Positions 1-64,000 of a stretch of DNA of 64,000 bases are shown piece by piece. How positions within the stretch are numbered: position 1 is the first letter of the stretch; each line of letters opens with the position of its first letter. The stretch is from positions 1 to 64,000 of the forward strand of contig JAHECO010000007.1 in NCBI GenBank assembly GCA_024641705.1, in the 5' to 3' direction. The notes under the pieces were generated by a model that worked only from the letters and a program-made list of their open reading frames with translations, was not told the DNA's origin and made no database searches. The position numbers and the translations under genes were made by a program. The stretch is from Candidatus Kryptoniota bacterium (GTDB taxonomy: Bacteria; Bacteroidota; Ignavibacteria; Kryptoniales; JAKASW01).

Positions 1-128
1 CGCTTACGTCATCCTATGCTTCGTCGCATTCAGGATGGAAGCAAACTGGAGAAGTGCGCCATTCGGCAAAAGCAACCTGCCGGTCCTCAGAAATTTTACA
101 CATAACAGTTGACATTGCCGCGTTAGGC
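1..128 (+). repeat. Partial attC-like recombination site (right part only)
   Basis: The window opens inside a hairpin: CATCCT is answered by AGGATG about 16 bases later, with a loop resembling the loops of the later attC sites (a 'tgcttcg' segment). A GTTAGGC heptamer at 122-128, preceded by GC, matches the R' core consensus GTTRRRY. It would be the downstream end of the attC of a cassette lying left of the window. The left half is missing, so this is weaker than the sites at 612 and 4887. Confidence 0.4.
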
Positions 129-199
129 ACAGTCGGTGCTGAAACAGAAGGAGCCAAAACGATTAGCGCGTTTAAGGATTAATAGTGAGGAGAACTTCG

Positions 200-595
200 A
201 TGCCGCCATCAAATAAGATAATCGAAAAGAGAGCAATCCAAGTAGTTATGGATTTTGAAAGAAGCAAGGGAAGACGTCCCACCGACGTTCGACGAAACCG
301 CCTCAACTATGACGTTAAATCAAGTGGCCGCATCATAGAGGTCAAAGGGATTGCGAAGACTTTAGCCCGTTCAGGGAACCTACGTTTCCTCCAATCACAG
401 TCTGTCCAACTGCTTCTAACAAGGAGGAATTTTTTTATCTACATTGTGGATAATCTATCTCATGGTGTCGAGGACGCTGACATATATATTCTGAACAGGA
501 AGGAGGCACTGCCCTTTCTCAAAATCAACAAGCCGCAGATTGCATTTACACTCCAGATTCCAGCGGATGAAAGAGACAGATTCAAGAGACGATGA
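200..595 (+). CDS. DUF3883-like (nuclease-fold-like) protein, cassette gene
   Basis: 131 residues. The ATG at 200 is preferred over a GTG at 185 because GAGGAG sits seven bases before it. The central part (YDVKSSGRIIEVKG, then a strand-rich stretch ending in 'YIVDNL') matches the DUF3883 pattern, in which a D...E.K core resembles PD-(D/E)XK restriction-like folds. Such domains occur alone or at the C-terminus of helicases and defence proteins. Nuclease activity is an inference from fold only. The gene lies between a partial attC and the attC at 612, as a single-gene cassette with its own ribosome binding site. No signal peptide or membrane segment. Confidence 0.7.
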   Translation: MPPSNKIIEKRAIQVVMDFERSKGRRPTDVRRNRLNYDVKSSGRIIEVKGIAKTLARSGNLRFLQSQSVQLLLTRRNFFIYIVDNLSHGVEDADIYILNRKEALPFLKINKPQIAFTLQIPADERDRFKRR

Positions 596-611
596 GAGGG
601 CTGGCGGCGTC

Positions 612-746
612 GCCTAACAAGCAACAAAAAGACGTTCCACATTATATATGCAAGGTGGTCGCTTCATTGCTCTCGCCCGTTGTCTCGATGCTACGCAACA
701 TTTATGGCGGGCGAGAGCAACGACTTTTTCTTGCGGGACGTTATGC
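612..746 (+). repeat. attC site 1
   Basis: Left core GCCTAAC (612-618) and right core GTTATGC (740-746) bracket an imperfect inverted repeat of about 135 bases. Inside, CAAAAAG near the left end mirrors CTTTTTC near the right end (L''/L'). The arm TTGCTCTCGCCCG is repeated perfectly inverted as CGGGCGAGAGCAA. The sequence is closely similar to the site at 3839, as expected for attC sites of one chromosomal integron. Confidence 0.72.
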
Positions 747-817
747 GCCATGGACGCGCGCGTTGCCATTTAAATAAATTGCCGGATGAGTTGTTTGAGT
801 TTCAACTGGAGGTCTAG

Positions 818-1027
818 ATGAAGGTGACCACGGAAAACTGGAAAGATGTTTGGCGCGACATGAAAGAATCTGGAGTTGTCAATGCTACCCACGACGAGAA
901 CGGTGCTTTGCAGACCGTCACTACCAAGAAGGGAAGCCAATACGAATTCTCTCCAGAGGTCATAAAGCAACTTATCGAATCAGGTGCAATGGAGGTGAAA
1001 CTTGGTCGGAAGGTTGACGGAAAATAG
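818..1027 (+). CDS. Small hypothetical cassette protein
   Basis: 69 residues, start at 818 with GGAGG six bases upstream. Highly charged, with no signal peptide or membrane segment. The middle has a two-strand pattern (VNATHDENGALQTVTTKKG) followed by a helix, so a small alpha/beta fold is likely. I do not recognise the family. It lies alone between attC 1 and attC 2, the usual layout of a single-gene integron cassette. Confidence 0.6.
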   Translation: MKVTTENWKDVWRDMKESGVVNATHDENGALQTVTTKKGSQYEFSPEVIKQLIESGAMEVKLGRKVDGK

Positions 1028-1083
1028 CAACTCTGTCCCATGAACTATTCGAGAAGGATCTTGTCGGGCGCGCGTCCACGAGC

Positions 1084-1176
1084 GCATAACAGGCGAGAAA
1101 AAGATGCTCAACCAAGGCAGTGGCAACGACGAGCTTCACGGCGCGCACCGCGACTTTATCCCGCAGGACGTTAGTT
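1084..1176 (+). repeat. attC site 2
   Basis: GCATAAC at 1084-1090 and GTTAGTT at 1170-1176 form the outer cores. The inner arms are GCGAGAAAAAGATG on the left and GCGACTTTATCCCGC on the right, partly complementary. At about 93 bases it is the shortest site of the array. The right core departs from GTTRRRY at one position. Confidence 0.55.
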
Positions 1177-1226
1177 AGTTGCAATTGCCCGCTCACATCA
1201 AATTCAGAGAAAGGACTCAAATAAGT

Positions 1227-1862
1227 ATGCCTCAATGCCACGATATCACTCCCAGAATGCTCGCAGGAGCACACACCAGGATTGCCAGAAGCGAACCCCG
1301 CACGATTTTCTATCACGCCGCACTGACCGCGGTCAACAAAGCTATAGGTGGGAACCCCCACCTCACCGTCGGAGAGGCGGTTGCCCTACTATTATGGACT
1401 TGGAATCGCAGGTTCTACACTAAGAACCGACCCTTCACAGTAAACCACATCTCCAAGATTACCACCTTCTATCTTGACCACCAAGATGTTTTGGCGGGTT
1501 ATAGACAGCGTGACATCCTCAGCCTCAGCGACGAAGACGCGGAAGGTATTTCAACTGTATTTGAGTGTCTTGAAAGAGAGGTAGGAACCGTGGGAGCGGC
1601 CAAGGTTCTTCACTTGCTTGCCCCGCACTTCTTCTCGCTGTGGGATAATAAGATTGCGTATTACGGATATGGTCTTAGGCTCAAGGGAATGTGAACTCCC
1701 GGCAACTGGTATTTCTCCTTTATGAAATGCCAGAAGCAACAAGTACAGCGAATTGGTGACGGATTTCCTGAAGGCGTTTCAGCGCTTAGGGCTATCGATG
1801 AGTATAACTATGTTCGTTATACAAACCCAGGGCGCAACCGTAACGCTCGCAGAAGGAGATGA
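1227..1862 (+). pseudogene. Hypothetical cassette gene interrupted by an in-frame TGA
   Basis: Reading from ATG 1227 (AAGGA 11 bases before) gives 155 residues, then TGA at 1692-1694. The same frame then stays open for 55 more codons to TGA 1860-1862, and the downstream residues (TPGNWYFSFMKCQKQ, later DEYNYVRYT) continue naturally from YGLRLKGM. A nonsense mutation is the simplest reading. TGA is used as a normal stop elsewhere in the window, so recoding is unlikely. The protein is helical with a conserved-looking HLLAPHFFSLWDNKIA segment and no export signal. I do not recognise the family. The next gene starts four bases after the second stop. Confidence 0.55.
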
Positions 1863-1866
1863 CGAC

Positions 1867-3093
1867 ATGAGAAGTGGTTTAGTTTTCATTGAGGTGGTTC
1901 TCTCTGCTTTCGCCATAAGTAGCGTTCATGCTCAATGGGTGCAAGCCAACGTTGGGTGCGGCGGCCCCGTGTCATGCTTCGCGGCCTCAGGTGGCAACCT
2001 GTTTGCGGGCACCTATAGCAGCACAGACACGAATGGAGTATACCTCTCGACCAATAACGGCGCAAGCTGGGTTCCGGTCGGTAAGGGTCTAGCGAATCAT
2101 TATATCAACTCCCTTGTTATCACCGACGGAAACCTACTTGCTGGCACTTACGGCGGCGGGACGTTCCTCTCGACCAATAATGGCTCGAGCTGGGCAAACA
2201 GCGGATTAAGAGGCTGGTCGGTTACATGTTTTTCCCAACTCCCCTCGACTCTTTTCGCTGGTACTGACTACGGTGGCGTCGTCTCATCAAGTAACAATGG
2301 CGCAAGCTGGTCATACCCCGCGAACAACGGGTTGACTATCCCAGTCGTATGCCTTGCTGTTAGTGGGACAGACCTCTTCGCCGGTGGAGCAGGCCTCTTC
2401 CTGTCCACCAACGCTGCAGGAAGCTGGAAGGCTCTAAGTCCTAACTTTCCTGACTCTAAGGTTCAATCCCTCGCGGTCATTGGCACTGCCATCTTCGCAG
2501 GCACTCCCGACAGCGGCGTCTACCGTTCCACGGACAATGGCTCAACCTGGACTCACGTCAATAACGGTTTGCCAAATGCTTCCATCGTGTCTCTCGCTGT
2601 CTCCGGTACTAACATATTTGCTGGCATGCTCGGAGGTGTTTTCTTGTCTACCAATAGCGGCGAAAGCTGGAGGGAAGTAAATACAGGATTACCGTTCGTA
2701 GCCACCGGCATCAACCGCTTAGGTACAATCGGAGCAAGTCTCTTCGCTGCAAGCATCGCTGATGGTGTTTGGCGCCGCCCTATCTCCGAAATGTTGACAG
2801 CAGTCAAGGACAATCCTCACGACATTCCGAACAGGTTTGAGTTAATGCAGAACTATCCGAATCCTTTTAACCCCTCAACAATCATAACATACCAGCTACC
2901 GACCAGTTGCATGGTTTCGATTAGAGTATTCGATATCCTTGGAAGGGAGGTTGAGACACTGGTGAACGACCGCCAAAATCCGGGGGTCCATTCTGTGAAT
3001 TTCAGCTCGACAAATCTTCCAAGCGGAGTTTACCTCTACCAATTACAAGCGGGAACGTACCATGATGCAAAAACAATGTTGTTGCTTAAATGA
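1867..3093 (+). CDS. Secreted BNR/YCF48-like repeat protein with Por (type IX) sorting domain
   Basis: 408 residues. Start at 1867: AGGAG lies eight bases upstream and the new N-terminus is a signal peptide ending SSVHA|QW. The longer reading from 1753 would bury it. About seven repeats of roughly 40 residues follow, each with an LFAGT-type strand and an STNNGASW-type turn, typical of BNR or photosystem-stability-factor-like propellers. The last 85 residues form a type IX sorting domain (NYPNPFNPST, FDILGREVETL, SGVYLYQL, ending LLLK). The product is expected to cross the outer membrane and be released or anchored at the surface. The gene shares an attC-bounded cassette with the broken gene upstream, and attC 3 begins 15 bases after its stop. 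Confidence 0.82.
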   Translation: MRSGLVFIEVVLSAFAISSVHAQWVQANVGCGGPVSCFAASGGNLFAGTYSSTDTNGVYLSTNNGASWVPVGKGLANHYINSLVITDGNLLAGTYGGGTFLSTNNGSSWANSGLRGWSVTCFSQLPSTLFAGTDYGGVVSSSNNGASWSYPANNGLTIPVVCLAVSGTDLFAGGAGLFLSTNAAGSWKALSPNFPDSKVQSLAVIGTAIFAGTPDSGVYRSTDNGSTWTHVNNGLPNASIVSLAVSGTNIFAGMLGGVFLSTNSGESWREVNTGLPFVATGINRLGTIGASLFAASIADGVWRRPISEMLTAVKDNPHDIPNRFELMQNYPNPFNPSTIITYQLPTSCMVSIRVFDILGREVETLVNDRQNPGVHSVNFSSTNLPSGVYLYQLQAGTYHDAKTMLLLK

Positions 3094-3108
3094 TGGAGCG
3101 GCAACTGC

Positions 3109-3253
3109 AACTAACAGCGGCAAAAAGACGCTCCCCGAATACGCGTTCCGCGTCTCGGGGCAGGCTATCATGGGATATATATCGAGTTCGCTTTTATGCG
3201 CGAGGTCGAAGATGGCGCAGGATGCGACACGCACCACGACTTCTTTCTGGCGG
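3109..3253 (+). repeat. attC site 3, right end lost
   Basis: Starts with AACTAAC followed by a CAAAAAG-type L'' box, then arms that closely match attC 5 (GCTCCCCGAA...CGGGGCAGGCT, GATATATATCGA, GTCGAAGATGGCGCAGGA). The right inner box (CACGACTTCTTTCTGGCGG) is present but no GTTATGC-like R' core follows. Instead the sequence runs into the tail of a coding region, so the site looks truncated by recombination or deletion. Confidence 0.5.
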
Positions 3254-3333
3254 TCTATGAAAATGCGCCGCGCGGGGAGCTTGACAAATTGATTTGTGAC
3301 CCTGAATTAGCTAAAATGTTGCAGAGTTACTGA
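3196..3333 (+). pseudogene. C-terminal gene remnant fused to truncated attC 3
   Basis: A 45-codon reading frame. Its first half is attC sequence shared with the site at 4887. From about 3253 to the TGA at 3331 it reads like a genuine protein tail (VYENAPRGELDKLICDPELA). The tail ends 17 bases before hicB. The likely history is a deletion that removed the R' end of attC 3 and the front of the next cassette gene. Function unknown. Confidence 0.35.
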
Positions 3334-3350
3334 GGGAAGGAATCTTTCGG

Positions 3351-3578
3351 ATGCAGAAGACACAGCAGTTCACCGCGGTCATTGAACGCGAAGAGGACAT
3401 GTACGTTGCCCTCTGCCCTGAGTTGGACATTGCCAGTCAGGGTGAGACCGTAGAGAAGGCTCGGGAGAATCTCAAGGAGGCTATCGAATTGTTCTTCGAG
3501 ACCGCGTCCCAGCAGGAGATTCGAGAGCGACTACACGATGAGGTCTTTGTGACACGACTAGAGATTGCAGTTGGGTAA
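3351..3578 (+). CDS. hicB: HicB-family antitoxin
   Basis: 75 residues. The fold signature of HicB is visible: FTAVIEREEDMYVALCPELD, then the helix ETVEKARENLKEAIELFFE. HicB neutralises the HicA mRNA interferase by binding it and often represses its own promoter. No clear DNA-binding tail (ribbon-helix-helix or HTH) follows the core, so this is the short form. GGAAGGA lies about ten bases before the ATG. It overlaps the start of the hicA reading frame by eight bases, a typical hicBA arrangement. Toxin-antitoxin pairs are common integron-cassette cargo and are thought to stabilise arrays. Confidence 0.8.
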   Translation: MQKTQQFTAVIEREEDMYVALCPELDIASQGETVEKARENLKEAIELFFETASQQEIRERLHDEVFVTRLEIAVG

Positions 3579-3797
3579 ACTGCGGATCCTCTCAGGGAAA
3601 GAGGTCTGCCACATTCTCTCGCTACACGGGTTTCAGGAGGTTAGACAACGCGGGAGTCATATCATATCATAATGCAGAAGAAGACTGGGGATTCGACCAT
3701 TACGGTCCCAATCCCGGACCACAAAGAGATCAAGATGGGTACATTAAAAGCTATAATCAGGCAGTCTCAGCTTTCCGCCAAGGAATTCGAATCGTGA
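3571..3797 (+). pseudogene. hicA: HicA-family toxin, frameshifted by a 5-base tandem duplication
   Basis: Starts at TTG 3571, overlapping hicB. The first 31 codons (LGKLRILSGKEVCHIL, RQRGSHII) match HicA, including the catalytic His of the RGSH motif. The next bases, CATATCATATCATAATG, carry ATATC twice; one copy would keep the frame. With the duplication the frame ends at TAA, while the rest of the protein (TITVPIPDHKEIKMGTLKAI) continues in another frame to TGA 3795. Either the toxin is inactivated with its antitoxin kept, or this is an assembly error at a short repeat. Confidence 0.72.
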
Positions 3798-3838
3798 AGG
3801 CGCTGCTGCGAGGACAAGACACCCGCGCGGCGCACTTC

Positions 3839-3975
3839 ACATAACAGGAGCATGAACCACGCCCTCGATTATTATATGCTTTCGAACTCGCTTCATTGCT
3901 TTCGCCCGCGACTTCGATGCTTCGCAACTTTTATGACGGACGAAAGCAACGACTTTTTGCCGCCATGCGTTATGC
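3839..3975 (+). repeat. attC site 4
   Basis: Outer cores ACATAAC (3839-3845) and GTTATGC (3969-3975). The internal arms TTGCTTTCGCCCG and CGGACGAAAGCAA are almost perfectly inverted, followed by CGACTTTTTGCC. About 100 bases are closely similar to attC 1, including the loop 'tcgatgcttcgcaac'. Confidence 0.7.
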
Positions 3976-4002
3976 GCCATGCGCCAGAGAGGAGGCTCCA
4001 AA

Positions 4003-4869
4003 ATGTATAGGATCAGAACACTGATTGTTCTTGTACCCCTCTTGATTCTTGCGAGAAACGCCAATGCACAAAATGCTAACATGTCGACCGAGACCGTTCC
4101 CGTTTCAACACAATGGGTTCTCGATGCTGTTGGTAGCGCGGGCCGTTCTGCTGTGGCATCAGTCTATATGGTCACTTGCCCAAGAACTGGCTTGAAAGGA
4201 ACAGGTTTTCTCATCCGCTCCGGCCAAATAATTACCTGTGATCATGTCATTGAAGGCAACCAGCCAGCAGACATCCAAGCAACATCCTCCTTTGGCAGGA
4301 ACGTCCACTTTGCAAAAGTAATCGCCGATCCCAACAAAGATTTGGCAATCTTAATACCAACAGAAAAGCTCAAAGGAGGACTGGAACTCGGTTCTGACGA
4401 TTCGCTTGCCGTAGGAACCGCTGTTGATACTTGGGGGTTCCCATATAGTTACAACGGGCCATCACCGCTACTTTCAGTGGGCTATCTTTCAGGGTTCGCC
4501 GCATATTATGGAGACTCGACCCGCACTACCATCGTCAAACATCTTGTCGTCAATGGAGCGTTTAACCCCGGCAACTCCGGCGGCCCTCTCTTTGCATCCA
4601 ATAAGGATATAGTTATCGGAATAGTGGTGAGCAAATTAGCTCCCATTACCCCGTTCCAACTTTCCGCCATAAAAGTCTTGGCCGAAAATCATTCTGGCGT
4701 CACTTTTACCGCTACTGATGGACAGGGTCATCAGAAGGTGCTTGTAGAGTCGCAGATCGTCGCTGACATGTTACAATACTTCCACGACTTGACCCAAGTC
4801 ATGATTGGCGAAGCAATATCAGTCTCTGAACTGAGGGCATTTCTCGCGGCGAATGGGATCAAACAATGA
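4003..4869 (+). CDS. Exported trypsin-like serine protease, cassette gene
   Basis: 288 residues from ATG 4003, chosen because AGAGGAGG precedes it and it opens a signal peptide (ending ARNANA|QN). The protease core has the full chymotrypsin-fold triad: His81 in TCDHVIEG, Asp113 in DPNKDLAIL and Ser192 in NPGNSGGPL. This resembles the HtrA/DegP (S1C) core but there is no PDZ domain; the last 90 residues are unfamiliar and helical. Expected in the periplasm or outside the cell, cleaving proteins. attC 5 starts 18 bases after the stop. Strong call for the family; substrate unknown. Confidence 0.85.
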   Translation: MYRIRTLIVLVPLLILARNANAQNANMSTETVPVSTQWVLDAVGSAGRSAVASVYMVTCPRTGLKGTGFLIRSGQIITCDHVIEGNQPADIQATSSFGRNVHFAKVIADPNKDLAILIPTEKLKGGLELGSDDSLAVGTAVDTWGFPYSYNGPSPLLSVGYLSGFAAYYGDSTRTTIVKHLVVNGAFNPGNSGGPLFASNKDIVIGIVVSKLAPITPFQLSAIKVLAENHSGVTFTATDGQGHQKVLVESQIVADMLQYFHDLTQVMIGEAISVSELRAFLAANGIKQ

Positions 4870-4886
4870 ACCTTTCTGGCGCACGG

Positions 4887-5153
4887 GCGCACAACAGGAC
4901 CAAAGGCGCTCCCCGAAGACGCGTTTCGGGGCAGGCTGTCATTTGTATATATCGAACTCGCCCGCCTTCGCTACCGCTCTGGCGGGTCTGCGATCCGTCT
5001 CTACCGAGCCGGACCTCGGGCCACGTCTTTCTGGGCGAGCCGGGTCTACGGCTCCGTCGCTATCGCGACGGATCTTCGACTTCATGGCGCGAAGTCGAAG
5101 ATGGCGCAGGACGCGACACGCGTCACGACTTTTTGCCATGACACGTTGTGCGC
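4887..5153 (+). repeat. attC site 5, unusually long
   Basis: The nine-base ends GCGCACAAC (4887) and GTTGTGCGC (to 5153) are perfect inverted complements. Inner boxes: CCAAAGGCGCT on the left, CACGACTTTTTGCC on the right. The body aligns with attC 3 but carries about 130 extra bases with their own nested inverted repeat (GATCCGTC ... GACGGATC). At roughly 267 bases it exceeds most described attC sites. Confidence 0.7.
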
Positions 5154-5199
5154 AAGCACTTGAAAATAAGAGGCGAGCAAAGTCTGATTTAATTGGTAG

Positions 5200-5442
5200 A
5201 TGCCAATGAAGGTTTTGGACATGTTCCCGTTGATAATTGTCGTTGCGGTTCTCATTCTCATCATAGGCCTTTATGTTCGTATTTGCATTCGCTTGAGAAA
5301 AGGTGGTGGGAGCCTTACAACTATAGGGCTTGGTACGACCTATGAATTTATGACCAAGGACCGAAGGAAAGCGAGCGAGACAATCCTGAACATGAATGCG
5401 GGAAAGAAGCATAAAGACCCACATATCAAAAACTCGAAATGA
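5200..5442 (+). CDS. Small single-pass membrane protein, cassette gene
   Basis: 80 residues from ATG 5200 (an in-frame ATG follows at 5206; neither has a strong ribosome binding site). One membrane helix near residues 8-28 (FPLIIVVAVLILIIGLYV), then a basic cytosolic tail (KDRRKASE, KKHKDPHIKNSK). No family recognised. Lies between attC 5 and attC 6. Confidence 0.55.
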   Translation: MPMKVLDMFPLIIVVAVLILIIGLYVRICIRLRKGGGSLTTIGLGTTYEFMTKDRRKASETILNMNAGKKHKDPHIKNSK

Positions 5443-5476
5443 GGAAGGGTAGCTGTTTACCGCGATGGGTGCCTGC

Positions 5477-5634
5477 GCCTAACAGGAGCAAATCACGACG
5501 CGTCCCGTCCATATCACATATATGCCGGGATGCCGCGAGGTGGCATCGGGACAGACTATCATGGATCGCTTCATGCAACGATGATTGGAAGAACGTGGAT
5601 GCGCGCCTTAACTTTTTTCTGGCGGACGTAGGGC
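5477..5634 (+). repeat. attC site 6, right core degenerate
   Basis: Left end GCGCCTAAC (core GCCTAAC 5477-5483). The right end GTAGGGCGC differs from the expected complement GTTAGGCGC. Internal arms ATGCCGGGATGCC and GGTGGCATCGGGAC and the right box CTTTTTTCTGGCGG are of the same style as the other sites. It is the last recognisable site, so the array ends here. Confidence 0.55.
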
Positions 5635-5663
5635 GCTTTAAGGATTTCGGGTTGTGAGCCAAC

Positions 5664-5909
5664 ATGAAATATATTTCGGTAATTTCCTTTCTAGTTCTAT
5701 TAGTACAGTCGGTGAGTGGTCAGGAAGCCGGGGTGCATCGCCGGCCCGGTCAAGTCTATCTCGAGGATTCTACACACGTCTTCTGGGATTCCTGGCCGAA
5801 CCCGTTTTCTCGACCGACCGCGAGGGATTCGACGAAAGGATTGATCTGTGGCTCTCTTACTTTCTACTGCGATTTGGCCGATAGCGTTCAGCTCCATTAT
5901 ACTTCATGA
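5664..5909 (+). CDS. Short exported protein, possibly a truncated secreted protein
   Basis: 81 residues starting with a clear signal peptide (MKYISVISFLVLLVQSVSG). The remainder contains DSWPNPFS, which recalls the WPNPF/YPNPF segment of type IX sorting domains, followed by LTFYCDLADSVQL. The frame then stops, where a longer sorting domain would be expected. Either a small secreted protein or the front of a broken gene. It overlaps the weak minus-strand frame at 5857. Confidence 0.45.
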   Translation: MKYISVISFLVLLVQSVSGQEAGVHRRPGQVYLEDSTHVFWDSWPNPFSRPTARDSTKGLICGSLTFYCDLADSVQLHYTS

Positions 5910-6126
5910 AAACGCCAAGGTAGAACGTGTCGGAAGTGTTCTTCCTGGCTGTCTCCACATATGCGGGTAGTAAGTCATCAACGATCTGGGCGGCAGTCCT
6001 GCAAATATCTTCCCAGATTTTCACAGTCAAGAAAACAGGTCTCTTTATGCTAACCCGATTCAATACCATTTCATGTAATGGCTCGACCTCGCAGCTCTTC
6101 TTTTCGATGCGAACTTTCACCGACAT
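5857..6126 (-). CDS. Hypothetical protein (weak)
   Basis: 89 residues in a plausible amphipathic composition (VKIWEDICRTAAQIVDDLLP). The frame is open for another 17 or so codons upstream of the ATG, without a start codon, and no good ribosome binding site is seen. It could be a real small gene or the remains of a longer one. No family recognised. Confidence 0.3.
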   Translation of the reverse strand: MSVKVRIEKKSCEVEPLHEMVLNRVSIKRPVFLTVKIWEDICRTAAQIVDDLLPAYVETARKNTSDTFYLGVFMKYNGAERYRPNRSRK

Positions 6127-6306
6127 TATGACATCTGAATTTTCAATCCTTCTTTGAACGAAATGAGTAGTACTTGACTTGTCCCCAGTTTATGTACCAA
6201 TGCGAATTGCCTTGTACTAAACCCGGAGAGCAATTGGCTCCGCAGGTGAGAATGAATTCAAATCTTTGTCGGACGGGCAGCCAATCGCTGGTTATACCGC
6301 AAACAG

Positions 6307-7638
6307 CTATCCGTGTGGATTCTTAAGGCCGAATCTCTTCATCCTTCGCCAGAGGGTCGTCGTGCTTATGCCCAGTTTGGCCGCCGCAAGACTGTTGCTC
6401 CACCCTGTTTCCTCCAATGCCTTTAGGATCAAGATCTTCTCCATTTCGGAGATGGAGCTTGCCGAATCGGTTTCCGAGCGCTCACTCAATTCACCTAGAT
6501 CTCGATCTTCAATCGTGTCCGACTTACATAAAATGACGGCCCGCTTAATGGTGTTCTCTAGCTCTCTAACGTTGCCTGGCCAGTGGTACCTCTCCAATTT
6601 CTTCAGCGTCTCTTGCCGGATCCCTTTGATGTCTCGCCGGTATTGATCGGCGAACCGTTTGACGAAATAGTCGACGAGCAAAGGCAAGTCGCTTATTCGA
6701 TCTCGCAAGGTCGGTAATGTTATTCTTATGACATTCAATCGGAAATAGAGGTCGTCGCGGAACCTGCTCGCTTTAATGAGACTTGACAGATCCTCTTTTG
6801 TGGAGGCGATGACCCTGGTATCGACGCGCGATACCGCGCTACCTCCGACACGCCTCACTTCACCGTCCTCGAGTATACGGAGTAGCTTAGCCTGTGCACT
6901 GAGAGTCATCTCACCGATCTCGTCCAACAGAATGCTCCCCCCGTTAGCTTGTTCAAAAAGTCCAGCCTTGTGCTCCACAGCGCCCGTAAATGCCCCCTTG
7001 ACATGACCGAATAGCTCGCTATCCTGCAAACTATCGGGCAGGGTTGCGCAATTTATCGCAACGAATGGTTTATCCCATCTCAAGCTCTGCTGGTGGATCG
7101 ATCTGGCAACAAGCTCTTTCCCAGTGCCACTTTCACCAAGTATTAGTACAGGGACATTGACTCGGGATACCTCTCTTATCAGCTTTGTTACCTCGTGCAT
7201 GGAGTCGTGCTCGCCAACTAGCTCTATGCCCACGTCCTCCTTGTTTGGTCGTTTGGCTGCCTTGCCAATCGTCCCGTTGCCGTCCGCAAGTATCTTGTTC
7301 ACTACATTCAGAATCTTGCCCTTATGAACAGGCTTGGTCAGGTAGTCGTACGCCCCCATCTTCATCGCTTTGACAGTTGAACTTATGCTCCCGAACGCTG
7401 TCATTATTATCACCTTCGCTTCCGGAGATAGCTCGCGAATAACGGAGAGGACCTTGATCCCGTCTACGTCTCCTAACTTCAGATCTGTAATTATAATGTC
7501 GAATTCGTTACGCTGAACCTGTTCAAGCGCCGACTCTCCTGAGAGCACTGTCGTAACGCTGTGTCCCTCATTCGTGAGGATGGTTCCAAGCGTGACACAT
7601 GTATTCTCATGGTCGTCGGCGACGAGGATTCTGCACAT
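6307..7638 (-). CDS. NtrC-family sigma-54-dependent response regulator
   Basis: 443 residues. The start is taken at ATG 7638, six bases after GGAGGA and overlapping the kinase stop as TGATG; an ATG two codons earlier (7642-7644) abuts the ribosome site. Domains: receiver (phospho-acceptor Asp in IIITDLKLGD near residue 52), AAA+ with Walker A GESGTGKE, GAFTGA loop for sigma-54 contact and Walker B SILLDEIGE, then a Fis-type helix-turn-helix (LAAAKLGISTTTLWRRM). All key motifs are intact, so it should activate RpoN promoters when phosphorylated. Translational coupling with the kinase makes that its partner. The promoter at 10142 is a plausible target. Confidence 0.95.
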   Translation of the reverse strand: MCRILVADDHENTCVTLGTILTNEGHSVTTVLSGESALEQVQRNEFDIIITDLKLGDVDGIKVLSVIRELSPEAKVIIMTAFGSISSTVKAMKMGAYDYLTKPVHKGKILNVVNKILADGNGTIGKAAKRPNKEDVGIELVGEHDSMHEVTKLIREVSRVNVPVLILGESGTGKELVARSIHQQSLRWDKPFVAINCATLPDSLQDSELFGHVKGAFTGAVEHKAGLFEQANGGSILLDEIGEMTLSAQAKLLRILEDGEVRRVGGSAVSRVDTRVIASTKEDLSSLIKASRFRDDLYFRLNVIRITLPTLRDRISDLPLLVDYFVKRFADQYRRDIKGIRQETLKKLERYHWPGNVRELENTIKRAVILCKSDTIEDRDLGELSERSETDSASSISEMEKILILKALEETGWSNSLAAAKLGISTTTLWRRMKRFGLKNPHG

Positions 7639-9869
7639 CAACATTCCTCCGTCTCGAGCGGTACAGTAATTACAACGTCTGTCCCTTTTGATTCCTTGCT
7701 TTCGATCCTTATATCCCAGCCGTGCTCATCCACTATCCGTTTAACCACTGCTAGGCCGAGTCCTGTACCTTTGTCCTTGGTTGTGAAAAATGGCTTGAAC
7801 AGATAGGGCAGCGAACCTTTAGGGATGCCGCAACCGCTATCAGAAATCTGCACAAGTACACTCTTATCCCCCCTACGAACCGTCACTGTGATCTTTCCGC
7901 CACCATTGATCGCTTCTGTCGAATTAAGAAGTAAGTTCAGGAACAATTGTTTGGTAGCGTTTGCATCAAGACTGACTGGGGGGACAGACTCTTGAATGTC
8001 GACTTTAAAATCGATTCTTTCCATCAAAGATCTGTCCGATTCAAGCAAAGACATCACTTGCTCGATAATCGATCGGAGGTCCCACAATACGAACTGCGGC
8101 TCGGGGGGTCTAGCCCTTTGAAGGTGTGAACTCAATATATCGTTGAGACTTTTGGTCTCCTCTTTCAACACTTTTAGCAATTTGGTCTGCACGCCGCTCA
8201 CGTTGGCGTCCGTTTCTAAAAGATCCGCCGCTTGTGTCATTGCATTCAACGGATTCCGGATTTCGTGAGCTATGAAAGACGCAAGCTCCCCAAGAGCATT
8301 CAAACGCTGCAGTGTTTCGATCTCCTGCTTCGATTTCTCTAGCTGAGCCTGCGATCGCATTCCGGCCGTTACGTCATCGATTACGATGAGAACCTTGGCG
8401 CGCAATCTCGCCCCGTCCAGGACCGGTGCGGTTATTAGTAAGAAATACCTGTCGTTTTCCCCTTTAATAAGTTCGCGTCTCATGACACCGTCGTTCAGTG
8501 TGGCCTTTACCAAATCGTCCTTTACTTTTGATGAGTTCGAGCCGAATAGATCAAGAAATGATCCACCATTAAGAGGCGACACACCCCATCTCTGAACGGC
8601 TTCATTTGCCCATCTCACCCTTAGATCCCTGTCCACTATCATGAGGCCTTGACCCATCGAAGAGACAATCTCCTGGAGCTGTGTATAGCTGCGATTTAGC
8701 TCCGAATACAGTCTTGAATTATTGATAGCCACGCCAATTCTGTCTGCAAGAAGCTCAATTGCATTTGTATCATCCTGATCAAAGTAAAGTGACTCCCCGT
8801 GTTCGATATTAAGGACGCCGATTACCTGCTTGTCTACGTGTATCGGCACACAAAGTTCTGCCTCGGTGGTAATTAAATCTGGCGTCCAGTTTAGGAAGAA
8901 AGGATTCTTGTGGACATTGTTTGAGAGGAGCGTTTTATCGTGTGTAACTACCCAGCTCACAATCCCTTGGCCTAGGGGTATGGTTTGGTTGCGGGGAATG
9001 ACCTTCCCGAACTTCCCAGCCAATGCTTTAAGAACGAAGACTCCCCCTTCTCTGTCGAGGGAATAAATGGCCACATGATCGTATTGGAAATGGCGTTGAA
9101 TCGAGGCTACTATGTGCTTGTAGAGTTGTTTCTCCTCTACCAAGACATCTATGCTCCGAATTATTCTGTTGATTACGCTCAAGCGGGAAGATCGCATCCT
9201 TTCCCTATTTACTAATTCGGCAGACGAGATGAGCGCAGCTATGCTGAGTAACCAGGACCTGAGCGATTCGAATACTTGTCTGGATGGCACCTCCGCTTCC
9301 TCTCTTAGAACTACGATGGCCCCTTTCACTTCTTTCTCGATCTTCATAGGAAGGACCAGAGTGTGGAAGTTCGGCCGCGCTTTGAAGAAACTCCGTACGA
9401 TCAGCTCATTGTCGAAAAGGGCATCTTGTTCTAATTGCTTCTGAACCTGCAAGTAAGAAACCTTGCCGACAAATTGACAGCTCTCACAATTTCCATGGGA
9501 CATCAAAAAGGAAAGATGGCCCCTTTGCAATCCGTAAAGTGCAACCTGATGGGAGGGAAGTCTCTCGTTGAAGTGATCGAGGAAGCCCTCCATCAGATCA
9601 GAGATCGCAGGCCCGAGTCCTCCCCTAAAATAGTCGTTATCCCCGATCTTGATCCTGCTTGGGTTCCCTTTTATCGATGTTGCGACGGTTCTGCGCTTCG
9701 GAAATTGCGCGTCTGTTTGTCTCAATCGTATTCCCTTGTTTAATCTTGATCGGGAAAGAGAGGGGTACGCTGGGACTTTCGTTTGCCCCGTGCCCCAGCC
9801 CGCTTTGATTTTAAACAAAGTGACTTCCAAAGTCAAGCAGATCCAATTCTCTGGATTATCAATGAGCAT
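7638..9869 (-). CDS. GAF-GAF-PAS sensor histidine kinase
   Basis: 743 residues from ATG 9869, with no membrane segments, so a soluble sensor. A GAF-like region (about 95-220) carries a Cys pair (NCESCQF). A second GAF domain follows (about 235-385), then PAS (400-500), HisKA with His535 in SFIAHEIRNPLNAM, and an HATPase with LLLNSTEAI, DSGCGIP and GTGLGLAVV. The first 70 or so residues look unlike a domain; initiation further in, for example at Met93, is possible. It phosphorylates the overlapping sigma-54 activator. The signal is probably an internal ligand or redox state. Confidence 0.92.
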   Translation of the reverse strand: MLIDNPENWICLTLEVTLFKIKAGWGTGQTKVPAYPSLSRSRLNKGIRLRQTDAQFPKRRTVATSIKGNPSRIKIGDNDYFRGGLGPAISDLMEGFLDHFNERLPSHQVALYGLQRGHLSFLMSHGNCESCQFVGKVSYLQVQKQLEQDALFDNELIVRSFFKARPNFHTLVLPMKIEKEVKGAIVVLREEAEVPSRQVFESLRSWLLSIAALISSAELVNRERMRSSRLSVINRIIRSIDVLVEEKQLYKHIVASIQRHFQYDHVAIYSLDREGGVFVLKALAGKFGKVIPRNQTIPLGQGIVSWVVTHDKTLLSNNVHKNPFFLNWTPDLITTEAELCVPIHVDKQVIGVLNIEHGESLYFDQDDTNAIELLADRIGVAINNSRLYSELNRSYTQLQEIVSSMGQGLMIVDRDLRVRWANEAVQRWGVSPLNGGSFLDLFGSNSSKVKDDLVKATLNDGVMRRELIKGENDRYFLLITAPVLDGARLRAKVLIVIDDVTAGMRSQAQLEKSKQEIETLQRLNALGELASFIAHEIRNPLNAMTQAADLLETDANVSGVQTKLLKVLKEETKSLNDILSSHLQRARPPEPQFVLWDLRSIIEQVMSLLESDRSLMERIDFKVDIQESVPPVSLDANATKQLFLNLLLNSTEAINGGGKITVTVRRGDKSVLVQISDSGCGIPKGSLPYLFKPFFTTKDKGTGLGLAVVKRIVDEHGWDIRIESKESKGTDVVITVPLETEEC

Positions 9870-10056
9870 TGTTTAAAGCAAGGTCAAAAGCTATCGAAAG
9901 GTGGGAACCGCCTTGTTCGGGTTAGCCTGTATTCCTTTCGAGCGGAAAGAGTGATTCCATGAATGCAGACAGGGCGACATGTATATACTAATGTGGAACC
10001 CACATCACGAAATGGTTGTACTCAGGGGATTGTCCATTTCAGCACTGCAATCTCGT

Positions 10057-10071
10057 ATTTCAATTTGAAAT
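10057..10071. promoter_or_regulatory. 15-base perfect palindrome, possible operator
   Basis: ATTTCAA-T-TTGAAAT is perfectly symmetric. It lies about 85 bases upstream of the sigma-54-type promoter, the distance at which NtrC-type activators commonly bind. Role inferred from position only. Confidence 0.35.
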
Positions 10072-10141
10072 CGTGCGAATGATTGTTCATCTTTTCTCCG
10101 CGCACAACGACATTCTGCAAAGGTTTGAACGTGTGATCATG

Positions 10142-10157
10142 CGGCATCTTACTTGCA
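10142..10157 (+). promoter_or_regulatory. Sigma-54 (-24/-12) promoter
   Basis: CGGCATC-TTAC-TTGCA matches the RpoN consensus TGGCACG-N4-TTGCA, with GG (10143-10144) and GC (10155-10156) separated by exactly ten bases. It points toward the gene at 10380, next to the NtrC-type activator gene. Confidence 0.55.
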
Positions 10158-10379
10158 ATACTTAGCCAGTGGTCAATAGGCTAGAGACGCACCATAACCG
10201 AGTCACATGTGCGGTCAAAGTCTCCCACTTTCGAAAACAATGCAGGAGGGTCTGCCAGTTGGAGTTGCTGTCGAATATGTTTCCACCTTGACTTCTGCGC
10301 AACGGCCATAGTAATGCAAGGTGAAACAACAGACAAGGGCAGGTTCAAGTAAAACAAAAACGCGAAAGGGCCAGGAATC

Positions 10380-12206
10380 ATGAACAAAAGGTCGACTATT
10401 TACGTAATTGCCGCTATGCTGACAATCGTAGGTGTCAGCCGCGCTCAGCAGCCGTGCCATTCTCAGACTGCAGATTCGGTGCGGTCAGCTCTTCCGGGCT
10501 GGGCGGCTTACAAGACGGTCTGTTTCTACCAAGAGGGGGACAGTCTTTACGTCGGTATCACGTTTGCGGGTCCAATAAGCAGTCGTCCGGCACTTCACGC
10601 TGGCAACAGCTTTTTCATAGATTTCGACGATGATCCTGCAACGGGCCAGCAAGGAGGTGGACGAGTCGGGTCCGAAACCAACCTCACATTCAATGACTGG
10701 GCAGGAATCGGACATTGGATGATGGAGGTATTCGGACTATGGAATGATGCAAGTCAAGGATTCAGGTTTACCGCCACCACACCCGCCTACATTACAGGAG
10801 ATACCACTCTTTGGTACAAGATGAGTCTGGTGGGATTGGGTCTTACAGATGTCTCTTACGATGCGAATGGATATTGGCTTGACGGCTATATTTGGTCTGC
10901 CCCTTACAATCCGGGTGACGGCATTGACAGCGTGGGCCTCTATTCGTTCGACCCCTCCCAGGTGACACCACTCGATACAATTCAGGGTACATTGAGCAAG
11001 CTTAAGATCCCCGACCCATACAAATCGACTGCCGACTCTCTCAACATAATAGGGACGCTCGACAACATTGTGGCTCTGGTCAGAGCTAATCTGGGCCAGA
11101 TAAGTGAAGATGTCAAATACACAGTGGCATACAATCCTTTCACAGATTACCCGGTTTTCACTTTCATCGGCGCCCCGAACAATACCTTCACAACGTACAT
11201 TCCAGGCGACCAATGGACTACGAGCCCAAACTACTGGGCTATGTTGCAGGGAGCAGTATTCCAGACAGTTTCAGAGCTGAACGCAGGCTACAGGATCCTG
11301 TTTGAAACTCAACCGGCGACGGCCCGCCCCATCCCCGGGACCAATCAAACTTGGTATGACACTACCTACGACTACAATCACGGGCTGCTTTGGGCCATCA
11401 ACCATCAACAAACGTTCAAGGCGCTGATAGGGAACGCGTACCTCAATCTCCTTACTGCATATCTGGGATCACAGTCAAGCGACCCTGCACTCCAGGCTGC
11501 GGCAAGTGCGGAAATAACAAAGGCTCAATCCGCTTATGCTTCGTTCGGAGGGAATGCTTTCGATCTGACTCCGACTATCATGACCGGGTTCCTTCTGAGT
11601 AAGCTCGGTTCCGACTTGAGTTGGACAATGAAGATGTGGAAGACCTTGCCGACGACTTATAAAATGCCGACGGATACCTCAAGCGGCGATGAGCTCGGTA
11701 CTCTGGTCAAGCCGCTCCTTGTCGATGGAATTAGCTGGAACTCATCCGACAGCACGCGCCAGTACTGGTATCAAAACATAGCTGGCGTGCAGGCCGGCGC
11801 TATCGATGCAGTAACCGGCAAAGATATCTTCACTGCACTTAAGGCGATCACTGATTATCCGACCGTGGATTCCGTTTATAACCAGTCCAAGTCGGTCTTT
11901 TCGGGTCTTGTCAGCGTCAACGGGCCGACACCAACGGTCCCGCGGAAATTTGAAGTGGAACAGAACTATCCTAATCCGTTTAATCCGAGCACTCTGATCA
12001 AATTCTACCTGCCGGACAAGATGCACGTCAAAATCGAGATATTTGACATGCTTGGAAGGCATGTTCAGACGTTGCTGGATGGGACTCTAACTGCCGGAAC
12101 TCATCAATTGAAGTGGGACGGCTCCAGGTTGGCCAGCGGGATGTACCTGTACAGGGTTACCGCGGGGCAGAACTCTGTGGTCAGGAAAGCTATTCTCCTG
12201 AAGTAG
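10380..12206 (+). CDS. Large secreted protein with Por (type IX) sorting domain
   Basis: 608 residues. A signal peptide (ending GVSRA|QQ) is followed by a beta-rich module (about 40-195) with GNSFFIDFDDDPATGQ, resembling CBM9/DOMON-like carbohydrate- or ligand-binding folds. A helical middle domain (230-510) that I do not recognise comes next. The end is a sorting domain (NYPNPFNPSTLIKF, FDMLGRHVQTLL, SGMYLYRV, ILLK). Expected at the cell surface or released. First gene behind the sigma-54-type promoter and 180 bases before the TonB receptor gene, consistent with a role in capturing or cutting the polymer imported by that system. Enzymatic activity cannot be judged. Confidence 0.8.
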   Translation: MNKRSTIYVIAAMLTIVGVSRAQQPCHSQTADSVRSALPGWAAYKTVCFYQEGDSLYVGITFAGPISSRPALHAGNSFFIDFDDDPATGQQGGGRVGSETNLTFNDWAGIGHWMMEVFGLWNDASQGFRFTATTPAYITGDTTLWYKMSLVGLGLTDVSYDANGYWLDGYIWSAPYNPGDGIDSVGLYSFDPSQVTPLDTIQGTLSKLKIPDPYKSTADSLNIIGTLDNIVALVRANLGQISEDVKYTVAYNPFTDYPVFTFIGAPNNTFTTYIPGDQWTTSPNYWAMLQGAVFQTVSELNAGYRILFETQPATARPIPGTNQTWYDTTYDYNHGLLWAINHQQTFKALIGNAYLNLLTAYLGSQSSDPALQAAASAEITKAQSAYASFGGNAFDLTPTIMTGFLLSKLGSDLSWTMKMWKTLPTTYKMPTDTSSGDELGTLVKPLLVDGISWNSSDSTRQYWYQNIAGVQAGAIDAVTGKDIFTALKAITDYPTVDSVYNQSKSVFSGLVSVNGPTPTVPRKFEVEQNYPNPFNPSTLIKFYLPDKMHVKIEIFDMLGRHVQTLLDGTLTAGTHQLKWDGSRLASGMYLYRVTAGQNSVVRKAILLK

Positions 12207-12250
12207 GGTGCCCTACGGGAGAGTTGCTTCTCCCTCTGGTGGGAATCGGC

Positions 12251-12278
12251 GTGGGCGGAATTCTGTTCGTCCGCCCAC
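12251..12278 (+). terminator. Hairpin in the 12.2 kb gap, weak terminator or attenuator
   Basis: GTGGGCGGA is answered by TCCGCCCAC around a ten-base loop, a perfect nine-base G/C-rich stem. No T-run follows, so it may be a processing or partial termination site between the two genes. Confidence 0.4.
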
Positions 12279-12385
12279 CGTTTCCACCAAAGCGTTGGCT
12301 ACCGGATTCTCGCGGCGTTCTGTCAAGCAGTGATTGTCTCGCCGGTAGCAGCGCAGTCCAGAGCCTTTTGGGAGTGATTGATCTA

Positions 12386-15300
12386 ATGAAGGATAAACCG
12401 ATGGTACGAAAACCTAAAAGCGTAATGAATCTCATGTTGATCGCATTGATGCTCGGATTAACTGCGGGCGAGGTTCAGGCCGGAGTTTACGGTAGAATCC
12501 GGGGGGCTGTGACGGACAAGAAGACAAATCAGCCGCTGGTTGGCGTTACCGTCCTCGTTGAAGGGACCAGTTTGGGTTCCACGACTGATTTGAACGGTCA
12601 GTACGTCATCATCAAGGTGCCGCCTGGCGTCTATACCATGAGGTTTAGCTACGTCGGTTATTCCGCTACCGAAGTCAGAGACGTTGCCGTTGTCCAGGAC
12701 AATACGACGCAGATCGATGTAGCTCTCGAAGAGAAAACGCTGAACCTTAAAGGGGTTGTGGTCGAAGTAGCCAGGAATCCCCTGGTACGCCAGGACGTTT
12801 CTGCATCCCAGGTAACGGTTTCATCTGGAGATATCCAAAATCGGCCGATCGAGTCTATCCGTTCTGTGTTGAGTACGCTGCCTGGAATCACATCATACAA
12901 TGGGCAATTGTACGTGCGCGGCAGCAGGGCCACGGATATCCGCTATTTCATGGATGGGGTGCCGGTTACGAATCCCATCAATAATTCCTTGATGACGGAT
13001 TTCAACAAGGACGCCGTTCAGGACGTGGTCGTCCAAACGGGGGGATTTTCTGCCGAGTATGGGAATGCTCTCGGAGGGATTGTGAATCTGACCACCAGAG
13101 ATGGAGGCCCGAATCTCTCGGGTTCACTGCGGTATGAGACTGATAGACCGCTGGCCTCGTCCGAATTCTATAATAACAGTAACATATGGGATGCAACCTT
13201 TGGAGGTCCTCTGTTCGGTCAAGCTCGCTTCTTCCTCGCAGGCTACCTCAACACGCAGGACATGAGCGCTGGTAGGCGGGTCATTACTCCAACCGGAGTG
13301 AATCTGGGAAGACGCCCCCATGACGGTAGCCAGAACTACAGAGCGAACGCGAAACTGACTTTTCCTATCGGCGGCGGTATCGAGCTTCACCTGTTGGGCT
13401 CGATCAACAGAGATCAATCACAAAATTACAGCCCTTACTGGCAATTTGGTTCAGACTCTCATCAGCTTGACCGTTTGGGTGCAAGATTCGACAAGACTAC
13501 ATCTGTGGCAGTGTCAGTTGACCATTCGGTTAACGAGAAGACGTTCTATACACTGACCGTCGGTTATCTTGACTATCAGTATATTCAAGGGCAGCTTGAT
13601 AGAAGTCAATGGTCGGGTGATCAGGTTGGCATACAGACTTCCTGGTGGCAAGATTTCAAATTCCGGACGCCATTTCTCAATACCGATTATCATATCCCCG
13701 GAAATCCGAACACTTACTCCAAGTGGCAGCTAATTGACAGCCGTGGGATATCCGACGTGTTTGCGGCTCGAAGTGGAGACTCGGTATCCGTTAATAATCC
13801 ATATGGTGTTCCCGGAGGGATTCTGAATACGGTTGACGCAAATTACTTCCAGAACTTCGTATACGCGGGGGACAACGATTATTACGAGCACGACCGGAAC
13901 AGACAGCTTTCAATTCGTCTGGACCTGACTACTCAACCTTCGACTAACAATGAATTTAAGATGGGATTTCAGGCTGTTCAGTACTGGGTAGGCAGATTTG
14001 CGATAGGTGGAATGGGAACGTTTAACGGCGTCGGGATAAGCTATCCCGTGATTGACTTCTATCAGAAGTCGCCAAGTGACAGCGGGCTCTCAGTTACTAA
14101 CGGCAATGATCTTGGCCCTGGCTACACACCGATCACTATCGGGGCATATGTCCAGGATCAACTCCATTTCAAAGGCATGTACATAAACCTTGGACTCAGG
14201 TATGATTACTATAACACGCAAACCCAATACCGGCCCAACCCTATCGACCCCAAGCAAGGAAACCCTTTCCTGCAGACAAGAGCTAACTCCAAGCCTCAAT
14301 CACAGCTTAGTCCGCGCGTTGGGATTTCCTTTCCAATCACAGAGCGGACAGTTCTGAGATTTAATTACGGCATGTTTTTCGAGCGGCCTTCCATGACCAG
14401 CATGTTCAGCTACCTCTGGAACAATTTCAACCAGGCGGATGTGGATCAAGGAAATCCAAACATAGCCGCCCAGAGGACTACGGCTTACGAGTTGGGATTG
14501 TCCCAACTCCTGACGTCAGATCTGGCCCTCAATGTTACTGCGTTCAACAAGAACATGTTCAACCTGGAAGGATACAGGATGGTTCTCGGACCAAATCTTA
14601 GGTGGTTCTTCCAGGATCAAAACAAGGAATATGGAAATTCTTATGGCGTCGAAGTGTCGCTTACCAAGCGCTATGGGAATTGGATATCTGGGACCCTTGG
14701 CTACACATTATCATTTGCCAACGGCACATCTTCGGATGTTTCGGAGATGTCGAGGTACCCCATAACGGCGGCAACATTCGCAAAATCCCTCGGTTACCAA
14801 CCCCTGTACCCGCAAGACACCAGGCCGATGGATTTCGACCGACGCAATATCGTGAACTTAGTATTTAATTTTGCCATCCCTATAGGGGAGGGGCCAGAGA
14901 TATTTGGAACGAAACCATTGTCGGGTTTCGGGTTCAATCTGACCGGCAATTACCAAAGCGGTACTCCGTATACACCGCTTACGTCCTTCTTCGTCACTTT
15001 GACGAGCGACCAGTTCAATTCCGCTGATTATCCTTCTACGGCGAATTTCGACCTGAGCATCTATAAGGAGTTCAAAGCTTGGGGGGGCGTAAGAGTCAGG
15101 TTCTACGCAGACATCTACAATGTGTTCAATCTCAACATGCCGTTTACTGTCTTCCGAGGATCGGGAAATGCTTCCACGCCAATGTATTTGGTGACCCCGG
15201 GATCCATTTCTCCCGCTTCTTATCCGGCAACAAGTCCCCTGTATTCGAAGGTTGCGGATACGAATCATGACGGCGTGCTTTCGGCGCAGGAAAGATTTGC

Positions 15301-15394
15301 CGCGTACGAGACGCTGCAACAGGATATGCTCGCTCTTATGCCGAACTACCCGTTGCCGCGTAGAGCCTTGTTCGGGATCCAACTGAGTTTTTGA
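12386..15394 (+). CDS. TonB-dependent receptor with carboxypeptidase-like N-terminal domain
   Basis: About 1,002 residues from ATG 12386; ATG 12401 has a better AAGGA site and is equally possible. A signal peptide ends EVQA|GV. A CarboxypepD_reg-like domain follows (GAVTDKKTNQPLVGVTVLVEG), then the plug (SIRSVLSTLPGI, YFMDGVPVTNPI, SAEYGNALGGIVNLTT) and a 22-strand-type barrel ending in an aromatic C-terminus (ALFGIQLSF). It imports a large substrate across the outer membrane using TonB energy. No SusD-like partner is next to it; instead a large secreted protein and a PorV-like barrel follow. Confidence 0.95.
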   Translation: MKDKPMVRKPKSVMNLMLIALMLGLTAGEVQAGVYGRIRGAVTDKKTNQPLVGVTVLVEGTSLGSTTDLNGQYVIIKVPPGVYTMRFSYVGYSATEVRDVAVVQDNTTQIDVALEEKTLNLKGVVVEVARNPLVRQDVSASQVTVSSGDIQNRPIESIRSVLSTLPGITSYNGQLYVRGSRATDIRYFMDGVPVTNPINNSLMTDFNKDAVQDVVVQTGGFSAEYGNALGGIVNLTTRDGGPNLSGSLRYETDRPLASSEFYNNSNIWDATFGGPLFGQARFFLAGYLNTQDMSAGRRVITPTGVNLGRRPHDGSQNYRANAKLTFPIGGGIELHLLGSINRDQSQNYSPYWQFGSDSHQLDRLGARFDKTTSVAVSVDHSVNEKTFYTLTVGYLDYQYIQGQLDRSQWSGDQVGIQTSWWQDFKFRTPFLNTDYHIPGNPNTYSKWQLIDSRGISDVFAARSGDSVSVNNPYGVPGGILNTVDANYFQNFVYAGDNDYYEHDRNRQLSIRLDLTTQPSTNNEFKMGFQAVQYWVGRFAIGGMGTFNGVGISYPVIDFYQKSPSDSGLSVTNGNDLGPGYTPITIGAYVQDQLHFKGMYINLGLRYDYYNTQTQYRPNPIDPKQGNPFLQTRANSKPQSQLSPRVGISFPITERTVLRFNYGMFFERPSMTSMFSYLWNNFNQADVDQGNPNIAAQRTTAYELGLSQLLTSDLALNVTAFNKNMFNLEGYRMVLGPNLRWFFQDQNKEYGNSYGVEVSLTKRYGNWISGTLGYTLSFANGTSSDVSEMSRYPITAATFAKSLGYQPLYPQDTRPMDFDRRNIVNLVFNFAIPIGEGPEIFGTKPLSGFGFNLTGNYQSGTPYTPLTSFFVTLTSDQFNSADYPSTANFDLSIYKEFKAWGGVRVRFYADIYNVFNLNMPFTVFRGSGNASTPMYLVTPGSISPASYPATSPLYSKVADTNHDGVLSAQERFAAYETLQQDMLALMPNYPLPRRALFGIQLSF

Positions 15395-15427
15395 CATGGA
15401 AAAAGAATCATTGACAAATGAAGATGG

Positions 15428-18214
15428 ATGGCGGGTAATATGAAAAAGTGCTGTTCAAACTGGGTTGGTTTATTTTTGGCTGTCATCGTCTTTGCCGCAG
15501 CGACTCAGCCTTGCGTGGGCGGCGTCAAGGGACATAATCGTGATCGGGTATCCATATACTCCATGCGATATGTCTACGGAAAATACGAAATGCCGATAAC
15601 TAACGATGGACGTTTCGGATACGATCCTGCCTACAACGTCCCGGGTGGAGCGAGGTGGCCTCAGGGCACCAAATGTGGCTACATTTTTGGTGGTGGGATC
15701 TGGATCGGCGGCCTGGTGGACGGTGTGAAGACTGTTTCGGTCGGGTATAATCCGACCAACGTACAGACCGAGTTAGTCCCTGGGGCGCCGCCAAACGAAC
15801 CGGGTTACACCGACCCGACAAAGAGAGTATATATCAGCAGCGATTACCCTAGTTCGAGTTTGCCTCCTTGGCCGCTCGGGTACAACTCAGATGGGACACC
15901 CAAAGCAGTCTCGCAGATGGACTCGTGGTCCCAGGCTAACGACCTGGACAGTACTCATCAGTTTGAAGGCGGTTTGCCCTTAGGGGCTCTCGTCACTACT
16001 CGGACCTACTCTTGGAGCAGCACGTTTCGCGACGCACAGGATATTGTTTTCTTCGATTATACAATAAAGAACATCCGACCGGACCACAAGACTTGGCATA
16101 ATGCTTACATCGGTATCGCAGTCGATGCGGATATCGGAGATCCAACAAACGATTTCTGCAGTGCGTTTCCCAATCTAAATCTCGGGTTTATGTACAGTGC
16201 ATCCCAGCTTTCTACTTATGAACAGTCTCTGCCATACCCTCCGGGACTGATAGGCGTGCAAATGCTCAAGGGTCCAGTTGAAGATACAACGACGGAGGAA
16301 GCCAAGTTGTCCGCCTTTGTGAGATGGGCGAGTGAGTTAAATCCCAATAATGACGATCAGAGATACGACCTGCTGGCCTCCGGAGAAATGGACACGGTCG
16401 ACAACGAGCCCGGTGACAAGCGCATGCTGCTGAGTAATGGGCCCTTTGATCTGGCATACGGTGATTCGGTGGAATTCGTAATGGCGATTTGCTTTGCGGA
16501 GCCGGATTGGTATTTCGATTCATCGCTCAAGGGGAAATACGCGGTGTACCCTGAGCACTTGAAGCAGGTTGCGAGTAATGCCGTGTATATATTCGACCAT
16601 CAATTCCTGTTTCCACAACCCCCAAGTATCCCGCACCTTACCTTAGTGCCGTTGGATCAAAAGATGGTAATTAAATGGGATGCATCCAGTGAGAGCAGCG
16701 TGGAGCCGGTAACGGCTTTGCCCAATACCGACCCTCACAACTTTGAAGGCTATCGTCTGTACAAGAGCACGACAGGTCTGCCGGGCACGTTCCAGTTGCT
16801 GGGAGACTGGGACCTGGTTGATTTCGACGATCTGGGCAATCCGATCGGTCAGAACACGGGTTTGGTGCATTCGTATGTGGACCAGGGGCTGACAGACGGT
16901 AAGACATACTTCTACGCAGTGACTTCCTATGCCAGAGGGGAGTATCCTCCCGGGCATTATGGGGATAGTGTCTATGAAGTTGTTCCTTCGCTGGAGACCG
17001 GGACGGTTTTTGGTGTAAACTTAAACGCGGCAGTGCCGGAACCTCCTGCCAGCAACTACGGCCCACCGGGTCTGGCTGATTATACCGTGTCATCAAAGGA
17101 TTCTGATGGAATGAGATTGACCGTGACACCGAAGTACCTGGTTGTCGACAGCGTAAAAAGCGGGAAGTACAAGCTTGAATTTCAAAGTCCGTCGGACGTA
17201 AGAATCGACATCGGGACGACTGTGGAAGGCCCCAACATCTATGTTGTCGACGTCGCGGCAGGAGACACGGTTTCAACGACAACTAACTTCCCAATTACGG
17301 ATCCTCCCACGAGTGTTTACTCCGACTTGTTCAATGGTATGCAGCTGATGTTCACGGGTCCAAATATGGCTGGCAACGCAATTGACACCGCCTACTTCAC
17401 GAAACCAAGGCCGCAAGTCGAGTTCATGCAAGCCACGGACTTCTCCGGAGACTACATGACTGCACAAACCGCCGTCATCCGGAAACCGCCGCTCTCATTC
17501 TTCTTTCTGCCGCATAAATACCTCATATACTTCGTGACCCCAACGGTAGTCAATGTGTTTGATGAGACGACAGGTGAAGAACTCAAGTTCTCTTTGCGAA
17601 CTTTAGGTCACGATTATGGCATCGCGAACTATGTCGGAACACCGTCTGTCGATTCTCAGACGGGGGACACCACCTGGACATGGTCCAACAGCCCTCCCGA
17701 CTTCAGGCGCTACCCGGATGCGTCGGCAAATGGCTTCAAGTTTTATCTGCCCGGGGTGTTCCTCTTTGTCGAGGACGTACATCACACAATACAGGCGGGC
17801 GACTCTCTCATTGTCGACCTCTCGGGTCAATCGTCTCCACGCTCGGGTGACATCGTCAGTTTCAGCGTGACCGGGAGCAAGGTCAATTATAATTCGGATC
17901 TATCCGTGATAAAGGTCGTGCCAAATCCGTACATCGTCCGAGCTGCCTGGGACCTGGACAACGACTATCAGAAGATCGCTTTCATCAACCTTCCGACTCG
18001 ATGTACCATTAGGATCTACACTGTTGCAGGTGATCTGGTACAGACCATAGAGCACTCTCAACCGTACGCACAGGGATTCACGAGCCAGTCGGCCGGTACC
18101 GCCTATTGGAATCTCGAGACGAGAAACAACCAGAAGATATCCACGGGAGTATACATCTATTATGTTAGTTCGCCGTTTGGATCAACAGTGGGCCGCTTTG
18201 CGGTCATTCGATGA
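15428..18214 (+). CDS. Large secreted protein with fibronectin-like region and Por-like C-terminal domain
   Basis: 928 residues; a start at ATG 15440 (MKKCC) gives a cleaner signal peptide. The body is beta-rich. Around 400-500 there is a fibronectin-III-like segment (WDASSE..., GLTDGKTYFYAVTSYARG). The last 100 residues form a variant sorting domain (VVPNPYIV, CTIRIYTVAGDLVQTI, STGVYIYYV), where PNPY replaces PNPF. It lies 34 bases after the TonB receptor and overlaps the PorV-like gene by four bases, so the three form an operon. It may be the surface-binding partner of the receptor in place of SusD; that role is inferred. Confidence 0.78.
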   Translation: MAGNMKKCCSNWVGLFLAVIVFAAATQPCVGGVKGHNRDRVSIYSMRYVYGKYEMPITNDGRFGYDPAYNVPGGARWPQGTKCGYIFGGGIWIGGLVDGVKTVSVGYNPTNVQTELVPGAPPNEPGYTDPTKRVYISSDYPSSSLPPWPLGYNSDGTPKAVSQMDSWSQANDLDSTHQFEGGLPLGALVTTRTYSWSSTFRDAQDIVFFDYTIKNIRPDHKTWHNAYIGIAVDADIGDPTNDFCSAFPNLNLGFMYSASQLSTYEQSLPYPPGLIGVQMLKGPVEDTTTEEAKLSAFVRWASELNPNNDDQRYDLLASGEMDTVDNEPGDKRMLLSNGPFDLAYGDSVEFVMAICFAEPDWYFDSSLKGKYAVYPEHLKQVASNAVYIFDHQFLFPQPPSIPHLTLVPLDQKMVIKWDASSESSVEPVTALPNTDPHNFEGYRLYKSTTGLPGTFQLLGDWDLVDFDDLGNPIGQNTGLVHSYVDQGLTDGKTYFYAVTSYARGEYPPGHYGDSVYEVVPSLETGTVFGVNLNAAVPEPPASNYGPPGLADYTVSSKDSDGMRLTVTPKYLVVDSVKSGKYKLEFQSPSDVRIDIGTTVEGPNIYVVDVAAGDTVSTTTNFPITDPPTSVYSDLFNGMQLMFTGPNMAGNAIDTAYFTKPRPQVEFMQATDFSGDYMTAQTAVIRKPPLSFFFLPHKYLIYFVTPTVVNVFDETTGEELKFSLRTLGHDYGIANYVGTPSVDSQTGDTTWTWSNSPPDFRRYPDASANGFKFYLPGVFLFVEDVHHTIQAGDSLIVDLSGQSSPRSGDIVSFSVTGSKVNYNSDLSVIKVVPNPYIVRAAWDLDNDYQKIAFINLPTRCTIRIYTVAGDLVQTIEHSQPYAQGFTSQSAGTAYWNLETRNNQKISTGVYIYYVSSPFGSTVGRFAVIR

Positions 18215-19317
18215 TGAGGCCTCAAATGGGAAAAGCTAACAGAACATCGACCACAGACATATGTGTGGAATCCGCCGTCCACCCGCGACGGCGTATGATC
18301 TCTTCCGGGCCGCGGCAGATTCTAGTCGCCAACATCGTGGGTCTGTTGTTGCTCTCACTTTTCTTCCCGCTGAATGCCTCGGCACAAATCAGCAATAACG
18401 TCGGGACCTCGGGCTTCCAATTCCTGAAGATTGGAGTCGGTGCCAGCGAGACAGCGTTGGCGGGAGCGGGGACGGCTATTGCAAACGGACCCGACGCCCT
18501 TTTCTGGAACGTGGCAGGTATTACGAGATCGGAGCGGACGAGTGTGATGTTCTTCTACGATCCCTGGATTGCCTCGATCAAACAGGACTATGTGGCCGCT
18601 TCTGTTCCTGTCGGCACGGATGACTACATCGGGTTAAGTGCAAACTATGTTTCATTGGGTCAAATGGACGAAACTACCATTGACCAGCCACAAGGGACGG
18701 GCCGTTCCTTTACAGCGGGAGATTTTGCGGTCGGCTTCTCATATGCGCGCCGAATCAGCCAGTGGGTAAGCGCAGGTCTCACCGCAAAGTATGTGAATGA
18801 ACGAATATGGGATATGGTATCCGACGGCTGGGCCTTCGATTTAGGATTGTCTTACGAGAATGGCAGCTTCCACCTGGGAATGGTCATTAAAGACTTCGGC
18901 ACAAAGAAAGACATATCGGGTTCCAATCTGGAGTCTCTGCAACAAATCTATCCTGACTGGCAAACGTCATCGGTCCGCGTCGGTCTGGTTCCCAGACCTG
19001 TCTCCTTGCCGACATCCTTTGCTGCTGGTGTAGCCTACGACTTCCTGAAATCAGATTTCAACCGGCTGTCAATTCTCGGTAACCTTGCCTATTTCAATGA
19101 TATAGGCCAGACGTTCAACGTGGGTGGGGAATATTCCTTTCTCGGAATGTATTCGCTGAGGATGGGGTATAAGTTCGACACGGACATTTATGGAATGACT
19201 TTCGGAGCTGGTATAAAGGCTCCGATAGCAGGCACCGAAACAGGATTTGATTTGGCTGCGATTCAGATGAAAGACTTCGGATATAGAACACAATTTGACG
19301 TTTCGATTGCCTTTTGA
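18211..19317 (+). CDS. PorV/PorQ-like outer-membrane barrel protein (UPF0164 type)
   Basis: 368 residues, starting in an ATGA overlap with the previous stop. A second start at 18295 would give a shorter N-terminus before the signal peptide (ending NASA|QI). The mature front (GFQFLKIGVGASETALAGAGTA, DALFWNVAGI) is the hallmark of the PorV family, FadL-like barrels that act in type IX secretion by shuttling cargo from the translocon to the attachment complex. Its place behind a TonB receptor and a sorting-domain protein suggests a dedicated copy serving this cluster. Confidence 0.85.
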   Translation: MMRPQMGKANRTSTTDICVESAVHPRRRMISSGPRQILVANIVGLLLLSLFFPLNASAQISNNVGTSGFQFLKIGVGASETALAGAGTAIANGPDALFWNVAGITRSERTSVMFFYDPWIASIKQDYVAASVPVGTDDYIGLSANYVSLGQMDETTIDQPQGTGRSFTAGDFAVGFSYARRISQWVSAGLTAKYVNERIWDMVSDGWAFDLGLSYENGSFHLGMVIKDFGTKKDISGSNLESLQQIYPDWQTSSVRVGLVPRPVSLPTSFAAGVAYDFLKSDFNRLSILGNLAYFNDIGQTFNVGGEYSFLGMYSLRMGYKFDTDIYGMTFGAGIKAPIAGTETGFDLAAIQMKDFGYRTQFDVSIAF

Positions 19318-19350
19318 CAACGATCTTAGAAGACTGGAGAACTTACAGAT

Positions 19351-20217
19351 ATGATGCAACGGATTGCGATTTCCGGAACGGAATTTCCGTTCAAACCACT
19401 GAAAAATCTACTTGATGTTGCAACCCAACTTGAGGTTAAGTTTCTCGAACTATGGATGCCACACAACTTTGTTTTCGAAGATCTCTCGATAGTCGAGAAG
19501 GAACTGACTCGACGAAATTTACAGGCTGTGGTCATTTCAACATGGACACAGTTGAATCTGCCCGGTGATGTTACTGCACGTCAAGAGCTTATTAAGCAAA
19601 GCATTTTTGTTGCGAAACGTCTTGGGGCTGTCTCAGTAAACACCTATTTCGGCGCGAATCCATCGAGGTCTGCTGATGAAGCGGTTCAACGCTACCAACA
19701 GAATATACTTCCCTGTCTTGAGGAAGCTGAAAAGGCGGGAATCTACATAACTCTCGAGAATGAATTTGAGATAACCGGCAATGACCCTACAAGGCATGCC
19801 CGCGTAGTGTTGAACATCGCTGAGACTGTGGGCTCACCCTATTTCAAGCTTAATTACGATCCGTGCAATTTCTATTTCGCAGGGGAAGAGGGGTATCCGT
19901 ATGCTTACAACCTCCTCAAGAAGCATATCGGATACATACATCTGAAGAACGGGACAAAGTACAACCGCAGAATCCATTCCCTGCCTCCGGAAGATTACCT
20001 GTGGAGAGACAAATCTGGTGACTATGTATGTTGCTCCCTTGGCGAAGGTGCTATCAACATTGAGAACCTTCTTCGGGATCTTTCGATGGATGGCTATGAA
20101 GGTTACGTTTGTTTGGAACCGCACGTGCCCGCCGAGATTCTGGTGGACACCTTCCGAGACAGCCTCGACTATGTTAAAAGCCATTTCCTACAGCGAAACG
20201 AATGGAGGTTGAGATGA
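19351..20217 (+). CDS. Sugar phosphate isomerase/epimerase (TIM barrel)
   Basis: 288 residues, cytosolic. Shows the AP-endonuclease-2/xylose-isomerase-like pattern: ITLENEFEITG (metal-binding Glu), FKLNYDPCNF (Asp), GYIHLKNG (His) and VCLEPH near the end (Glu). Such enzymes interconvert ketoses or inosose-type sugars with a divalent metal. The stop overlaps the dehydrogenase start by four bases, so the two act in one pathway. Exact substrate not predictable. Confidence 0.85.
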   Translation: MMQRIAISGTEFPFKPLKNLLDVATQLEVKFLELWMPHNFVFEDLSIVEKELTRRNLQAVVISTWTQLNLPGDVTARQELIKQSIFVAKRLGAVSVNTYFGANPSRSADEAVQRYQQNILPCLEEAEKAGIYITLENEFEITGNDPTRHARVVLNIAETVGSPYFKLNYDPCNFYFAGEEGYPYAYNLLKKHIGYIHLKNGTKYNRRIHSLPPEDYLWRDKSGDYVCCSLGEGAINIENLLRDLSMDGYEGYVCLEPHVPAEILVDTFRDSLDYVKSHFLQRNEWRLR

Positions 20218-21206
20218 AAGCAGCAGTCGTAGATTCCCCTGGTTCACTGCACATAAGAAATGTGCCTGAGCCGAAGTGTTCTCCCGATGAAGTGATCTTG
20301 AAAGTGAAGTACTCATCGATTTGCAATGCCACCGATGTCCATATTTGGGAAGGTAAGTTTCCACCAGACGTGTGCCCACCATATCCGCATATCTTGGGCC
20401 ATGAATGTTCAGGAACTATTGTGGAGATCGGCAAGGAAGTAGAGGGTTGGAAAACGGGGGATCGTGTATCCTTCTGGGTCAAGATGACCGGCGCTTTCGC
20501 GGAGTACAATGCCGTCAAGATCAACAAACTGGCGGCGGTTAAACTCAGAGACGGCTTCGACGATCAAGTTGCGCCGGTAATGGAAATAGTGGGTGGCACG
20601 TTGCGATGTACCTACAACAACGGGATGCAGATAGGAGATGTGGTGGTCGTCTTTGGGCAAGGGCCTACCGGACTCATGCTCATGCAGGAGGCGAAACTCT
20701 TCGGTGCGGCGGTGGTTGCCTCGGTCGACGTCTTTGATTTCAGGCTGCAGAAATCGTTGGAGTTGGGAGCCGATTACGCATTCAATTTGGAGGGAAAGAG
20801 TCAAGACGAAGCGTTCCGAGAAATAAGAAACGTACTTGGGCAGGTTGATTTTGTCATCGACGCGATGGGGAATCACAGATGGAGGAAGGGCAACGCGATT
20901 GATCTCGGGTTGTCGCTCCTCAAGCGTGGCGGGACCTATCAGGTCTTTGGCCACCCCACAGAAGACCAGCCGTTTAACATAAGGAGGCTGAGCAACGAGA
21001 ATATCACAATGAAAGGATTTGAACCCGGATACCACGTATCGAGGCGATTGATCAGATACGGCGAAGAGCTTGTTTCTTCCGGCAAACTAAAAGTGAAGGA
21101 GATGATAACTCACAACTTTCCGTTAGACGAACTTGAGCAGGGGCTCAAGATGTGCAGGGATCATCATAACGAGGCCATAAAAGTAGTGATCGCAGTGGGA
21201 GCTTGA
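20214..21206 (+). CDS. Zinc-dependent medium-chain dehydrogenase
   Basis: 330 residues from ATG 20214, five bases after GGAGG and overlapping the previous stop as ATGA. N-terminal GroES-like domain with catalytic zinc ligands (Cys in SSICNATD, His-Glu in ILGHECSG), and a Rossmann domain with VFGQGPTGLM. The four-cysteine structural zinc lobe of classic alcohol dehydrogenases is absent. Probably oxidises a polyol or sugar hydroxyl with NAD(P), as in sorbitol- or threonine-dehydrogenase relatives. Paired with the isomerase upstream and the amidohydrolase downstream. Confidence 0.88.
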   Translation: MKAAVVDSPGSLHIRNVPEPKCSPDEVILKVKYSSICNATDVHIWEGKFPPDVCPPYPHILGHECSGTIVEIGKEVEGWKTGDRVSFWVKMTGAFAEYNAVKINKLAAVKLRDGFDDQVAPVMEIVGGTLRCTYNNGMQIGDVVVVFGQGPTGLMLMQEAKLFGAAVVASVDVFDFRLQKSLELGADYAFNLEGKSQDEAFREIRNVLGQVDFVIDAMGNHRWRKGNAIDLGLSLLKRGGTYQVFGHPTEDQPFNIRRLSNENITMKGFEPGYHVSRRLIRYGEELVSSGKLKVKEMITHNFPLDELEQGLKMCRDHHNEAIKVVIAVGA

Positions 21207-21238
21207 ATGAATTCCACGCGGAGTGCGAAATTAGGTAA

Positions 21239-22501
21239 ATGAATAGCAGCGACTTCGGAAAGCGCCTCTACGACCAAGCGGGAAAGATCGCTCTGGTTGA
21301 TACTCATGAGCATATGGAACGAACATCGAGGGAGGAGTATCCCAGAGCTGATTTGTTCGACATAATTCAGCACACGTTCTATCTTTGGTCGGACCTCGTA
21401 TCATCAGGGATGCCTGCCGTCCCGTGGCCGGATGAGGAAGACGACGACGGCAAGAAATGGGAAATTCTCAAGAAGTACCTCCCCAACGTGATCAATACCG
21501 GATATTGGAGAGGAATTTTCACCGGGTTACGTTCGATTTATGGTGTTGAAGCAGAGACCTTGGACGATTCTAACTGGCGCGAGTTGAATGACGCAATCAA
21601 AAGAGCGTATACTGATCCTTCCTGGCCGGAGAAGATACTGAGGGATAGGACGAACATCCAAATGGCCGTAAATGATGTTGATGGCTTTAATATGAATCGA
21701 TCCCTGTTCATTCCCTCTATGAAGTTTGATTACCTTCTTTTCGGGGCCTCCAAGGCCGGACGGGAGAAGATCCAAGCTGTCGACGGTATCCGGTTGAACG
21801 ATTTCGACCAGTACAAAGATTTTGTGAGTTCCAGGATAAAAGAATTCAAGGCCCGTGGAGCTGTTGCACTGAAGACGGTGACGCCGTACTACAGGGGATT
21901 TGACTACGAAGAAGTGCCGGAGAAGGAAGCGAGAAAGGCTTTCGAATCGAAAAAAGACCCGGGGCCGGCAGAACAGAAAAAGGTCGAAGACTTCATGTTT
22001 CATCTCGTCGTCAATAAGGCGATAGAGCTTGATCTGCCGATCCAGATCCATACGGGCCTTCTAGCCTGGAACACCGTGGTTCTGGAGAATTGCAATCCGG
22101 CCGCCCTCAACCGAATCTTCATCCGGTATCCTTCATGCAAGTTCATTCTCTTTCATGGGGGGTATCCCTTCGCAGACGAGACCGGAGTCCTTGCCAAAAC
22201 ATTTCCGAACGTCTTTCTGGACTTCTGCTGGTTGCCGTGGATATCGTTCAATCTGACCAAACGTTTCCTTCATGGCTGGCTGGATATTGTTCCGAACAAC
22301 AAATTCATGTGGGGGGGAGATGCTCACAGAGCCGAGTGCGTACACGGACACTGGTTGATAGCAAAGCGGGCCGTCACGGAAGTTCTTAGCGAGAAAATCG
22401 CAGACGGACAACTGAGTTACAATGATGCCGAACGCATTCTCCATGGTATATTTCGAAACAACGCCATCCGTATCCTCAAGCTTGATCTAAAGGAATTGTG
22501 A
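21239..22501 (+). CDS. Amidohydrolase-superfamily protein
   Basis: 420 residues, cytosolic. Metal-site motifs in order: HxH in DTHEHME, a Lys in VALKTVTPYYRG, His in PIQIHTG, His in ILFHGGYP and Asp in MWGGDAHR. This is the Amidohydro_2 layout, shared with uronate-isomerase-like and decarboxylase-like enzymes. It starts 32 bases after the dehydrogenase. In a sugar-breakdown cluster, a lactonase, uronate isomerase or similar step is likely, but the sequence alone does not decide. Confidence 0.82.
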   Translation: MNSSDFGKRLYDQAGKIALVDTHEHMERTSREEYPRADLFDIIQHTFYLWSDLVSSGMPAVPWPDEEDDDGKKWEILKKYLPNVINTGYWRGIFTGLRSIYGVEAETLDDSNWRELNDAIKRAYTDPSWPEKILRDRTNIQMAVNDVDGFNMNRSLFIPSMKFDYLLFGASKAGREKIQAVDGIRLNDFDQYKDFVSSRIKEFKARGAVALKTVTPYYRGFDYEEVPEKEARKAFESKKDPGPAEQKKVEDFMFHLVVNKAIELDLPIQIHTGLLAWNTVVLENCNPAALNRIFIRYPSCKFILFHGGYPFADETGVLAKTFPNVFLDFCWLPWISFNLTKRFLHGWLDIVPNNKFMWGGDAHRAECVHGHWLIAKRAVTEVLSEKIADGQLSYNDAERILHGIFRNNAIRILKLDLKEL

Positions 22502-22589
22502 TACTTACCCGACGCGACAGCGGTCGGTTCAGTTGAAATCACCAGTTCTCGTTCCGCGCAATTGTTGAACATTACAGATTGGATTCATT

Positions 22590-24020
22590 ATGAAACATGG
22601 AATTAGTTTAGGTCTAGTACCTTTGCTCGGTTGCATGGCCCTTACCCTGGTCAGCTCTTTTTGCGAAGCCCGGGTCACGAACGTGCCGCAACAAAATGCT
22701 GCGATTCAAACGAGGGAGTGGACATCCATTGTATCAGCATCTGCACGACAGGATGGGCCTTTAGTTACTCTTCAGTTGACAACTGCAGCTGTGATTCCTC
22801 ACTCAACCGCTACTCAATGTGCTTTTCGATTTGTGCTGCAGCCAGTTCATCGCGGGATCAGCAGCGGCCGCTCTGAAGAACTCCTCCCCAAACGGGCCAT
22901 TCAATTCGACCTGTCAAATTGGGACGGATCACCGTGGTTTGCCACCAGCGTGTATACTTACTCCGGAGGAGCTGCGAATCCTCCGGACACGTCCCGGATG
23001 TTTGACTGGAGGTTAACATCTGATACTCTGAAGGTTCGCTTTTCATTGGATGGCTTGAGTTGGACCGGAGTAAGCTGGTACGCCGAGATTACATATGGCG
23101 GCAAGAGTGCCAGCAGATTTCCGATTACAGGTTTTCAAAAATTGGAGATAGACTCTGCCTTTGTGCATCCTCTTAAGAGCGTGGCGGGGTCACATTCAAG
23201 TTTTACTTTCCCTTCACCTTTCGAAGCCGTCATGAAACGGGAATCTGTCGCGACTGTTGTAAGTCGTGCTTACGAATACGAAAGAGCACTCACCGAAATA
23301 ATGCCGGTTTGCGGAGATACGGCCAGCTACGTCTTTAACAGGTATTATGATGGTGCCGCAATTGAGGGAAAGCCAATAGGCATGGGGCCGGGGATGTGGG
23401 GCCGACAAGCGCCCTGGTTTGTTTACTTTCACGAGATGGGTCACGATTACTGCAATGCTTCCGCAAGGTTTCGGCAGCTTTATCCACTGACAATGGGCCT
23501 TCCGCGCGGCCCCCTTCCTGCAAACATCCTCTTCTATGAAGGCTGGGCATCGCTACCTGCTATGTATGCTTTTGCCATGATCGTCGGCGATAGCGCATCA
23601 CAGGGACTCAGCCCTCAGGTATACGAGAGTGTGAAGAAAGGTTGGACGGAGATCCAAAAACGTTTCACCGCCGAGTGGAAGAAATATCAGGAACACCCCG
23701 CCCTCGACAAGGTAAATCCCGACATTGTTGATGGCCTCTTCTTAGAGCTGCAACGCGAGCACGGGTGGCAGTTCTTCAAGAGATTCTATGCTCTTATGCG
23801 GCCCCAGGACAAGACACTGTCCCTTTTTGACGATCGGGTGACAAATGACTCCACCGATCTCCGTCTCACCCGATGGACTTTGACAGCGGCCATTTTCAGT
23901 GCCCTGGCTCATAAGGACCTCAGGGAAGACTTCAAGCGGTGGGACTTCCCGGTCGATACCAGGTTGTTCGACAATACCTATCATGAATTGTTGAACTACC
24001 TCGAAAAGGAAAGGATCTGA
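22590..24020 (+). CDS. Exported HEMGH zinc-peptidase-like protein without sorting domain
   Basis: 476 residues. A signal peptide ends FCEA|RV. A beta-rich N-half (40-200) is followed by a helical catalytic-looking half with HEMGH at 281-285 and a downstream Glu in FYEGWAS (317), the gluzincin HExxH...E arrangement. The C-terminal part (FSALAHKDLREDFKRWDFPVD) resembles that of the protein at 28569, so the two are paralogs. This copy lacks a type IX domain and is probably periplasmic. It may be a peptidase, including M60-like glycopeptidase types. The M61 gene follows after one base. Confidence 0.68.
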   Translation: MKHGISLGLVPLLGCMALTLVSSFCEARVTNVPQQNAAIQTREWTSIVSASARQDGPLVTLQLTTAAVIPHSTATQCAFRFVLQPVHRGISSGRSEELLPKRAIQFDLSNWDGSPWFATSVYTYSGGAANPPDTSRMFDWRLTSDTLKVRFSLDGLSWTGVSWYAEITYGGKSASRFPITGFQKLEIDSAFVHPLKSVAGSHSSFTFPSPFEAVMKRESVATVVSRAYEYERALTEIMPVCGDTASYVFNRYYDGAAIEGKPIGMGPGMWGRQAPWFVYFHEMGHDYCNASARFRQLYPLTMGLPRGPLPANILFYEGWASLPAMYAFAMIVGDSASQGLSPQVYESVKKGWTEIQKRFTAEWKKYQEHPALDKVNPDIVDGLFLELQREHGWQFFKRFYALMRPQDKTLSLFDDRVTNDSTDLRLTRWTLTAAIFSALAHKDLREDFKRWDFPVDTRLFDNTYHELLNYLEKERI

Positions 24021-24021
24021 A

Positions 24022-25881
24022 ATGAAAAGACGACCCTTCTCAGTAGTTGGCACGACAGTACCTTGCACCATAGCGATCGACCGTTTGCTGCCGGTACTAA
24101 TCCTTTGGGCGATTGTCGTTCTGTCTGCGGCGAACACGTTCGCCGGCGTCCAAGCCTCGATCCAGTACAAGATCTCGGTATCGAATCCCTCCGCGAAGGT
24201 AATTGATGTCAGCTGTCGGGTCGCTCACCATCCCGAGAAAGCGTTGGAATTGAACTGGGCCGCATGGACCCCCGGATACGCAACAGTCTGGAACTACGGC
24301 CAGTTTGTCAACGATCTCACGGCTCGAGATGGTTCGGGCCGTCACTTGGCTGTCCGTAAGCATTCCGTCAATCAATGGATTATTGAATCAAATAATTCGG
24401 GCGTAGTGACATTCAGGTACAAGGTAAAGGCAATCGATCCGGCTGCGAACCTGGGCTTCGCGCAGGCATATCTCGACTCAGTGACCGGCTGGTTCAACGG
24501 GGCTGCCCTCTTTCCTCAGATCGAGGGACTTCGTTATGAGAGACAATCATTGAATTTCTCCCTACCGACAGGCTGGAAAGTTGCGACCGCTATGGAGCGT
24601 GATGCTACGGGTGATACCTATGAGGTTCCCAGTTATGATGTACTCGTAGACAGCCCGGTTCAACTGGGGCGCTTCCTGAGGCGCGATATCGAAGTAAATG
24701 GGACAAAGATAGGCGTGGTAGTTGCGGGGTGCGACAGTGTCGATATGGACAGGCTAGCCGGAATGGTGGGAAAGATAGTGAAATGCGAATTCGAGTTAAT
24801 GCATGGGTCACCTATAGATAGGTATCTATTCATCTATCACGCTGCCTCAAGGGGGGCGGGAGGGTTAGAACATCTCAATGCCACGACAATATCCGCGCCG
24901 GTTGCAGAGTTCTTCAAGGATGACTCCTGGCTGAAGGCCGCTACTTCTCATGAGTTCTTCCACGTCTGGAACGCGAAACGAATCCACCCTGCAGTTTTTG
25001 ATGTGTATGACTACTCCAAACCCGTTCACACAAAAACAGTCTGGTTCTCCGAGGGATTAACTGCTTACTATGCTGACGTCGTCCTTTACAGGTGCGGGCT
25101 GATGACGAAACAAGCGCTCTATGGCGACTTGGCGCATATAATAGACCTGTACGAAAATAACCCGGCCCACCACTGGTTGAGTTGGCAGGACATAAGCTGG
25201 AACGTCTGGGATCCTGAGGTTCAACAAGGATTAAGCGTCTGGCTGATCCCGGGTTGGATGATAGATCTTAAGATGCGGGAAGTCACAGATAATCGATTTT
25301 CACTTGATGACGTCATGCGATTTATGAACATATGGTGCGGCGATGGCGGGAAAGGGTTCGGCGAGGACCAGATCGGCATGATTTGCGGTGCAGTCGCTCA
25401 AAATGATTTCAGGCCATTCTTCCATGAATACTTAGATAAGGCGAACTCGTTCCCGTACGACTCCATTCTGTCGGCAGCCGGCCTGAAATGGCAAGTTGAT
25501 AGCATCAGCAGTCCGGACCTTGGGTGCAAATTGTGGTGGACGACTGCCACCAGACCGACCTGGACCACAGCTGGGGAGGTCAAAATCATCGGAATCATAA
25601 ACCAGGGCGTGGCGTGCAGGGCTGGACTGCGAGATGGGGATAAGGTCCTGAGCATCAACGGGGAGAAATTTGTGACCCGAAGGGCATTGGCCGAATTTGA
25701 GCGTTCGTTGAAACCCGGCGACAGGATGGACTTCAGATTATCCAGGAAGGGAAAAGAGATGCGGTTCCGTTTGGTCGTGGGCAGTCGTAAGATTATCCAC
25801 TCGACGATAACGGAGGTCGAGTCGGCTACGGAGAAGCAGGTTGAGATAAGGAACGGCCTTCTCGAAGGCCGGACCAAATAA
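24022..25881 (+). CDS. M61-family (glycyl aminopeptidase-like) metallopeptidase with PDZ domain
   Basis: 619 residues, with a hydrophobic N-terminal segment (20-40, likely signal peptide ending TFA). M61 features: beta N-domain with WAAWTPGYATVWNY, zinc site HEFFHVWNAKRI (310-314), third ligand in VWFSEGLTAYYAD, and a PDZ domain near 520-590 (GLRDGDKVLSINGE). Cleaves peptides, often with an N-terminal Gly preference. AAGGA precedes the ATG and only one base separates it from the previous gene, so the two peptidases are co-expressed. Confidence 0.9.
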   Translation: MKRRPFSVVGTTVPCTIAIDRLLPVLILWAIVVLSAANTFAGVQASIQYKISVSNPSAKVIDVSCRVAHHPEKALELNWAAWTPGYATVWNYGQFVNDLTARDGSGRHLAVRKHSVNQWIIESNNSGVVTFRYKVKAIDPAANLGFAQAYLDSVTGWFNGAALFPQIEGLRYERQSLNFSLPTGWKVATAMERDATGDTYEVPSYDVLVDSPVQLGRFLRRDIEVNGTKIGVVVAGCDSVDMDRLAGMVGKIVKCEFELMHGSPIDRYLFIYHAASRGAGGLEHLNATTISAPVAEFFKDDSWLKAATSHEFFHVWNAKRIHPAVFDVYDYSKPVHTKTVWFSEGLTAYYADVVLYRCGLMTKQALYGDLAHIIDLYENNPAHHWLSWQDISWNVWDPEVQQGLSVWLIPGWMIDLKMREVTDNRFSLDDVMRFMNIWCGDGGKGFGEDQIGMICGAVAQNDFRPFFHEYLDKANSFPYDSILSAAGLKWQVDSISSPDLGCKLWWTTATRPTWTTAGEVKIIGIINQGVACRAGLRDGDKVLSINGEKFVTRRALAEFERSLKPGDRMDFRLSRKGKEMRFRLVVGSRKIIHSTITEVESATEKQVEIRNGLLEGRTK

Positions 25882-25927
25882 CCAGAGAAACGACATGCCG
25901 AGCCCGGACTGAGATTGTGAGGATGCC

Positions 25928-27337
25928 TTGACAGAACCTAATAGAGAGGAACGCTTAAGTAACCTGACGTCAGCCGCAACTGAGTTCAAGCGTGAACTGG
26001 GTTTGTGGGATACTGTGATGGTGCTGATAGGGAACGTTATTGGAAGCGGGATCTTTATCGCTCCCGCCGTGATTGCTGCCACGCTCGTTCCGCAAACAGG
26101 TGGACTTGTTCTTTTGGTTTGGGTTATCGGCGGTGTCATGATGTTCACGGGCGCGTTATCGTACAGTGAGCTTGGAGCGCTTATGCCGCGCGCCGGAGGG
26201 CATTATGTCTTCCTAAAAGAGGGACTTGGGGATCTGGCTGCTTTTCTCTATGGGTGGACTATCCTTCTGGTGATCGCGTCGGGGTCGATTGCGTTCGTCT
26301 CAATCACCTTTGTGACGTATCTCGGCTTTTTCATACCTATGGCACCGGCTCTCATCAAGGCAGTTGCAGTAATTACAATCTTACTGTTGACTTATGTGAA
26401 CTATGTTGGAATTAAGCCCGGCAGTATTCTGCTGAACCTCTTCACAGCGCTGAAAGTCATCGCGTTGTTCCTTCTCATACTATTCGGCTTGATCCTGAGT
26501 CCGCCCAACAGGCAGAATTTCTTGCCCCTTATCACCCAAAACTCCACGGTCAATTTCACTTTTGCCAGTACTCTTCTGCTCGCGTTGGTTTCAGCGCTGT
26601 TTACTTATGGAGGTTGGTACAATGTGGGCTTCGTTGCGGGGGAGATTAAGAATCCAAGGAAGAACCTGCCTCTTGCCATATTCCTGGGAACCGTTGTAGT
26701 GATCTTCATCTACGTCCTGACGAACTATGTCTACGTGAACGTATTGTCGGTTCCTTCGATGGGGCAGTCCAAATTTGTTGCCTCGGATGCCATGGTCAAA
26801 ATTATGGGGCACACGGGAGGCGCATTGGTCGCTATACTTATCATTATCTCTTCTTTTGGGATAACGAACGCGATTATTATGGTCTCTCCCAGAGTCTACT
26901 ATGCGATGTCCCATGACGGCCTTTTCATTCGAGCCCTGGCGAAAGTACATCCCAAATACAAAACACCGGGGACGTCGCTAATCTTACAAGCTGTCTGGTC
27001 TTCGGTGATAGTCTTGTTAAGCGACACTTTTCAACAGATTATGAACTACGTAGTGTTCATGGACTGGTTTTTCCTGGCTCTTGCAATCTATTGTCTGTTC
27101 ATCCTGCGAAGGAAATACCCGGATGCGGTAAGGAGTTACAAAGTCCCCGGCTACCCGGTTACCCCAATTGTCTTCATACTAATGTCTGCCGTAGTTGTCG
27201 CCAATACTCTGGTTCGTGCGCCCCTAGAGTCCGGCATCGGGATTGCAATTGTCCTCACCGGAGCACCCGTTTATTTCTTTTGGAAAAGGCATCTGCAAAG
27301 ACAAGAAGGGGCCGCCCCACTCAAAACTTCTGACTAA
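25928..27337 (+). CDS. APC-family amino acid permease
   Basis: 469 residues starting at TTG 25928 with GAGG five bases upstream. Twelve hydrophobic segments. The first helix has the unwound GNVIGSGIFIAP motif typical of APC amino-acid/polyamine transporters, and IKNPRKNLPLAI follows helix 6. Imports or exchanges amino acids across the inner membrane; it would take up the products of the M61 and HEMGH peptidases just upstream. Confidence 0.93.
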   Translation: MTEPNREERLSNLTSAATEFKRELGLWDTVMVLIGNVIGSGIFIAPAVIAATLVPQTGGLVLLVWVIGGVMMFTGALSYSELGALMPRAGGHYVFLKEGLGDLAAFLYGWTILLVIASGSIAFVSITFVTYLGFFIPMAPALIKAVAVITILLLTYVNYVGIKPGSILLNLFTALKVIALFLLILFGLILSPPNRQNFLPLITQNSTVNFTFASTLLLALVSALFTYGGWYNVGFVAGEIKNPRKNLPLAIFLGTVVVIFIYVLTNYVYVNVLSVPSMGQSKFVASDAMVKIMGHTGGALVAILIIISSFGITNAIIMVSPRVYYAMSHDGLFIRALAKVHPKYKTPGTSLILQAVWSSVIVLLSDTFQQIMNYVVFMDWFFLALAIYCLFILRRKYPDAVRSYKVPGYPVTPIVFILMSAVVVANTLVRAPLESGIGIAIVLTGAPVYFFWKRHLQRQEGAAPLKTSD

Positions 27338-27353
27338 TTAAAAGGATCAAGCG

Positions 27354-28382
27354 ATGAAATTCTTCGATGAGCCCGAGATCGGTGAACTTACTTCGAGCCC
27401 TGTTATCAAGCGATTTGAGAAGAACCCGGTTCTCAAAGCGAGTGACGTACCGTACAAGAGCGACCTGGTATGCAATGCGGGCGTAACCAAATTCAATGGC
27501 AGATACGTAATGGTGTTCCGGAATGATATCCGCGTGGATGAGTACACCGTGCAGGAAGGTGTGTCCTTGGGGATAGCTTTCAGCGATGATGGACTCAAGT
27601 GGGCGATTCAACCTAAACCCTGCCTCGATGTGCACTCTGTCGGAGAAAGCGGAGAGTTCTTGAACACCTACGATGCCAGGCTGACCGTGATCGACGGCAG
27701 ATGCTACATGACCTTCGGAGTAGACACACGACACGGAGTCCGATGCGGAATCGCCGTGACGGATGATTTCGAGAGGTTTAAAGTTCTCTCAATATGCACG
27801 CCCGACAACAGGAATTTCGTCCTTTTCCCCGAGAAGATCGGTGGTAACTACGTTCGTCTTGAGCGGCCGTTTCCCATATACGGACGGCCTGGATACCCAG
27901 AAAGGTTCGATATTTGGATGTCAGATTCACCCGATCTGGTCTACTGGGGAAATCCGCATCTGCTGCTGGGCGTCGAAGACGTCCCTTTCTCAAATCAGAA
28001 AATTGGTGCTGGACCTCCGCCAATAAAGACTTCCAAAGGTTGGCTGACTGTCTTCCACGCCAGCGACTTCAGCGCATCAAGGGGGCGGGACGGGTATGAG
28101 CGATCCTGGAAGAAGAGGTACTCCGCCGGCGTCATGTTGCTTGACTTGGCTGATCCGCGGAAGGTAATCGGAATGAGCAAGAAGCCACTGTTATCGCCAG
28201 AGGTCCCTTATGAGACGGCCGGAGGGTATAGGAACAAAGTGGTCTTCCCAACGGGGATGATTTTGGAGGAAGGCGGAGAAGTCCGGATCTATTATGGGGC
28301 TGCCGATACCTATGTCTGCCTAGCAACCGCCCAGTTGGAGGACCTGCTCGGACTCTGCATCAGCCCCAGAGTTTCCAAATGA
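27354..28382 (+). CDS. GH130 glycoside phosphorylase
   Basis: 342 residues, no signal peptide, cytosolic. Five-bladed propeller family GH130: the catalytic Asp lies in NTYDARLT, with RNFVLFPEKIGG and KIGAGPPPIKTSKGW as typical phosphate and sugar-site motifs. Members phosphorolyse beta-mannosides (mannosyl-glucose, mannosyl-GlcNAc or beta-1,4-mannooligosaccharides) to mannose 1-phosphate; a few hydrolyse. AAGGA precedes the start. This is the clearest pointer to a mannose-containing substrate for the cluster. Confidence 0.9.
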   Translation: MKFFDEPEIGELTSSPVIKRFEKNPVLKASDVPYKSDLVCNAGVTKFNGRYVMVFRNDIRVDEYTVQEGVSLGIAFSDDGLKWAIQPKPCLDVHSVGESGEFLNTYDARLTVIDGRCYMTFGVDTRHGVRCGIAVTDDFERFKVLSICTPDNRNFVLFPEKIGGNYVRLERPFPIYGRPGYPERFDIWMSDSPDLVYWGNPHLLLGVEDVPFSNQKIGAGPPPIKTSKGWLTVFHASDFSASRGRDGYERSWKKRYSAGVMLLDLADPRKVIGMSKKPLLSPEVPYETAGGYRNKVVFPTGMILEEGGEVRIYYGAADTYVCLATAQLEDLLGLCISPRVSK

Positions 28383-28486
28383 GAATCTGGAATTCACTTC
28401 GAGGTATTTCTTGGCGGCTGTTACTTGCTACAATCCCGGTCGAGAAGACAGAGCTTGGCGTGGGTGTTCGGGAGAAGGATATCTGA
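28379..28486 (+). CDS. Possible 35-residue protein overlapping the GH130 stop
   Basis: ATG 28379 overlaps the GH130 stop as ATGA and reads MRIWNSLRGISWRLLLAT, then ends at TGA 28484. The coupling geometry is good but no independent support is visible. It could be a small peptide or a remnant. Confidence 0.25.
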   Translation: MRIWNSLRGISWRLLLATIPVEKTELGVGVREKDI

Positions 28487-28568
28487 ATTGACGACATGCG
28501 GATCAAGGAGAAGTCCATAATGGTTTTGCACGGCACTCATGAGCGTTTAAAGGAACGGCCGCTCTAAT

Positions 28569-30188
28569 ATGAGAGGAGTACGTGGGAGATTCGTGACAGT
28601 GTTTTTCTGCGCGGCTATCTTGATTGTGCTGCGCTCATCTTTCGGGCTTTGCCAGGATTCAAATTTCAGCTACAGCCCTTACTTATTTGGGGCTCGGCAT
28701 ACTCTTTCAGTGAATGTCCAGTCGATCGACACCGCGAGCGGGGTGGTCCAACTGGGTGGAGTTGATCTGCAAGGCCCGCTGACGCCTTTCACGTGGAAAT
28801 GGGGTGACGGGATCGTGACATCAGGCTTCTTCCCGCAAAGTCATAAGTACGGTGACAGATCACGCAATTATATCGTGACGGTAGTTGCTCACTACTCATC
28901 GGGCAATACGGATTCCTCCAGGGTTCTGGTGCGTCTTGTGCTGCCTGTAATCGATCCGGTTTCTCTGCCGGGCCTGACCGCGGTGACCATACCTTCTGGC
29001 AAAGTAACACTTCAAAGCCATTGGCCAGCGTACTCGGCTCCCGACCTGTCATTCTTTGGAGACAACTACTTCACCACGATTTCCAGGGCTGATGTGGAAT
29101 ATATCCTTTCCGCTGCGGCTTCCATAGAGATGGACTTCGTCAACGACGACGTTTATCTCCCGGGCGGCAACTTCAGGCAGGTTGTGCTCAGAGATTCTTC
29201 CGTCGGCGGGGCCTACTCAATCTGGTATTCGACTCCCGTAGCCTTAGGTATGAGCAATTCCATGTTCGAAGGCAATCCCAGCTATTCGTCTTTGTTCCAT
29301 GAAATGGGACACAATTTCACCCTGAACTTCCCGGCGAGCCTTCCGTACGGTGGCAGAATTGATGGGGACGCGAACGCGATCTATTCTGAAAGTATGGCCC
29401 AGATATTCCAACATGCTGCGGGATACGAACTCGTAAATAATGCCGCTTCCTACGGACTGGATTCAGACCTGGTACTCGACATTGAACAGAGTCTGATTGC
29501 ATCGATTCAGATCGTCCGGAATGCTTACGATGACTATGTCTCACATGGATGTCCATTTGCGAGTTGGAATGACCCTTCGACTCCACCGGATGAGACATTC
29601 GATACCTTCATGACAATCGCTTACGAATTCTGTGCTGAGGCGGAATCGCTCGGGACAGGATTTCGAGAACCGGTGAAACGAATGACAAGAGCATTGGCGA
29701 AATTCAGTACCGGGATGATGCAGGCTTATGATCCGTCACACAACTCCGCTGCGGCTGATTCATTTCGAGCGACTCTCATGGTTTCTGCGCTGTCTTATGC
29801 ATTCGACAAGGATCTTCGTCCACAATTCAAGGCGCTCAAGTTCCCAATTGATGACACCTGGTATGATCAGCTTGTGACCTATGTGAATCAAAGCCGCCCT
29901 GATGGGCCTAGCGGTTTGCGACTCTTACAGAACTATCCGAACCCGTTCAATCCTGCAACGGTGATTGGTTTTGATCTCAAGGAAAGTGCCACTGTACGCA
30001 TAGAGATTTTCGACATTCTTGGCCAAAGGGTTTTGGAGCTTCGGTTAGGCCGTATGAGTCCGGGTCCCCACGATCGGACGGTCAATATGTCGCGTTTTTC
30101 AAGCGGGATCTATTTCTATAGGATCAGAGCTGATCGCGCTCGCGGTGAAACCGTCGCTTCGACAAAGAGTATGATGCTAATCAAGTAA
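28569..30188 (+). CDS. Secreted PKD-HEMGH zincin-like protein with Por (type IX) sorting domain
   Basis: 539 residues. Signal peptide ending near SFGLC. A PKD-like domain (about 35-125; FTWKWGDGIVTSG, SHKYGDRSRNYIVTV) precedes a zincin-like domain with HEMGH at 244-248 and a Glu in IYSESMAQIF (274). The final 80 residues are a sorting domain (NYPNPFNPATVIGF, FDILGQRVLEL, SGIYFYRI, MMLIK). It is a surface paralog of the protein at 22590, with extra PKD and sorting modules. Probably a secreted peptidase or glycopeptidase of this cluster. Confidence 0.75.
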   Translation: MRGVRGRFVTVFFCAAILIVLRSSFGLCQDSNFSYSPYLFGARHTLSVNVQSIDTASGVVQLGGVDLQGPLTPFTWKWGDGIVTSGFFPQSHKYGDRSRNYIVTVVAHYSSGNTDSSRVLVRLVLPVIDPVSLPGLTAVTIPSGKVTLQSHWPAYSAPDLSFFGDNYFTTISRADVEYILSAAASIEMDFVNDDVYLPGGNFRQVVLRDSSVGGAYSIWYSTPVALGMSNSMFEGNPSYSSLFHEMGHNFTLNFPASLPYGGRIDGDANAIYSESMAQIFQHAAGYELVNNAASYGLDSDLVLDIEQSLIASIQIVRNAYDDYVSHGCPFASWNDPSTPPDETFDTFMTIAYEFCAEAESLGTGFREPVKRMTRALAKFSTGMMQAYDPSHNSAAADSFRATLMVSALSYAFDKDLRPQFKALKFPIDDTWYDQLVTYVNQSRPDGPSGLRLLQNYPNPFNPATVIGFDLKESATVRIEIFDILGQRVLELRLGRMSPGPHDRTVNMSRFSSGIYFYRIRADRARGETVASTKSMMLIK

Positions 30189-30244
30189 TAATGCTGAATT
30201 CATAACGGCCCGACTGCTGGCCGGGATAAGGCGGGAGTATTAAC

Positions 30245-32539
30245 ATGAAACACATCGTTTACAGCTTGACATTCTTGTTTGGCCTTGGACTGACGGCAGC
30301 ATATTCCCAGACACAGCACACGACTAACAATCCGGGATTCACTGGGACCGAGACAATGGATGTTCAATGGCAAGCAATAGGTCCACATGCTATTCCTCTG
30401 AGCTCACGGCCGCCCGCTGCGGGAAAGACGCAAGCCTTTGCGGTTGATTTCGCCAACCCGAATCTCATGTATGCAGGAGGCGGCGCCGGACCAGGGAACT
30501 CAGGTCCATATTCGGAGTCCGGTGTTTTCAAATCGGTTGACGGTGGCAACAGCTGGGTGGCTGTTAACGCGGGTCTTACAGATCCGATGGTTGATGTCCT
30601 TTGGCTCGATCAGGCAAATCCCAACATTGTTCTGGCCGGCACCTGGTTCGACGGCATTTTCAGAACCACTGACGGGGGCTCGAATTGGACCCTTCAGGCA
30701 TCCCTGGGCTCAACCACAAGCATCCTTCAGATTGGAAATACACTATATGCTGCCACAGCTCACGGGATTGCTGAATCTGCCGACAGCGGTGTTACTTGGA
30801 CTGTGACGAAAACTATAAATGTACCAGTTCGTGTGCTGACTGCAAGCGGAACCGCTCTATATGCCGGTCTGGATAACGGCGAGGTATTATATCGAGCTTC
30901 ACCCGATTCCTCTTGGAGAAAAATCATGTTCGAGCCAGGCCATACTGTATGGTCTATAGCCACTGATCCGACGTCCATGCAAACCCTATACGTTGTACAG
31001 TGGTACAATTACTACCCTGACGTTTCTGTTTCGCACGATGCTGGCGGCACGTGGGCGCCTCTGTACCCAGAAGACAGCAGCAACGCACAGTTTCATAATG
31101 CTGCTCAAGTGATTACAGTGGATGATTCAGGAACGATCTATGTTGGTTTCGATGGGAGCCTTTACTTGTCAAACGATCATGGAGTAAACTGGACCTCTGT
31201 GCCTGAAACCAACTGGGATATTCGGTTCATTATGGCGTGGCCCGGACAGGCAGGACGGATCGTTCTGGGAACGGACCAGGGGCTATATACAACTACTGAC
31301 AAAGGGAATTCTTTCACCGGTCTGAATGGTCACATGAAGTCATCTCTCCTTACGGGAGTAGCTGTGCACGATTCTACGATCTTTACGGCTGTTCAGGACT
31401 TCAGCCCCATCTACACTTTTAACGGTGGAAAAGATTGGGAAATTGCCAGCACCGGATTACCAGCAGGTGAAGATGGAATCGTTCGCATCAATCCCGGGGA
31501 TGCAGACTACTGCTACGTTTACACTATTGCCGGGTTACAATTGTCGACAGACGGAGGCCGAACGTTTAAGTCGGTGCCGAATATCCAGTTCACCTTTGCC
31601 GGGGGACGGAATTTGATCGGAGCCGACTTATTGTACCCGAACCAAGTTTACGTTGCGGCGCAAGGTGGAGTCTACGGCAGCGTTGATTGGGGAATGACCT
31701 GGTCGAAGTTAAGTTGGCCGTTTACAGACCCATCTCTGGTTGTCGTCAATCCACTCGACGACAATACTATTTTTGTCGGCACACAGAGCAACGGCTTGTA
31801 TGTCACCCATGACGCAGGTTCCACCTGGAAACAATGCAATCTCAGTAGTGCAGCGGGCCATCCATACACGTTAGATATTGATCCTTCCGATACCGGAATT
31901 GTGGAAGTGGGGATGACTGCCGCCCCTGGAGCCGGCGGGGGTGTTCTGTTGAGCAACGATGGCGGGGCCACATTTAAATCATACAATGCCGGTCTACCTA
32001 GCTCCGCGGCATCACTTACGTCGAACTTCGCCTGCACCCTAGGCTTTAACCCGAACTCAAGCGATGGGGAATCCGCACTCGCGACGTCCAACGGAATATA
32101 TCTGTCTAAATCACCCGGTTCAGCCTGGATTGACATAAGTGGTAATATAGTTCCAAAGGACTTTAGGGATTTAGAGTGGGCTGGAGGTAGTCTCTATGCA
32201 GCAACCTATGGAGAAGGTGTAGTTGTAACAAATTCGTCAATCACTGCCATTCGAAACGGGGTTGGCGAAACTCCTACCGGAGTTCGACCCTTGCAGAACT
32301 TTCCGAACCCCTTCAATCCAAGCACGTCCGTAAGGTTCGATCTGAACCATGCTTCGAGGGTGACTCTAAGTGTTTTCAATATCTTGGGCCAGAAAGTCCT
32401 CGAAGAGAACTACGGCGTAATGAGTGCTGGAACATATGACATAAACATTGACATGAAAGACTTTGCAAGCGGCATGTATTTCTATACAATCGTAGCGGGC
32501 ACGCTTTCCCGTACTGGCAGGATGATTTTGCTGAAATAG
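30245..32539 (+). CDS. Secreted BNR-repeat protein with Por (type IX) sorting domain
   Basis: 764 residues. A signal peptide ends AAYS|QT. About ten propeller-type repeats follow, with Asp-box-like turns (SVDGGNSW, TTDGGSNW, SADSGVTW, STDGGRTF, SNDGGATF). This is the architecture of BNR/sortilin-like propellers found in sialidases, xyloglucanases and adhesins. The sorting domain (NFPNPFNPSTSVRF, FNILGQKVLE, SGMYFYTI, ILLK) sends it to the surface. No sialidase RIP motif is evident, so glycan binding or a structural role is as likely as hydrolysis. Last gene of the plus-strand cluster; similar in layout to the cassette protein at 1867. Confidence 0.83.
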   Translation: MKHIVYSLTFLFGLGLTAAYSQTQHTTNNPGFTGTETMDVQWQAIGPHAIPLSSRPPAAGKTQAFAVDFANPNLMYAGGGAGPGNSGPYSESGVFKSVDGGNSWVAVNAGLTDPMVDVLWLDQANPNIVLAGTWFDGIFRTTDGGSNWTLQASLGSTTSILQIGNTLYAATAHGIAESADSGVTWTVTKTINVPVRVLTASGTALYAGLDNGEVLYRASPDSSWRKIMFEPGHTVWSIATDPTSMQTLYVVQWYNYYPDVSVSHDAGGTWAPLYPEDSSNAQFHNAAQVITVDDSGTIYVGFDGSLYLSNDHGVNWTSVPETNWDIRFIMAWPGQAGRIVLGTDQGLYTTTDKGNSFTGLNGHMKSSLLTGVAVHDSTIFTAVQDFSPIYTFNGGKDWEIASTGLPAGEDGIVRINPGDADYCYVYTIAGLQLSTDGGRTFKSVPNIQFTFAGGRNLIGADLLYPNQVYVAAQGGVYGSVDWGMTWSKLSWPFTDPSLVVVNPLDDNTIFVGTQSNGLYVTHDAGSTWKQCNLSSAAGHPYTLDIDPSDTGIVEVGMTAAPGAGGGVLLSNDGGATFKSYNAGLPSSAASLTSNFACTLGFNPNSSDGESALATSNGIYLSKSPGSAWIDISGNIVPKDFRDLEWAGGSLYAATYGEGVVVTNSSITAIRNGVGETPTGVRPLQNFPNPFNPSTSVRFDLNHASRVTLSVFNILGQKVLEENYGVMSAGTYDINIDMKDFASGMYFYTIVAGTLSRTGRMILLK

Positions 32540-32683
32540 GTGCTGTAGGCTTCTGAAAGACAAGCAGGAGTATTCACAATTGTCCCAAGAGGCCTTTTTC
32601 AGTTGTTGCTTGTGTCGAGTTGCGTTTGCTTGATATGAGTTCTGCGCTTGTAATATATCGGACCTTGACGGACAATTTCTAAT

Positions 32684-32840
32684 TTACTTTAATAGAGACT
32701 TTAGCACCTCGTAAGGTGTCCTTCCCTTTAAGGCACCGTGGGGGCGATTGAAATTGTAGAACTGCTCCCAATGCTTAAGCTTCCTTTCCAAATCTAAACC
32801 AATCTCCAGGCCAGTTACGAGTTCATCCTCCCCAATCACT
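32684..32840 (-). mobile_element. Transposase C-terminal remnant (IS3/IS481-like)
   Basis: The minus strand reads HWEQFYNFNRPHGALKGRTP followed by YEVLKS and a stop at 32684-32686, the characteristic end of the rve/DDE integrase core of IS3- and IS481-type transposases. The frame is recognisable for only about 50 codons and is cut near 32840, where the SEC-C gene begins. No terminal inverted repeats or second half are visible, so it is a dead fragment. Confidence 0.75.
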
Positions 32841-33026
32841 GTGGATGATATTAAGAGGTTGGAAAGAGAAGGGCGGACAATTAACCCTCATGATGCTGAA
32901 TTGATGGATGATTCCGAAATAGACTTTATTATGCGCAAAAGTTCTGTCTCAGTCGATGGTCCATGCCCTTGTGGTAGCGGAAAGAAGCTCAAGGATTGTC
33001 ATTTTGACCAAATGAGGAAATCGTAG
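32841..33026 (+). CDS. Short SEC-C motif protein, possibly 5'-truncated
   Basis: 61 residues from GTG 32841; the frame is open upstream into the transposase remnant, so the true N-terminus may be lost. The C-terminus has PCPCGSGKKLKDCH, the zinc-binding SEC-C motif (CxC...CH) of SecA and many small proteins. The rest is charged and helical. The motif binds zinc and often mediates protein contacts. Context of mobile-element debris suggests acquired DNA. Confidence 0.65.
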   Translation: MDDIKRLEREGRTINPHDAELMDDSEIDFIMRKSSVSVDGPCPCGSGKKLKDCHFDQMRKS

Positions 33027-33254
33027 AACGCCGCCGACGCCTCGGTGATATATGATTTGCCTCGGGTTGTGCTCCGCTACTGGTTCATCCGGAACGGGCC
33101 GCAGTCCTTGTTACTCGCGACGCGTTAGCTCCTTACAACTTGCCTCCAAGTGTTGCATCAGCCATAAGTTGGTGATGGGACCAGGCATTAGCAAAAGGGA
33201 CGGGATAGAATGCTCTTGGAGTCGGACGTCTGTAACAAAGTGAACCGTGGGGTC
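33027..33254 (+). other. Gene-free stretch with an attC-like end
   Basis: After the SEC-C gene a GC-rich region (CGCCGCCGACGCC, TGATATATGATTT) leads to GCGTTAGCT at 33122-33130, resembling an attC R' core, and the internal motif recalls attC 3. No convincing left core (RYYYAAC) or hairpin pair was found, so a solitary degraded attC is only possible. Nothing recognisable lies between 33131 and 33254. Confidence 0.3.
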
Positions 33255-33594
33255 TCAGGGTGTTACAATGTTTCCAGCGGGTTTCAGCAACGATCGTTGC
33301 ATCCGTATTAGATGTTTCTCTACAAAGTGATCCATATCTGAACTTTCGATCAGGGGGTCATTGAGTAGTCTGGTTGCAGTTTCGAGGATTTTCCGGTGCC
33401 TCTCCTGGGGCAACAACTTGTGTTTCACTGACGAACTGAGTTGATCGCGACTGGATGCCGCCCTGTCATAGAAAGGGGGGCACCCGACTCAAGCGCGGGG
33501 AATAACTTGGTTAATTCATCCCAACCGTTTAAATTTATCGAGCGGCTCTTGCACAAATCTCGCACAAATTTCAAAAAGCTGCGGAAACAATGAT
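33255..33594 (-). pseudogene. Frameshifted hypothetical gene next to tRNA-Gln
   Basis: The minus strand reads FRSFLKFVRDLCKSRSIN then LNGWDELTKLFPALESGAP up to a run of six C (plus-strand G6 at 33475-33480). With one added base the frame continues for about 75 codons (RDQLSSSVKHKLLPQERHRK, ending PAGNIVTP) to a stop at 33255-33257. The run suggests either a real frameshift or a homopolymer error. No start codon is clear before the tRNA, so the 5' end is also lost. Family unknown. Confidence 0.4.
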
Positions 33595-33667
33595 TGCCCG
33601 GTGGTGTAATTGGCAACACGCCTGACTCTGGATCAGGAAAGTCTAGGTTCGAGCCCTAGCCGGGCAG
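33595..33667 (+). tRNA. tRNA-Gln (anticodon CUG)
   Basis: The acceptor stem TGCCCGG pairs with CCGGGCA. Anticodon stem CCTGA/TCAGG with loop CTCTGGA gives CUG. T-arm contains GGTTCGAGCC. CCA is not encoded. Confidence 0.93.
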
Positions 33668-33670
33668 CTT

Positions 33671-33770
33671 TCTCGGAATTTTAAATTCTGAATTTTCAAT
33701 TTTGAATTGGGCCTGGGCTTCCTTTGGGGCGAATTAAGAATTCAAAATTCAAAATTAAGAATTCTTACCT
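33671..33770. repeat. A/T-rich imperfect inverted repeat between the tRNAs
   Basis: Left arm built of AATTTTAAATTC, TGAATTTTCAATTTTGAATT; right arm GAATTAAGAATTC, AAAATTCAAAATTAAGAATT. The AATTCAAAATT units are inverted around a GGCCTGGGCTTCC centre. Such A/T oligomer spacers can fold into long hairpins. Confidence 0.6.
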
Positions 33771-33775
33771 CAATC

Positions 33776-33848
33776 GGCGCTATCGTCTAGTGGCCTAGGA
33801 CGTCGCCCTCTCAAGGCGAAAACACGGGTTCGACTCCCGTTAGCGCTA
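33776..33848 (+). tRNA. tRNA-Glu (anticodon CUC)
   Basis: The acceptor GGCGCTA pairs with TAGCGCT (first pair G-U). Anticodon stem TCGCC/GGCGA with loop CTCTCAA gives CUC. D-arm TCTAGTGGCCTAGGA and T-arm CGGGTTCGACTCCCG are normal. Confidence 0.93.
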
Positions 33849-33853
33849 CGTTC

Positions 33854-34010
33854 CAAAGTCAAAAGTCAAACCTGCCCTGACGACAGGTCAGGAGCTCAAA
33901 GCTCAAATCTACAGGTCAAAAGTCAAAACAGACCGCACAAACTCCCTGCGGATAGATGACTTTTGAGTTTTGAGCTGTAGTTTTGACTTTTGCGCTTTGA
34001 TCTTTGACTT
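33854..34010. repeat. Inverted repeat of AAAGTCAAAAGTCAAA-type units
   Basis: Left arm: CAAAGTCAAAAGTCAAA, AGCTCAAAGCTCAAA, GGTCAAAAGTCAAAAC. Right arm: GACTTTTGAGTTTTGAGCT, AGTTTTGACTTTTGCG, CTTTGATCTTTGACTT, the reverse complement with few changes. A small CCTGACGACAGGTCAGG hairpin sits in the left arm. It lies just past the end of the minus-strand lipoprotein gene and may also terminate transcription. Confidence 0.6.
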
Positions 34011-34011
34011 C

Positions 34012-34590
34012 TCAGTCGAGGTGCTTCTTCACCGTCGATTCGAAGAACGCCCTGTCTCTTACCCCTATCCACTTCTCGACTATCTGCCCGTCCTTGTTCA
34101 CCAGGAACGAGGTAGGTATGGCGTTGATGTTTCCGTACGCGTTGGCGATGTCGTCGTTGTCTACCACGATCTGGTATGTGAGTCCGTTTTTGGAAGCGAA
34201 GTCCGAGACATTATCGAGTATTCCGTCACCCCGGTCCTCGGAGACTCCAATTACGACGAGCCCCTTCGAAGCGTATTCCTTGCTGATCGACTCGATGTCG
34301 GGGAGTTCCGCTTTGCACGGCCCGCACCATGTAGCCCAGAAATTTATCAGCACCGTCTTGCCCTTGAGGTCGGTTAGCGATACGGGGTCTCCCTTGCTGT
34401 CGTACCAGGAGAAGTCGGAGGCGGCTTTCTCGGCCGCGGAACTCACGTGCGAAACGAGCGATACATTATTCTTGTGGCTTGTCGCTGCGGCGGCTTGGGC
34501 CGTGGATGCCTGTTGAGCCTGCTTCTGCGCAGGCTTGCTGCACGAGGCGAGGGTTACGAACATTAGTGCGATAAGTATTCTGCTCATCAT
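34012..34590 (-). CDS. TlpA/ResA-like thioredoxin-fold lipoprotein
   Basis: 192 residues from ATG 34590, overlapping the anti-sigma stop (ATGATGA). The longer upstream frame belongs to that gene. Lipoprotein signal with lipobox LASC (Cys17), an Ala/Gln-rich linker, then an AhpC/TSA-thioredoxin domain with WCGPC (88-92) and the cis-Pro in NAIPTSF. It reduces or isomerises disulfides in exported proteins from a membrane anchor. Co-transcribed with an ECF sigma factor and zinc anti-sigma factor, which suggests an envelope thiol-stress regulon. Confidence 0.9.
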   Translation of the reverse strand: MMSRILIALMFVTLASCSKPAQKQAQQASTAQAAAATSHKNNVSLVSHVSSAAEKAASDFSWYDSKGDPVSLTDLKGKTVLINFWATWCGPCKAELPDIESISKEYASKGLVVIGVSEDRGDGILDNVSDFASKNGLTYQIVVDNDDIANAYGNINAIPTSFLVNKDGQIVEKWIGVRDRAFFESTVKKHLD

Positions 34591-35468
34591 TGCACCGTCC
34601 TGTCCGATGTTTTTAAGTAATTGACGAGATCCTTCTTCTCGAGGTTGGCAGTCGCGACGCATACGTGGTCGTCGGAACGCCATACCGCCTGTGTGTCGCC
34701 GTTCTGGTCCATCCCCCAATACCACTGATTCTTCTGAATGGCCTCCGTGCAGCCGGTGGGAAGGGAGATATCCTTCGAAGCCACGGCGTCCCGGGGAAAA
34801 CTGTAGATATAAATGTACCCTTCGCCGATCTTGTATACGATGTGGGTCACCTTACTGCCGTCTGTGCTCGTAACGCTCCCACCGACCCAGTCCGCGCTCG
34901 GCACCGCCGGAAGAGGAAGATCGTAGCCGGCGTTCTGCGTCAGAAACGTCGATACATCTGAAGTCGTGACCGCGGTAATCTGCGGCCTGAACTTGCCGCT
35001 GAGTACCTCCTGGAAGTTGTTCATCGCGACAATCAGAACGTTTTGCGCGGAAGCTTGAATGACCCCTGCGGATTCATCCCGCGATACGGGCATGATGAGG
35101 TTAGGCTTGTTGGCAAAGAAAAGGGCTATCCCGATGATCGCGACTACGGCGACGGCCATCACGGGCTGGAACAAACTGTTCGAGAATATCCTCGAGAGCC
35201 GTCCGCCCCCGGCCTCGGCAGGTCTTTCAGGGGTGAGTTGTGCCAGGATCGCCTTCTCGAGGTCGAAGGGGACCTCGACCAGCGTGATCTTCCTTTTGAT
35301 GTAGGCCTTGGTCAGCCTCTCGAGTTCGTACTCATCCTTGCAGCTGCCGCATATCTCTATGTGTTTATAGAAGACCTGCGATTCATTCTTCCTGAGCTCG
35401 TCGTCGACGGCTCCGCTCATCAGCTCGCGTGACTCCCTGCAATCCACCTTCACCGACTCCTTCCACAT
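34587..35468 (-). CDS. Zinc-binding anti-sigma factor, single membrane pass
   Basis: 293 residues. The N-terminal ZAS/zf-HC2 domain has Cys10 and the HxxxCxxC motif (His36, Cys40, Cys43), which holds zinc and captures the sigma factor. A membrane helix spans about 101-119 (PVMAVAVVAIIGIALFF), and a 170-residue external domain follows. The start ATG directly abuts the sigma stop codon and its own stop overlaps the thioredoxin-like gene. RsrA-like members release sigma on thiol oxidation; that mode is inferred from the motif. Confidence 0.9.
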   Translation of the reverse strand: MWKESVKVDCRESRELMSGAVDDELRKNESQVFYKHIEICGSCKDEYELERLTKAYIKRKITLVEVPFDLEKAILAQLTPERPAEAGGGRLSRIFSNSLFQPVMAVAVVAIIGIALFFANKPNLIMPVSRDESAGVIQASAQNVLIVAMNNFQEVLSGKFRPQITAVTTSDVSTFLTQNAGYDLPLPAVPSADWVGGSVTSTDGSKVTHIVYKIGEGYIYIYSFPRDAVASKDISLPTGCTEAIQKNQWYWGMDQNGDTQAVWRSDDHVCVATANLEKKDLVNYLKTSDRTVQ

Positions 35469-36059
35469 TCAATCTTCGTTCGTCTCAACATCTACATCCT
35501 TGAATCCGCGCCTTAGTGCATAGTCTCTCAACATTGAACGTAGCATCTTTCTGCCGCGGTGGAGGCGCGATCTGACAGTCCCGATAGGGATCTCGATGAA
35601 ATCGGCAATCTCTTCGTAGGTATATCCTTCGATGTCGCATAGAATGACGACTGTCCTGAAATCCTCGGGGAGTTCCTGTAATGCTTTCGCAACCTCGTCT
35701 TCAAACAAGTTACCGAATATCTTTTCCTGCAGATCGTTCGAGTCGACCGCTGAGTCTCTGACGCTCGCGTAAAAATCCTTGATGTCGTCATAATCTATCT
35801 TGTCGGGTTCTTTGGATTCCTTGCGATACCTGTTGATGTACGAATTCTTCATTATCCGGAACAACCATGCTTTTGCATTCGTTCCCTGGGCGTACTTGTC
35901 GAAGAATCGGTAGGCTTTCATGTAGGTCTCCTGCACGAGGTCCTTGGCATCGTCCGGGTCCCCGGTCATCCTGAGGGCGAAATTGTAGAGAGCGGCCATA
36001 TGAGGCAGCATCTCGTTTTGGAAGCTCTTGTGCTTCGCAGGAGTCTGTTCTATCTTCAT
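35469..36059 (-). CDS. ECF-type RNA polymerase sigma factor
   Basis: 196 residues. Region 2 (ALRMTGDPDDAKDLVQETYM, AWLFRIMKNSYINRYRK) and region 4 (LPEDFRTVVILCDIEGYTYE, IPIGTVRSRLHRGRKML) are complete, and there is no region 3, as in the ECF group close to RpoE/SigH. First gene of a three-gene minus-strand operon with its cognate zinc anti-sigma factor. Usually autoregulated; a promoter should lie in the 135-base gap toward the ZIP transporter gene. Confidence 0.95.
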   Translation of the reverse strand: MKIEQTPAKHKSFQNEMLPHMAALYNFALRMTGDPDDAKDLVQETYMKAYRFFDKYAQGTNAKAWLFRIMKNSYINRYRKESKEPDKIDYDDIKDFYASVRDSAVDSNDLQEKIFGNLFEDEVAKALQELPEDFRTVVILCDIEGYTYEEIADFIEIPIGTVRSRLHRGRKMLRSMLRDYALRRGFKDVDVETNED

Positions 36060-36194
36060 AAAAGGAAGTGAGCGAGTCGTTTCAATTCAGAATACTTTTT
36101 TAGTATAACACTCGATAGAAATTAAGGCAAGGATGGCAGCCGCTGGCTTTCATGGATCCGAAACGATAAATTTGCATCAAAGATACAAAGCCCT

Positions 36195-36923
36195 ATGACG
36201 CGCCTGCTCGAGTATATTGCTGTAATCCTTGCCTTTGCGATAATCGGTGCCGTCCTTCCGTTCATCAGGAAGTGGAAGTCGGAGATGCTCCACCTTTTCG
36301 TGGCGTTCGGCGCCGGGGTTTTTCTCGGTGCCGTCTTCTTCCACCTCCTGCCGGACGTCAAGGCGTCGAAGGACGCCTTCGAATACGTTCTCACGGGGTT
36401 TCTTTTCGTCTTGCTGTTCGAGCAGCTTAGCGCGAAACACCATGACGAAGACTGCGGTCCAGACTGTCCCCACAGGCATGACGTTGTCGGGATGGCTGCT
36501 TTCGTGGGTCTTGTCGTCCATAGTCTCACTGCCGGATTTGCGCTCGGTGTCGGCGCACTTGCCGATGAGAGGCTTGGATTCATCATGTTTTTCGCGATTA
36601 TAGCTCACAAGGCGGTCGGTGCATTTTCCCTTGCGACCGTCCTGCGACTTTCGAGCTTCTCGATTCGTAAGTCAGCCGGACTCCTCTTTGCATTTTCGCT
36701 AATGACTCCTCTCGGCGCCGTCATCGCGTACTTTCTGATGTCCGGGCTCAGCCCAACCTCGATACAGATGCCTACCGCCCTTGCTGCCGGAACATTTCTT
36801 TACGTCGCTACCATGGACCTTCTTCCCGAGGCCTTTCACACGAAGGTGAGACGGACGGGCTCCGTACTGTCCATGCTCCTGGGACTGGCGGTAATGTTCG
36901 GGGTTTCTTTCATAGGCGCATAA
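36195..36923 (+). CDS. ZIP-family metal (zinc) transporter
   Basis: 242 residues with about eight membrane segments. The helix IV motif VVHSLTAGFALG and helix V motif IAHKAVGAFSL hold the metal-coordinating His of ZIP proteins. A His/Cys-rich loop (HHDEDCGPDCPHRHD) between helices III and IV likely binds zinc in the cytosol. Moves divalent metal into the cytosol. Divergent from the zinc-dependent sigma/anti-sigma operon. Confidence 0.9.
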   Translation: MTRLLEYIAVILAFAIIGAVLPFIRKWKSEMLHLFVAFGAGVFLGAVFFHLLPDVKASKDAFEYVLTGFLFVLLFEQLSAKHHDEDCGPDCPHRHDVVGMAAFVGLVVHSLTAGFALGVGALADERLGFIMFFAIIAHKAVGAFSLATVLRLSSFSIRKSAGLLFAFSLMTPLGAVIAYFLMSGLSPTSIQMPTALAAGTFLYVATMDLLPEAFHTKVRRTGSVLSMLLGLAVMFGVSFIGA

Positions 36924-37010
36924 CCCTCCACTTCATCGCCGCGACGGATAACCTCTCTTTCTGGTTATATTATTTATGAATGAATCAAACGGAATGAAAG
37001 AGGGAATCTG

Positions 37011-37955
37011 ATGCAAAAGAGAAAACTAGGAACGAACGGACCTGAACTGACAGTGGTCGGATTCGGCGCATGGGCGATAGGCGGCCCGTGGGAATTCGGC
37101 TGGGGAGCAGTCGACGACAGCGCCTCCATCAAAGCAATTCATAAAGCTCTCGATCTCGGCATAAACTGGATCGATACCGCCGCAGTCTACGGGCTGGGAC
37201 ACTCGGAAGAGGTGGTCGCGAAGGCGATCGCCGGAAACCGGGACAAGGTCTTCCTGGCCACGAAATGCGGGATGGTATGGGACGACAACCGGAAAGTAAG
37301 GACCCATCTCGGCCCGTCGAGTATTCGGAAGGAAATAGAGAACAGCCTTCGCAGACTGAAGACGGATCATGTGGACTTGTACCAGTTTCACTGGCCGGAT
37401 CCCCAGATCGCCGTCGAGGATTCGTGGCAGGTAATGATCGACCTGAAGAAAGAGGGGAAAGTCAGGTATATCGGCGTCTGCAACTTCGATGTCCAACTGC
37501 TGGAGAGGTGCTCTTTGCTCGCGCCCGTGCAGTCGCTCCAACCCCCTTACAGTCTGCTGAAGCAGGAAGTCGGGGCCGAGATACTCCCGTACTGCCGCAA
37601 GAACGGGATAGGGGTCGTCTCATACAGCCCGATGTTGTCAGGCCTGCTTACGGGGAAGTTCGATATGAAGCGCCTTGCTCCCGACGACTGGCGAAGAAAG
37701 GACTGGAAGTTTCAGGAACCGCTTCTTTCGAAAGAGCTGGCCTTTGTCGAGAGACTTCGTCCGATCGCTTCCAAATACGGGAAAACCGTCGGTCAGCTGG
37801 CGGTCGCGTGGGTGAACATGAACCCGGCGGTCACCTCTTCCATAGTGGGTGCGCGGACGGATTTTCAGGTCGAAGAGAACGTTAAGAGTGATTTCGTCAT
37901 CGAAGATGCGGACGTGGCTGAAATAGACAAAGCGCTGGCCGAGACTGTCGGCTGA
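37011..37955 (+). CDS. Aldo/keto reductase
   Basis: 314 residues, cytosolic TIM barrel. The catalytic tetrad is visible: Asp in NWIDTAAVYG, Tyr in the same motif, Lys in LATKCG and His in YQFHWPDP. The C-terminal NADP-binding motif SSIVGARTDFQVEEN is intact. Reduces aldehydes or ketones with NADPH. Resembles the YghZ/Tas-like and plant-type 'L-galactose dehydrogenase-like' members; substrate undecided. Confidence 0.93.
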   Translation: MQKRKLGTNGPELTVVGFGAWAIGGPWEFGWGAVDDSASIKAIHKALDLGINWIDTAAVYGLGHSEEVVAKAIAGNRDKVFLATKCGMVWDDNRKVRTHLGPSSIRKEIENSLRRLKTDHVDLYQFHWPDPQIAVEDSWQVMIDLKKEGKVRYIGVCNFDVQLLERCSLLAPVQSLQPPYSLLKQEVGAEILPYCRKNGIGVVSYSPMLSGLLTGKFDMKRLAPDDWRRKDWKFQEPLLSKELAFVERLRPIASKYGKTVGQLAVAWVNMNPAVTSSIVGARTDFQVEENVKSDFVIEDADVAEIDKALAETVG

Positions 37956-38210
37956 TCCCGCTCTCGACAAGTGCCAGGTTTATCGGCGGTGAATGACGCG
38001 TGCTGTCTGACTGTGTTTCGAGTCTTTGTTGACAAAATGGCGCTTTAGAGGCAGAAAGAATTCTCTTTATGTCTCTGTTATTGTTAGATTTGTCCATGCC
38101 GGCGAACGTATCTGCGGCAGCATATCGTTCCCCGCGCGATTTCGAACCTTTTTTGTCGGCACGCCTGTTGAACAATAGGTGGAGTGGAAACAAAAAAGGA
38201 GGAAATAAAA

Positions 38211-38681
38211 ATGGCAATAGCAAGATGGAAACCGGAACGGGAAGTCGCGGCATGGACGCCGTTCAGAGACCTTGTCAACATGCAAAAAGAAATCGGGCGG
38301 GTGTTCGACAGCCTGTTCACCGATTACGACACAGAGAGTTCTTTTGTCGCGCAGTGGGCTCCGCGCGTTGATGTGATGGAACATAAAGACGCCTTCGTGA
38401 TCAAAGCGGAACTGCCCGGCGTCGAGAAGAACAATGTCAAGATTACACTACAGGAGAATCTTCTGACCATCAGGGGCGAGAAGAAGCAGGAGAAGGAAGA
38501 GAAAGATATGAACGTACACCGCGTGGAGCGTGCGTATGGAGCCTTCGAGAGATCGTTCTCGCTTCCGACTACTGTCAAGAGCGATAAGATCGACGCCTCG
38601 TTCAGGGACGGAGTCCTTACAGTGACGCTGCCGAAGGTTGAAGAGGCGAAACCGAAAGAGATCGAAGTTAAGGTCTCTTAA
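38211..38681 (+). CDS. Hsp20 (alpha-crystallin) small heat-shock protein
   Basis: 156 residues from ATG 38211, preceded by a strong AAGGAGG. Alpha-crystallin domain: RVDVMEHKDAFVIKAELPGV, the NNVKITLQENLLTIRGE strand pair, and the DGVLTVTLPK signature near the end. ATP-independent holdase chaperone. It is followed by the helical-bundle protein and lon, so this is a protein quality-control group. Confidence 0.95.
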   Translation: MAIARWKPEREVAAWTPFRDLVNMQKEIGRVFDSLFTDYDTESSFVAQWAPRVDVMEHKDAFVIKAELPGVEKNNVKITLQENLLTIRGEKKQEKEEKDMNVHRVERAYGAFERSFSLPTTVKSDKIDASFRDGVLTVTLPKVEEAKPKEIEVKVS

Positions 38682-38698
38682 GCCGAGACTTTGAGCCG

Positions 38699-38720
38699 GG
38701 GCTTCCGGGTACGGAAGCCC
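38699..38720 (+). terminator. Hairpin between hsp20 and the next gene
   Basis: GGGCTTCC and GGAAGCCC form a perfect eight-base stem with a six-base loop, 18 bases after the hsp20 stop. No T-run follows, so an attenuator or mRNA-stabilising stem is as likely as termination. Confidence 0.45.
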
Positions 38721-38747
38721 CGTCGTATCGGCACACAGGAGGAGAAA

Positions 38748-39242
38748 ATGCTACAGAAAACGGCGGCAGGAAAATCCCATCAGAGATTATCAATTCTCGA
38801 CCACCTTTCCGCGGGTTTCCCGCAAAAGAGAGAGCTTGAAAAAGACCTGGATTACCTGAAGAGTGACTATTCGGCCCTGCTCGAAACCGCAGCCAATCTT
38901 TCTTCGCACTCCCGATGGATACCCTATCATTTCCTTATCGACAGGCTGAAGAAGATCGCCGACGAAGTCCGGTCCCAGGCCGAGCTCGTCAGGATGAAAA
39001 TTGTGGAGCTGGGGGGCAACGTCCCGCAGGTGAACATCGACACCCGCGAGGAAGTCGAGTTCAGGCAGAACGTCAGGAGGCTGGTCGGCGACATGGAGGA
39101 GCACGCCGCGGTGAGCGAGGCACTGGTACATCAGAAGAACAATATAAATGACCCCGGTATACTTCAGCTTGTAGTGGTGATTGCGTCGCGGATGCAGGGG
39201 CAGCGAGACGAGCTGATGGATACCGTAATGAGGTTGTCATAA
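38748..39242 (+). CDS. Four-helix-bundle protein, possibly ferritin-like
   Basis: 164 residues from ATG 38748 (GGAGG upstream). Almost wholly helical. The segment HSRWIPYHFLIDRLKKIADE then VRSQAELVRMKIVELGGNVP recalls the second helix pair of ferritin-like/Dps-like proteins, where Glu and His coordinate iron, but the full EXXH set is not clear. It sits between hsp20 and lon, so a stress role is likely. Family call is tentative. Confidence 0.6.
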   Translation: MLQKTAAGKSHQRLSILDHLSAGFPQKRELEKDLDYLKSDYSALLETAANLSSHSRWIPYHFLIDRLKKIADEVRSQAELVRMKIVELGGNVPQVNIDTREEVEFRQNVRRLVGDMEEHAAVSEALVHQKNNINDPGILQLVVVIASRMQGQRDELMDTVMRLS

Positions 39243-39274
39243 ACACTAAGCATCCCTACGGGGAGGAGAAAATT

Positions 39275-41689
39275 ATGTCTGAGAAGGAAGTTGAGAGAGA
39301 CGAACAAATAGTGATGGAGGATCCGGGCAAGCTTTACAACCAGGAAATACTCCCCGTAATGCCGCTGAGGAATTCCGTTTTTTATCCTCGCCAGATGATG
39401 CCGCTTACCGTGGGAAGGAAGAGTACGATCCAGCTCGTCGACGACGCGTTCAGGGATGACCTGCCGGTGCTGATCGTTGCCCAGAAAGACGCGAACACGG
39501 AACGCCCAGCCTCCGACGATATCTACAAGCTGGGAACCGTCGCGCGGATATTGAAAGTTTATAATATGCCCGACGGATCGAAAAGCGTCTTCGTGCAGGG
39601 ATTGTACAGGGCACAGATATTCAGCCTTGTCCAGCAAGACCCCTACCTGAAAGGCTTCGTCCAGAGAATCGAGGAACAGAAAGCGGAAGGGATCGAGGCG
39701 GAAGCGCTGACGTCGGCGATCAAGAACAGCTTCCGCAAGGCGATTGACCTCGCGCCCGATCTTACACCGGAGCATCTTGGACTTCTTCTCAACACCGAAG
39801 ACCCCGGACATGTCGCGGACATGGCGATGTGGCTTATCAACATACCGGTAAAGGAGAAACAGGAAGTCCTCGAGGAGCTCGATGTCAAAGAAAGACTCAG
39901 GAAATCGAACGTGTTCCTGAGCAAGCTCGTGCAGCGCCTCGAACTCGGCAACAAGATTCAGTCCGAAGTTCAGGACGAAATCAACAAGAGTCAGCGCGAT
40001 TATTTCCTTCGCGAACAGATGAAGGCGATCAAACACGAGCTCGGGGAAGACGACGAGAACGTGGAGATAAACGAGCTCCGCAAGAGAATCGAAGAAAGCA
40101 ATTACCCGGAAGAAGTGAAGAAGACCGCATCGAAAGAACTGGACAGGCTCCAGAGGATGCACCCTTCGAGCGCCGAGTACACCGTGGCCCGGACGTATCT
40201 CGATTGGCTCCTCGACCTTCCGTGGAGTGTTTCGACGGAGGACAACCTGGACATAAAACAGGCGCAGAACTCTCTCGAAACCGACCACTACGGCCTGGAG
40301 AAGGTGAAGAAAAGAATCCTCGAATATCTCGCCGTCAGGAAACTGAAGGACGACATGCGCGGTCCGATACTCTGCTTCGTCGGCCCTCCGGGAGTCGGTA
40401 AGACCAGCCTTGGGAAGTCGATAGCAAAGGCCCTGGGAAGGAAGTTCGTTCGGATGTCGCTCGGAGGCGTCCACGACGAAGCCGAAATCCGCGGGCACAG
40501 AAGAACATATATAGGAGCGCTCCCCGGAAGAATCATACAGGGCATAAAAAAGGCGGGCTCGAACAACCCGGTCTTCATGCTCGACGAGGTCGACAAGATC
40601 GGCATGGATTTCAGGGGAGATCCCGCGAGCGCTCTCCTCGAAGTGCTCGACCCGGAACAAAATTTCTCGTTCAGCGACCATTACCTTGAGATACCCTTCG
40701 ACCTCTCGAAGGTGATGTTCATCGCGACCGGGAACATGATGGAGCCGATACCGCCTGCGCTGAGGGACAGGATGGAAATCATCGAGATCCCGAGCTACGT
40801 AGAGGACGAGAAGCTGCATATCGCCAGGAGCTTCCTGGTGCCGAAGCAGGTACAAGAGCACGGCCTCAAGGAGGAACAGATAGAGTTTACGAACGAAGCC
40901 CTCCACTTCATGATATCGGGATACACGAAAGAAGCGGGTGTGCGCAATCTCGAGAGGAAGATAGCCGATGTCTGCCGCGGCGTCGCTATGGAGGTCGCGG
41001 CCGGGGCTAAGAAGAAATTTACTATCGGACGTGAAGAGGTGGTTAAATATCTCGGCAATCGGAAATTCCACCAGGAAGTCTCGGAGCGGCTGAACAAGCC
41101 GGGTATCGCGACGGGCCTGGCATGGACCCCCGTAGGCGGAGATATACTGTTTATCGAAGCTTCCAAAATGAAAGGCAAGGGGAACCTCATCCTCACCGGA
41201 CAACTGGGCGACGTGATGAAGGAGTCCGCGCAGGCCGCCCTCAGCTTCATAGGGGCCAACGCGGAGACCCTCGGGATAGAGCCCGACTTCAGGGAGAAGT
41301 ATGACATCCATGTCCACGTCCCGGCGGGTGCGGTGCCAAAAGACGGCCCGTCTGCAGGAGTGACGATGCTGACCGCGCTCGTGTCGCTTCTTACGGGGAG
41401 GCTCGTCAGGAATGATCTTGCGATGACCGGCGAAATCACGCTGCGCGGTGCGGTCCTGCCGATAGGCGGAGTTAAGGAAAAGGTCATCGCCGCCGTGCGG
41501 TCCGGAATAAAGACCGTCATCCTTCCCAAGAAGAACGAGCTTGATCTTGACGAGGTGCCGGCTCACGTCCGCGACCAGCTGAAGTTCAAGTTCGTGGGTG
41601 AGATGCAGGAAGTCCTGGGATTTGCCCTTCGCCCGAACAGGAAGGAAGACAAGCCTCCTGCTCGCGCCGAGGCACCGATCGCAAACTGA
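39275..41689 (+). CDS. lon: ATP-dependent protease Lon
   Basis: 804 residues, normal length for LonA. N-terminal LAN domain (LPVMPLRNSVFYPRQMMPL), coiled coil, AAA+ module with Walker A GPPGVGKT and Walker B PVFMLDEVDKI, and the C-terminal Ser-Lys protease with catalytic Ser in PKDGPSAGVT and Lys in GGVKEKVIAA. Degrades misfolded and regulatory proteins in the cytosol. Preceded by GGAGG and followed by a strong terminator. Confidence 0.98.
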   Translation: MSEKEVERDEQIVMEDPGKLYNQEILPVMPLRNSVFYPRQMMPLTVGRKSTIQLVDDAFRDDLPVLIVAQKDANTERPASDDIYKLGTVARILKVYNMPDGSKSVFVQGLYRAQIFSLVQQDPYLKGFVQRIEEQKAEGIEAEALTSAIKNSFRKAIDLAPDLTPEHLGLLLNTEDPGHVADMAMWLINIPVKEKQEVLEELDVKERLRKSNVFLSKLVQRLELGNKIQSEVQDEINKSQRDYFLREQMKAIKHELGEDDENVEINELRKRIEESNYPEEVKKTASKELDRLQRMHPSSAEYTVARTYLDWLLDLPWSVSTEDNLDIKQAQNSLETDHYGLEKVKKRILEYLAVRKLKDDMRGPILCFVGPPGVGKTSLGKSIAKALGRKFVRMSLGGVHDEAEIRGHRRTYIGALPGRIIQGIKKAGSNNPVFMLDEVDKIGMDFRGDPASALLEVLDPEQNFSFSDHYLEIPFDLSKVMFIATGNMMEPIPPALRDRMEIIEIPSYVEDEKLHIARSFLVPKQVQEHGLKEEQIEFTNEALHFMISGYTKEAGVRNLERKIADVCRGVAMEVAAGAKKKFTIGREEVVKYLGNRKFHQEVSERLNKPGIATGLAWTPVGGDILFIEASKMKGKGNLILTGQLGDVMKESAQAALSFIGANAETLGIEPDFREKYDIHVHVPAGAVPKDGPSAGVTMLTALVSLLTGRLVRNDLAMTGEITLRGAVLPIGGVKEKVIAAVRSGIKTVILPKKNELDLDEVPAHVRDQLKFKFVGEMQEVLGFALRPNRKEDKPPARAEAPIAN

Positions 41690-41723
41690 ACATCGCGACA
41701 AAAAAATCCGGTTGATGAGAAAT

Positions 41724-41753
41724 CGGCAGCCCTACAAGGCTGCCGTTCTTTTT
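41724..41753 (+). terminator. Rho-independent terminator after lon
   Basis: CGGCAGCC and GGCTGCCG form a perfect eight-base stem around a six-base loop, directly followed by TTCTTTTT. Confidence 0.9.
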
Positions 41754-41905
41754 CCTGATGCTCCTAAGCCTTCCGCACCGGGACGGTTTGTTTTCCTTTG
41801 CCGGCTTGATTAATTTGATGATGTATTTGGCCCTTCGAGGACCGGGCCGCATGATGAATGGTGAGTGAACTTTCCCTTCCGAGAAATGATGGAGTCAAGC
41901 ACTAA

Positions 41906-43411
41906 ATGCATGAAGCAAGCCTCAATATAAAGAAACCGAAAACGTTTTGCGGAATTGTGGGTGTCTACGGGGCAAAGAACGCGTCGAATTTCATATACTA
42001 CGGGCTCAACGCGCTCCAGCACCGCGGGCAGGAAGCTGCCGGAGTAGTCACGCGCGAGCGGACGCAGGGAAAGACATTCTTCAATGTTCACAAGGGGACG
42101 GGGTTGATTGCCGATGTGTTCAAAGACGAGAGGATACTTACCGACGTCCTCCGCGGCGATGCCGGTATCGGCCACAACAGGTATTCTACTACGGGCGCGG
42201 CCGAGAGCCGGAAGAATGTTCAGCCCATCGTTGTGAACTACCGGAAGGGCAACCTCGCAATTGCCCATAACGGCAACCTCACCAATTCCCACAGGCTGCG
42301 TGCTGAGCTTACCGAAACCGGGACGCTGTTCCAGACGACGACCGACACGGAGATTATTCTCCATCTCATTTCGCGGAGCCAGAAGGAGACCGTCATCGAG
42401 CAAGTCTACGACGCCCTGCAGCTGATCAAGGGTGCGTTCTCGCTTGTAATCCTGTCCGACAATCAGCTCATCGTAGCCAGGGACCCTTTCGGGTTCCGTC
42501 CCCTCGCGTTGGGAAGGATAGGAAAGGCGTTTATCGCTGCGTCCGAAACCTGTGCCTTCGATCTCCTCGGAGCGGAGTATATCAGGGATATAGAGCCGGG
42601 TGAGATCGTAATCATCGACGACGAGGCGATCGCAGCCGGGGAAGTTCGCTCGATATTTCTGCCCGATATCCCGAAGCAATCACGCCACTGCATTTTTGAG
42701 TACATATATTTCTCCCGGCCGGACAGCAAGATATTCGGCGAGAGTGTGGACAAGGTAAGGCGGAAAATAGGGAAAGGCCTCGCGGAAGAATCTCCCGTCG
42801 AGAACGACGAGGACGAGAAACTGGTCGTGATAAGCGTCCCCGACTCTTCGAACACGGCGACTCTCGGCTATGTCTCTCAGAGCATGAAGATGGGAATAAA
42901 GGCGAAATTTGAAATTGGACTCATCAGAAGTCATTATATCGGCCGAACATTTATTCAGCCGAACCAGTATTCGCGAGACCTTAAAGTCAAAATCAAGTTC
43001 AACACCGTCAAGGGTGTCCTGAAGGGGAGGAAGGTTGTAATCGTGGACGACTCGATCGTCCGCGGCACTACGAGCAAGCAGCTCGTGAAGCTCATCCGGG
43101 AGGCGGAGCCGGCCGAGGTACATTTCCGGGTTAGTTCCCCTCCGATAATGCATCCCTGTTACTACGGGATGGATTTTCCCTCGGAAAAGGAGCTCTTTGC
43201 GAACCAGTTTGAAGGGAACATAGAGGCGATGCGGAAGGAGCTCAACGTCGATTCGCTAGCCTACCTCTCACTGGAGAAATTGATCGATTCGGTCCCGGCG
43301 GACGAGCGAAGAAACTACTGCACGGCATGTTTCAGCGGCGAATATCCCACAGATGTCGAGGGAAACACGAAAGAGGAGTTCGAAGCCAATATAAATGAGT
43401 TCAGGTGGTAG
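41906..43411 (+). CDS. purF: Amidophosphoribosyltransferase (first step of purine synthesis)
   Basis: 501 residues. The N-terminal Ntn glutaminase domain has nucleophile Cys15 in FCGIVGVYG, after a 14-residue propeptide-like lead. The PRTase domain has the PRPP motif VVIVDDSIVRGTT. Cysteines in SRHCIF, MHPCYYG and NYCTACF match the four ligands of the Fe-S-containing Bacillus-type enzyme, unlike the E. coli type. Converts PRPP and glutamine to phosphoribosylamine. Confidence 0.97.
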   Translation: MHEASLNIKKPKTFCGIVGVYGAKNASNFIYYGLNALQHRGQEAAGVVTRERTQGKTFFNVHKGTGLIADVFKDERILTDVLRGDAGIGHNRYSTTGAAESRKNVQPIVVNYRKGNLAIAHNGNLTNSHRLRAELTETGTLFQTTTDTEIILHLISRSQKETVIEQVYDALQLIKGAFSLVILSDNQLIVARDPFGFRPLALGRIGKAFIAASETCAFDLLGAEYIRDIEPGEIVIIDDEAIAAGEVRSIFLPDIPKQSRHCIFEYIYFSRPDSKIFGESVDKVRRKIGKGLAEESPVENDEDEKLVVISVPDSSNTATLGYVSQSMKMGIKAKFEIGLIRSHYIGRTFIQPNQYSRDLKVKIKFNTVKGVLKGRKVVIVDDSIVRGTTSKQLVKLIREAEPAEVHFRVSSPPIMHPCYYGMDFPSEKELFANQFEGNIEAMRKELNVDSLAYLSLEKLIDSVPADERRNYCTACFSGEYPTDVEGNTKEEFEANINEFRW

Positions 43412-43491
43412 TTGCGCGATAGCATTTTGCCCTGCGGCTGGGATTCATGAGATAACTGACAACTTTTCCGGAAATTGGGAGTGAACCTCGG

Positions 43492-44073
43492 TTGACCGAA
43501 GCGTCTCGCGTTAATGAAACACTGAAGGTTGAGAGAAAGTGGACGATCTCAAATATCCTCAGCCTGAGCCGCGTCTTTCTTCTGGTACCGATCGTCGTCT
43601 TGATTCTCAAGCCGGGTAACGAATACCGGATCACGGTCCTCGTGATAATGCTTGTGGCAGCGTCGACGGATTTCTTCGACGGGCTCCTGGCGAGGGCGCT
43701 GAACCAGGTGACCGATTTCGGGCGGCTGCTCGACCCGGTGGCGGACAAGATATGCCTCATAACCATATCGGCGGCCCTGGTGATCACGGGCGACGTGCCT
43801 TTGTGGTTTGCGGGGTTCGTGGCCCTCCGGGACATATTGATAGTCGTGGGAAGCTCTTTCATAATCAGCCGCCGCAAGATCGTGGTACAGTCCGTGTGGG
43901 CCGGTAAATGGACGGTGACCTTCATAGCGGCGTATTTGATACTCGCCACGATCAGAGTCGATTCGATGGCTTTGATAAAAATGTTCTTTCTCTACCTGAG
44001 TACAGCGTCGCTTTTTATTTCGCTCGGCGTATATATAAGGGTTTATCGGAAATACATGGCGGCCAATGGTTAA
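43492..44073 (+). CDS. pgsA: CDP-diacylglycerol-glycerol-3-phosphate 3-phosphatidyltransferase
   Basis: 193 residues starting at TTG 43492. The CDP-alcohol phosphotransferase signature is complete: STDFFDGLLARAL ... DFGRLLDPVADK (D-x2-DG-x2-AR-x8-G-x3-D-x3-D). About five membrane helices. Forms phosphatidylglycerol phosphate in the inner membrane. A sister function (other CDP-alcohol transferase) cannot be fully excluded, but the length and position before ftsY fit PgsA. Confidence 0.88.
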   Translation: MTEASRVNETLKVERKWTISNILSLSRVFLLVPIVVLILKPGNEYRITVLVIMLVAASTDFFDGLLARALNQVTDFGRLLDPVADKICLITISAALVITGDVPLWFAGFVALRDILIVVGSSFIISRRKIVVQSVWAGKWTVTFIAAYLILATIRVDSMALIKMFFLYLSTASLFISLGVYIRVYRKYMAANG

Positions 44074-44127
44074 CGCGGGTCTCAGGATTCACGTGGTCCC
44101 GAAGCTTAACGAAGGAATTTATTTCTG

Positions 44128-45093
44128 ATGGGATTGCTCGATCGGTTCAAAAAGGTTAAGGACGGTCTGTCAAGGACGCGCTCAACTTTCGTCGACAGGA
44201 TAACGAAAGTCATCGCCCGTAAGACGAAGATCGACGACGAACTGATCGACGAGATCGAAGAGACGCTGCTCTCCAGCGACATCGGATTCGACGCAACCGG
44301 CAGGATTATTTCCGACATCAGGGCGCGGGTGAAGGCAGAAGGCTACGAGGATTCTTCAATGCTCAGGGGTCTTCTCAAGGAGGAGATAGCGAAATACCTG
44401 ATCGAGCCGAATGGCACTGCCGGTCTCTCGGCAAAGCCGAAAGTTATCATGATCGTCGGCGTGAACGGCGTCGGCAAAACGACGACCGTAGGTAAACTCT
44501 CTTATAATTTCAAGAGCGAGGGCAAGAATGTGCTGATCGCCGCCGCCGACACTTTCCGGGCGGCTGCCAACGAGCAGCTCAAGGTGTGGGCCGACCGCGC
44601 CGGCGTGGAGATAATCCAGCAGGCACCCGGGACCGATCCGGGTGCCGTCGCTTACGATGCCGTGAGCGCGGCGAAGGCCCGCAACGTCGATGTCGTACTG
44701 ATCGATACGGCCGGACGCCTCCATACGAAAACTAATCTGATGGAAGAACTGAAAAAGATAACGCGGGTGATCCGGAAGGTCATGCCGGACGCCCCTCATG
44801 AAGTGTACCTCGTACTCGACGCGGTCACCGGGCAGAACGGGCTTATGCAGGCGCGGCAGTTCCTGGACGCCGCCGGAGTCACCGCAATAGTACTGACAAA
44901 GCTCGACGGCACGGCCAAGGGAGGCATCGTGATTGCTATCAGTCAGGAGCTTAAATTACCTGTGAAATATATAGGCGTCGGCGAGGGGATAGACGACCTG
45001 CAGCCGTTCGACCGAACGACTTTTGTCGACGCACTGTTCTCTGAGGCTGAAGAGGAGAATAACATCCAGGGATCCGCAGCAAAGGAAGCTTAA
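44128..45093 (+). CDS. ftsY: Signal recognition particle receptor FtsY
   Basis: 321 residues, the short form without the acidic A domain. N-domain four-helix bundle ([19 protein letters not shown]), then the G domain with [38 protein letters not shown] and [13 protein letters not shown]-dependent docking of SRP-ribosome complexes at the membrane. Its TAA stop overlaps the mutL start as TAATG. Confidence 0.98.
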
Positions 45094-46880
45094 TGGCCAA
45101 AATCCGAGTCCTTTCCGAAGAAATAGCCAGCAAGATTGCCGCAGGGGAAGTGGTGCAGCGCCCCGAGTCGGTCGCCAAAGAACTCATCGAGAACTCCATA
45201 GACGCCGGTGCCAGGGCAATCGACATCGAGGTGAAGGACGCGGGCAAGAGCTTCATAAGGGTTACGGACAACGGCGCAGGTATGACTGAAGAAGACGCCC
45301 TCCTGGCCTTCGAGCGACACGCTACCAGCAAAATAGAAACCTACCAGGACCTCGAGAATGTTGCGACACTCGGTTTCCGCGGGGAAGCGCTTTACTCGAT
45401 TGCCGCGGTGTCCCAGGTCGAAGTAAAGACCAAAACTGCCGACGAGGATGCCGCAGTTTACCTCAGACTTGAAGGGGGACGCCGGGACGACGTTTCGAGG
45501 ACCGCCCACGCGACCGGGACGACGATCATTGTGAAGAATCTCTTCTACAATACGCCGGCCCGAAGAAACTTCATGAAGGCAAACCCGACCGAGTTTCGGC
45601 ACGTGTATCAGACCATCTCGAGATACGCGATAGCATTCCCGGAAATTGAGTTCACGCTCCAGTCCGGTGATGAGACCGTGCTGCGCGCGCGTTCAGACAC
45701 AGTGCGCGGAAGACTGGATGAAATATTCGGCGAACGTTTCACCGATTCGCTCGTGGCCTTCGAAGAAGATTACGACCATCTCAAGGTAAGCGGCTTCCTC
45801 GGGAAACCTGAATACACCAAGCGCACTCGCGGCGAGCAGTTTCTCTTCCTGAACAAGAGGTACGTGATCAACAAGGCGATTAACCACGCGGCTTTCTCGG
45901 CATATGAAAATCTCATCGACAAAGGCGATTTCCCGTTCTTCGCCATTTTCATAGAGATGCCGCCGAACGAAGTCGACGTCAACGTGCATCCCTCCAAATT
46001 GGAAGTGAAATTCAGGGACGAGAGGAGTATCTACGGCGCGATCCGTTCGGCGACGCGGAGCGCGCTCGTCAAGAGCGACCTCGTGCCGGAAATGGCGATC
46101 GCTCCCGATACCGGACGCTTTGTCAGCCGTGCTACGACCGAATCGTCGCGCGGCGGGATAGTGCCCGTATCTTTCAACTCGAAACCTGCCCAGCGTTATA
46201 TCGAAGACGAGCGCATAGCGGATGCAGTCGACCCGTTGTTCTCGCTGAGGTTTCCCCAGAGCAGGTCCTCCTCAGCCGAGACTTCCGGCGCAGAATCCGA
46301 TTCGCTGGAAGACGCCGGCGGCATCATATACCAGCTCCACAACAAGTATATCATTTCGCAGATCTCGACCGGACTCCTCGTGATCGACCAGCATGCCGCG
46401 CACGAGCGGGTGATTTACGAGCGGACCCTCAAGAGATTCAACGAACAGGGACAGAATACGCAGCAGCTCCTTTTCCCGATAAGCCTGAACCTCGATCCCG
46501 CCGACCTCACCATCGTCGAGGAAACCATGCCTGACCTTAACCTGATGGGCTTCAGCCTGAAGATGTTCAGCGGCTCGACCGTCGTTCTGGACGGAGTACC
46601 GGTCGACCTCAAGCCCGGGAGAGAAAGCACGATACTCACGGAGATAATCGAAGACTACAAGCGTGACAACGACCTGCGCCTCACGCCGCGCGAAAAGCTT
46701 TGCAAGACATACGCCTGCAAAGCCGCAGTCAAGGCAGGAGATTATCTTACGATAGAGGAGATGGAGTCTCTTATCGATCAGCTTTTTGAAGCGGAAGTTC
46801 CGTACGTTTGTCCTCACGGCAGGCCCGTCCTGGTGAAGATCCCACTCCTCGAGCTGGACAAGAAATTCGGAAGAATCTGA
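45093..46880 (+). CDS. mutL: DNA mismatch repair protein MutL, endonuclease type
   Basis: 595 residues. GHKL ATPase N-domain with IAAGEVVQRPESVAKELIEN, DNGAGM and GFRGEAL. C-terminal domain with DQHAAHERVIYE, matching the DQHA(X)2E(X)4E nicking motif, plus ACKAAVKAGD and CPHGRPV near the end. It therefore should nick DNA itself, as in bacteria lacking MutH. Translationally coupled to ftsY. Confidence 0.97.
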   Translation: MAKIRVLSEEIASKIAAGEVVQRPESVAKELIENSIDAGARAIDIEVKDAGKSFIRVTDNGAGMTEEDALLAFERHATSKIETYQDLENVATLGFRGEALYSIAAVSQVEVKTKTADEDAAVYLRLEGGRRDDVSRTAHATGTTIIVKNLFYNTPARRNFMKANPTEFRHVYQTISRYAIAFPEIEFTLQSGDETVLRARSDTVRGRLDEIFGERFTDSLVAFEEDYDHLKVSGFLGKPEYTKRTRGEQFLFLNKRYVINKAINHAAFSAYENLIDKGDFPFFAIFIEMPPNEVDVNVHPSKLEVKFRDERSIYGAIRSATRSALVKSDLVPEMAIAPDTGRFVSRATTESSRGGIVPVSFNSKPAQRYIEDERIADAVDPLFSLRFPQSRSSSAETSGAESDSLEDAGGIIYQLHNKYIISQISTGLLVIDQHAAHERVIYERTLKRFNEQGQNTQQLLFPISLNLDPADLTIVEETMPDLNLMGFSLKMFSGSTVVLDGVPVDLKPGRESTILTEIIEDYKRDNDLRLTPREKLCKTYACKAAVKAGDYLTIEEMESLIDQLFEAEVPYVCPHGRPVLVKIPLLELDKKFGRI

Positions 46881-46904
46881 GAGACCCTTCACCCGCGCCG
46901 AATC

Positions 46905-47214
46905 CCCCCAAATCCGCAGTGTCCTAATCTGAAAGCAGTCTATTCCAACGTCTTGTTTACATACCTGATAAACGACGGAATTGTCGAGGTTGTCCCAAAA
47001 CAAGGAAAATGTCATTCTGAAGGAGCGGAGCGACTGAAGAATCCACTTATTCGTTCTGAAAAATGGATGCTTCACTTCGTTCAGCATGACAGACAAGACT
47101 TTCTGGACAGCCTCCCAGTCTTTCGCGAGTCTGGATTCCCGCGTACGCGGGAATGACAGTCGAGAACTCTCATCGCATCATGGCGTGAAACTAGGACAGT
47201 ACCCCCAAATCCGC
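46905..47214. repeat. Interspersed hairpin elements in the mutL-aspS gap
   Basis: The 405-base gap has no credible gene. A 13-base direct repeat CCCCCAAATCCGC occurs at 46905 and 47202. Between the copies lie an imperfect inverted repeat at 47010-47091 (TGTCATTCTGAAGGAGCGG ... CACTTCGTTCAGCATGACA) and a perfect 20-base palindrome at 47135-47154 (ATTCCCGCG-TA-CGCGGGAAT) followed by GACAG. This style of 'TGTCATTC ... GAATGACA' element is common in intergenic DNA of environmental bacteria and resembles REP or MITE units. Confidence 0.65.
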
Positions 47215-47285
47215 CATTTTGAAACTGGTTTTCCCCTTTCTTATATTGAATTTTACGATTTTCAACTAATGAACTGATGTAAAGT

Positions 47286-49112
47286 ATGTCCGAGACAGTA
47301 TCCTTACGCGGTAAGAAGAGAACTCATACATGTGGTGAGCTTAGAGCCAAGAATATCAATGATGTCGTCACTTTGAACGGCTGGGTAGACGGCCGGCGGG
47401 ACCTCGGCGGGGTTATATTCATCGACCTCCGCGACAGGTACGGGAAGACTCAGGTCGTCTTCGCCCCCCAACATAACGAATCGGTTTATCAGATTGCGAA
47501 GCAGCTGAGAAGCGAGGATGTAATCGCAGTGGTGGGAAAGGTGGAACACCGGCCTGAGGGGACCGACAACAAGAGCCTGCTGACCGGAGAAATAGAAGTC
47601 CTGGGCGACGATCTCGTGATCCTGAACGAGTCCGAGACTCCGCCGTTCCCCATCGAAGACGTCATAGACACATCCGAGGACTTGCGGTTGAAGTACCGCT
47701 ACCTCGATCTGAGAAGGCACCAGATGCAAAGCAACCTGCTTGTCCGGCACAGGATGGCGCAGGCGGTTCGCCGTTATCTCGACTCGCTCAATTTTCTCGA
47801 GATCGAGACACCTTTTCTCATGAAGAGCACTCCTGAAGGTGCACGAGACTACCTCGTTCCGAGCCGGATACACCACGGGAAGTTCTACGCACTGCCGCAG
47901 TCCCCTCAGACATACAAGCAGATACTTATGGTGTCGGGTTACGACAGGTACTTCCAGATCGTGAAATGTTTTCGCGATGAAGACCTGCGCGCCGACCGTC
48001 AGCCCGAGTTCACACAGATAGACATCGAAATGTCGTTTGTGCTGGAGGAGGATATCTATCCGATGGCGGAAGGCCTGGTCAAAGCCCTCTTCAAAGAAGT
48101 CAAGGGAGTCGATATAGAAACACCCCTCCCGCGGATGAGTTACCAGGAAGCGATCACGAGATACGGCAGTGACAAACCGGACCTGCGCTTCGGGCTCGAA
48201 ATCGAAAACGTGACCGAGGTCCTGAGCGGGTCGCAGTTCAAAGTGTTCGAGACGGGTATTCAGGCCGGAAACCTGGTATGCGGTATCAACCTGAAAGGCC
48301 AGGCCGGGCTCAGCAGGAAGCAGGTAGACGAGCTTACGGATCTCGCGAAATCATGCGGAGCCGCCGGACTTGTCTATTTCAAGGTGACCGAGAATTCGCT
48401 GGATTCAGCCACCGCAAAATTCTTTTCGCCCGAGCAGCTGAAAAACCTGCGCGCTAGATTCGCCGCCCAGACGGGAGACCTGATTCTTCTTGTCACGCAA
48501 CCCGCGCAGCAAATCTACGGCACCCTCGGACAATTCCGTATCGAGGTGGCGAGGAAATTTGGCCTGGTGGACCAGAACAAGAATTCTCTCCTCTGGGTCA
48601 CCGAGTTCCCGCTGTTCGAGTGGGCGGAGGACGAGCACAGGTTCGCCGCGATGCATCACCCGTTCACTTCCCCGAAGGAGGATGACGTTGCCATACTTGA
48701 CGAAGGACTCGCGGAGCACAAGAAGAGGAAGAGGTGGACGTCCGAGAATCCGGTCGGAAGGACGCGTGCCAGGGCGTACGACCTCGTCTGGAACGGCAAC
48801 GAAATCGCGGGCGGCAGCATAAGGATTTTTCAACCCGGATTACAGCAGAAGATGTTCAACTGCCTCGGAATTTCGGAAGATGAAGCGCAAAAGAAGTTCG
48901 GCTTCCTTCTTGAAGCGTTCAAGTACGGTGCGCCCCCGCACGGAGGGATTGCCTTCGGCTTCGACAGGCTGGTGATGCTGTTCACCGGTAGCAAATCGAT
49001 CCGCGACGTCATAGCCTTCCCCAAGACCGCCAGCGCGATGTCCCTCATGGACGAGGCCCCGAGCGAGGTCAGCAGGGAACAACTGATGGAGCTCCATTTA
49101 AAGGTGATCTGA
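47286..49112 (+). CDS. aspS: Aspartyl-tRNA synthetase
   Basis: 608 residues, bacterial length with the GAD insertion domain. OB-fold anticodon domain (LNGWVDGRRDLGGVIFIDLR), class II motif 2 FRDEDLRADRQPEFTQ and motif 3 GGIAFGFDRLVML. Charges tRNA-Asp; discriminating versus Asp/Asn-nondiscriminating type is not decided here. No close operon partner upstream; the glucosidase starts two bases after its stop. Confidence 0.98.
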   Translation: MSETVSLRGKKRTHTCGELRAKNINDVVTLNGWVDGRRDLGGVIFIDLRDRYGKTQVVFAPQHNESVYQIAKQLRSEDVIAVVGKVEHRPEGTDNKSLLTGEIEVLGDDLVILNESETPPFPIEDVIDTSEDLRLKYRYLDLRRHQMQSNLLVRHRMAQAVRRYLDSLNFLEIETPFLMKSTPEGARDYLVPSRIHHGKFYALPQSPQTYKQILMVSGYDRYFQIVKCFRDEDLRADRQPEFTQIDIEMSFVLEEDIYPMAEGLVKALFKEVKGVDIETPLPRMSYQEAITRYGSDKPDLRFGLEIENVTEVLSGSQFKVFETGIQAGNLVCGINLKGQAGLSRKQVDELTDLAKSCGAAGLVYFKVTENSLDSATAKFFSPEQLKNLRARFAAQTGDLILLVTQPAQQIYGTLGQFRIEVARKFGLVDQNKNSLLWVTEFPLFEWAEDEHRFAAMHHPFTSPKEDDVAILDEGLAEHKKRKRWTSENPVGRTRARAYDLVWNGNEIAGGSIRIFQPGLQQKMFNCLGISEDEAQKKFGFLLEAFKYGAPPHGGIAFGFDRLVMLFTGSKSIRDVIAFPKTASAMSLMDEAPSEVSREQLMELHLKVI

Positions 49113-49113
49113 C

Positions 49114-51519
49114 ATGCTTATTTACGGCTTAATTCTGCTGCTCGGCACCCACACGGGACTTAACAACAACAAAACAGACGATATGAAAGCACTTGGTAAG
49201 TTTACGAACGTTGAAAAGACGCAGTATGAAGTGATTGCAAACTATGAGGCGGGGAAAGTAAAGTTCCAGATTCTCAAGCCGGGCATTTTCCATTTTACAC
49301 TCGAGCGTGGCAACAGCGAGAGGAAGTCCTTTGCCGTTGTCGAAGCACCAGAGAAACTCTCCGAGTCCGGGATCGAGATCAATAAGGAAAGAATAGCCGC
49401 GGACTTCCCGGATGGATTCGTTCAATACTCGCCTGAGTCGGGCGGTCTGAGGCTCCTTTCGAAAGACGGTGCCGACCTTCTTGACCTCGACTCTTTTCAG
49501 CTCAGCGATACCGGGTTGACGGCAGGATTCGACATCCACAACGCGAGGAATTTTTACGGACTCGGAGAAAAGACCCTTCCATACAACAGGTACGGGAGCC
49601 GGTGGACAATGTGGAACTCCGATTTCCCGGCGTACGGAATTAAGTTCGATCCTTTATACGAGACCGTTCCGTTCATCCTTAAAGCGGATACCGGCGGCGC
49701 ATACGGTCTCTTCTTCGATAATCCCTCCCGAACAGTCTTCGACGTCGGTGCGACGCAGGCAGACAAATTGATCTACAGCGCAGGAGCGGGGAATTTCGAT
49801 CTGTACATAATCACAGGGAAGAACGCAGCGGACGTCGTCCGAAAATTAGCCGACCTCACCGGTAAAATGCATATGCCTCCGCTGTGGTCGCTCGGCTACC
49901 AGCAATCGAGGTGGAGCTATTACCCGGAATCGAAAGTACTTGACATAGCACGGGGCTTCCGGGAGAACAAAATCCCCTGTGACGTGATCTACCTCGACAT
50001 CGATTACATGGACGGGTACAGATGCTTCACATGGAGCCCGAAAAACTTCCCCACACCGAAGAAGATGCTCGACACTCTCCACGGCATGGGGTTTAAAGTC
50101 GTAACGATAATCGACCCGGGCATAAAGGAAAACAAAGGTTATCGGGCCTACGACAGCGGGGTGAAGAAAGACGTTTTTGTCAAGACGCCGGGCGGGAAGT
50201 ACTTCGTCGGCAGGGTGTGGCCCGGGAACTGCGTGTTCCCCGATTTCTTCAACGCAAAGACGAGGGAGTGGTGGGGTGAGCAGTACAAATACCTTATCGA
50301 TTCAGGTGTCGACGGCTTCTGGAACGATATGAACGAACCGAGTGTATTCAACACTCCCAACAAGACCTTCCCACCCGATGTAATGCACACGCTCGATGAC
50401 GGCACCGCCATGCACTACGAGGTTCACAACGCCTACGGGATGCAGATGGCACGCGGGACCCGCGAAGGACTCGAGAAACTAGAGCCGGACAAGAGGCCCT
50501 TCGTGCTTACGCGGTCGAACTATGCGGGCGGACAGCGGTATGCGGCCATGTGGACCGGCGACAATTTCGCAAGCTTCGCCCACCTGAAACTGGCCCTCGC
50601 AATGTTTCTCAACATCGGCGTCAGCGGACAGCCGTTTGTCGGAAGTGATGTCGGAGGATTCGTCGGTAATCCGAGTCCCGAGCTGTTCACGCGGTGGCTC
50701 GAACTCGGGACGTTCACGCCATTCTTCAGGACTCACAGCACGAACGACTCGAAGCCTCGCGAACCCTGGGTGTTCGGCCCGGGATATACGGCGATCAACC
50801 GCGAGATAATCGACAGGAGATACGAGATGCTCCCGGAGATTTACACAGCGTTCAGGGTTTCACATGAAACCGGTCTCCCGATAATGAGACCGCTCTATCT
50901 CGATTTCCCGCAGGACCCTGAGACGTATAAGATCTACAACGAGTTTCTATTCGGATCGCGGCTTCTCGTGGCACCGGTCCTTGATTCGGGAGTCGTCAAG
51001 AGAGATGTCTATTTTCCAACAGGGAACTGGGCAAGTGTCTATGACGGAACGGTAATTCCCGGAGGCTGGCATGAGGTGGTCGCCCCGCTCGGGATGACGC
51101 CGGTGTTCGTGAAGGAGGGGACCATCCTCTTCACGCAGAGTCTGACTCAATCCACAAGCGAGCAGCTGGACACTCTCTACCTGCGTGTATATGGCCGGGA
51201 CGTGGCGGAAGGCGACGTCTATTTCGACGATGGAGAATCTCTTGCCTACCGCGGCGGAGACTACCTGCAGGTCAAGGTTGCCTTCAAGACGGAAGGACCG
51301 GCAGCTGAGTTTCAATTCGCTTCTGAGGGGAAGTTCAAACCGGGTTACAAGGAGTTGACGTTGCGGTTCTCGGTCGCGTCCTCTCAGACTTTTCACACTG
51401 CTGTTGCATTCACGGCCGACGGAAATAAAATGAACGGTACGATTACATCCCTCGGTCAGGGCCTGTTGCAGGTTACATTCCCGTTCGATGTATCGATTCG
51501 GACGATCCGTCTCGAATGA
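49114..51519 (+). CDS. GH31 alpha-glucosidase family protein
   Basis: 801 residues from ATG 49114 (AAAGGTGAT upstream); ATG 49183 is an alternative. N-terminal beta-sandwich (FYGLGEKTLPYNRYG), a TIM barrel with nucleophile Asp in DGFWNDMNEPSVF and acid/base Asp in AMWTGDN, then C-terminal beta domains (PLYLDFPQDPETY). Hydrolyses terminal alpha-glucosides. The N-terminus is weakly hydrophobic (LIYGLILLLGTHTG), so export is possible but not convincing. Confidence 0.95.
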   Translation: MLIYGLILLLGTHTGLNNNKTDDMKALGKFTNVEKTQYEVIANYEAGKVKFQILKPGIFHFTLERGNSERKSFAVVEAPEKLSESGIEINKERIAADFPDGFVQYSPESGGLRLLSKDGADLLDLDSFQLSDTGLTAGFDIHNARNFYGLGEKTLPYNRYGSRWTMWNSDFPAYGIKFDPLYETVPFILKADTGGAYGLFFDNPSRTVFDVGATQADKLIYSAGAGNFDLYIITGKNAADVVRKLADLTGKMHMPPLWSLGYQQSRWSYYPESKVLDIARGFRENKIPCDVIYLDIDYMDGYRCFTWSPKNFPTPKKMLDTLHGMGFKVVTIIDPGIKENKGYRAYDSGVKKDVFVKTPGGKYFVGRVWPGNCVFPDFFNAKTREWWGEQYKYLIDSGVDGFWNDMNEPSVFNTPNKTFPPDVMHTLDDGTAMHYEVHNAYGMQMARGTREGLEKLEPDKRPFVLTRSNYAGGQRYAAMWTGDNFASFAHLKLALAMFLNIGVSGQPFVGSDVGGFVGNPSPELFTRWLELGTFTPFFRTHSTNDSKPREPWVFGPGYTAINREIIDRRYEMLPEIYTAFRVSHETGLPIMRPLYLDFPQDPETYKIYNEFLFGSRLLVAPVLDSGVVKRDVYFPTGNWASVYDGTVIPGGWHEVVAPLGMTPVFVKEGTILFTQSLTQSTSEQLDTLYLRVYGRDVAEGDVYFDDGESLAYRGGDYLQVKVAFKTEGPAAEFQFASEGKFKPGYKELTLRFSVASSQTFHTAVAFTADGNKMNGTITSLGQGLLQVTFPFDVSIRTIRLE

Positions 51520-51991
51520 GCAACGGCTTCTCGCTCTCTCCAGTTTTGTGCTGACTCCACCCGTTGAAGAGGACTAATTACCGTCCCGCTTTTTTTCGCG
51601 ATACGTCGCTGTCTTGAATAAAACTCCCCCTCATTCAGGCGAGGCCGTGCGGCAGCCTTCACGCTCTGCCAGTCGTCTCCAGGATTCTTGGTGACTCGAC
51701 GAAGGGCCGCGGCAGGAAGGGGCTGTTTCGGCTTGGTATCAGGCGCAAGTGCTGAATCCTCAAAGCGTTACATTCAGTTCAGGGTTTGTTACCTTTCCGT
51801 AATCCCCTCTTTTTCCCGCACGACAGATCTGCTGTTTTGCCAGGAAAAGGATGTTCCCTCCGGCACGCCGGTTGCCCCTTACCATAGTGACGATGAAAAA
51901 CGAGTTTTACATATGGACTTCAAGAACTTCTGCCGGTGAGGCGGAAGGAAGACGCACTTTACAAAACAACACATTCTACAGGAGGCGCACA
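51520..51991. other. Gene-free leader of the DUF4402/usher locus
   Basis: About 470 bases with only unconvincing frames. A pyrimidine-rich stretch (CCCGCTTTTTTTCGCG near 51585) may end the GH31 transcript. The last 100 bases form the leader of the first subunit gene, ending in ACAGGAGGCGCACA before ATG 51992. No riboswitch was recognised. Confidence 0.5.
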
Positions 51992-52483
51992 ATGAAGAAG
52001 CTAATGTTAATCGCAGCGATGGTTCTCGGCTTTGCCGGCATGTCCTTCGCGCAGATGAGCGGATCTCAGGTCATCAACGTCGACGTGAGCATACTGCACG
52101 CGCTCACAATAACGACTTACTCCAACGCAAATTTCGGAACGACCTACGCCGGTGTGGGCTCGGACACGTTGAATCCTGTCAGTCCGGCAACCGGTCAGAC
52201 CGCCGGCACGTTCGTAGTCAACGGTGAGCCGGGACACGCCATCAACGTAAGCTATACATCTACAAGCCCGTCAGTGACCGGTGCGACTGTGACGTATGCG
52301 CCATCGCTTGTCGGTTTGAATGCAAACACGCAGGCATCCGCGGGCACGCTTGGTGCCAGCGTCAATCTTGACGGCTCGACCGGCAACTTCTACTTCTGGG
52401 TCGGCGGCGTCCTGAACGGTATTACCTCCGGCGCGGTAAGCGGGACCTATAGCGGCACTTTCACTCTTTCCGTCGCTTACTAG
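51992..52483 (+). CDS. DUF4402-type surface subunit 1 (probable major subunit)
   Basis: 163 residues from ATG 51992 (strong AGGAGG). Signal peptide ending GMSFA|QM, then one small beta-sandwich domain: ANFGTTYAG, TAGTFVVNGEPGHAINVSYT, NFYFWVGG and the terminal GTYSGTFTLSVAY. These are DUF4402 features (N-terminal 'FG' strand, hydrophobic GG strand, C-terminal YSGTF strand ending in Tyr). Such proteins are encoded next to chaperone-usher genes in other bacteria and are thought to be pilin-like subunits. It has its own strong ribosome site and its own terminator, as expected for the most abundant subunit. Confidence 0.82.
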   Translation: MKKLMLIAAMVLGFAGMSFAQMSGSQVINVDVSILHALTITTYSNANFGTTYAGVGSDTLNPVSPATGQTAGTFVVNGEPGHAINVSYTSTSPSVTGATVTYAPSLVGLNANTQASAGTLGASVNLDGSTGNFYFWVGGVLNGITSGAVSGTYSGTFTLSVAY

Positions 52484-52540
52484 TGAGGTCTGAGGTGTTT
52501 TTCCGGTGATCCGTTTTTCATATAACAATTCGGCGGAGGG

Positions 52541-52577
52541 AGAAGGCTTAGCAAGAGTGCTGAGCCTTCTGTTTGTT
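52541..52577 (+). terminator. Strong terminator after subunit 1
   Basis: AGAAGGCTTAGCA and TGCTGAGCCTTCT form a 13-base stem (one G-T pair) with a four-base loop, followed by GTTTGTT. It lies between the first and second DUF4402 genes. Confidence 0.85.
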
Positions 52578-52581
52578 AGCG

Positions 52582-52617
52582 GCTCCGCGAGCGCCCGTGC
52601 GCAGCGCTCAACGGAGC
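52582..52617 (+). repeat. Second hairpin downstream of the terminator
   Basis: GCTCCG-c-GAGCGC pairs with GCGCTC-aa-CGGAGC across a short loop. It immediately precedes the leader of the next subunit gene and may shape its mRNA. Confidence 0.5.
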
Positions 52618-52629
52618 GGGCGGTGAAGG

Positions 52630-53253
52630 TTGTACGTGAACTTAAAGTCAGATAATAACATGCAGATGAATGACCTGCACAACATATCGACAACTTATGC
52701 GGTCTCCCGCGGAACGCGTGGCGGTCCGGGACGTCGGCACCGTGGGTTTCCGCCGGCTTTCGTCCTTGCGTTCTGTGTCGTGCTTAACTCGAGGCTTCTC
52801 GCGCAATCGAACGTCGCCCAAACTCGCTCCGGTTCTTTCGGTGTTGCGGTAGGGATATCACTGTGTCTGACAAGGACAATGAATTTCGGCATAATTGTTC
52901 CCGGGAGCGGAGTCCATTCCGTAGGCTTGACTGACACCTCGGCGGCTAAACTTACGATATCGGGACGATGGAACAGTACCGTCTCTGTCACACTTGTTCC
53001 GCCGCCGGCGCTCGTGAACGGAGGATATGCTATGTCCTACGCAGCGGGGGCGGCTTTTAACAATTCGGCGGATGACCCGGCGGAAGCGACCGCTTGGGCC
53101 TCTCCGGGCGGAACACAGGCGCGTTTCAAACTTCACGCAGCCCGAATCGGCCAGTCGGCGCGGGCTTTCATATATCTATTTGGGTCCATAGATGTTGCGG
53201 CTCTGCCTCCAGGAACATACAGCGGTACCTATGTTGTAAGCGTATCATATTGA
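52630..53253 (+). CDS. DUF4402-type surface subunit 2
   Basis: Up to 207 residues; starts at TTG 52630, ATG 52660 or ATG 52666 are all possible and none has a strong ribosome site. A long basic N-region (RGTRGGPGRRHRG) precedes the hydrophobic core PAFVLAFCVVLNSRLLAQ, an unusual long export signal. The domain shows MNFGIIVPGSG, AKLTISGRW, FIYLFGSIDV and the end GTYSGTYVVSVSY, the DUF4402 pattern. Likely a minor or adaptor subunit of the same structure. Confidence 0.72.
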   Translation: MYVNLKSDNNMQMNDLHNISTTYAVSRGTRGGPGRRHRGFPPAFVLAFCVVLNSRLLAQSNVAQTRSGSFGVAVGISLCLTRTMNFGIIVPGSGVHSVGLTDTSAAKLTISGRWNSTVSVTLVPPPALVNGGYAMSYAAGAAFNNSADDPAEATAWASPGGTQARFKLHAARIGQSARAFIYLFGSIDVAALPPGTYSGTYVVSVSY

Positions 53254-53314
53254 GAAGGAAATTATTAATGAATCTTGTTTCACGATTTAGTAAGTTCACT
53301 CTGAGGTATTATTA

Positions 53315-54232
53315 ATGAAGAAACATCTTCGGATGGTAATATCGTTGTTCTTGATGCTTTTCGGTGCAGATCAAGCTGTGGCCCAGTATTCTACTATCAC
53401 GGTCACGCAGGGGCTTTCGTTCGGCACAAACATAACAGGTACGACTACCCTTGCTTATACCAGCCCGGGTGCGGCGGCATTTCAGGTGGCTTTTCCGAAT
53501 TACAGCCAGGCGGCAACGCTGTCGCTGACTTTCATCCTTCCGAGTAATCTGACCGATGCGGCGGGCGATAACCTGCCCATTTCTTTCGCGACTAATTCCG
53601 CCGCTTACCACGTCAACGTGAACAGCACTGCCGGTGCAACGGCTTTCAATCCGAATAACGGGCTTAACGGGACGCTGGGCCAGACCGCCCACGTCGATTA
53701 TTTCTGGCTCGGAGGGACCGTCACACCCGGCAACAACTACATCGCTTCGGATTATTCCGGCACGATTACCATCGTGTCCGACATCGTGGTCGGCACCCAG
53801 CACTATACGTCGACGGAGACGATTACCGTTACGGCAACCTTGCTCGGAAATATTTCAATCTCCGCGACAGGGGCGCTGGATTTCGGTCTGGTGGTGGCGG
53901 GAACGACGCCTCCCTCCCTGAGTGCCCTGGCGGGCGGCGCGCCGCAGTTTATCGCCACCGGCGTAAGGAACAACAGGAGTATCGTCACATTTTCGAGTAC
54001 CTCGACTTTGAACGACGGGTACGGCAATACGCTGACTTTCACTCCGAGCCTGTACGGTTCTGCGACGAATAGTCAGGCCGGATCGCAGCCGATTACGTCC
54101 GGCACGACTCTGAGCCCCGGCCGCCGGAATACCAATTACTACTTCTGGCTGGGCGGGTCCCTGGCTCCGGTGCCAACCGGCCAGCCTCCGGGTTCTTACA
54201 GCGGCGTCTTCATTCTCACAGTGGTACGCTAA
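53315..54232 (+). CDS. Two-domain DUF4402-like surface protein (possible tip subunit)
   Basis: 305 residues. Signal peptide ending DQAVA|QY. The second half (185-305) is a clear DUF4402-type domain (ALDFGLVVAGTTPP, NYYFWLGGSL, GSYSGVFILTVVR). The first half (20-180) has a similar layout (LSFGTNITGTT, VDYFWLGGTV, DYSGTITIVSDI), so the protein is a tandem of two related domains. In classical pili the two-domain subunit is the tip adhesin; this parallel is inferred. 40 bases before the chaperone gene. Confidence 0.78.
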   Translation: MKKHLRMVISLFLMLFGADQAVAQYSTITVTQGLSFGTNITGTTTLAYTSPGAAAFQVAFPNYSQAATLSLTFILPSNLTDAAGDNLPISFATNSAAYHVNVNSTAGATAFNPNNGLNGTLGQTAHVDYFWLGGTVTPGNNYIASDYSGTITIVSDIVVGTQHYTSTETITVTATLLGNISISATGALDFGLVVAGTTPPSLSALAGGAPQFIATGVRNNRSIVTFSSTSTLNDGYGNTLTFTPSLYGSATNSQAGSQPITSGTTLSPGRRNTNYYFWLGGSLAPVPTGQPPGSYSGVFILTVVR

Positions 54233-54271
54233 GAGATTGGGATGGAACTTTAGATTAGTTAAATTACGGCC

Positions 54272-55093
54272 ATGAGAAAAACACTAACCGCGTTGCTGAT
54301 CCTGTTGTCCGTAACAGTGGCTCGGGCGCAGGTCATTGTTGCACCGACGATCCTCTTCATGAGCGATCAGTCGCGTTTCGGCACTTTCATAGTCATGAAT
54401 CGGTCGAACACGCCGCAGGAAATTACGATATCTTTCAGGTTTGGATTTCCTGAGTCGGACTCCCTTGGGAACATCAGGATGCAGTACGACGACAGCCTGA
54501 TGGCGAGCGCTCGCTCGTGCGAACCCTGGTTGAAGGGCTTCCCGCAGAAGTTCATAGTCAACCCGGGACAACAGCAGGTGGTTCGCCTGTTCGTGTCTGC
54601 TCCGGCAAACATACCCGACGGCGAGTACTGGACAAGGCTTGTCACGAGTTCGACCCCGCAGGCGAAAACGATCGACACTGTCAGGACGGGCATTACTGCA
54701 AACATCACGTTTGTCCTTCAACAGGTTACCACCGTTATTTACAAAAAGGGCTACGTGAACGCGAGCGCGGAGATTCCGGAAATACGCGCTGTCCCCGACT
54801 CATCGTCGATAAACCTCCTCGTGCATGTTTCTCACGGCGGCAATTCGCCGTTCTTCGGAAAGATGTCGGCAGATGTCAAGGACCGCGCCGGAAACAGCGT
54901 GTACTCGGGACAGGAAGTCCTCGCGATTTACCCGAGCAGCATGGTCGTGAAGTTTGCGGTGCCGTTGTTGAAACTCCGCAGCGGCAAGTATACGGCGGAG
55001 CTGACCCTTGATTCCGATCGGAGCGACATCCCCGGAGAAGATCTCCTGAAGATACCGACGATCGAGAAGACGTTCTCTTTCGACGTTCCGTGA
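54272..55093 (+). CDS. PapD-like periplasmic chaperone
   Basis: 273 residues. Signal peptide ending VARA|QV. The N-terminal immunoglobulin-like domain follows the fimbrial-chaperone pattern: VAPTILFMSDQSRFGTFIVM, NRSNTPQEITISF, PWLKGFPQKFIVNPGQQQVV then RLFVSAPANIPDGEYWTRL. The last segment has the PDGEYW turn common in the FGL/alpha-type chaperones. A second beta domain follows. It would cap the DUF4402 subunits in the periplasm and pass them to the usher encoded next. Confidence 0.82.
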   Translation: MRKTLTALLILLSVTVARAQVIVAPTILFMSDQSRFGTFIVMNRSNTPQEITISFRFGFPESDSLGNIRMQYDDSLMASARSCEPWLKGFPQKFIVNPGQQQVVRLFVSAPANIPDGEYWTRLVTSSTPQAKTIDTVRTGITANITFVLQQVTTVIYKKGYVNASAEIPEIRAVPDSSSINLLVHVSHGGNSPFFGKMSADVKDRAGNSVYSGQEVLAIYPSSMVVKFAVPLLKLRSGKYTAELTLDSDRSDIPGEDLLKIPTIEKTFSFDVP

Positions 55094-55215
55094 CCGGTCT
55101 TCGAAATCCTGGTCGGTAGAGTTCTTAAAATATCCGTATTGAGTCTGTAGAAAGAAACACGCGGGAGTAACAAATCTGCGCACAAAGGTATTTCTGGGGA
55201 GGACTTTTAATTGCG

Positions 55216-58200
55216 TTGTTAGCCGTGTCCGGCAGAACGGCCGCGCAGGGAGTCCCGCCGAACTCCGAAACACAGGACATATACCTCTCCTTTAGTTACA
55301 GCGGGCTGGTAAACACGGTAGTGACCTCGCTTTACTACCGTGACTCTGTCTACATTCCCATAAGTGCCGTCTTCAAACAGCTGAGGGTCGACCAGACCGT
55401 CGACATGAGTTCGAAAACGCTCAGTGGTTTTTACATAAAACCTTCGGACAAGTACGAAATCAATTTCGAATCGGGCGTGGCGCATATCCGTGGGGAGGAG
55501 ATCGACTTCGACACCTCAGCGGTGATCATAGGGCAGCTGGACTTCTATGTCCTCCCATCCTTCTTCGACAAAGTGTTCGGCCTCAACCTCAACGTCGATT
55601 TCAACTCGCTGTCATTAGTGCTCAATACCGACCAGATGCTTCCGATTGTTCAGGATTACGATAGATCCATGCGCAGAAACTACGCTTTGGTTTCTCCGGA
55701 CCAGAACATCATTCAAGCCCCGCTCGGTTATCCGCGGCATCGCTCCTTGTTGAACGGGGGAATACTGGATTACTCCCTCTCCGCATACAGCGGGGGGGGC
55801 CAGTTGGCCTACAACTACGGATTCACCGGAGGTGCCGAAATCCTCGGCGGGGAAACCGAAGGGTCTCTTCTTGGGTCGGTCGCGCGGGGCGGAGCAAGCA
55901 TCAACTCCAGCACTATCTCATGGAAGTACGCTTTTGATTCGACCGGCTACATCACATACGCGGGGCTCGGGAACCTCTACTCAAACGGTTTGAACCAGTA
56001 CGGTTTTCGAGGTGCTCAGGTGACGAACGAGCCGCTCACCGTCAGGACTCTCTTCGGGAAGTATCAAATACAGGCGAGTACAAATCCCGGATGGGACGTC
56101 GAACTCTATCTCAACGGCCAGCTTGTCGGCTACAGGAAAGCCGATGCCAGGGGGCGCGCCGAATTTTCCATTCCGCTGGTTTATGGGACTTCATTTATCC
56201 AGCTGAAATATTACGGACCGAACGGCGAGTTTTACGAGAGCGACCGGAGGCTGCAGATCCCGTTCACGTTCGTGCCGGCCGGGGAGGTGAATTACACATT
56301 CAGCGCGGGGAAGGTCAGCAATACCGACTACAATTTCCTTTCCGGAAACGTCGTTTTCGGCCTTTCCGACTGGATGAGCGACAAGATCGGAATGGATTAC
56401 GTGGAGAGCCCGTTCTTTTCCAGGCCTCTCTATTACAATTCGCTTTACCTTCGCTTCGGACCGGAGTACATGCTGAGCATCGACGCCGCGCCTTCCGCAT
56501 TTTACAGGTCGACGTTCAATGCGTTGTATGCCTCGCAGGCCGCTTTCGACGTGTCGTACTCCCGGTACAGAGAGAATCTGCTCTACAATCCAAGTCTTAA
56601 ACTCCAGGAACTACAGGCCGACGCCTACATGCCATTCGATGTCGGCGGGAACGCCTTTAACTTCAGGCTGGCAGGCGGCGGTCAGGAATATACCAGCGGA
56701 CAGAAATCGTACAGCTACTCCGGTTACCTTTCGGCCAGCCTCTTGCAGCTCAACGCTTCGATTGGCTATCTGAGATCGATAATAGACTATGGGGGAGGAG
56801 GAAAAATCCAGAGCTACAGCTTCACAGGTACGTTACTCTACTCTCTCTTCTTTCAGCAGGGGGCATTTGATTTTCTGAACGGCACGCTGATAAATGCGAC
56901 AGGGAGATACGGCGTCCTCAAGAATTCTCTGGATGATATATTGCTCCAACTTTCCAAGAACGTGCAACGATACATCCGAGTGGCAGTCTCGGCCGAGCGG
57001 GATTTCATCAACAGGTCGACGAATTTCAACCTGCAAATAATAGCCGATCTGCCGTTCGCACGCTCGACCACAAACGCGCAGCTCCAGAACGGCGCCGGGT
57101 GGTACACGGAAAACGTCAGCGGGTCGATAGGCTTCGACGACAACTACGGACGTTTTCTCTTCAACAATCTTCAGTGGGTCGGACACTCTGCCGCATCAAT
57201 GCGGATGTTCATCGATGCCAACGGAGACGGGAAATACGATGACGGGGAGGAAGTGGTCAAGAGTGGTGACATCACTCTGAGACAGGCCGTCGCGTCCGAA
57301 ACATCGAGTGACGGCATTATAAGAGAATGGAATCTTCTTCCCTATACTCAATACAGCGCCGACGTGGACCTGAGCTCGATCAGGAACCCACTGTGGATTC
57401 CAAAGCGGAAGGCGTTCTCCTTCATCACCGACCCGGACTCCTACAAGCAGATTGACGTTCCCTTCTTTGTCGGCGGTGTTGTGGAGGGGTCCGTGCTGCG
57501 GCAGCAGGGCAGCAACCTCAGCGCAATAGCAGGTCTTACCCTGGATATCAGATCCGTCACTGACAGCCTTAGAGCAACAGTGGCAATATTCAACGACGGC
57601 AGCTTCTACTATATGGGTCTGCCGCCGGGGCAATACAAAGCAAGTGTCGATTCGGCACAGCTTGCAATCCTCGGAGTTTATTCCGATCCCTCGGTCCTTG
57701 ACTTCACTGTGAAGCCGACTAAGAACGGCGACTTCGTGGAAGGGCTGAAAATTGTTTTGAAGAACAAGGGGCAAGTAGCGACTCCGGAGGTGCAACGACC
57801 AAAGGTTGTTCCGCCGCCTGTTGCCGGGCCTGAGAGGTTCGTTGTCCAACTAGGTGCCTTCACCACACCGGACCGGGCAGCGAAGCTGGCAAAATGGGCA
57901 CGGATCACCACCGGCCAAATCTTGGTGTCGAGATTCAACCCGAGGTCCCACCTATACGTGGTCCAGACCGATACATTTGACACGAAGGCCACTGCGTTGT
58001 ACAGGCTGGATATCTTCATGAACAGGTTCGGATTCTTTGATGCGTTTGTGTGCTCGACTCTCGACACTGCATCACATTATCTCTTCTCCGTCCAGCTTGC
58101 GGCTTTTCAATCTGTGGGGAAAGCGAGGGCCTTCACAGCGAGGTTGGAAGCAAAAACGGGAGTGTCCTCCGCCGTCCAATTCAAGCGATCTACACGGCTC

Positions 58201-58557
58201 TTCTCGGTAATGGCGGGTCCGTTCAAGTCCGAGCCGGAAGCTCAGAATCTTATGGACCGGCTGAAAAAGAGGTGGGATTGCCGCAACGCATTCGTCGTTA
58301 TAAACGGTGAGGGCGATCTCCCTCGCATGTATGTGATCAATCTTGGAGCCTTCAGGAATGAATATCAGGCGACTTGGCTGGCGAATTCATTCCGCTGGCG
58401 CACCGGAATCATCGCTTTCGTCGGTTTCGATAGCGAAACAATGGAATTCAGGGTGTTCACTTCAAGCTTCAGGACGAGCCAGGAGGCTGAGTCGACTATG
58501 GAGAAGATCAAATCGTTCGGGACTTATAGCTCTGCCAGACTGATCTCAATTCCGTGA
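55216..58557 (+). CDS. Usher-like outer-membrane protein with three C-terminal SPOR repeats
   Basis: 1,113 residues from the first conventional start (TTG 55216), but the hydrophobic part of the signal peptide lies upstream in the same frame (YFWGGLLIALL), so the true start is earlier (see findings). A periplasmic N-domain (about 10-150) leads to a beta-barrel region with an internal plug-like domain (WDVELYLNGQLVGYRKAD, FIQLKYYGPNGEFYESDRRL) as in ushers. Then comes a calcium-loop-like MFIDANGDGKYDDGEEV with a carboxypeptidase-regulatory-like domain, and three SPOR-type repeats (FVVQLGAFTTPDRA, FSVQLAAFQSVGKA, YVINLGAFRNEYQA). SPOR domains bind denuded peptidoglycan glycan strands. It would form the export pore for the subunits. 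Confidence 0.78.
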   Translation: MLAVSGRTAAQGVPPNSETQDIYLSFSYSGLVNTVVTSLYYRDSVYIPISAVFKQLRVDQTVDMSSKTLSGFYIKPSDKYEINFESGVAHIRGEEIDFDTSAVIIGQLDFYVLPSFFDKVFGLNLNVDFNSLSLVLNTDQMLPIVQDYDRSMRRNYALVSPDQNIIQAPLGYPRHRSLLNGGILDYSLSAYSGGGQLAYNYGFTGGAEILGGETEGSLLGSVARGGASINSSTISWKYAFDSTGYITYAGLGNLYSNGLNQYGFRGAQVTNEPLTVRTLFGKYQIQASTNPGWDVELYLNGQLVGYRKADARGRAEFSIPLVYGTSFIQLKYYGPNGEFYESDRRLQIPFTFVPAGEVNYTFSAGKVSNTDYNFLSGNVVFGLSDWMSDKIGMDYVESPFFSRPLYYNSLYLRFGPEYMLSIDAAPSAFYRSTFNALYASQAAFDVSYSRYRENLLYNPSLKLQELQADAYMPFDVGGNAFNFRLAGGGQEYTSGQKSYSYSGYLSASLLQLNASIGYLRSIIDYGGGGKIQSYSFTGTLLYSLFFQQGAFDFLNGTLINATGRYGVLKNSLDDILLQLSKNVQRYIRVAVSAERDFINRSTNFNLQIIADLPFARSTTNAQLQNGAGWYTENVSGSIGFDDNYGRFLFNNLQWVGHSAASMRMFIDANGDGKYDDGEEVVKSGDITLRQAVASETSSDGIIREWNLLPYTQYSADVDLSSIRNPLWIPKRKAFSFITDPDSYKQIDVPFFVGGVVEGSVLRQQGSNLSAIAGLTLDIRSVTDSLRATVAIFNDGSFYYMGLPPGQYKASVDSAQLAILGVYSDPSVLDFTVKPTKNGDFVEGLKIVLKNKGQVATPEVQRPKVVPPPVAGPERFVVQLGAFTTPDRAAKLAKWARITTGQILVSRFNPRSHLYVVQTDTFDTKATALYRLDIFMNRFGFFDAFVCSTLDTASHYLFSVQLAAFQSVGKARAFTARLEAKTGVSSAVQFKRSTRLFSVMAGPFKSEPEAQNLMDRLKKRWDCRNAFVVINGEGDLPRMYVINLGAFRNEYQATWLANSFRWRTGIIAFVGFDSETMEFRVFTSSFRTSQEAESTMEKIKSFGTYSSARLISIP

Positions 58558-58628
58558 TCCCACCCCCCTAAAACGACCGGGAATAGCCGTTTCTGGTCCC
58601 CAAACTTAAGTACTTCTTTCCTTAAAAT

Positions 58629-58643
58629 CGGTAATTATTACCG
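58629..58643. promoter_or_regulatory. 15-base perfect palindrome upstream of the small secreted gene
   Basis: CGGTAAT-T-ATTACCG is perfectly symmetric and lies about 145 bases before ATG 58786, in a 230-base gap after the usher gene. An operator is likely by position; the binding factor is unknown. Confidence 0.4.
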
Positions 58644-58785
58644 CGTCTTGTCTCTTTCTCGGTTTGTCGGCGTGATCGGGTGTCAGTGTAAGCCGCGCTT
58701 CCACGGCATATTACGCGGATTCACTAAAAAGTTTCCGTCGTGATGATTTGTGGCATTGCCTTCGCAAGTAAGGTTGGTGAAGGCA

Positions 58786-59145
58786 ATGAAAAGAACAAAG
58801 AACATATTACTCCTCTTTCCGTTCATCGGAATCATGTCTCTCGCACCGACGACTCAAGCCCAGGTCACGGCGACGGCAAGAGTCGTTCTCACCGTTGTAC
58901 CGGCCCCCGGCATGAACTTCGCCCCCACACCCAAGCAGGCGAGTCAGCCTTTCGCCGCCGGGCAGATGAAAGCAACCGAGAGGAACGGAGTCGTGTTCCA
59001 GAGCACAGGGAATGTCATGGTCCAGTTGAACTCTACCGACGCCCGGAGCTCCAGGTTCAATTTTCAGCAAGGGGAGAGCCGCACCTTCACTTCCAATGAC
59101 CTCAAGAACGTCACCAGCGTCGAGATAGTTTATCTCGGAAGCTGA
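58786..59145 (+). CDS. Small secreted protein of the usher locus (DUF4402-like in part)
   Basis: 119 residues from ATG 58786. Signal peptide ending TTQA|QV. The first strand (ATARVVLTVVPAPGMNFAP) resembles the opening of DUF4402 domains, but the YSGTF C-terminal strand is absent; the end is VTSVEIVYLGS. It may be an anchor or terminator subunit, or an unrelated small periplasmic protein. Its own palindrome upstream suggests separate control. Confidence 0.62.
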   Translation: MKRTKNILLLFPFIGIMSLAPTTQAQVTATARVVLTVVPAPGMNFAPTPKQASQPFAAGQMKATERNGVVFQSTGNVMVQLNSTDARSSRFNFQQGESRTFTSNDLKNVTSVEIVYLGS

Positions 59146-59303
59146 TCCCCAGAACCGGGTTGCAGGGGCACAACCAGGCGTGAAAATTCTGTAATTTGAT
59201 CTTACCCGAATGTAACGGCTACGCAATCGTAACTGTCGAAATCCCGTGAATCTGACCGGTTTTGCAAGAAACGACCGGCACGAATCATGCTAGATATAGT
59301 TCG

Positions 59304-59765
59304 ATGGATGAATTTGTGATGACATCGGACTTTTTCAGGGTTTTCGAGACCGTCAGGATCCCTCTCGTGATAACCGATTCCAATCTCCTTCTCGTGTATG
59401 CCAACCCGTTTGCGCGGGAAGTCCTGCCCCTCAGGTTGGAGAGAGGAAGAAAACTCGAAGTGGACGGTTTCTTGCAGCATGAAGACTCGATCGCTTTCGA
59501 GCACATGGTCGGTGAATGCAGGGAGCGTGGCGAAAGTCTCGGCACTCTGAAGCAGAGGGGGATAGACAAGTATTACAAAGTGAAAGCCTACTGTCTCAAG
59601 AACCGGGATGGCGAGATGGTTTTCCATTTTGAGGATGTTTCCCAGTCCCGCATACTTGAGAACCAGTTGTACGAGCACCTCGTAGATCTTTACAGTCAGC
59701 TCGAGACGCAGGAACGAGAGATAGCCGACCTTAAGGCTATACTTCTACGTTCGAGAGAATACTAA
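59304..59765 (+). CDS. PAS-domain protein with C-terminal coiled coil
   Basis: 153 residues from ATG 59304; the frame is open to a TTG at 59262. A PAS domain (FFRVFETVRIPLVITDSN, LLVYANPFAREVL, KVKAYCLKNRDGEMVFHFED) is followed by a heptad-like helix (ENQLYEHLVDLYSQLETQER). No output domain is attached, so it may signal by pairing with another protein. Its position after the usher locus could mean a regulatory link, which is not proven. Confidence 0.72.
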   Translation: MDEFVMTSDFFRVFETVRIPLVITDSNLLLVYANPFAREVLPLRLERGRKLEVDGFLQHEDSIAFEHMVGECRERGESLGTLKQRGIDKYYKVKAYCLKNRDGEMVFHFEDVSQSRILENQLYEHLVDLYSQLETQEREIADLKAILLRSREY

Positions 59766-59995
59766 CCTAACTGTTCTTCCCTAACGAACTCGTCGGAACT
59801 ACTTCCGGAGCGCGGCACAGGCTGCGCCGGCCCACCGAACTGCACACCGATTACCCGCCCTGCCTCAACTCCCGACTTAACATGTTGAACCGGGACGTTC
59901 GCTGGTGTCTTCCGGGTCAGGGGTAGGTCTATGGTTCCCGCGACCGCGAGAGCGAAATAACGGCTCCCGCGGAATCGGGTGAGACGACTCTTCAA

Positions 59996-62266
59996 CTAGT
60001 GAGCGCCGTTCTTGATCTTCTCTATCGCCTCGACGGCGCAGACCGCGGCGATGTTCACGATGGCGTTCACATCGCAGCCCTGTTGCAGCACGTGCACGGG
60101 CTTCTTCATGCCCATCAGTATCGGGCCGAGCAGGGCAGCTTCCCCGATCTTTCCCATGAGCTTGTACGCGATGTTGCCCGCATTCAGGTCCGGGAATATG
60201 AGCGTATTGGCCCCGTTCTTCAGGGAAGAGAATGGGTACACTTCTTCGAGCACGTCCGGCGATAGTGCGACGTCTGCCTGTACTTCTCCGTCTATCATGA
60301 GCGATGGATCCAGTTTGCGCGCGAGTGCTACTGCTTGCTGGACTTTGATCGACTGTGGAAGCCGCGTGTTGCCGAAGTTGCTGAAGGAAAGCATGGCAAC
60401 CCTCGGGACAATGTTGAAACGCTTCACGACCTCGGCGGTCATAATGGCGATCTCGGCAAGGTCCTCGGCGGTCGGGTCGATGTTTACGGTCGTATCTGCG
60501 AAGAAATACGTATCGCGCTTCGTCATCACGAGGTAGAGGCCTGCAACGCGGGTCCTCTTCTCCGCCATGCCGATCACCTGGAGCGCCGGACGGATCGTGT
60601 TCGGATAGGATTGTGTCAGACCTGAGACCAGCCCGTCGGCATCGCCCATGTGTACCATCATTGCGCCCAAATAGTTGGAGCGCTCGACGTATCGTGCGGC
60701 CTCCGCGCGGGTGATCCCTTTCCGCTGACGCATTCTGAAGAGCTCGTCGATGTATTCTTCGCGCTTCTCGAACTTCGACGGGTCGATTACCTCGATCCCG
60801 TTCATGTCGATCTTCATCTCGTGCGCCTTCATCTCGATCTGCGCTTTCTTGCCGAGGAGGACGGGCCTGGCGATCTCCTCGTCGATGATTATCTGGGCCG
60901 CGTGGAGGATCTTGGCTTCCTCGCCCTCCGGGAAGACGATCCTCATGCCGCTCCCCTGAGACTTGGTTATCGCGGTCCTTACTACGCTCCGGGTGATGCC
61001 CATCCTCTCTTCGAGCTGGAATACATATTTGTCCCAATCGTCGATCTGGACGCGTGCGGTTTTCGTTTCGATCGCGGCTTTTGCAACCGCCGGCGCCACC
61101 CACGTGATCACGCGGGGATCGAAAGGCTTCGGTATGATATACTCTCTCCCGAACTCCAGGTCAACGCCACCGTAAGCGACCTTGACGGAATCAGGGACGG
61201 GCTCCTTTGCAAGGTGGGCCAGTGCATTGACGGCCGCTATTTTCATCTCGTCGTTGATATTGCGGGCGCGCACATCCAGCGCCCCCCTGAATATAAAGGG
61301 AAAACCGAGCACGTTGTTGACCTGGTTAGGATAGTCGCTGCGGCCCGTTGCCATTATCACATCCTTCCGCGCGTCCACGGCGTCTTCGTACGCTATCTCG
61401 GGATCGGGATTTGCCATCGCGAAGACTATCGGGTTGGACTGCATCGAGCGAACCATATCCTTCGTCACGACGTTCGCAACGGACAGTCCGACGAACACGT
61501 CTGCCCCCGCCATCGCCTGGCCGAGCGTGCGGAACTTGGTGTCCTGCGCAAATTGCTCCTTGTAAGGATTCATGTCGTTTGGCCGCCCTTTGTAGATTAC
61601 CCCTTTTGAGTCGCACATTATCACGTTCTCGATCTTCGCCCCGAGTTTGATGTAAAGTTTCGTGCATGCGATTGCCGCGGCTCCCGCGCCGTTGACCACG
61701 ATCCTTACCTTTGAAATGTCTTTGCCGGCAACTTCGAGTGCGTTAAGAAGCGCCGCCGAGCTGATGATGGCGGTTCCGTGCTGGTCGTCATGGAACACCG
61801 GGATATTCATCGCCTCCTTCAGCGTTTCTTCGACCTTGAAACAGTCCGGCGCCTTTATGTCTTCCAGGTTGATTCCGCCGAACGTCGGCTCGAGAGCTTT
61901 CGCAACCGCTATAATTTCCTCGGGCGTCTTCGCGTTGATTTCGATATCGAACACGTCGATGTCCGCGAATCTTTTGAACAGAACTCCTTTCCCTTCCATG
62001 ACGGGTTTCCCGGCGAGCGGCCCGATGTTTCCAAGCCCCAGGACTGCGGTGCCGTTGGATAATACCGCGACAAGATTCCCCTTGGATGTGTATTCATAGG
62101 CCGCATCCGGATTCTTGTCGATAACCCTGCAAACTTCGGCGACTCCCGGCGTGTACGCCAGGGAGAGGTCGCGTTGCGTCACACAAGGTTTTGTGGGCAC
62201 AACTTCAACTTTTCCTCTTCTGCCAGATGAGTGGTATTGAAGAGCATCTTCTACACGGATTTTCAT
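59996..62266 (-). CDS. maeB: NADP-dependent malic enzyme with phosphotransacetylase-like C-terminal domain
   Basis: 756 residues from ATG 62266, with AAGGAG six bases upstream; the longer frame to 62320 is not needed. Malic domain ([12 protein letters not shown], Tyr as acid; [20 protein letters not shown]), then the NAD(P)-binding domain ([13 protein letters not shown]), then a 320-residue phosphate acetyl/butyryl-transferase-like domain ([32 protein letters not shown]). Converts malate to pyruvate and CO2; in the E. coli MaeB type the C-terminal domain is regulatory, sensing acetyl-CoA. Single-gene unit. Confidence 0.97.
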
Positions 62267-62300
62267 TTGATACTCCTTGTTTAGAACTCGTCCAAAGGAC

Positions 62301-62316
62301 CCCGACTTGCGTCGGG
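62301..62316. repeat. Small hairpin in the maeB leader
   Basis: CCCGAC-TTGC-GTCGGG is a perfect six-base stem. It resembles short G/C-rich intergenic repeats and lies just upstream of the maeB ribosome site on the minus strand. Confidence 0.4.
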
Positions 62317-62447
62317 ACATGCCCGGACGTCTCGCTTTTGGCGGGGCGCTCGTGAATTGGTTTTTTGTCCTGCAAAAAGTTAGTCAGTAGAAACTGAAAG
62401 TTCAAAGCAGACGTTTGAACGCGCGGGGTAGGAAAAGAAGCGGGCTA

Positions 62448-62481
62448 GGGCGAAAAGAAGAGTCCCGCTTTGAGGCGGGAC
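62448..62481 (-). terminator. Rho-independent terminator for the gene at 62514
   Basis: GTCCCGC and GCGGGAC form a seven-base stem (62462-62481) around a six-base loop. On the minus strand it is followed by TCTTCTTTTCG. It ends the transcript of the secreted protein before maeB. Confidence 0.75.
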
Positions 62482-62513
62482 CCTTCAATTCCGGAATTTC
62501 TTAAACAGCATGA

Positions 62514-64000
62514 TCACTTCATGAGAATCATCTTCTTAACCTCGATTATCCCCGGCGCTGTCAAGCGGTAGAAGTAAACGCCGCTCGGAAGTTTACTCGC
62601 ATCGAACACCACACTGTGGTAACCTGCCGATTGATCTTCGCTGATCAGGGTCTTTACTTCCCTCCCTAGGACATCATAGACCTGGTTGGTGCTGTCAACA
62701 ACTTCAGCAACGGGTCGATTCGCTATTGTTCCAAGAAGTCTTCCTGTATTCTCATCGAAGATCCCAAGAGAGAAAGAGCCATTCGCCTTCTGGAATAACT
62801 TGCCTTGCTTGATCGTTCTGACTGAACATTGGAGTCTTAATGTATCGATGTCGATTGAGGCAGCAAAAGGTTGTGTACTCCCATAGTTCAAAATCTCTTG
62901 GGGACTAATAACTACCGAATCTGGCGGAGCGCTGACAAATGGAATCAGCGAAACAGTTCCGTCTTCGTAGAGAATCTTCGGTTGTCGCATCTCCACCGAA
63001 ATGCTTGCTCCAGATGCGGCGTCTATGAAATTCAACTCACGCGAGTAATCAAACGCCAACGGAGCCAACTTGTTTAGAGTCTCTGTTCCGATGCTGATGG
63101 TGTAGGGACTTGAAGTTCCTGCCGTCCACAGGTATTTCGCATTACTCGATCCGACAGATAGCTGGGCATAATTGCCGGACGAAACGTATGTCGGGCTACC
63201 CCAAATCCATGAGCCGCCGCTAAGGTAGTAATGAAGTTTCGAGAATCCGCCGCTGGACGAGTTCTGAAAAACCATCCATGCGTTATCGGAAGTAACACCT
63301 GTAATTGACGGATTATTTGCAGATTGGTATTGGATCACTGTATACTGGCTCCCGAAGTTCCCCGATGACCCTTTTCTGTAGACGAGCACAGGTGTTGGGG
63401 GTGCCATCAGAGTAGCTTCCCAGGCAACATGAGCAGTGGTGTATGAACTCGTTGACGCGGCAAGACAGGGGTCCTTATGTTCCCGATAGCTGGTCGGCAA
63501 AACACTCGAAAGGTCGGTGGCGCCGGACCATGAATTCGATTCAAAAGAAAAATATCTATAATACAGGCACGAATAATATCCGACGCTGCTCGAGTAAGCC
63601 AGGTTGGATTTGTCTGTGGGCGGGCTGAAAACCGGATAGAAGGCTGTCGAAGGGGCGTTGTAATTGCCATCTGTATTGGGCACCGTGGTTGGGCCGCTCC
63701 ATGATGCCATATTACTTGTAGAATAAACATATCTCAACCCGGAGGATGTCCTGTACACGACGACCGCCGATCCGGTGTTCATATTTGCTGAGACAGAAGG
63801 CAGGGGACCGGGACTGGCGCATGGGAAATTCGACTGAATAGTTGAAATTCCACTCCAATTACTGCCGCCACTTGTGCTCCTGGAACACACGACGTTGTAA
63901 TTTGAACCATTAGTCTGCTGCCATGCAGCGATGACAGTTGGACCGGGGCCAACCGTAATGCATGGGGCGAGACTTGTCGCCGTGCCGTCGCTGAGTCGTG
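62514..64000 (-). CDS. Secreted protein with Por (type IX) sorting domain, 5' end outside the window
   Basis: The frame stays open to the window edge (about 495 residues visible), so start and signal peptide are missing. The body has weakly repeated segments with SNWSG, ASWSGPTT and NSWSGATD, likely propeller-type strands. The C-terminus is a type IX domain of a divergent kind (YDVLGREVKTLISEDQSAGY, LPSGVYFYRL, ending MILMK); the NYPNPFNPST part is replaced by a less typical stretch. Surface or released protein of unknown function. Confidence 0.78.
   Translation of the reverse strand, partial: RLSDGTATSLAPCITVGPGPTVIAAWQQTNGSNYNVVCSRSTSGGSNWSGISTIQSNFPCASPGPLPSVSANMNTGSAVVVYRTSSGLRYVYSTSNMASWSGPTTVPNTDGNYNAPSTAFYPVFSPPTDKSNLAYSSSVGYYSCLYYRYFSFESNSWSGATDLSSVLPTSYREHKDPCLAASTSSYTTAHVAWEATLMAPPTPVLVYRKGSSGNFGSQYTVIQYQSANNPSITGVTSDNAWMVFQNSSSGGFSKLHYYLSGGSWIWGSPTYVSSGNYAQLSVGSSNAKYLWTAGTSSPYTISIGTETLNKLAPLAFDYSRELNFIDAASGASISVEMRQPKILYEDGTVSLIPFVSAPPDSVVISPQEILNYGSTQPFAASIDIDTLRLQCSVRTIKQGKLFQKANGSFSLGIFDENTGRLLGTIANRPVAEVVDSTNQVYDVLGREVKTLISEDQSAGYHSVVFDASKLPSGVYFYRLTAPGIIEVKKMILMK

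Follow-up and report, generated by a model that had tools for sequence, protein, structure and literature searches.

The locus described here probably codes for a chaperone-usher pathway whose usher belongs to an uncharacterised clade, and in which the assembly pore would be tied to the cell wall by a SPOR tail. It lies in a window of 64,000 nucleotides (the whole stretch of DNA that was analysed) from a Candidatus Kryptoniota bacterium, where six secreted proteins are encoded in a row on the + strand between positions 51992 and 59145. The original prediction, made from the letters only, had listed three DUF4402 proteins (one of them a tandem), a PapD-like chaperone and a usher-like barrel protein with a SPOR tail, all on one strand, and this parts list held. 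The features of the locus are as follows.

51992..52483, + strand: P0001, single-domain DUF4402 subunit, with signal peptide and N-terminal extension QMSGSQVINVDVSIL...
52630..53253, + strand: P0002, single-domain DUF4402 subunit, the true start being inside the given open frame
53315..54232, + strand: P0003, tandem DUF4402 subunit, candidate tip subunit (Pfam, model and PDB matches)
54272..55093, + strand: PapD-like periplasmic chaperone (family profile against FimC-type chaperones, locus neighbourhood)
55163..55176, + strand: GGGAG Shine-Dalgarno-like sequence and probable AUC start of the usher (start codon 55174-55176)
55174..58557, + strand: usher-like outer-membrane protein with SPOR tail, 1,127 aa if ATC is the start
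55270..55650, + strand: N-terminal periplasmic domain of the usher, Cu_amine_oxidN1-like fold (Pfam below cut-off, VIA-align, model)
55681..57195, + strand: predicted translocation barrel of the usher, colinear with the FimD barrel and plug
~56056-56220, + strand: plug-like Ig domain of the usher, inserted in the barrel (FimD-type colinearity)
57193..57765, + strand: C-terminal domains of the usher, a region with the DANGDGKYDDGEE loop and PY..Y motif, then an SdrD_B/CarboxypepD_reg-like beta-sandwich
57838..58065, + strand: SPOR domain 1 (Pfam, local HMM, model)
58078..58314, + strand: SPOR domain 2 (best Pfam stretch, local HMM)
58327..58554, + strand: SPOR domain 3 (local HMM, VIA-align to the RlpA SPOR)
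58786..59145, + strand: small secreted protein, donor-strand-like N-terminus (QVTATARVVLTVV) and conserved end VYLGS

Directly 3' of the locus, a PAS-domain-like protein is encoded at 59304-59765 and is kept in seven relatives; it could be a regulator.

The usher shows no match to the Pfam usher family PF00577, nor does any protein of the whole source genome, and in a set of 15 diverse usher relatives only one matched (E 0.0034). Since the single sequence is not recognised by Pfam, its homology had to be established with a family profile. A profile of 70 relatives was thus set against one built from six K-12 ushers (FimD, SfmD, YehB, YraJ, ElfC and YbgQ). The profile-profile alignment gives P 99.1 and E 7.5e-19 over 585 columns in order, which run through the barrel, plug and C-terminal domains of FimD, and control K-12 profiles that were reversed, column-shuffled or block-shuffled reached a P of at most 3.5. 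By profile homology the large protein is a usher homologue of the FimD type; the full 24-strand barrel is inferred from the alignment. It is likely that this usher belongs to an uncharacterised clade outside PF00577. The DxN motif and the glycines of its C-terminal region are near invariant across the 70 relatives. Searched against PDB sequences, the usher profile matches only Ig domains of the SdrD, NOMO and Bap-like kinds, and single-sequence searches of the same set gave nothing useful for either the usher or the chaperone.

The N-terminal ~160 residues of the usher cannot be aligned to the N-domain of FimD. This region matches Pfam Cu_amine_oxidN1 below the cut-off (E 1.3e-4), and its model (pLDDT 70-85) is similar to the amine oxidase N-terminal domain with a VIA-align Z of about 9. 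An AlphaFold prediction of the full-length usher gave a mean pLDDT of 50.3 with the barrel below 50; the N-terminal, last C-terminal and SPOR domains are confident and the plug region moderate, while the barrel is unusable, since only ten close sequences were available as input. VIA-align also matched this model with chains of PapC and FimD (Z about 10, rmsd 5-29), but these matches were set aside, the barrel model being poor. Four usher homologues of other loci (L060, L061, L071 and L076) carry ~370-570 extra N-terminal residues before the usher domain.

The chaperone alone matches PapD_N weakly, with 15.2 bits for a cut-off of 23 (E 0.022), and PapD_N is detected in 16 of its 71 relatives. 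The family profile built from these 71 sequences matches FimC-type chaperones over the N-terminal domain (P 94.6, E 6.9e-8). Among sequences of solved structures its best match is to EfmWxLIP1, a WxL-interacting protein, and spans both Ig domains (E 4e-4), but this is a Gram-positive protein without a usher. Taken together, the FimC profile for the N-terminal domain and EfmWxLIP1 for both domains show a two-domain Ig chaperone encoded beside the usher. However, the cleft residues Arg8 and Lys112 of FimC and PapD are not conserved, the aligned positions being I (Arg in 15 of the 71) and T or P, and for this reason the chaperone was not filed as a classical FimC/PapD type.

All three subunits pass the Pfam cut-off for DUF4402 (PF14352, 25.2 bits), P0001 with 26.6, P0002 with 25.9 and P0003 with 29.7 bits. 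In P0003, Pfam detects the second domain only but the model shows both, and both are also seen in P0003 relatives by a local HMM; orthologues of P0002 are present in most loci of the genus. Common to the single-domain subunits are an N-terminal extension with alternating residues and the motif GxYxGxFxLxVxY at the C-terminus. In contrast, the first domain of P0003 starts directly with the fold, without such an extension, and what aligns with the extension of the single subunits is the linker between its two domains. In the P0003 model (pLDDT 92.9), this linker sits at the donor-strand position of domain 1. The top Foldseek matches of the model are the CfaB and CfaE pilin fusions and the CsuC-CsuE complex. 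Furthermore, residues 1-155, which comprise domain 1 and the linker, superpose in VIA-align on the CfaE pilin domain (Z 11.2), on self-complemented CsuA/B (Z 10.0) and on donor-strand-complemented EcpA (Z 9.6). When the whole model is superposed on two-subunit fusions, including CfaB-CfaB, VIA-align gives Z 9.5-11.1 with an rmsd of about 8, which may be due to the domain angles. The model predicts, with good likelihood, that domain 1 of P0003 is completed in cis by its own linker and that the subunits behave as incomplete Ig pilins needing a donor strand. Strand exchange between separate subunits is inferred, from sequence alone, from the N-terminal extension they share. P0003 fits a tip subunit, again by inference, because its first domain needs no partner.

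Another reading of these subunits is that the barrel exports soluble Ig-like DUF4402 adhesins one by one, either released or kept, with no fibre being polymerised. In its favour, no fibre has been seen so far, the number of subunits varies, and orphan DUF4402 proteins exist away from ushers. Against it, donor-strand polymerisation requires just such features as the N-terminal extensions, the GxYxGxFxLxVxY motif and the cis-complemented tandem, and we regard singly exported adhesins as very unlikely compared with a polymerised fibre. The orphan DUF4402 proteins of the source genome are encoded on three other contigs (C57 7272-8188, C93 20341-20772 and C35 46233-46583), with no usher or chaperone match nearby.

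The small protein at 58786-59145 has orthologues in eight loci, each immediately following the usher. As a further DUF4402 subunit it found no support (hhalign P 3.9). It could be an accessory, terminator or base subunit, its link to the subunits being merely suggestive.

The arrangement of the locus was examined in relatives, most of which are metagenome assemblies. The class yielded usher relatives in 69 of 294 genomes and the phylum in 90 of 395; the named relatives whose ushers are 56-75% identical are metagenome assemblies of Bacteroidetes. The chaperone gene lies in the same locus and on the same strand for 104 of 109 usher homologues, mostly directly adjacent. In loci of the genus, DUF4402 subunits precede the chaperone, in numbers that differ between loci, and the order DUF4402, chaperone, usher is also present on annotated plasmids of the Proteobacteria Polaromonas and Sphingopyxis. 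The homology of usher, chaperone and subunits is shown together with a conserved gene order.

The beginning of the usher gene is unusual in that no ATG, GTG or TTG is found at a plausible position before the core of the signal peptide. The likely start is an ATC at 55174: a GGGAG precedes it by six bases, and an in-frame TAA stands at 55168. Most relatives within the genus keep this ATC and the Shine-Dalgarno-like GGGAG, usually closely preceded by an in-frame stop (L041-L046, L049, L050), and the corresponding position is TTG in L047, CTG in L048 and ATG in L069. Judged from sequence alone, AUC looks like a weak non-canonical start, which might keep usher levels low. A different feature was observed in usher homologues of family f7 (L083, L084, L087, L091 and possibly L093), where a run of 9-10 T lies in the signal-peptide region. 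In L083, L084 and L087, an ATG overlapping the chaperone stop is out of frame with the usher body, and the two frames meet at the T run. Slippage or phase variation of the usher gene is one possible meaning of the f7 runs. Runs of 8-10 T also occur just 5' of the chaperone gene or near its start in families f43 (L113, L114, L116, L134, L142, L144 and L148) and f58 (L123 and L124), and could be terminators or slippage sites.

At the other end of the usher, the three SPOR-like repeats that had been predicted are confirmed by Pfam, which finds SPOR (PF05036) in three stretches with E 9.8e-24 and 83.9 bits for a cut-off of 21. The model of SPOR 3 matches RlpA SPOR structures with VIA-align Z 10.2-10.4, including 6i09, which is bound to denuded glycan (Z 10.2), and SPOR 1 matches CwlC (Z 10.2). 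Only four proteins of the source genome contain SPOR, the usher among them.

This tail is not constant among relatives. A Pfam survey of usher tails of at least 60 residues (n=64) found SPOR in 38, OmpA in 12, LysM in 1 and TPR repeats in about ten. On a tree of 106 ushers, the tails are SPOR in 38, OmpA-C in 11, TPR in 9 and other types in 5, and 43 ushers have none. Their distribution requires 20 tail changes in all, 9 for SPOR alone and 4 for OmpA alone. The tree was computed with FastTree, tail excluded, and has some long branches, so these counts are approximate and gain cannot be distinguished from loss. SPOR and TPR tails alternate among close relatives, one usher family has SPOR together with LysM, and the usher of a Pseudoalteromonas plasmid also bears SPOR (Pfam E 6.7e-5). 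The tail has been repeatedly replaced among relatives at the same usher end. With 43 of 106 usher homologues tailless and 9 carrying TPR, a tether is not essential to the pathway. Within the genus, tails are shortened in L047, L049 and L050, by decay or assembly errors. In one locus (L133, genome G387), the usher tail combines one OmpA-like with two SPOR-like stretches.

In SPOR domains, a Gln and three Arg mediate binding to denuded glycan, and this peptide-free ligand is enriched at the septal ring (PMC6895207). A real chaperone-usher system could thus use SPOR to direct its usher to new poles or sites of division, without any load on the tail. However, SPOR is swapped in relatives for OmpA-C, a reader of peptide stems throughout the sacculus, and LysM is added in others; septal placement does not predict these swaps, and three SPOR copies in a row fit avidity. 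We therefore consider septal placement unlikely. That three different peptidoglycan-binding folds are found at one periplasmic end favours general tethering over septum targeting, and this we hold to be the probable reading, peptidoglycan binding itself being inferred.

The conservation of binding residues differs between the tail types. The Asp and Arg pair of OmpA binds diaminopimelate, and in the OmpA tails the matching Asp is kept in 91% and the Arg in 100%. The Gln equivalent to Q270 of RlpA is present in 60% of 99 SPOR tail domains and, in the window, in the first two repeats but not the third. The Arg cluster of RlpA has no conserved counterpart in the SPOR tail domains of ushers, the repeats of the window included. 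The poorly kept Arg residues of the glycan site speak for yet another explanation, in which the tail binds a protein partner (an envelope protein or wall synthase) and regulates or assembles the pore, with the TPR versions acting alike. Further points for it are that 9 of 106 tails are TPR, which usually bind proteins, that SPOR and TPR alternate in close relatives, and that the SPOR proteins DamX and DedD stimulate class A PBPs (PMC7642682). Against it, OmpA-C and LysM are classical wall binders and the OmpA tails retain their key residues. A protein partner is unlikely as the general explanation, though a protein-protein role stays conceivable, above all for TPR tails.

Under the preferred tethering reading, DUF4402 pilins would be secreted by Sec and then kept in the periplasm by the PapD-like chaperone, which would pass them to the usher, the N-terminal extension of each new subunit filling the groove of the preceding one. 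The tandem subunit, in which the linker completes domain 1 in cis, would be the first subunit of the fibre and form its tip. It is established that the C-terminal domains of FimD and PapC face the periplasm, and the usher tail could for this reason reach the wall. The periplasmic C-terminus with its three SPOR domains would grip the glycan strands of peptidoglycan, and the assembly pore and the fibre base would thereby be tied to the cell wall; in relatives, OmpA-C or LysM domains would take this tethering job. Donor-strand exchange between subunits, fibre formation, binding of the tail to peptidoglycan and load bearing are all inferences. A bolder reading, towards which we lean by a narrow margin, is that the usher clade, found in many Bacteroidota families and some Proteobacteria, repeatedly evolved wall tethers from interchangeable SPOR, OmpA-C and LysM modules, with the sacculus bearing the pull on the fibre.

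The chaperone-usher reading of the original prediction is supported by the profile alignments, the conserved gene order and the subunit model. It would have been refuted by a gene order not conserved in relatives, by subunits without an open groove for strand exchange, or by a predicted structure without the barrel. The gene order held in relatives and on plasmids, and the groove and donor-strand test came out in its favour through the P0003 model and its matches to complemented pilins; the barrel, at a pLDDT below 50 with ten close sequences, is neither seen nor excluded. Anchoring to the wall by the usher's own tail, which had also been proposed, is still an inference, strengthened by the unrelated peptidoglycan-binding domains at the same position.

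Compared with the classical FimD/FimC and PapC/PapD pili, the locus has the same order of chaperone then usher, colinear barrel, plug and C-terminal domains in the usher, an Ig-like chaperone, and a pilin fold completed by a donor strand. It differs by a usher that is not PF00577 and has another N-terminal domain and an SdrD_B-like last domain, by DUF4402 subunits, and by a chaperone without the FimC-type cleft Arg and Lys at the aligned positions. The K-12 ushers examined are of ordinary length (815-878 residues), which leaves no room for such a tail, and to our knowledge classical usher biology has no counterpart of such a wall-tethered pore. With the Csu, Ecp and CFA/I systems (archaic, alternative or class 5), the locus shares subunits whose P0003 model is closest to CfaE/CfaB, CsuA/B and EcpA, and a chaperone profile with a weak match to CfaA (E 0.054). 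The end of the usher also aligns weakly with EcpC, but the usher sequence is far from it (P 29) and EcpC has no wall-binding tail. A usher with an extra fused domain is known in the P-usher CupB3 of Pseudomonas aeruginosa (cited in PMC4793230); the POTRA domain added there serves to secrete a partner adhesin and not to bind the wall. The SPOR proteins RlpA, FtsN, DamX and CwlC are division proteins or wall hydrolases, whereas here SPOR ends an outer-membrane pore.

In the literature searched, which leaves out most subscription journals, DUF4402 is not mentioned, either alone or with a usher, and no on-topic paper, judged by titles and abstracts, links a usher to SPOR. The pathway itself is already known; the usher clade and its interchangeable wall-binding tails are probably new, as far as this literature goes. 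In mechanical terms it is an open question how a chaperone-usher pilus resists pulling when it is seated in a fluid outer membrane, and the natural set of ushers with no tail or with SPOR, OmpA, LysM or TPR makes it testable by swap or removal of domains. The original prediction had remarked that these organisms normally secrete by type IX, which is right for the source genome: with 116 Por_Secre_tail matches it is rich in type IX secretion cargo, so that two export routes coexist in this organism. The locus thus adds a surface-fibre assembly pathway to a phylum that usually receives attention for its type IX secretion, and the DUF4402 family gains a likely role as pilins.
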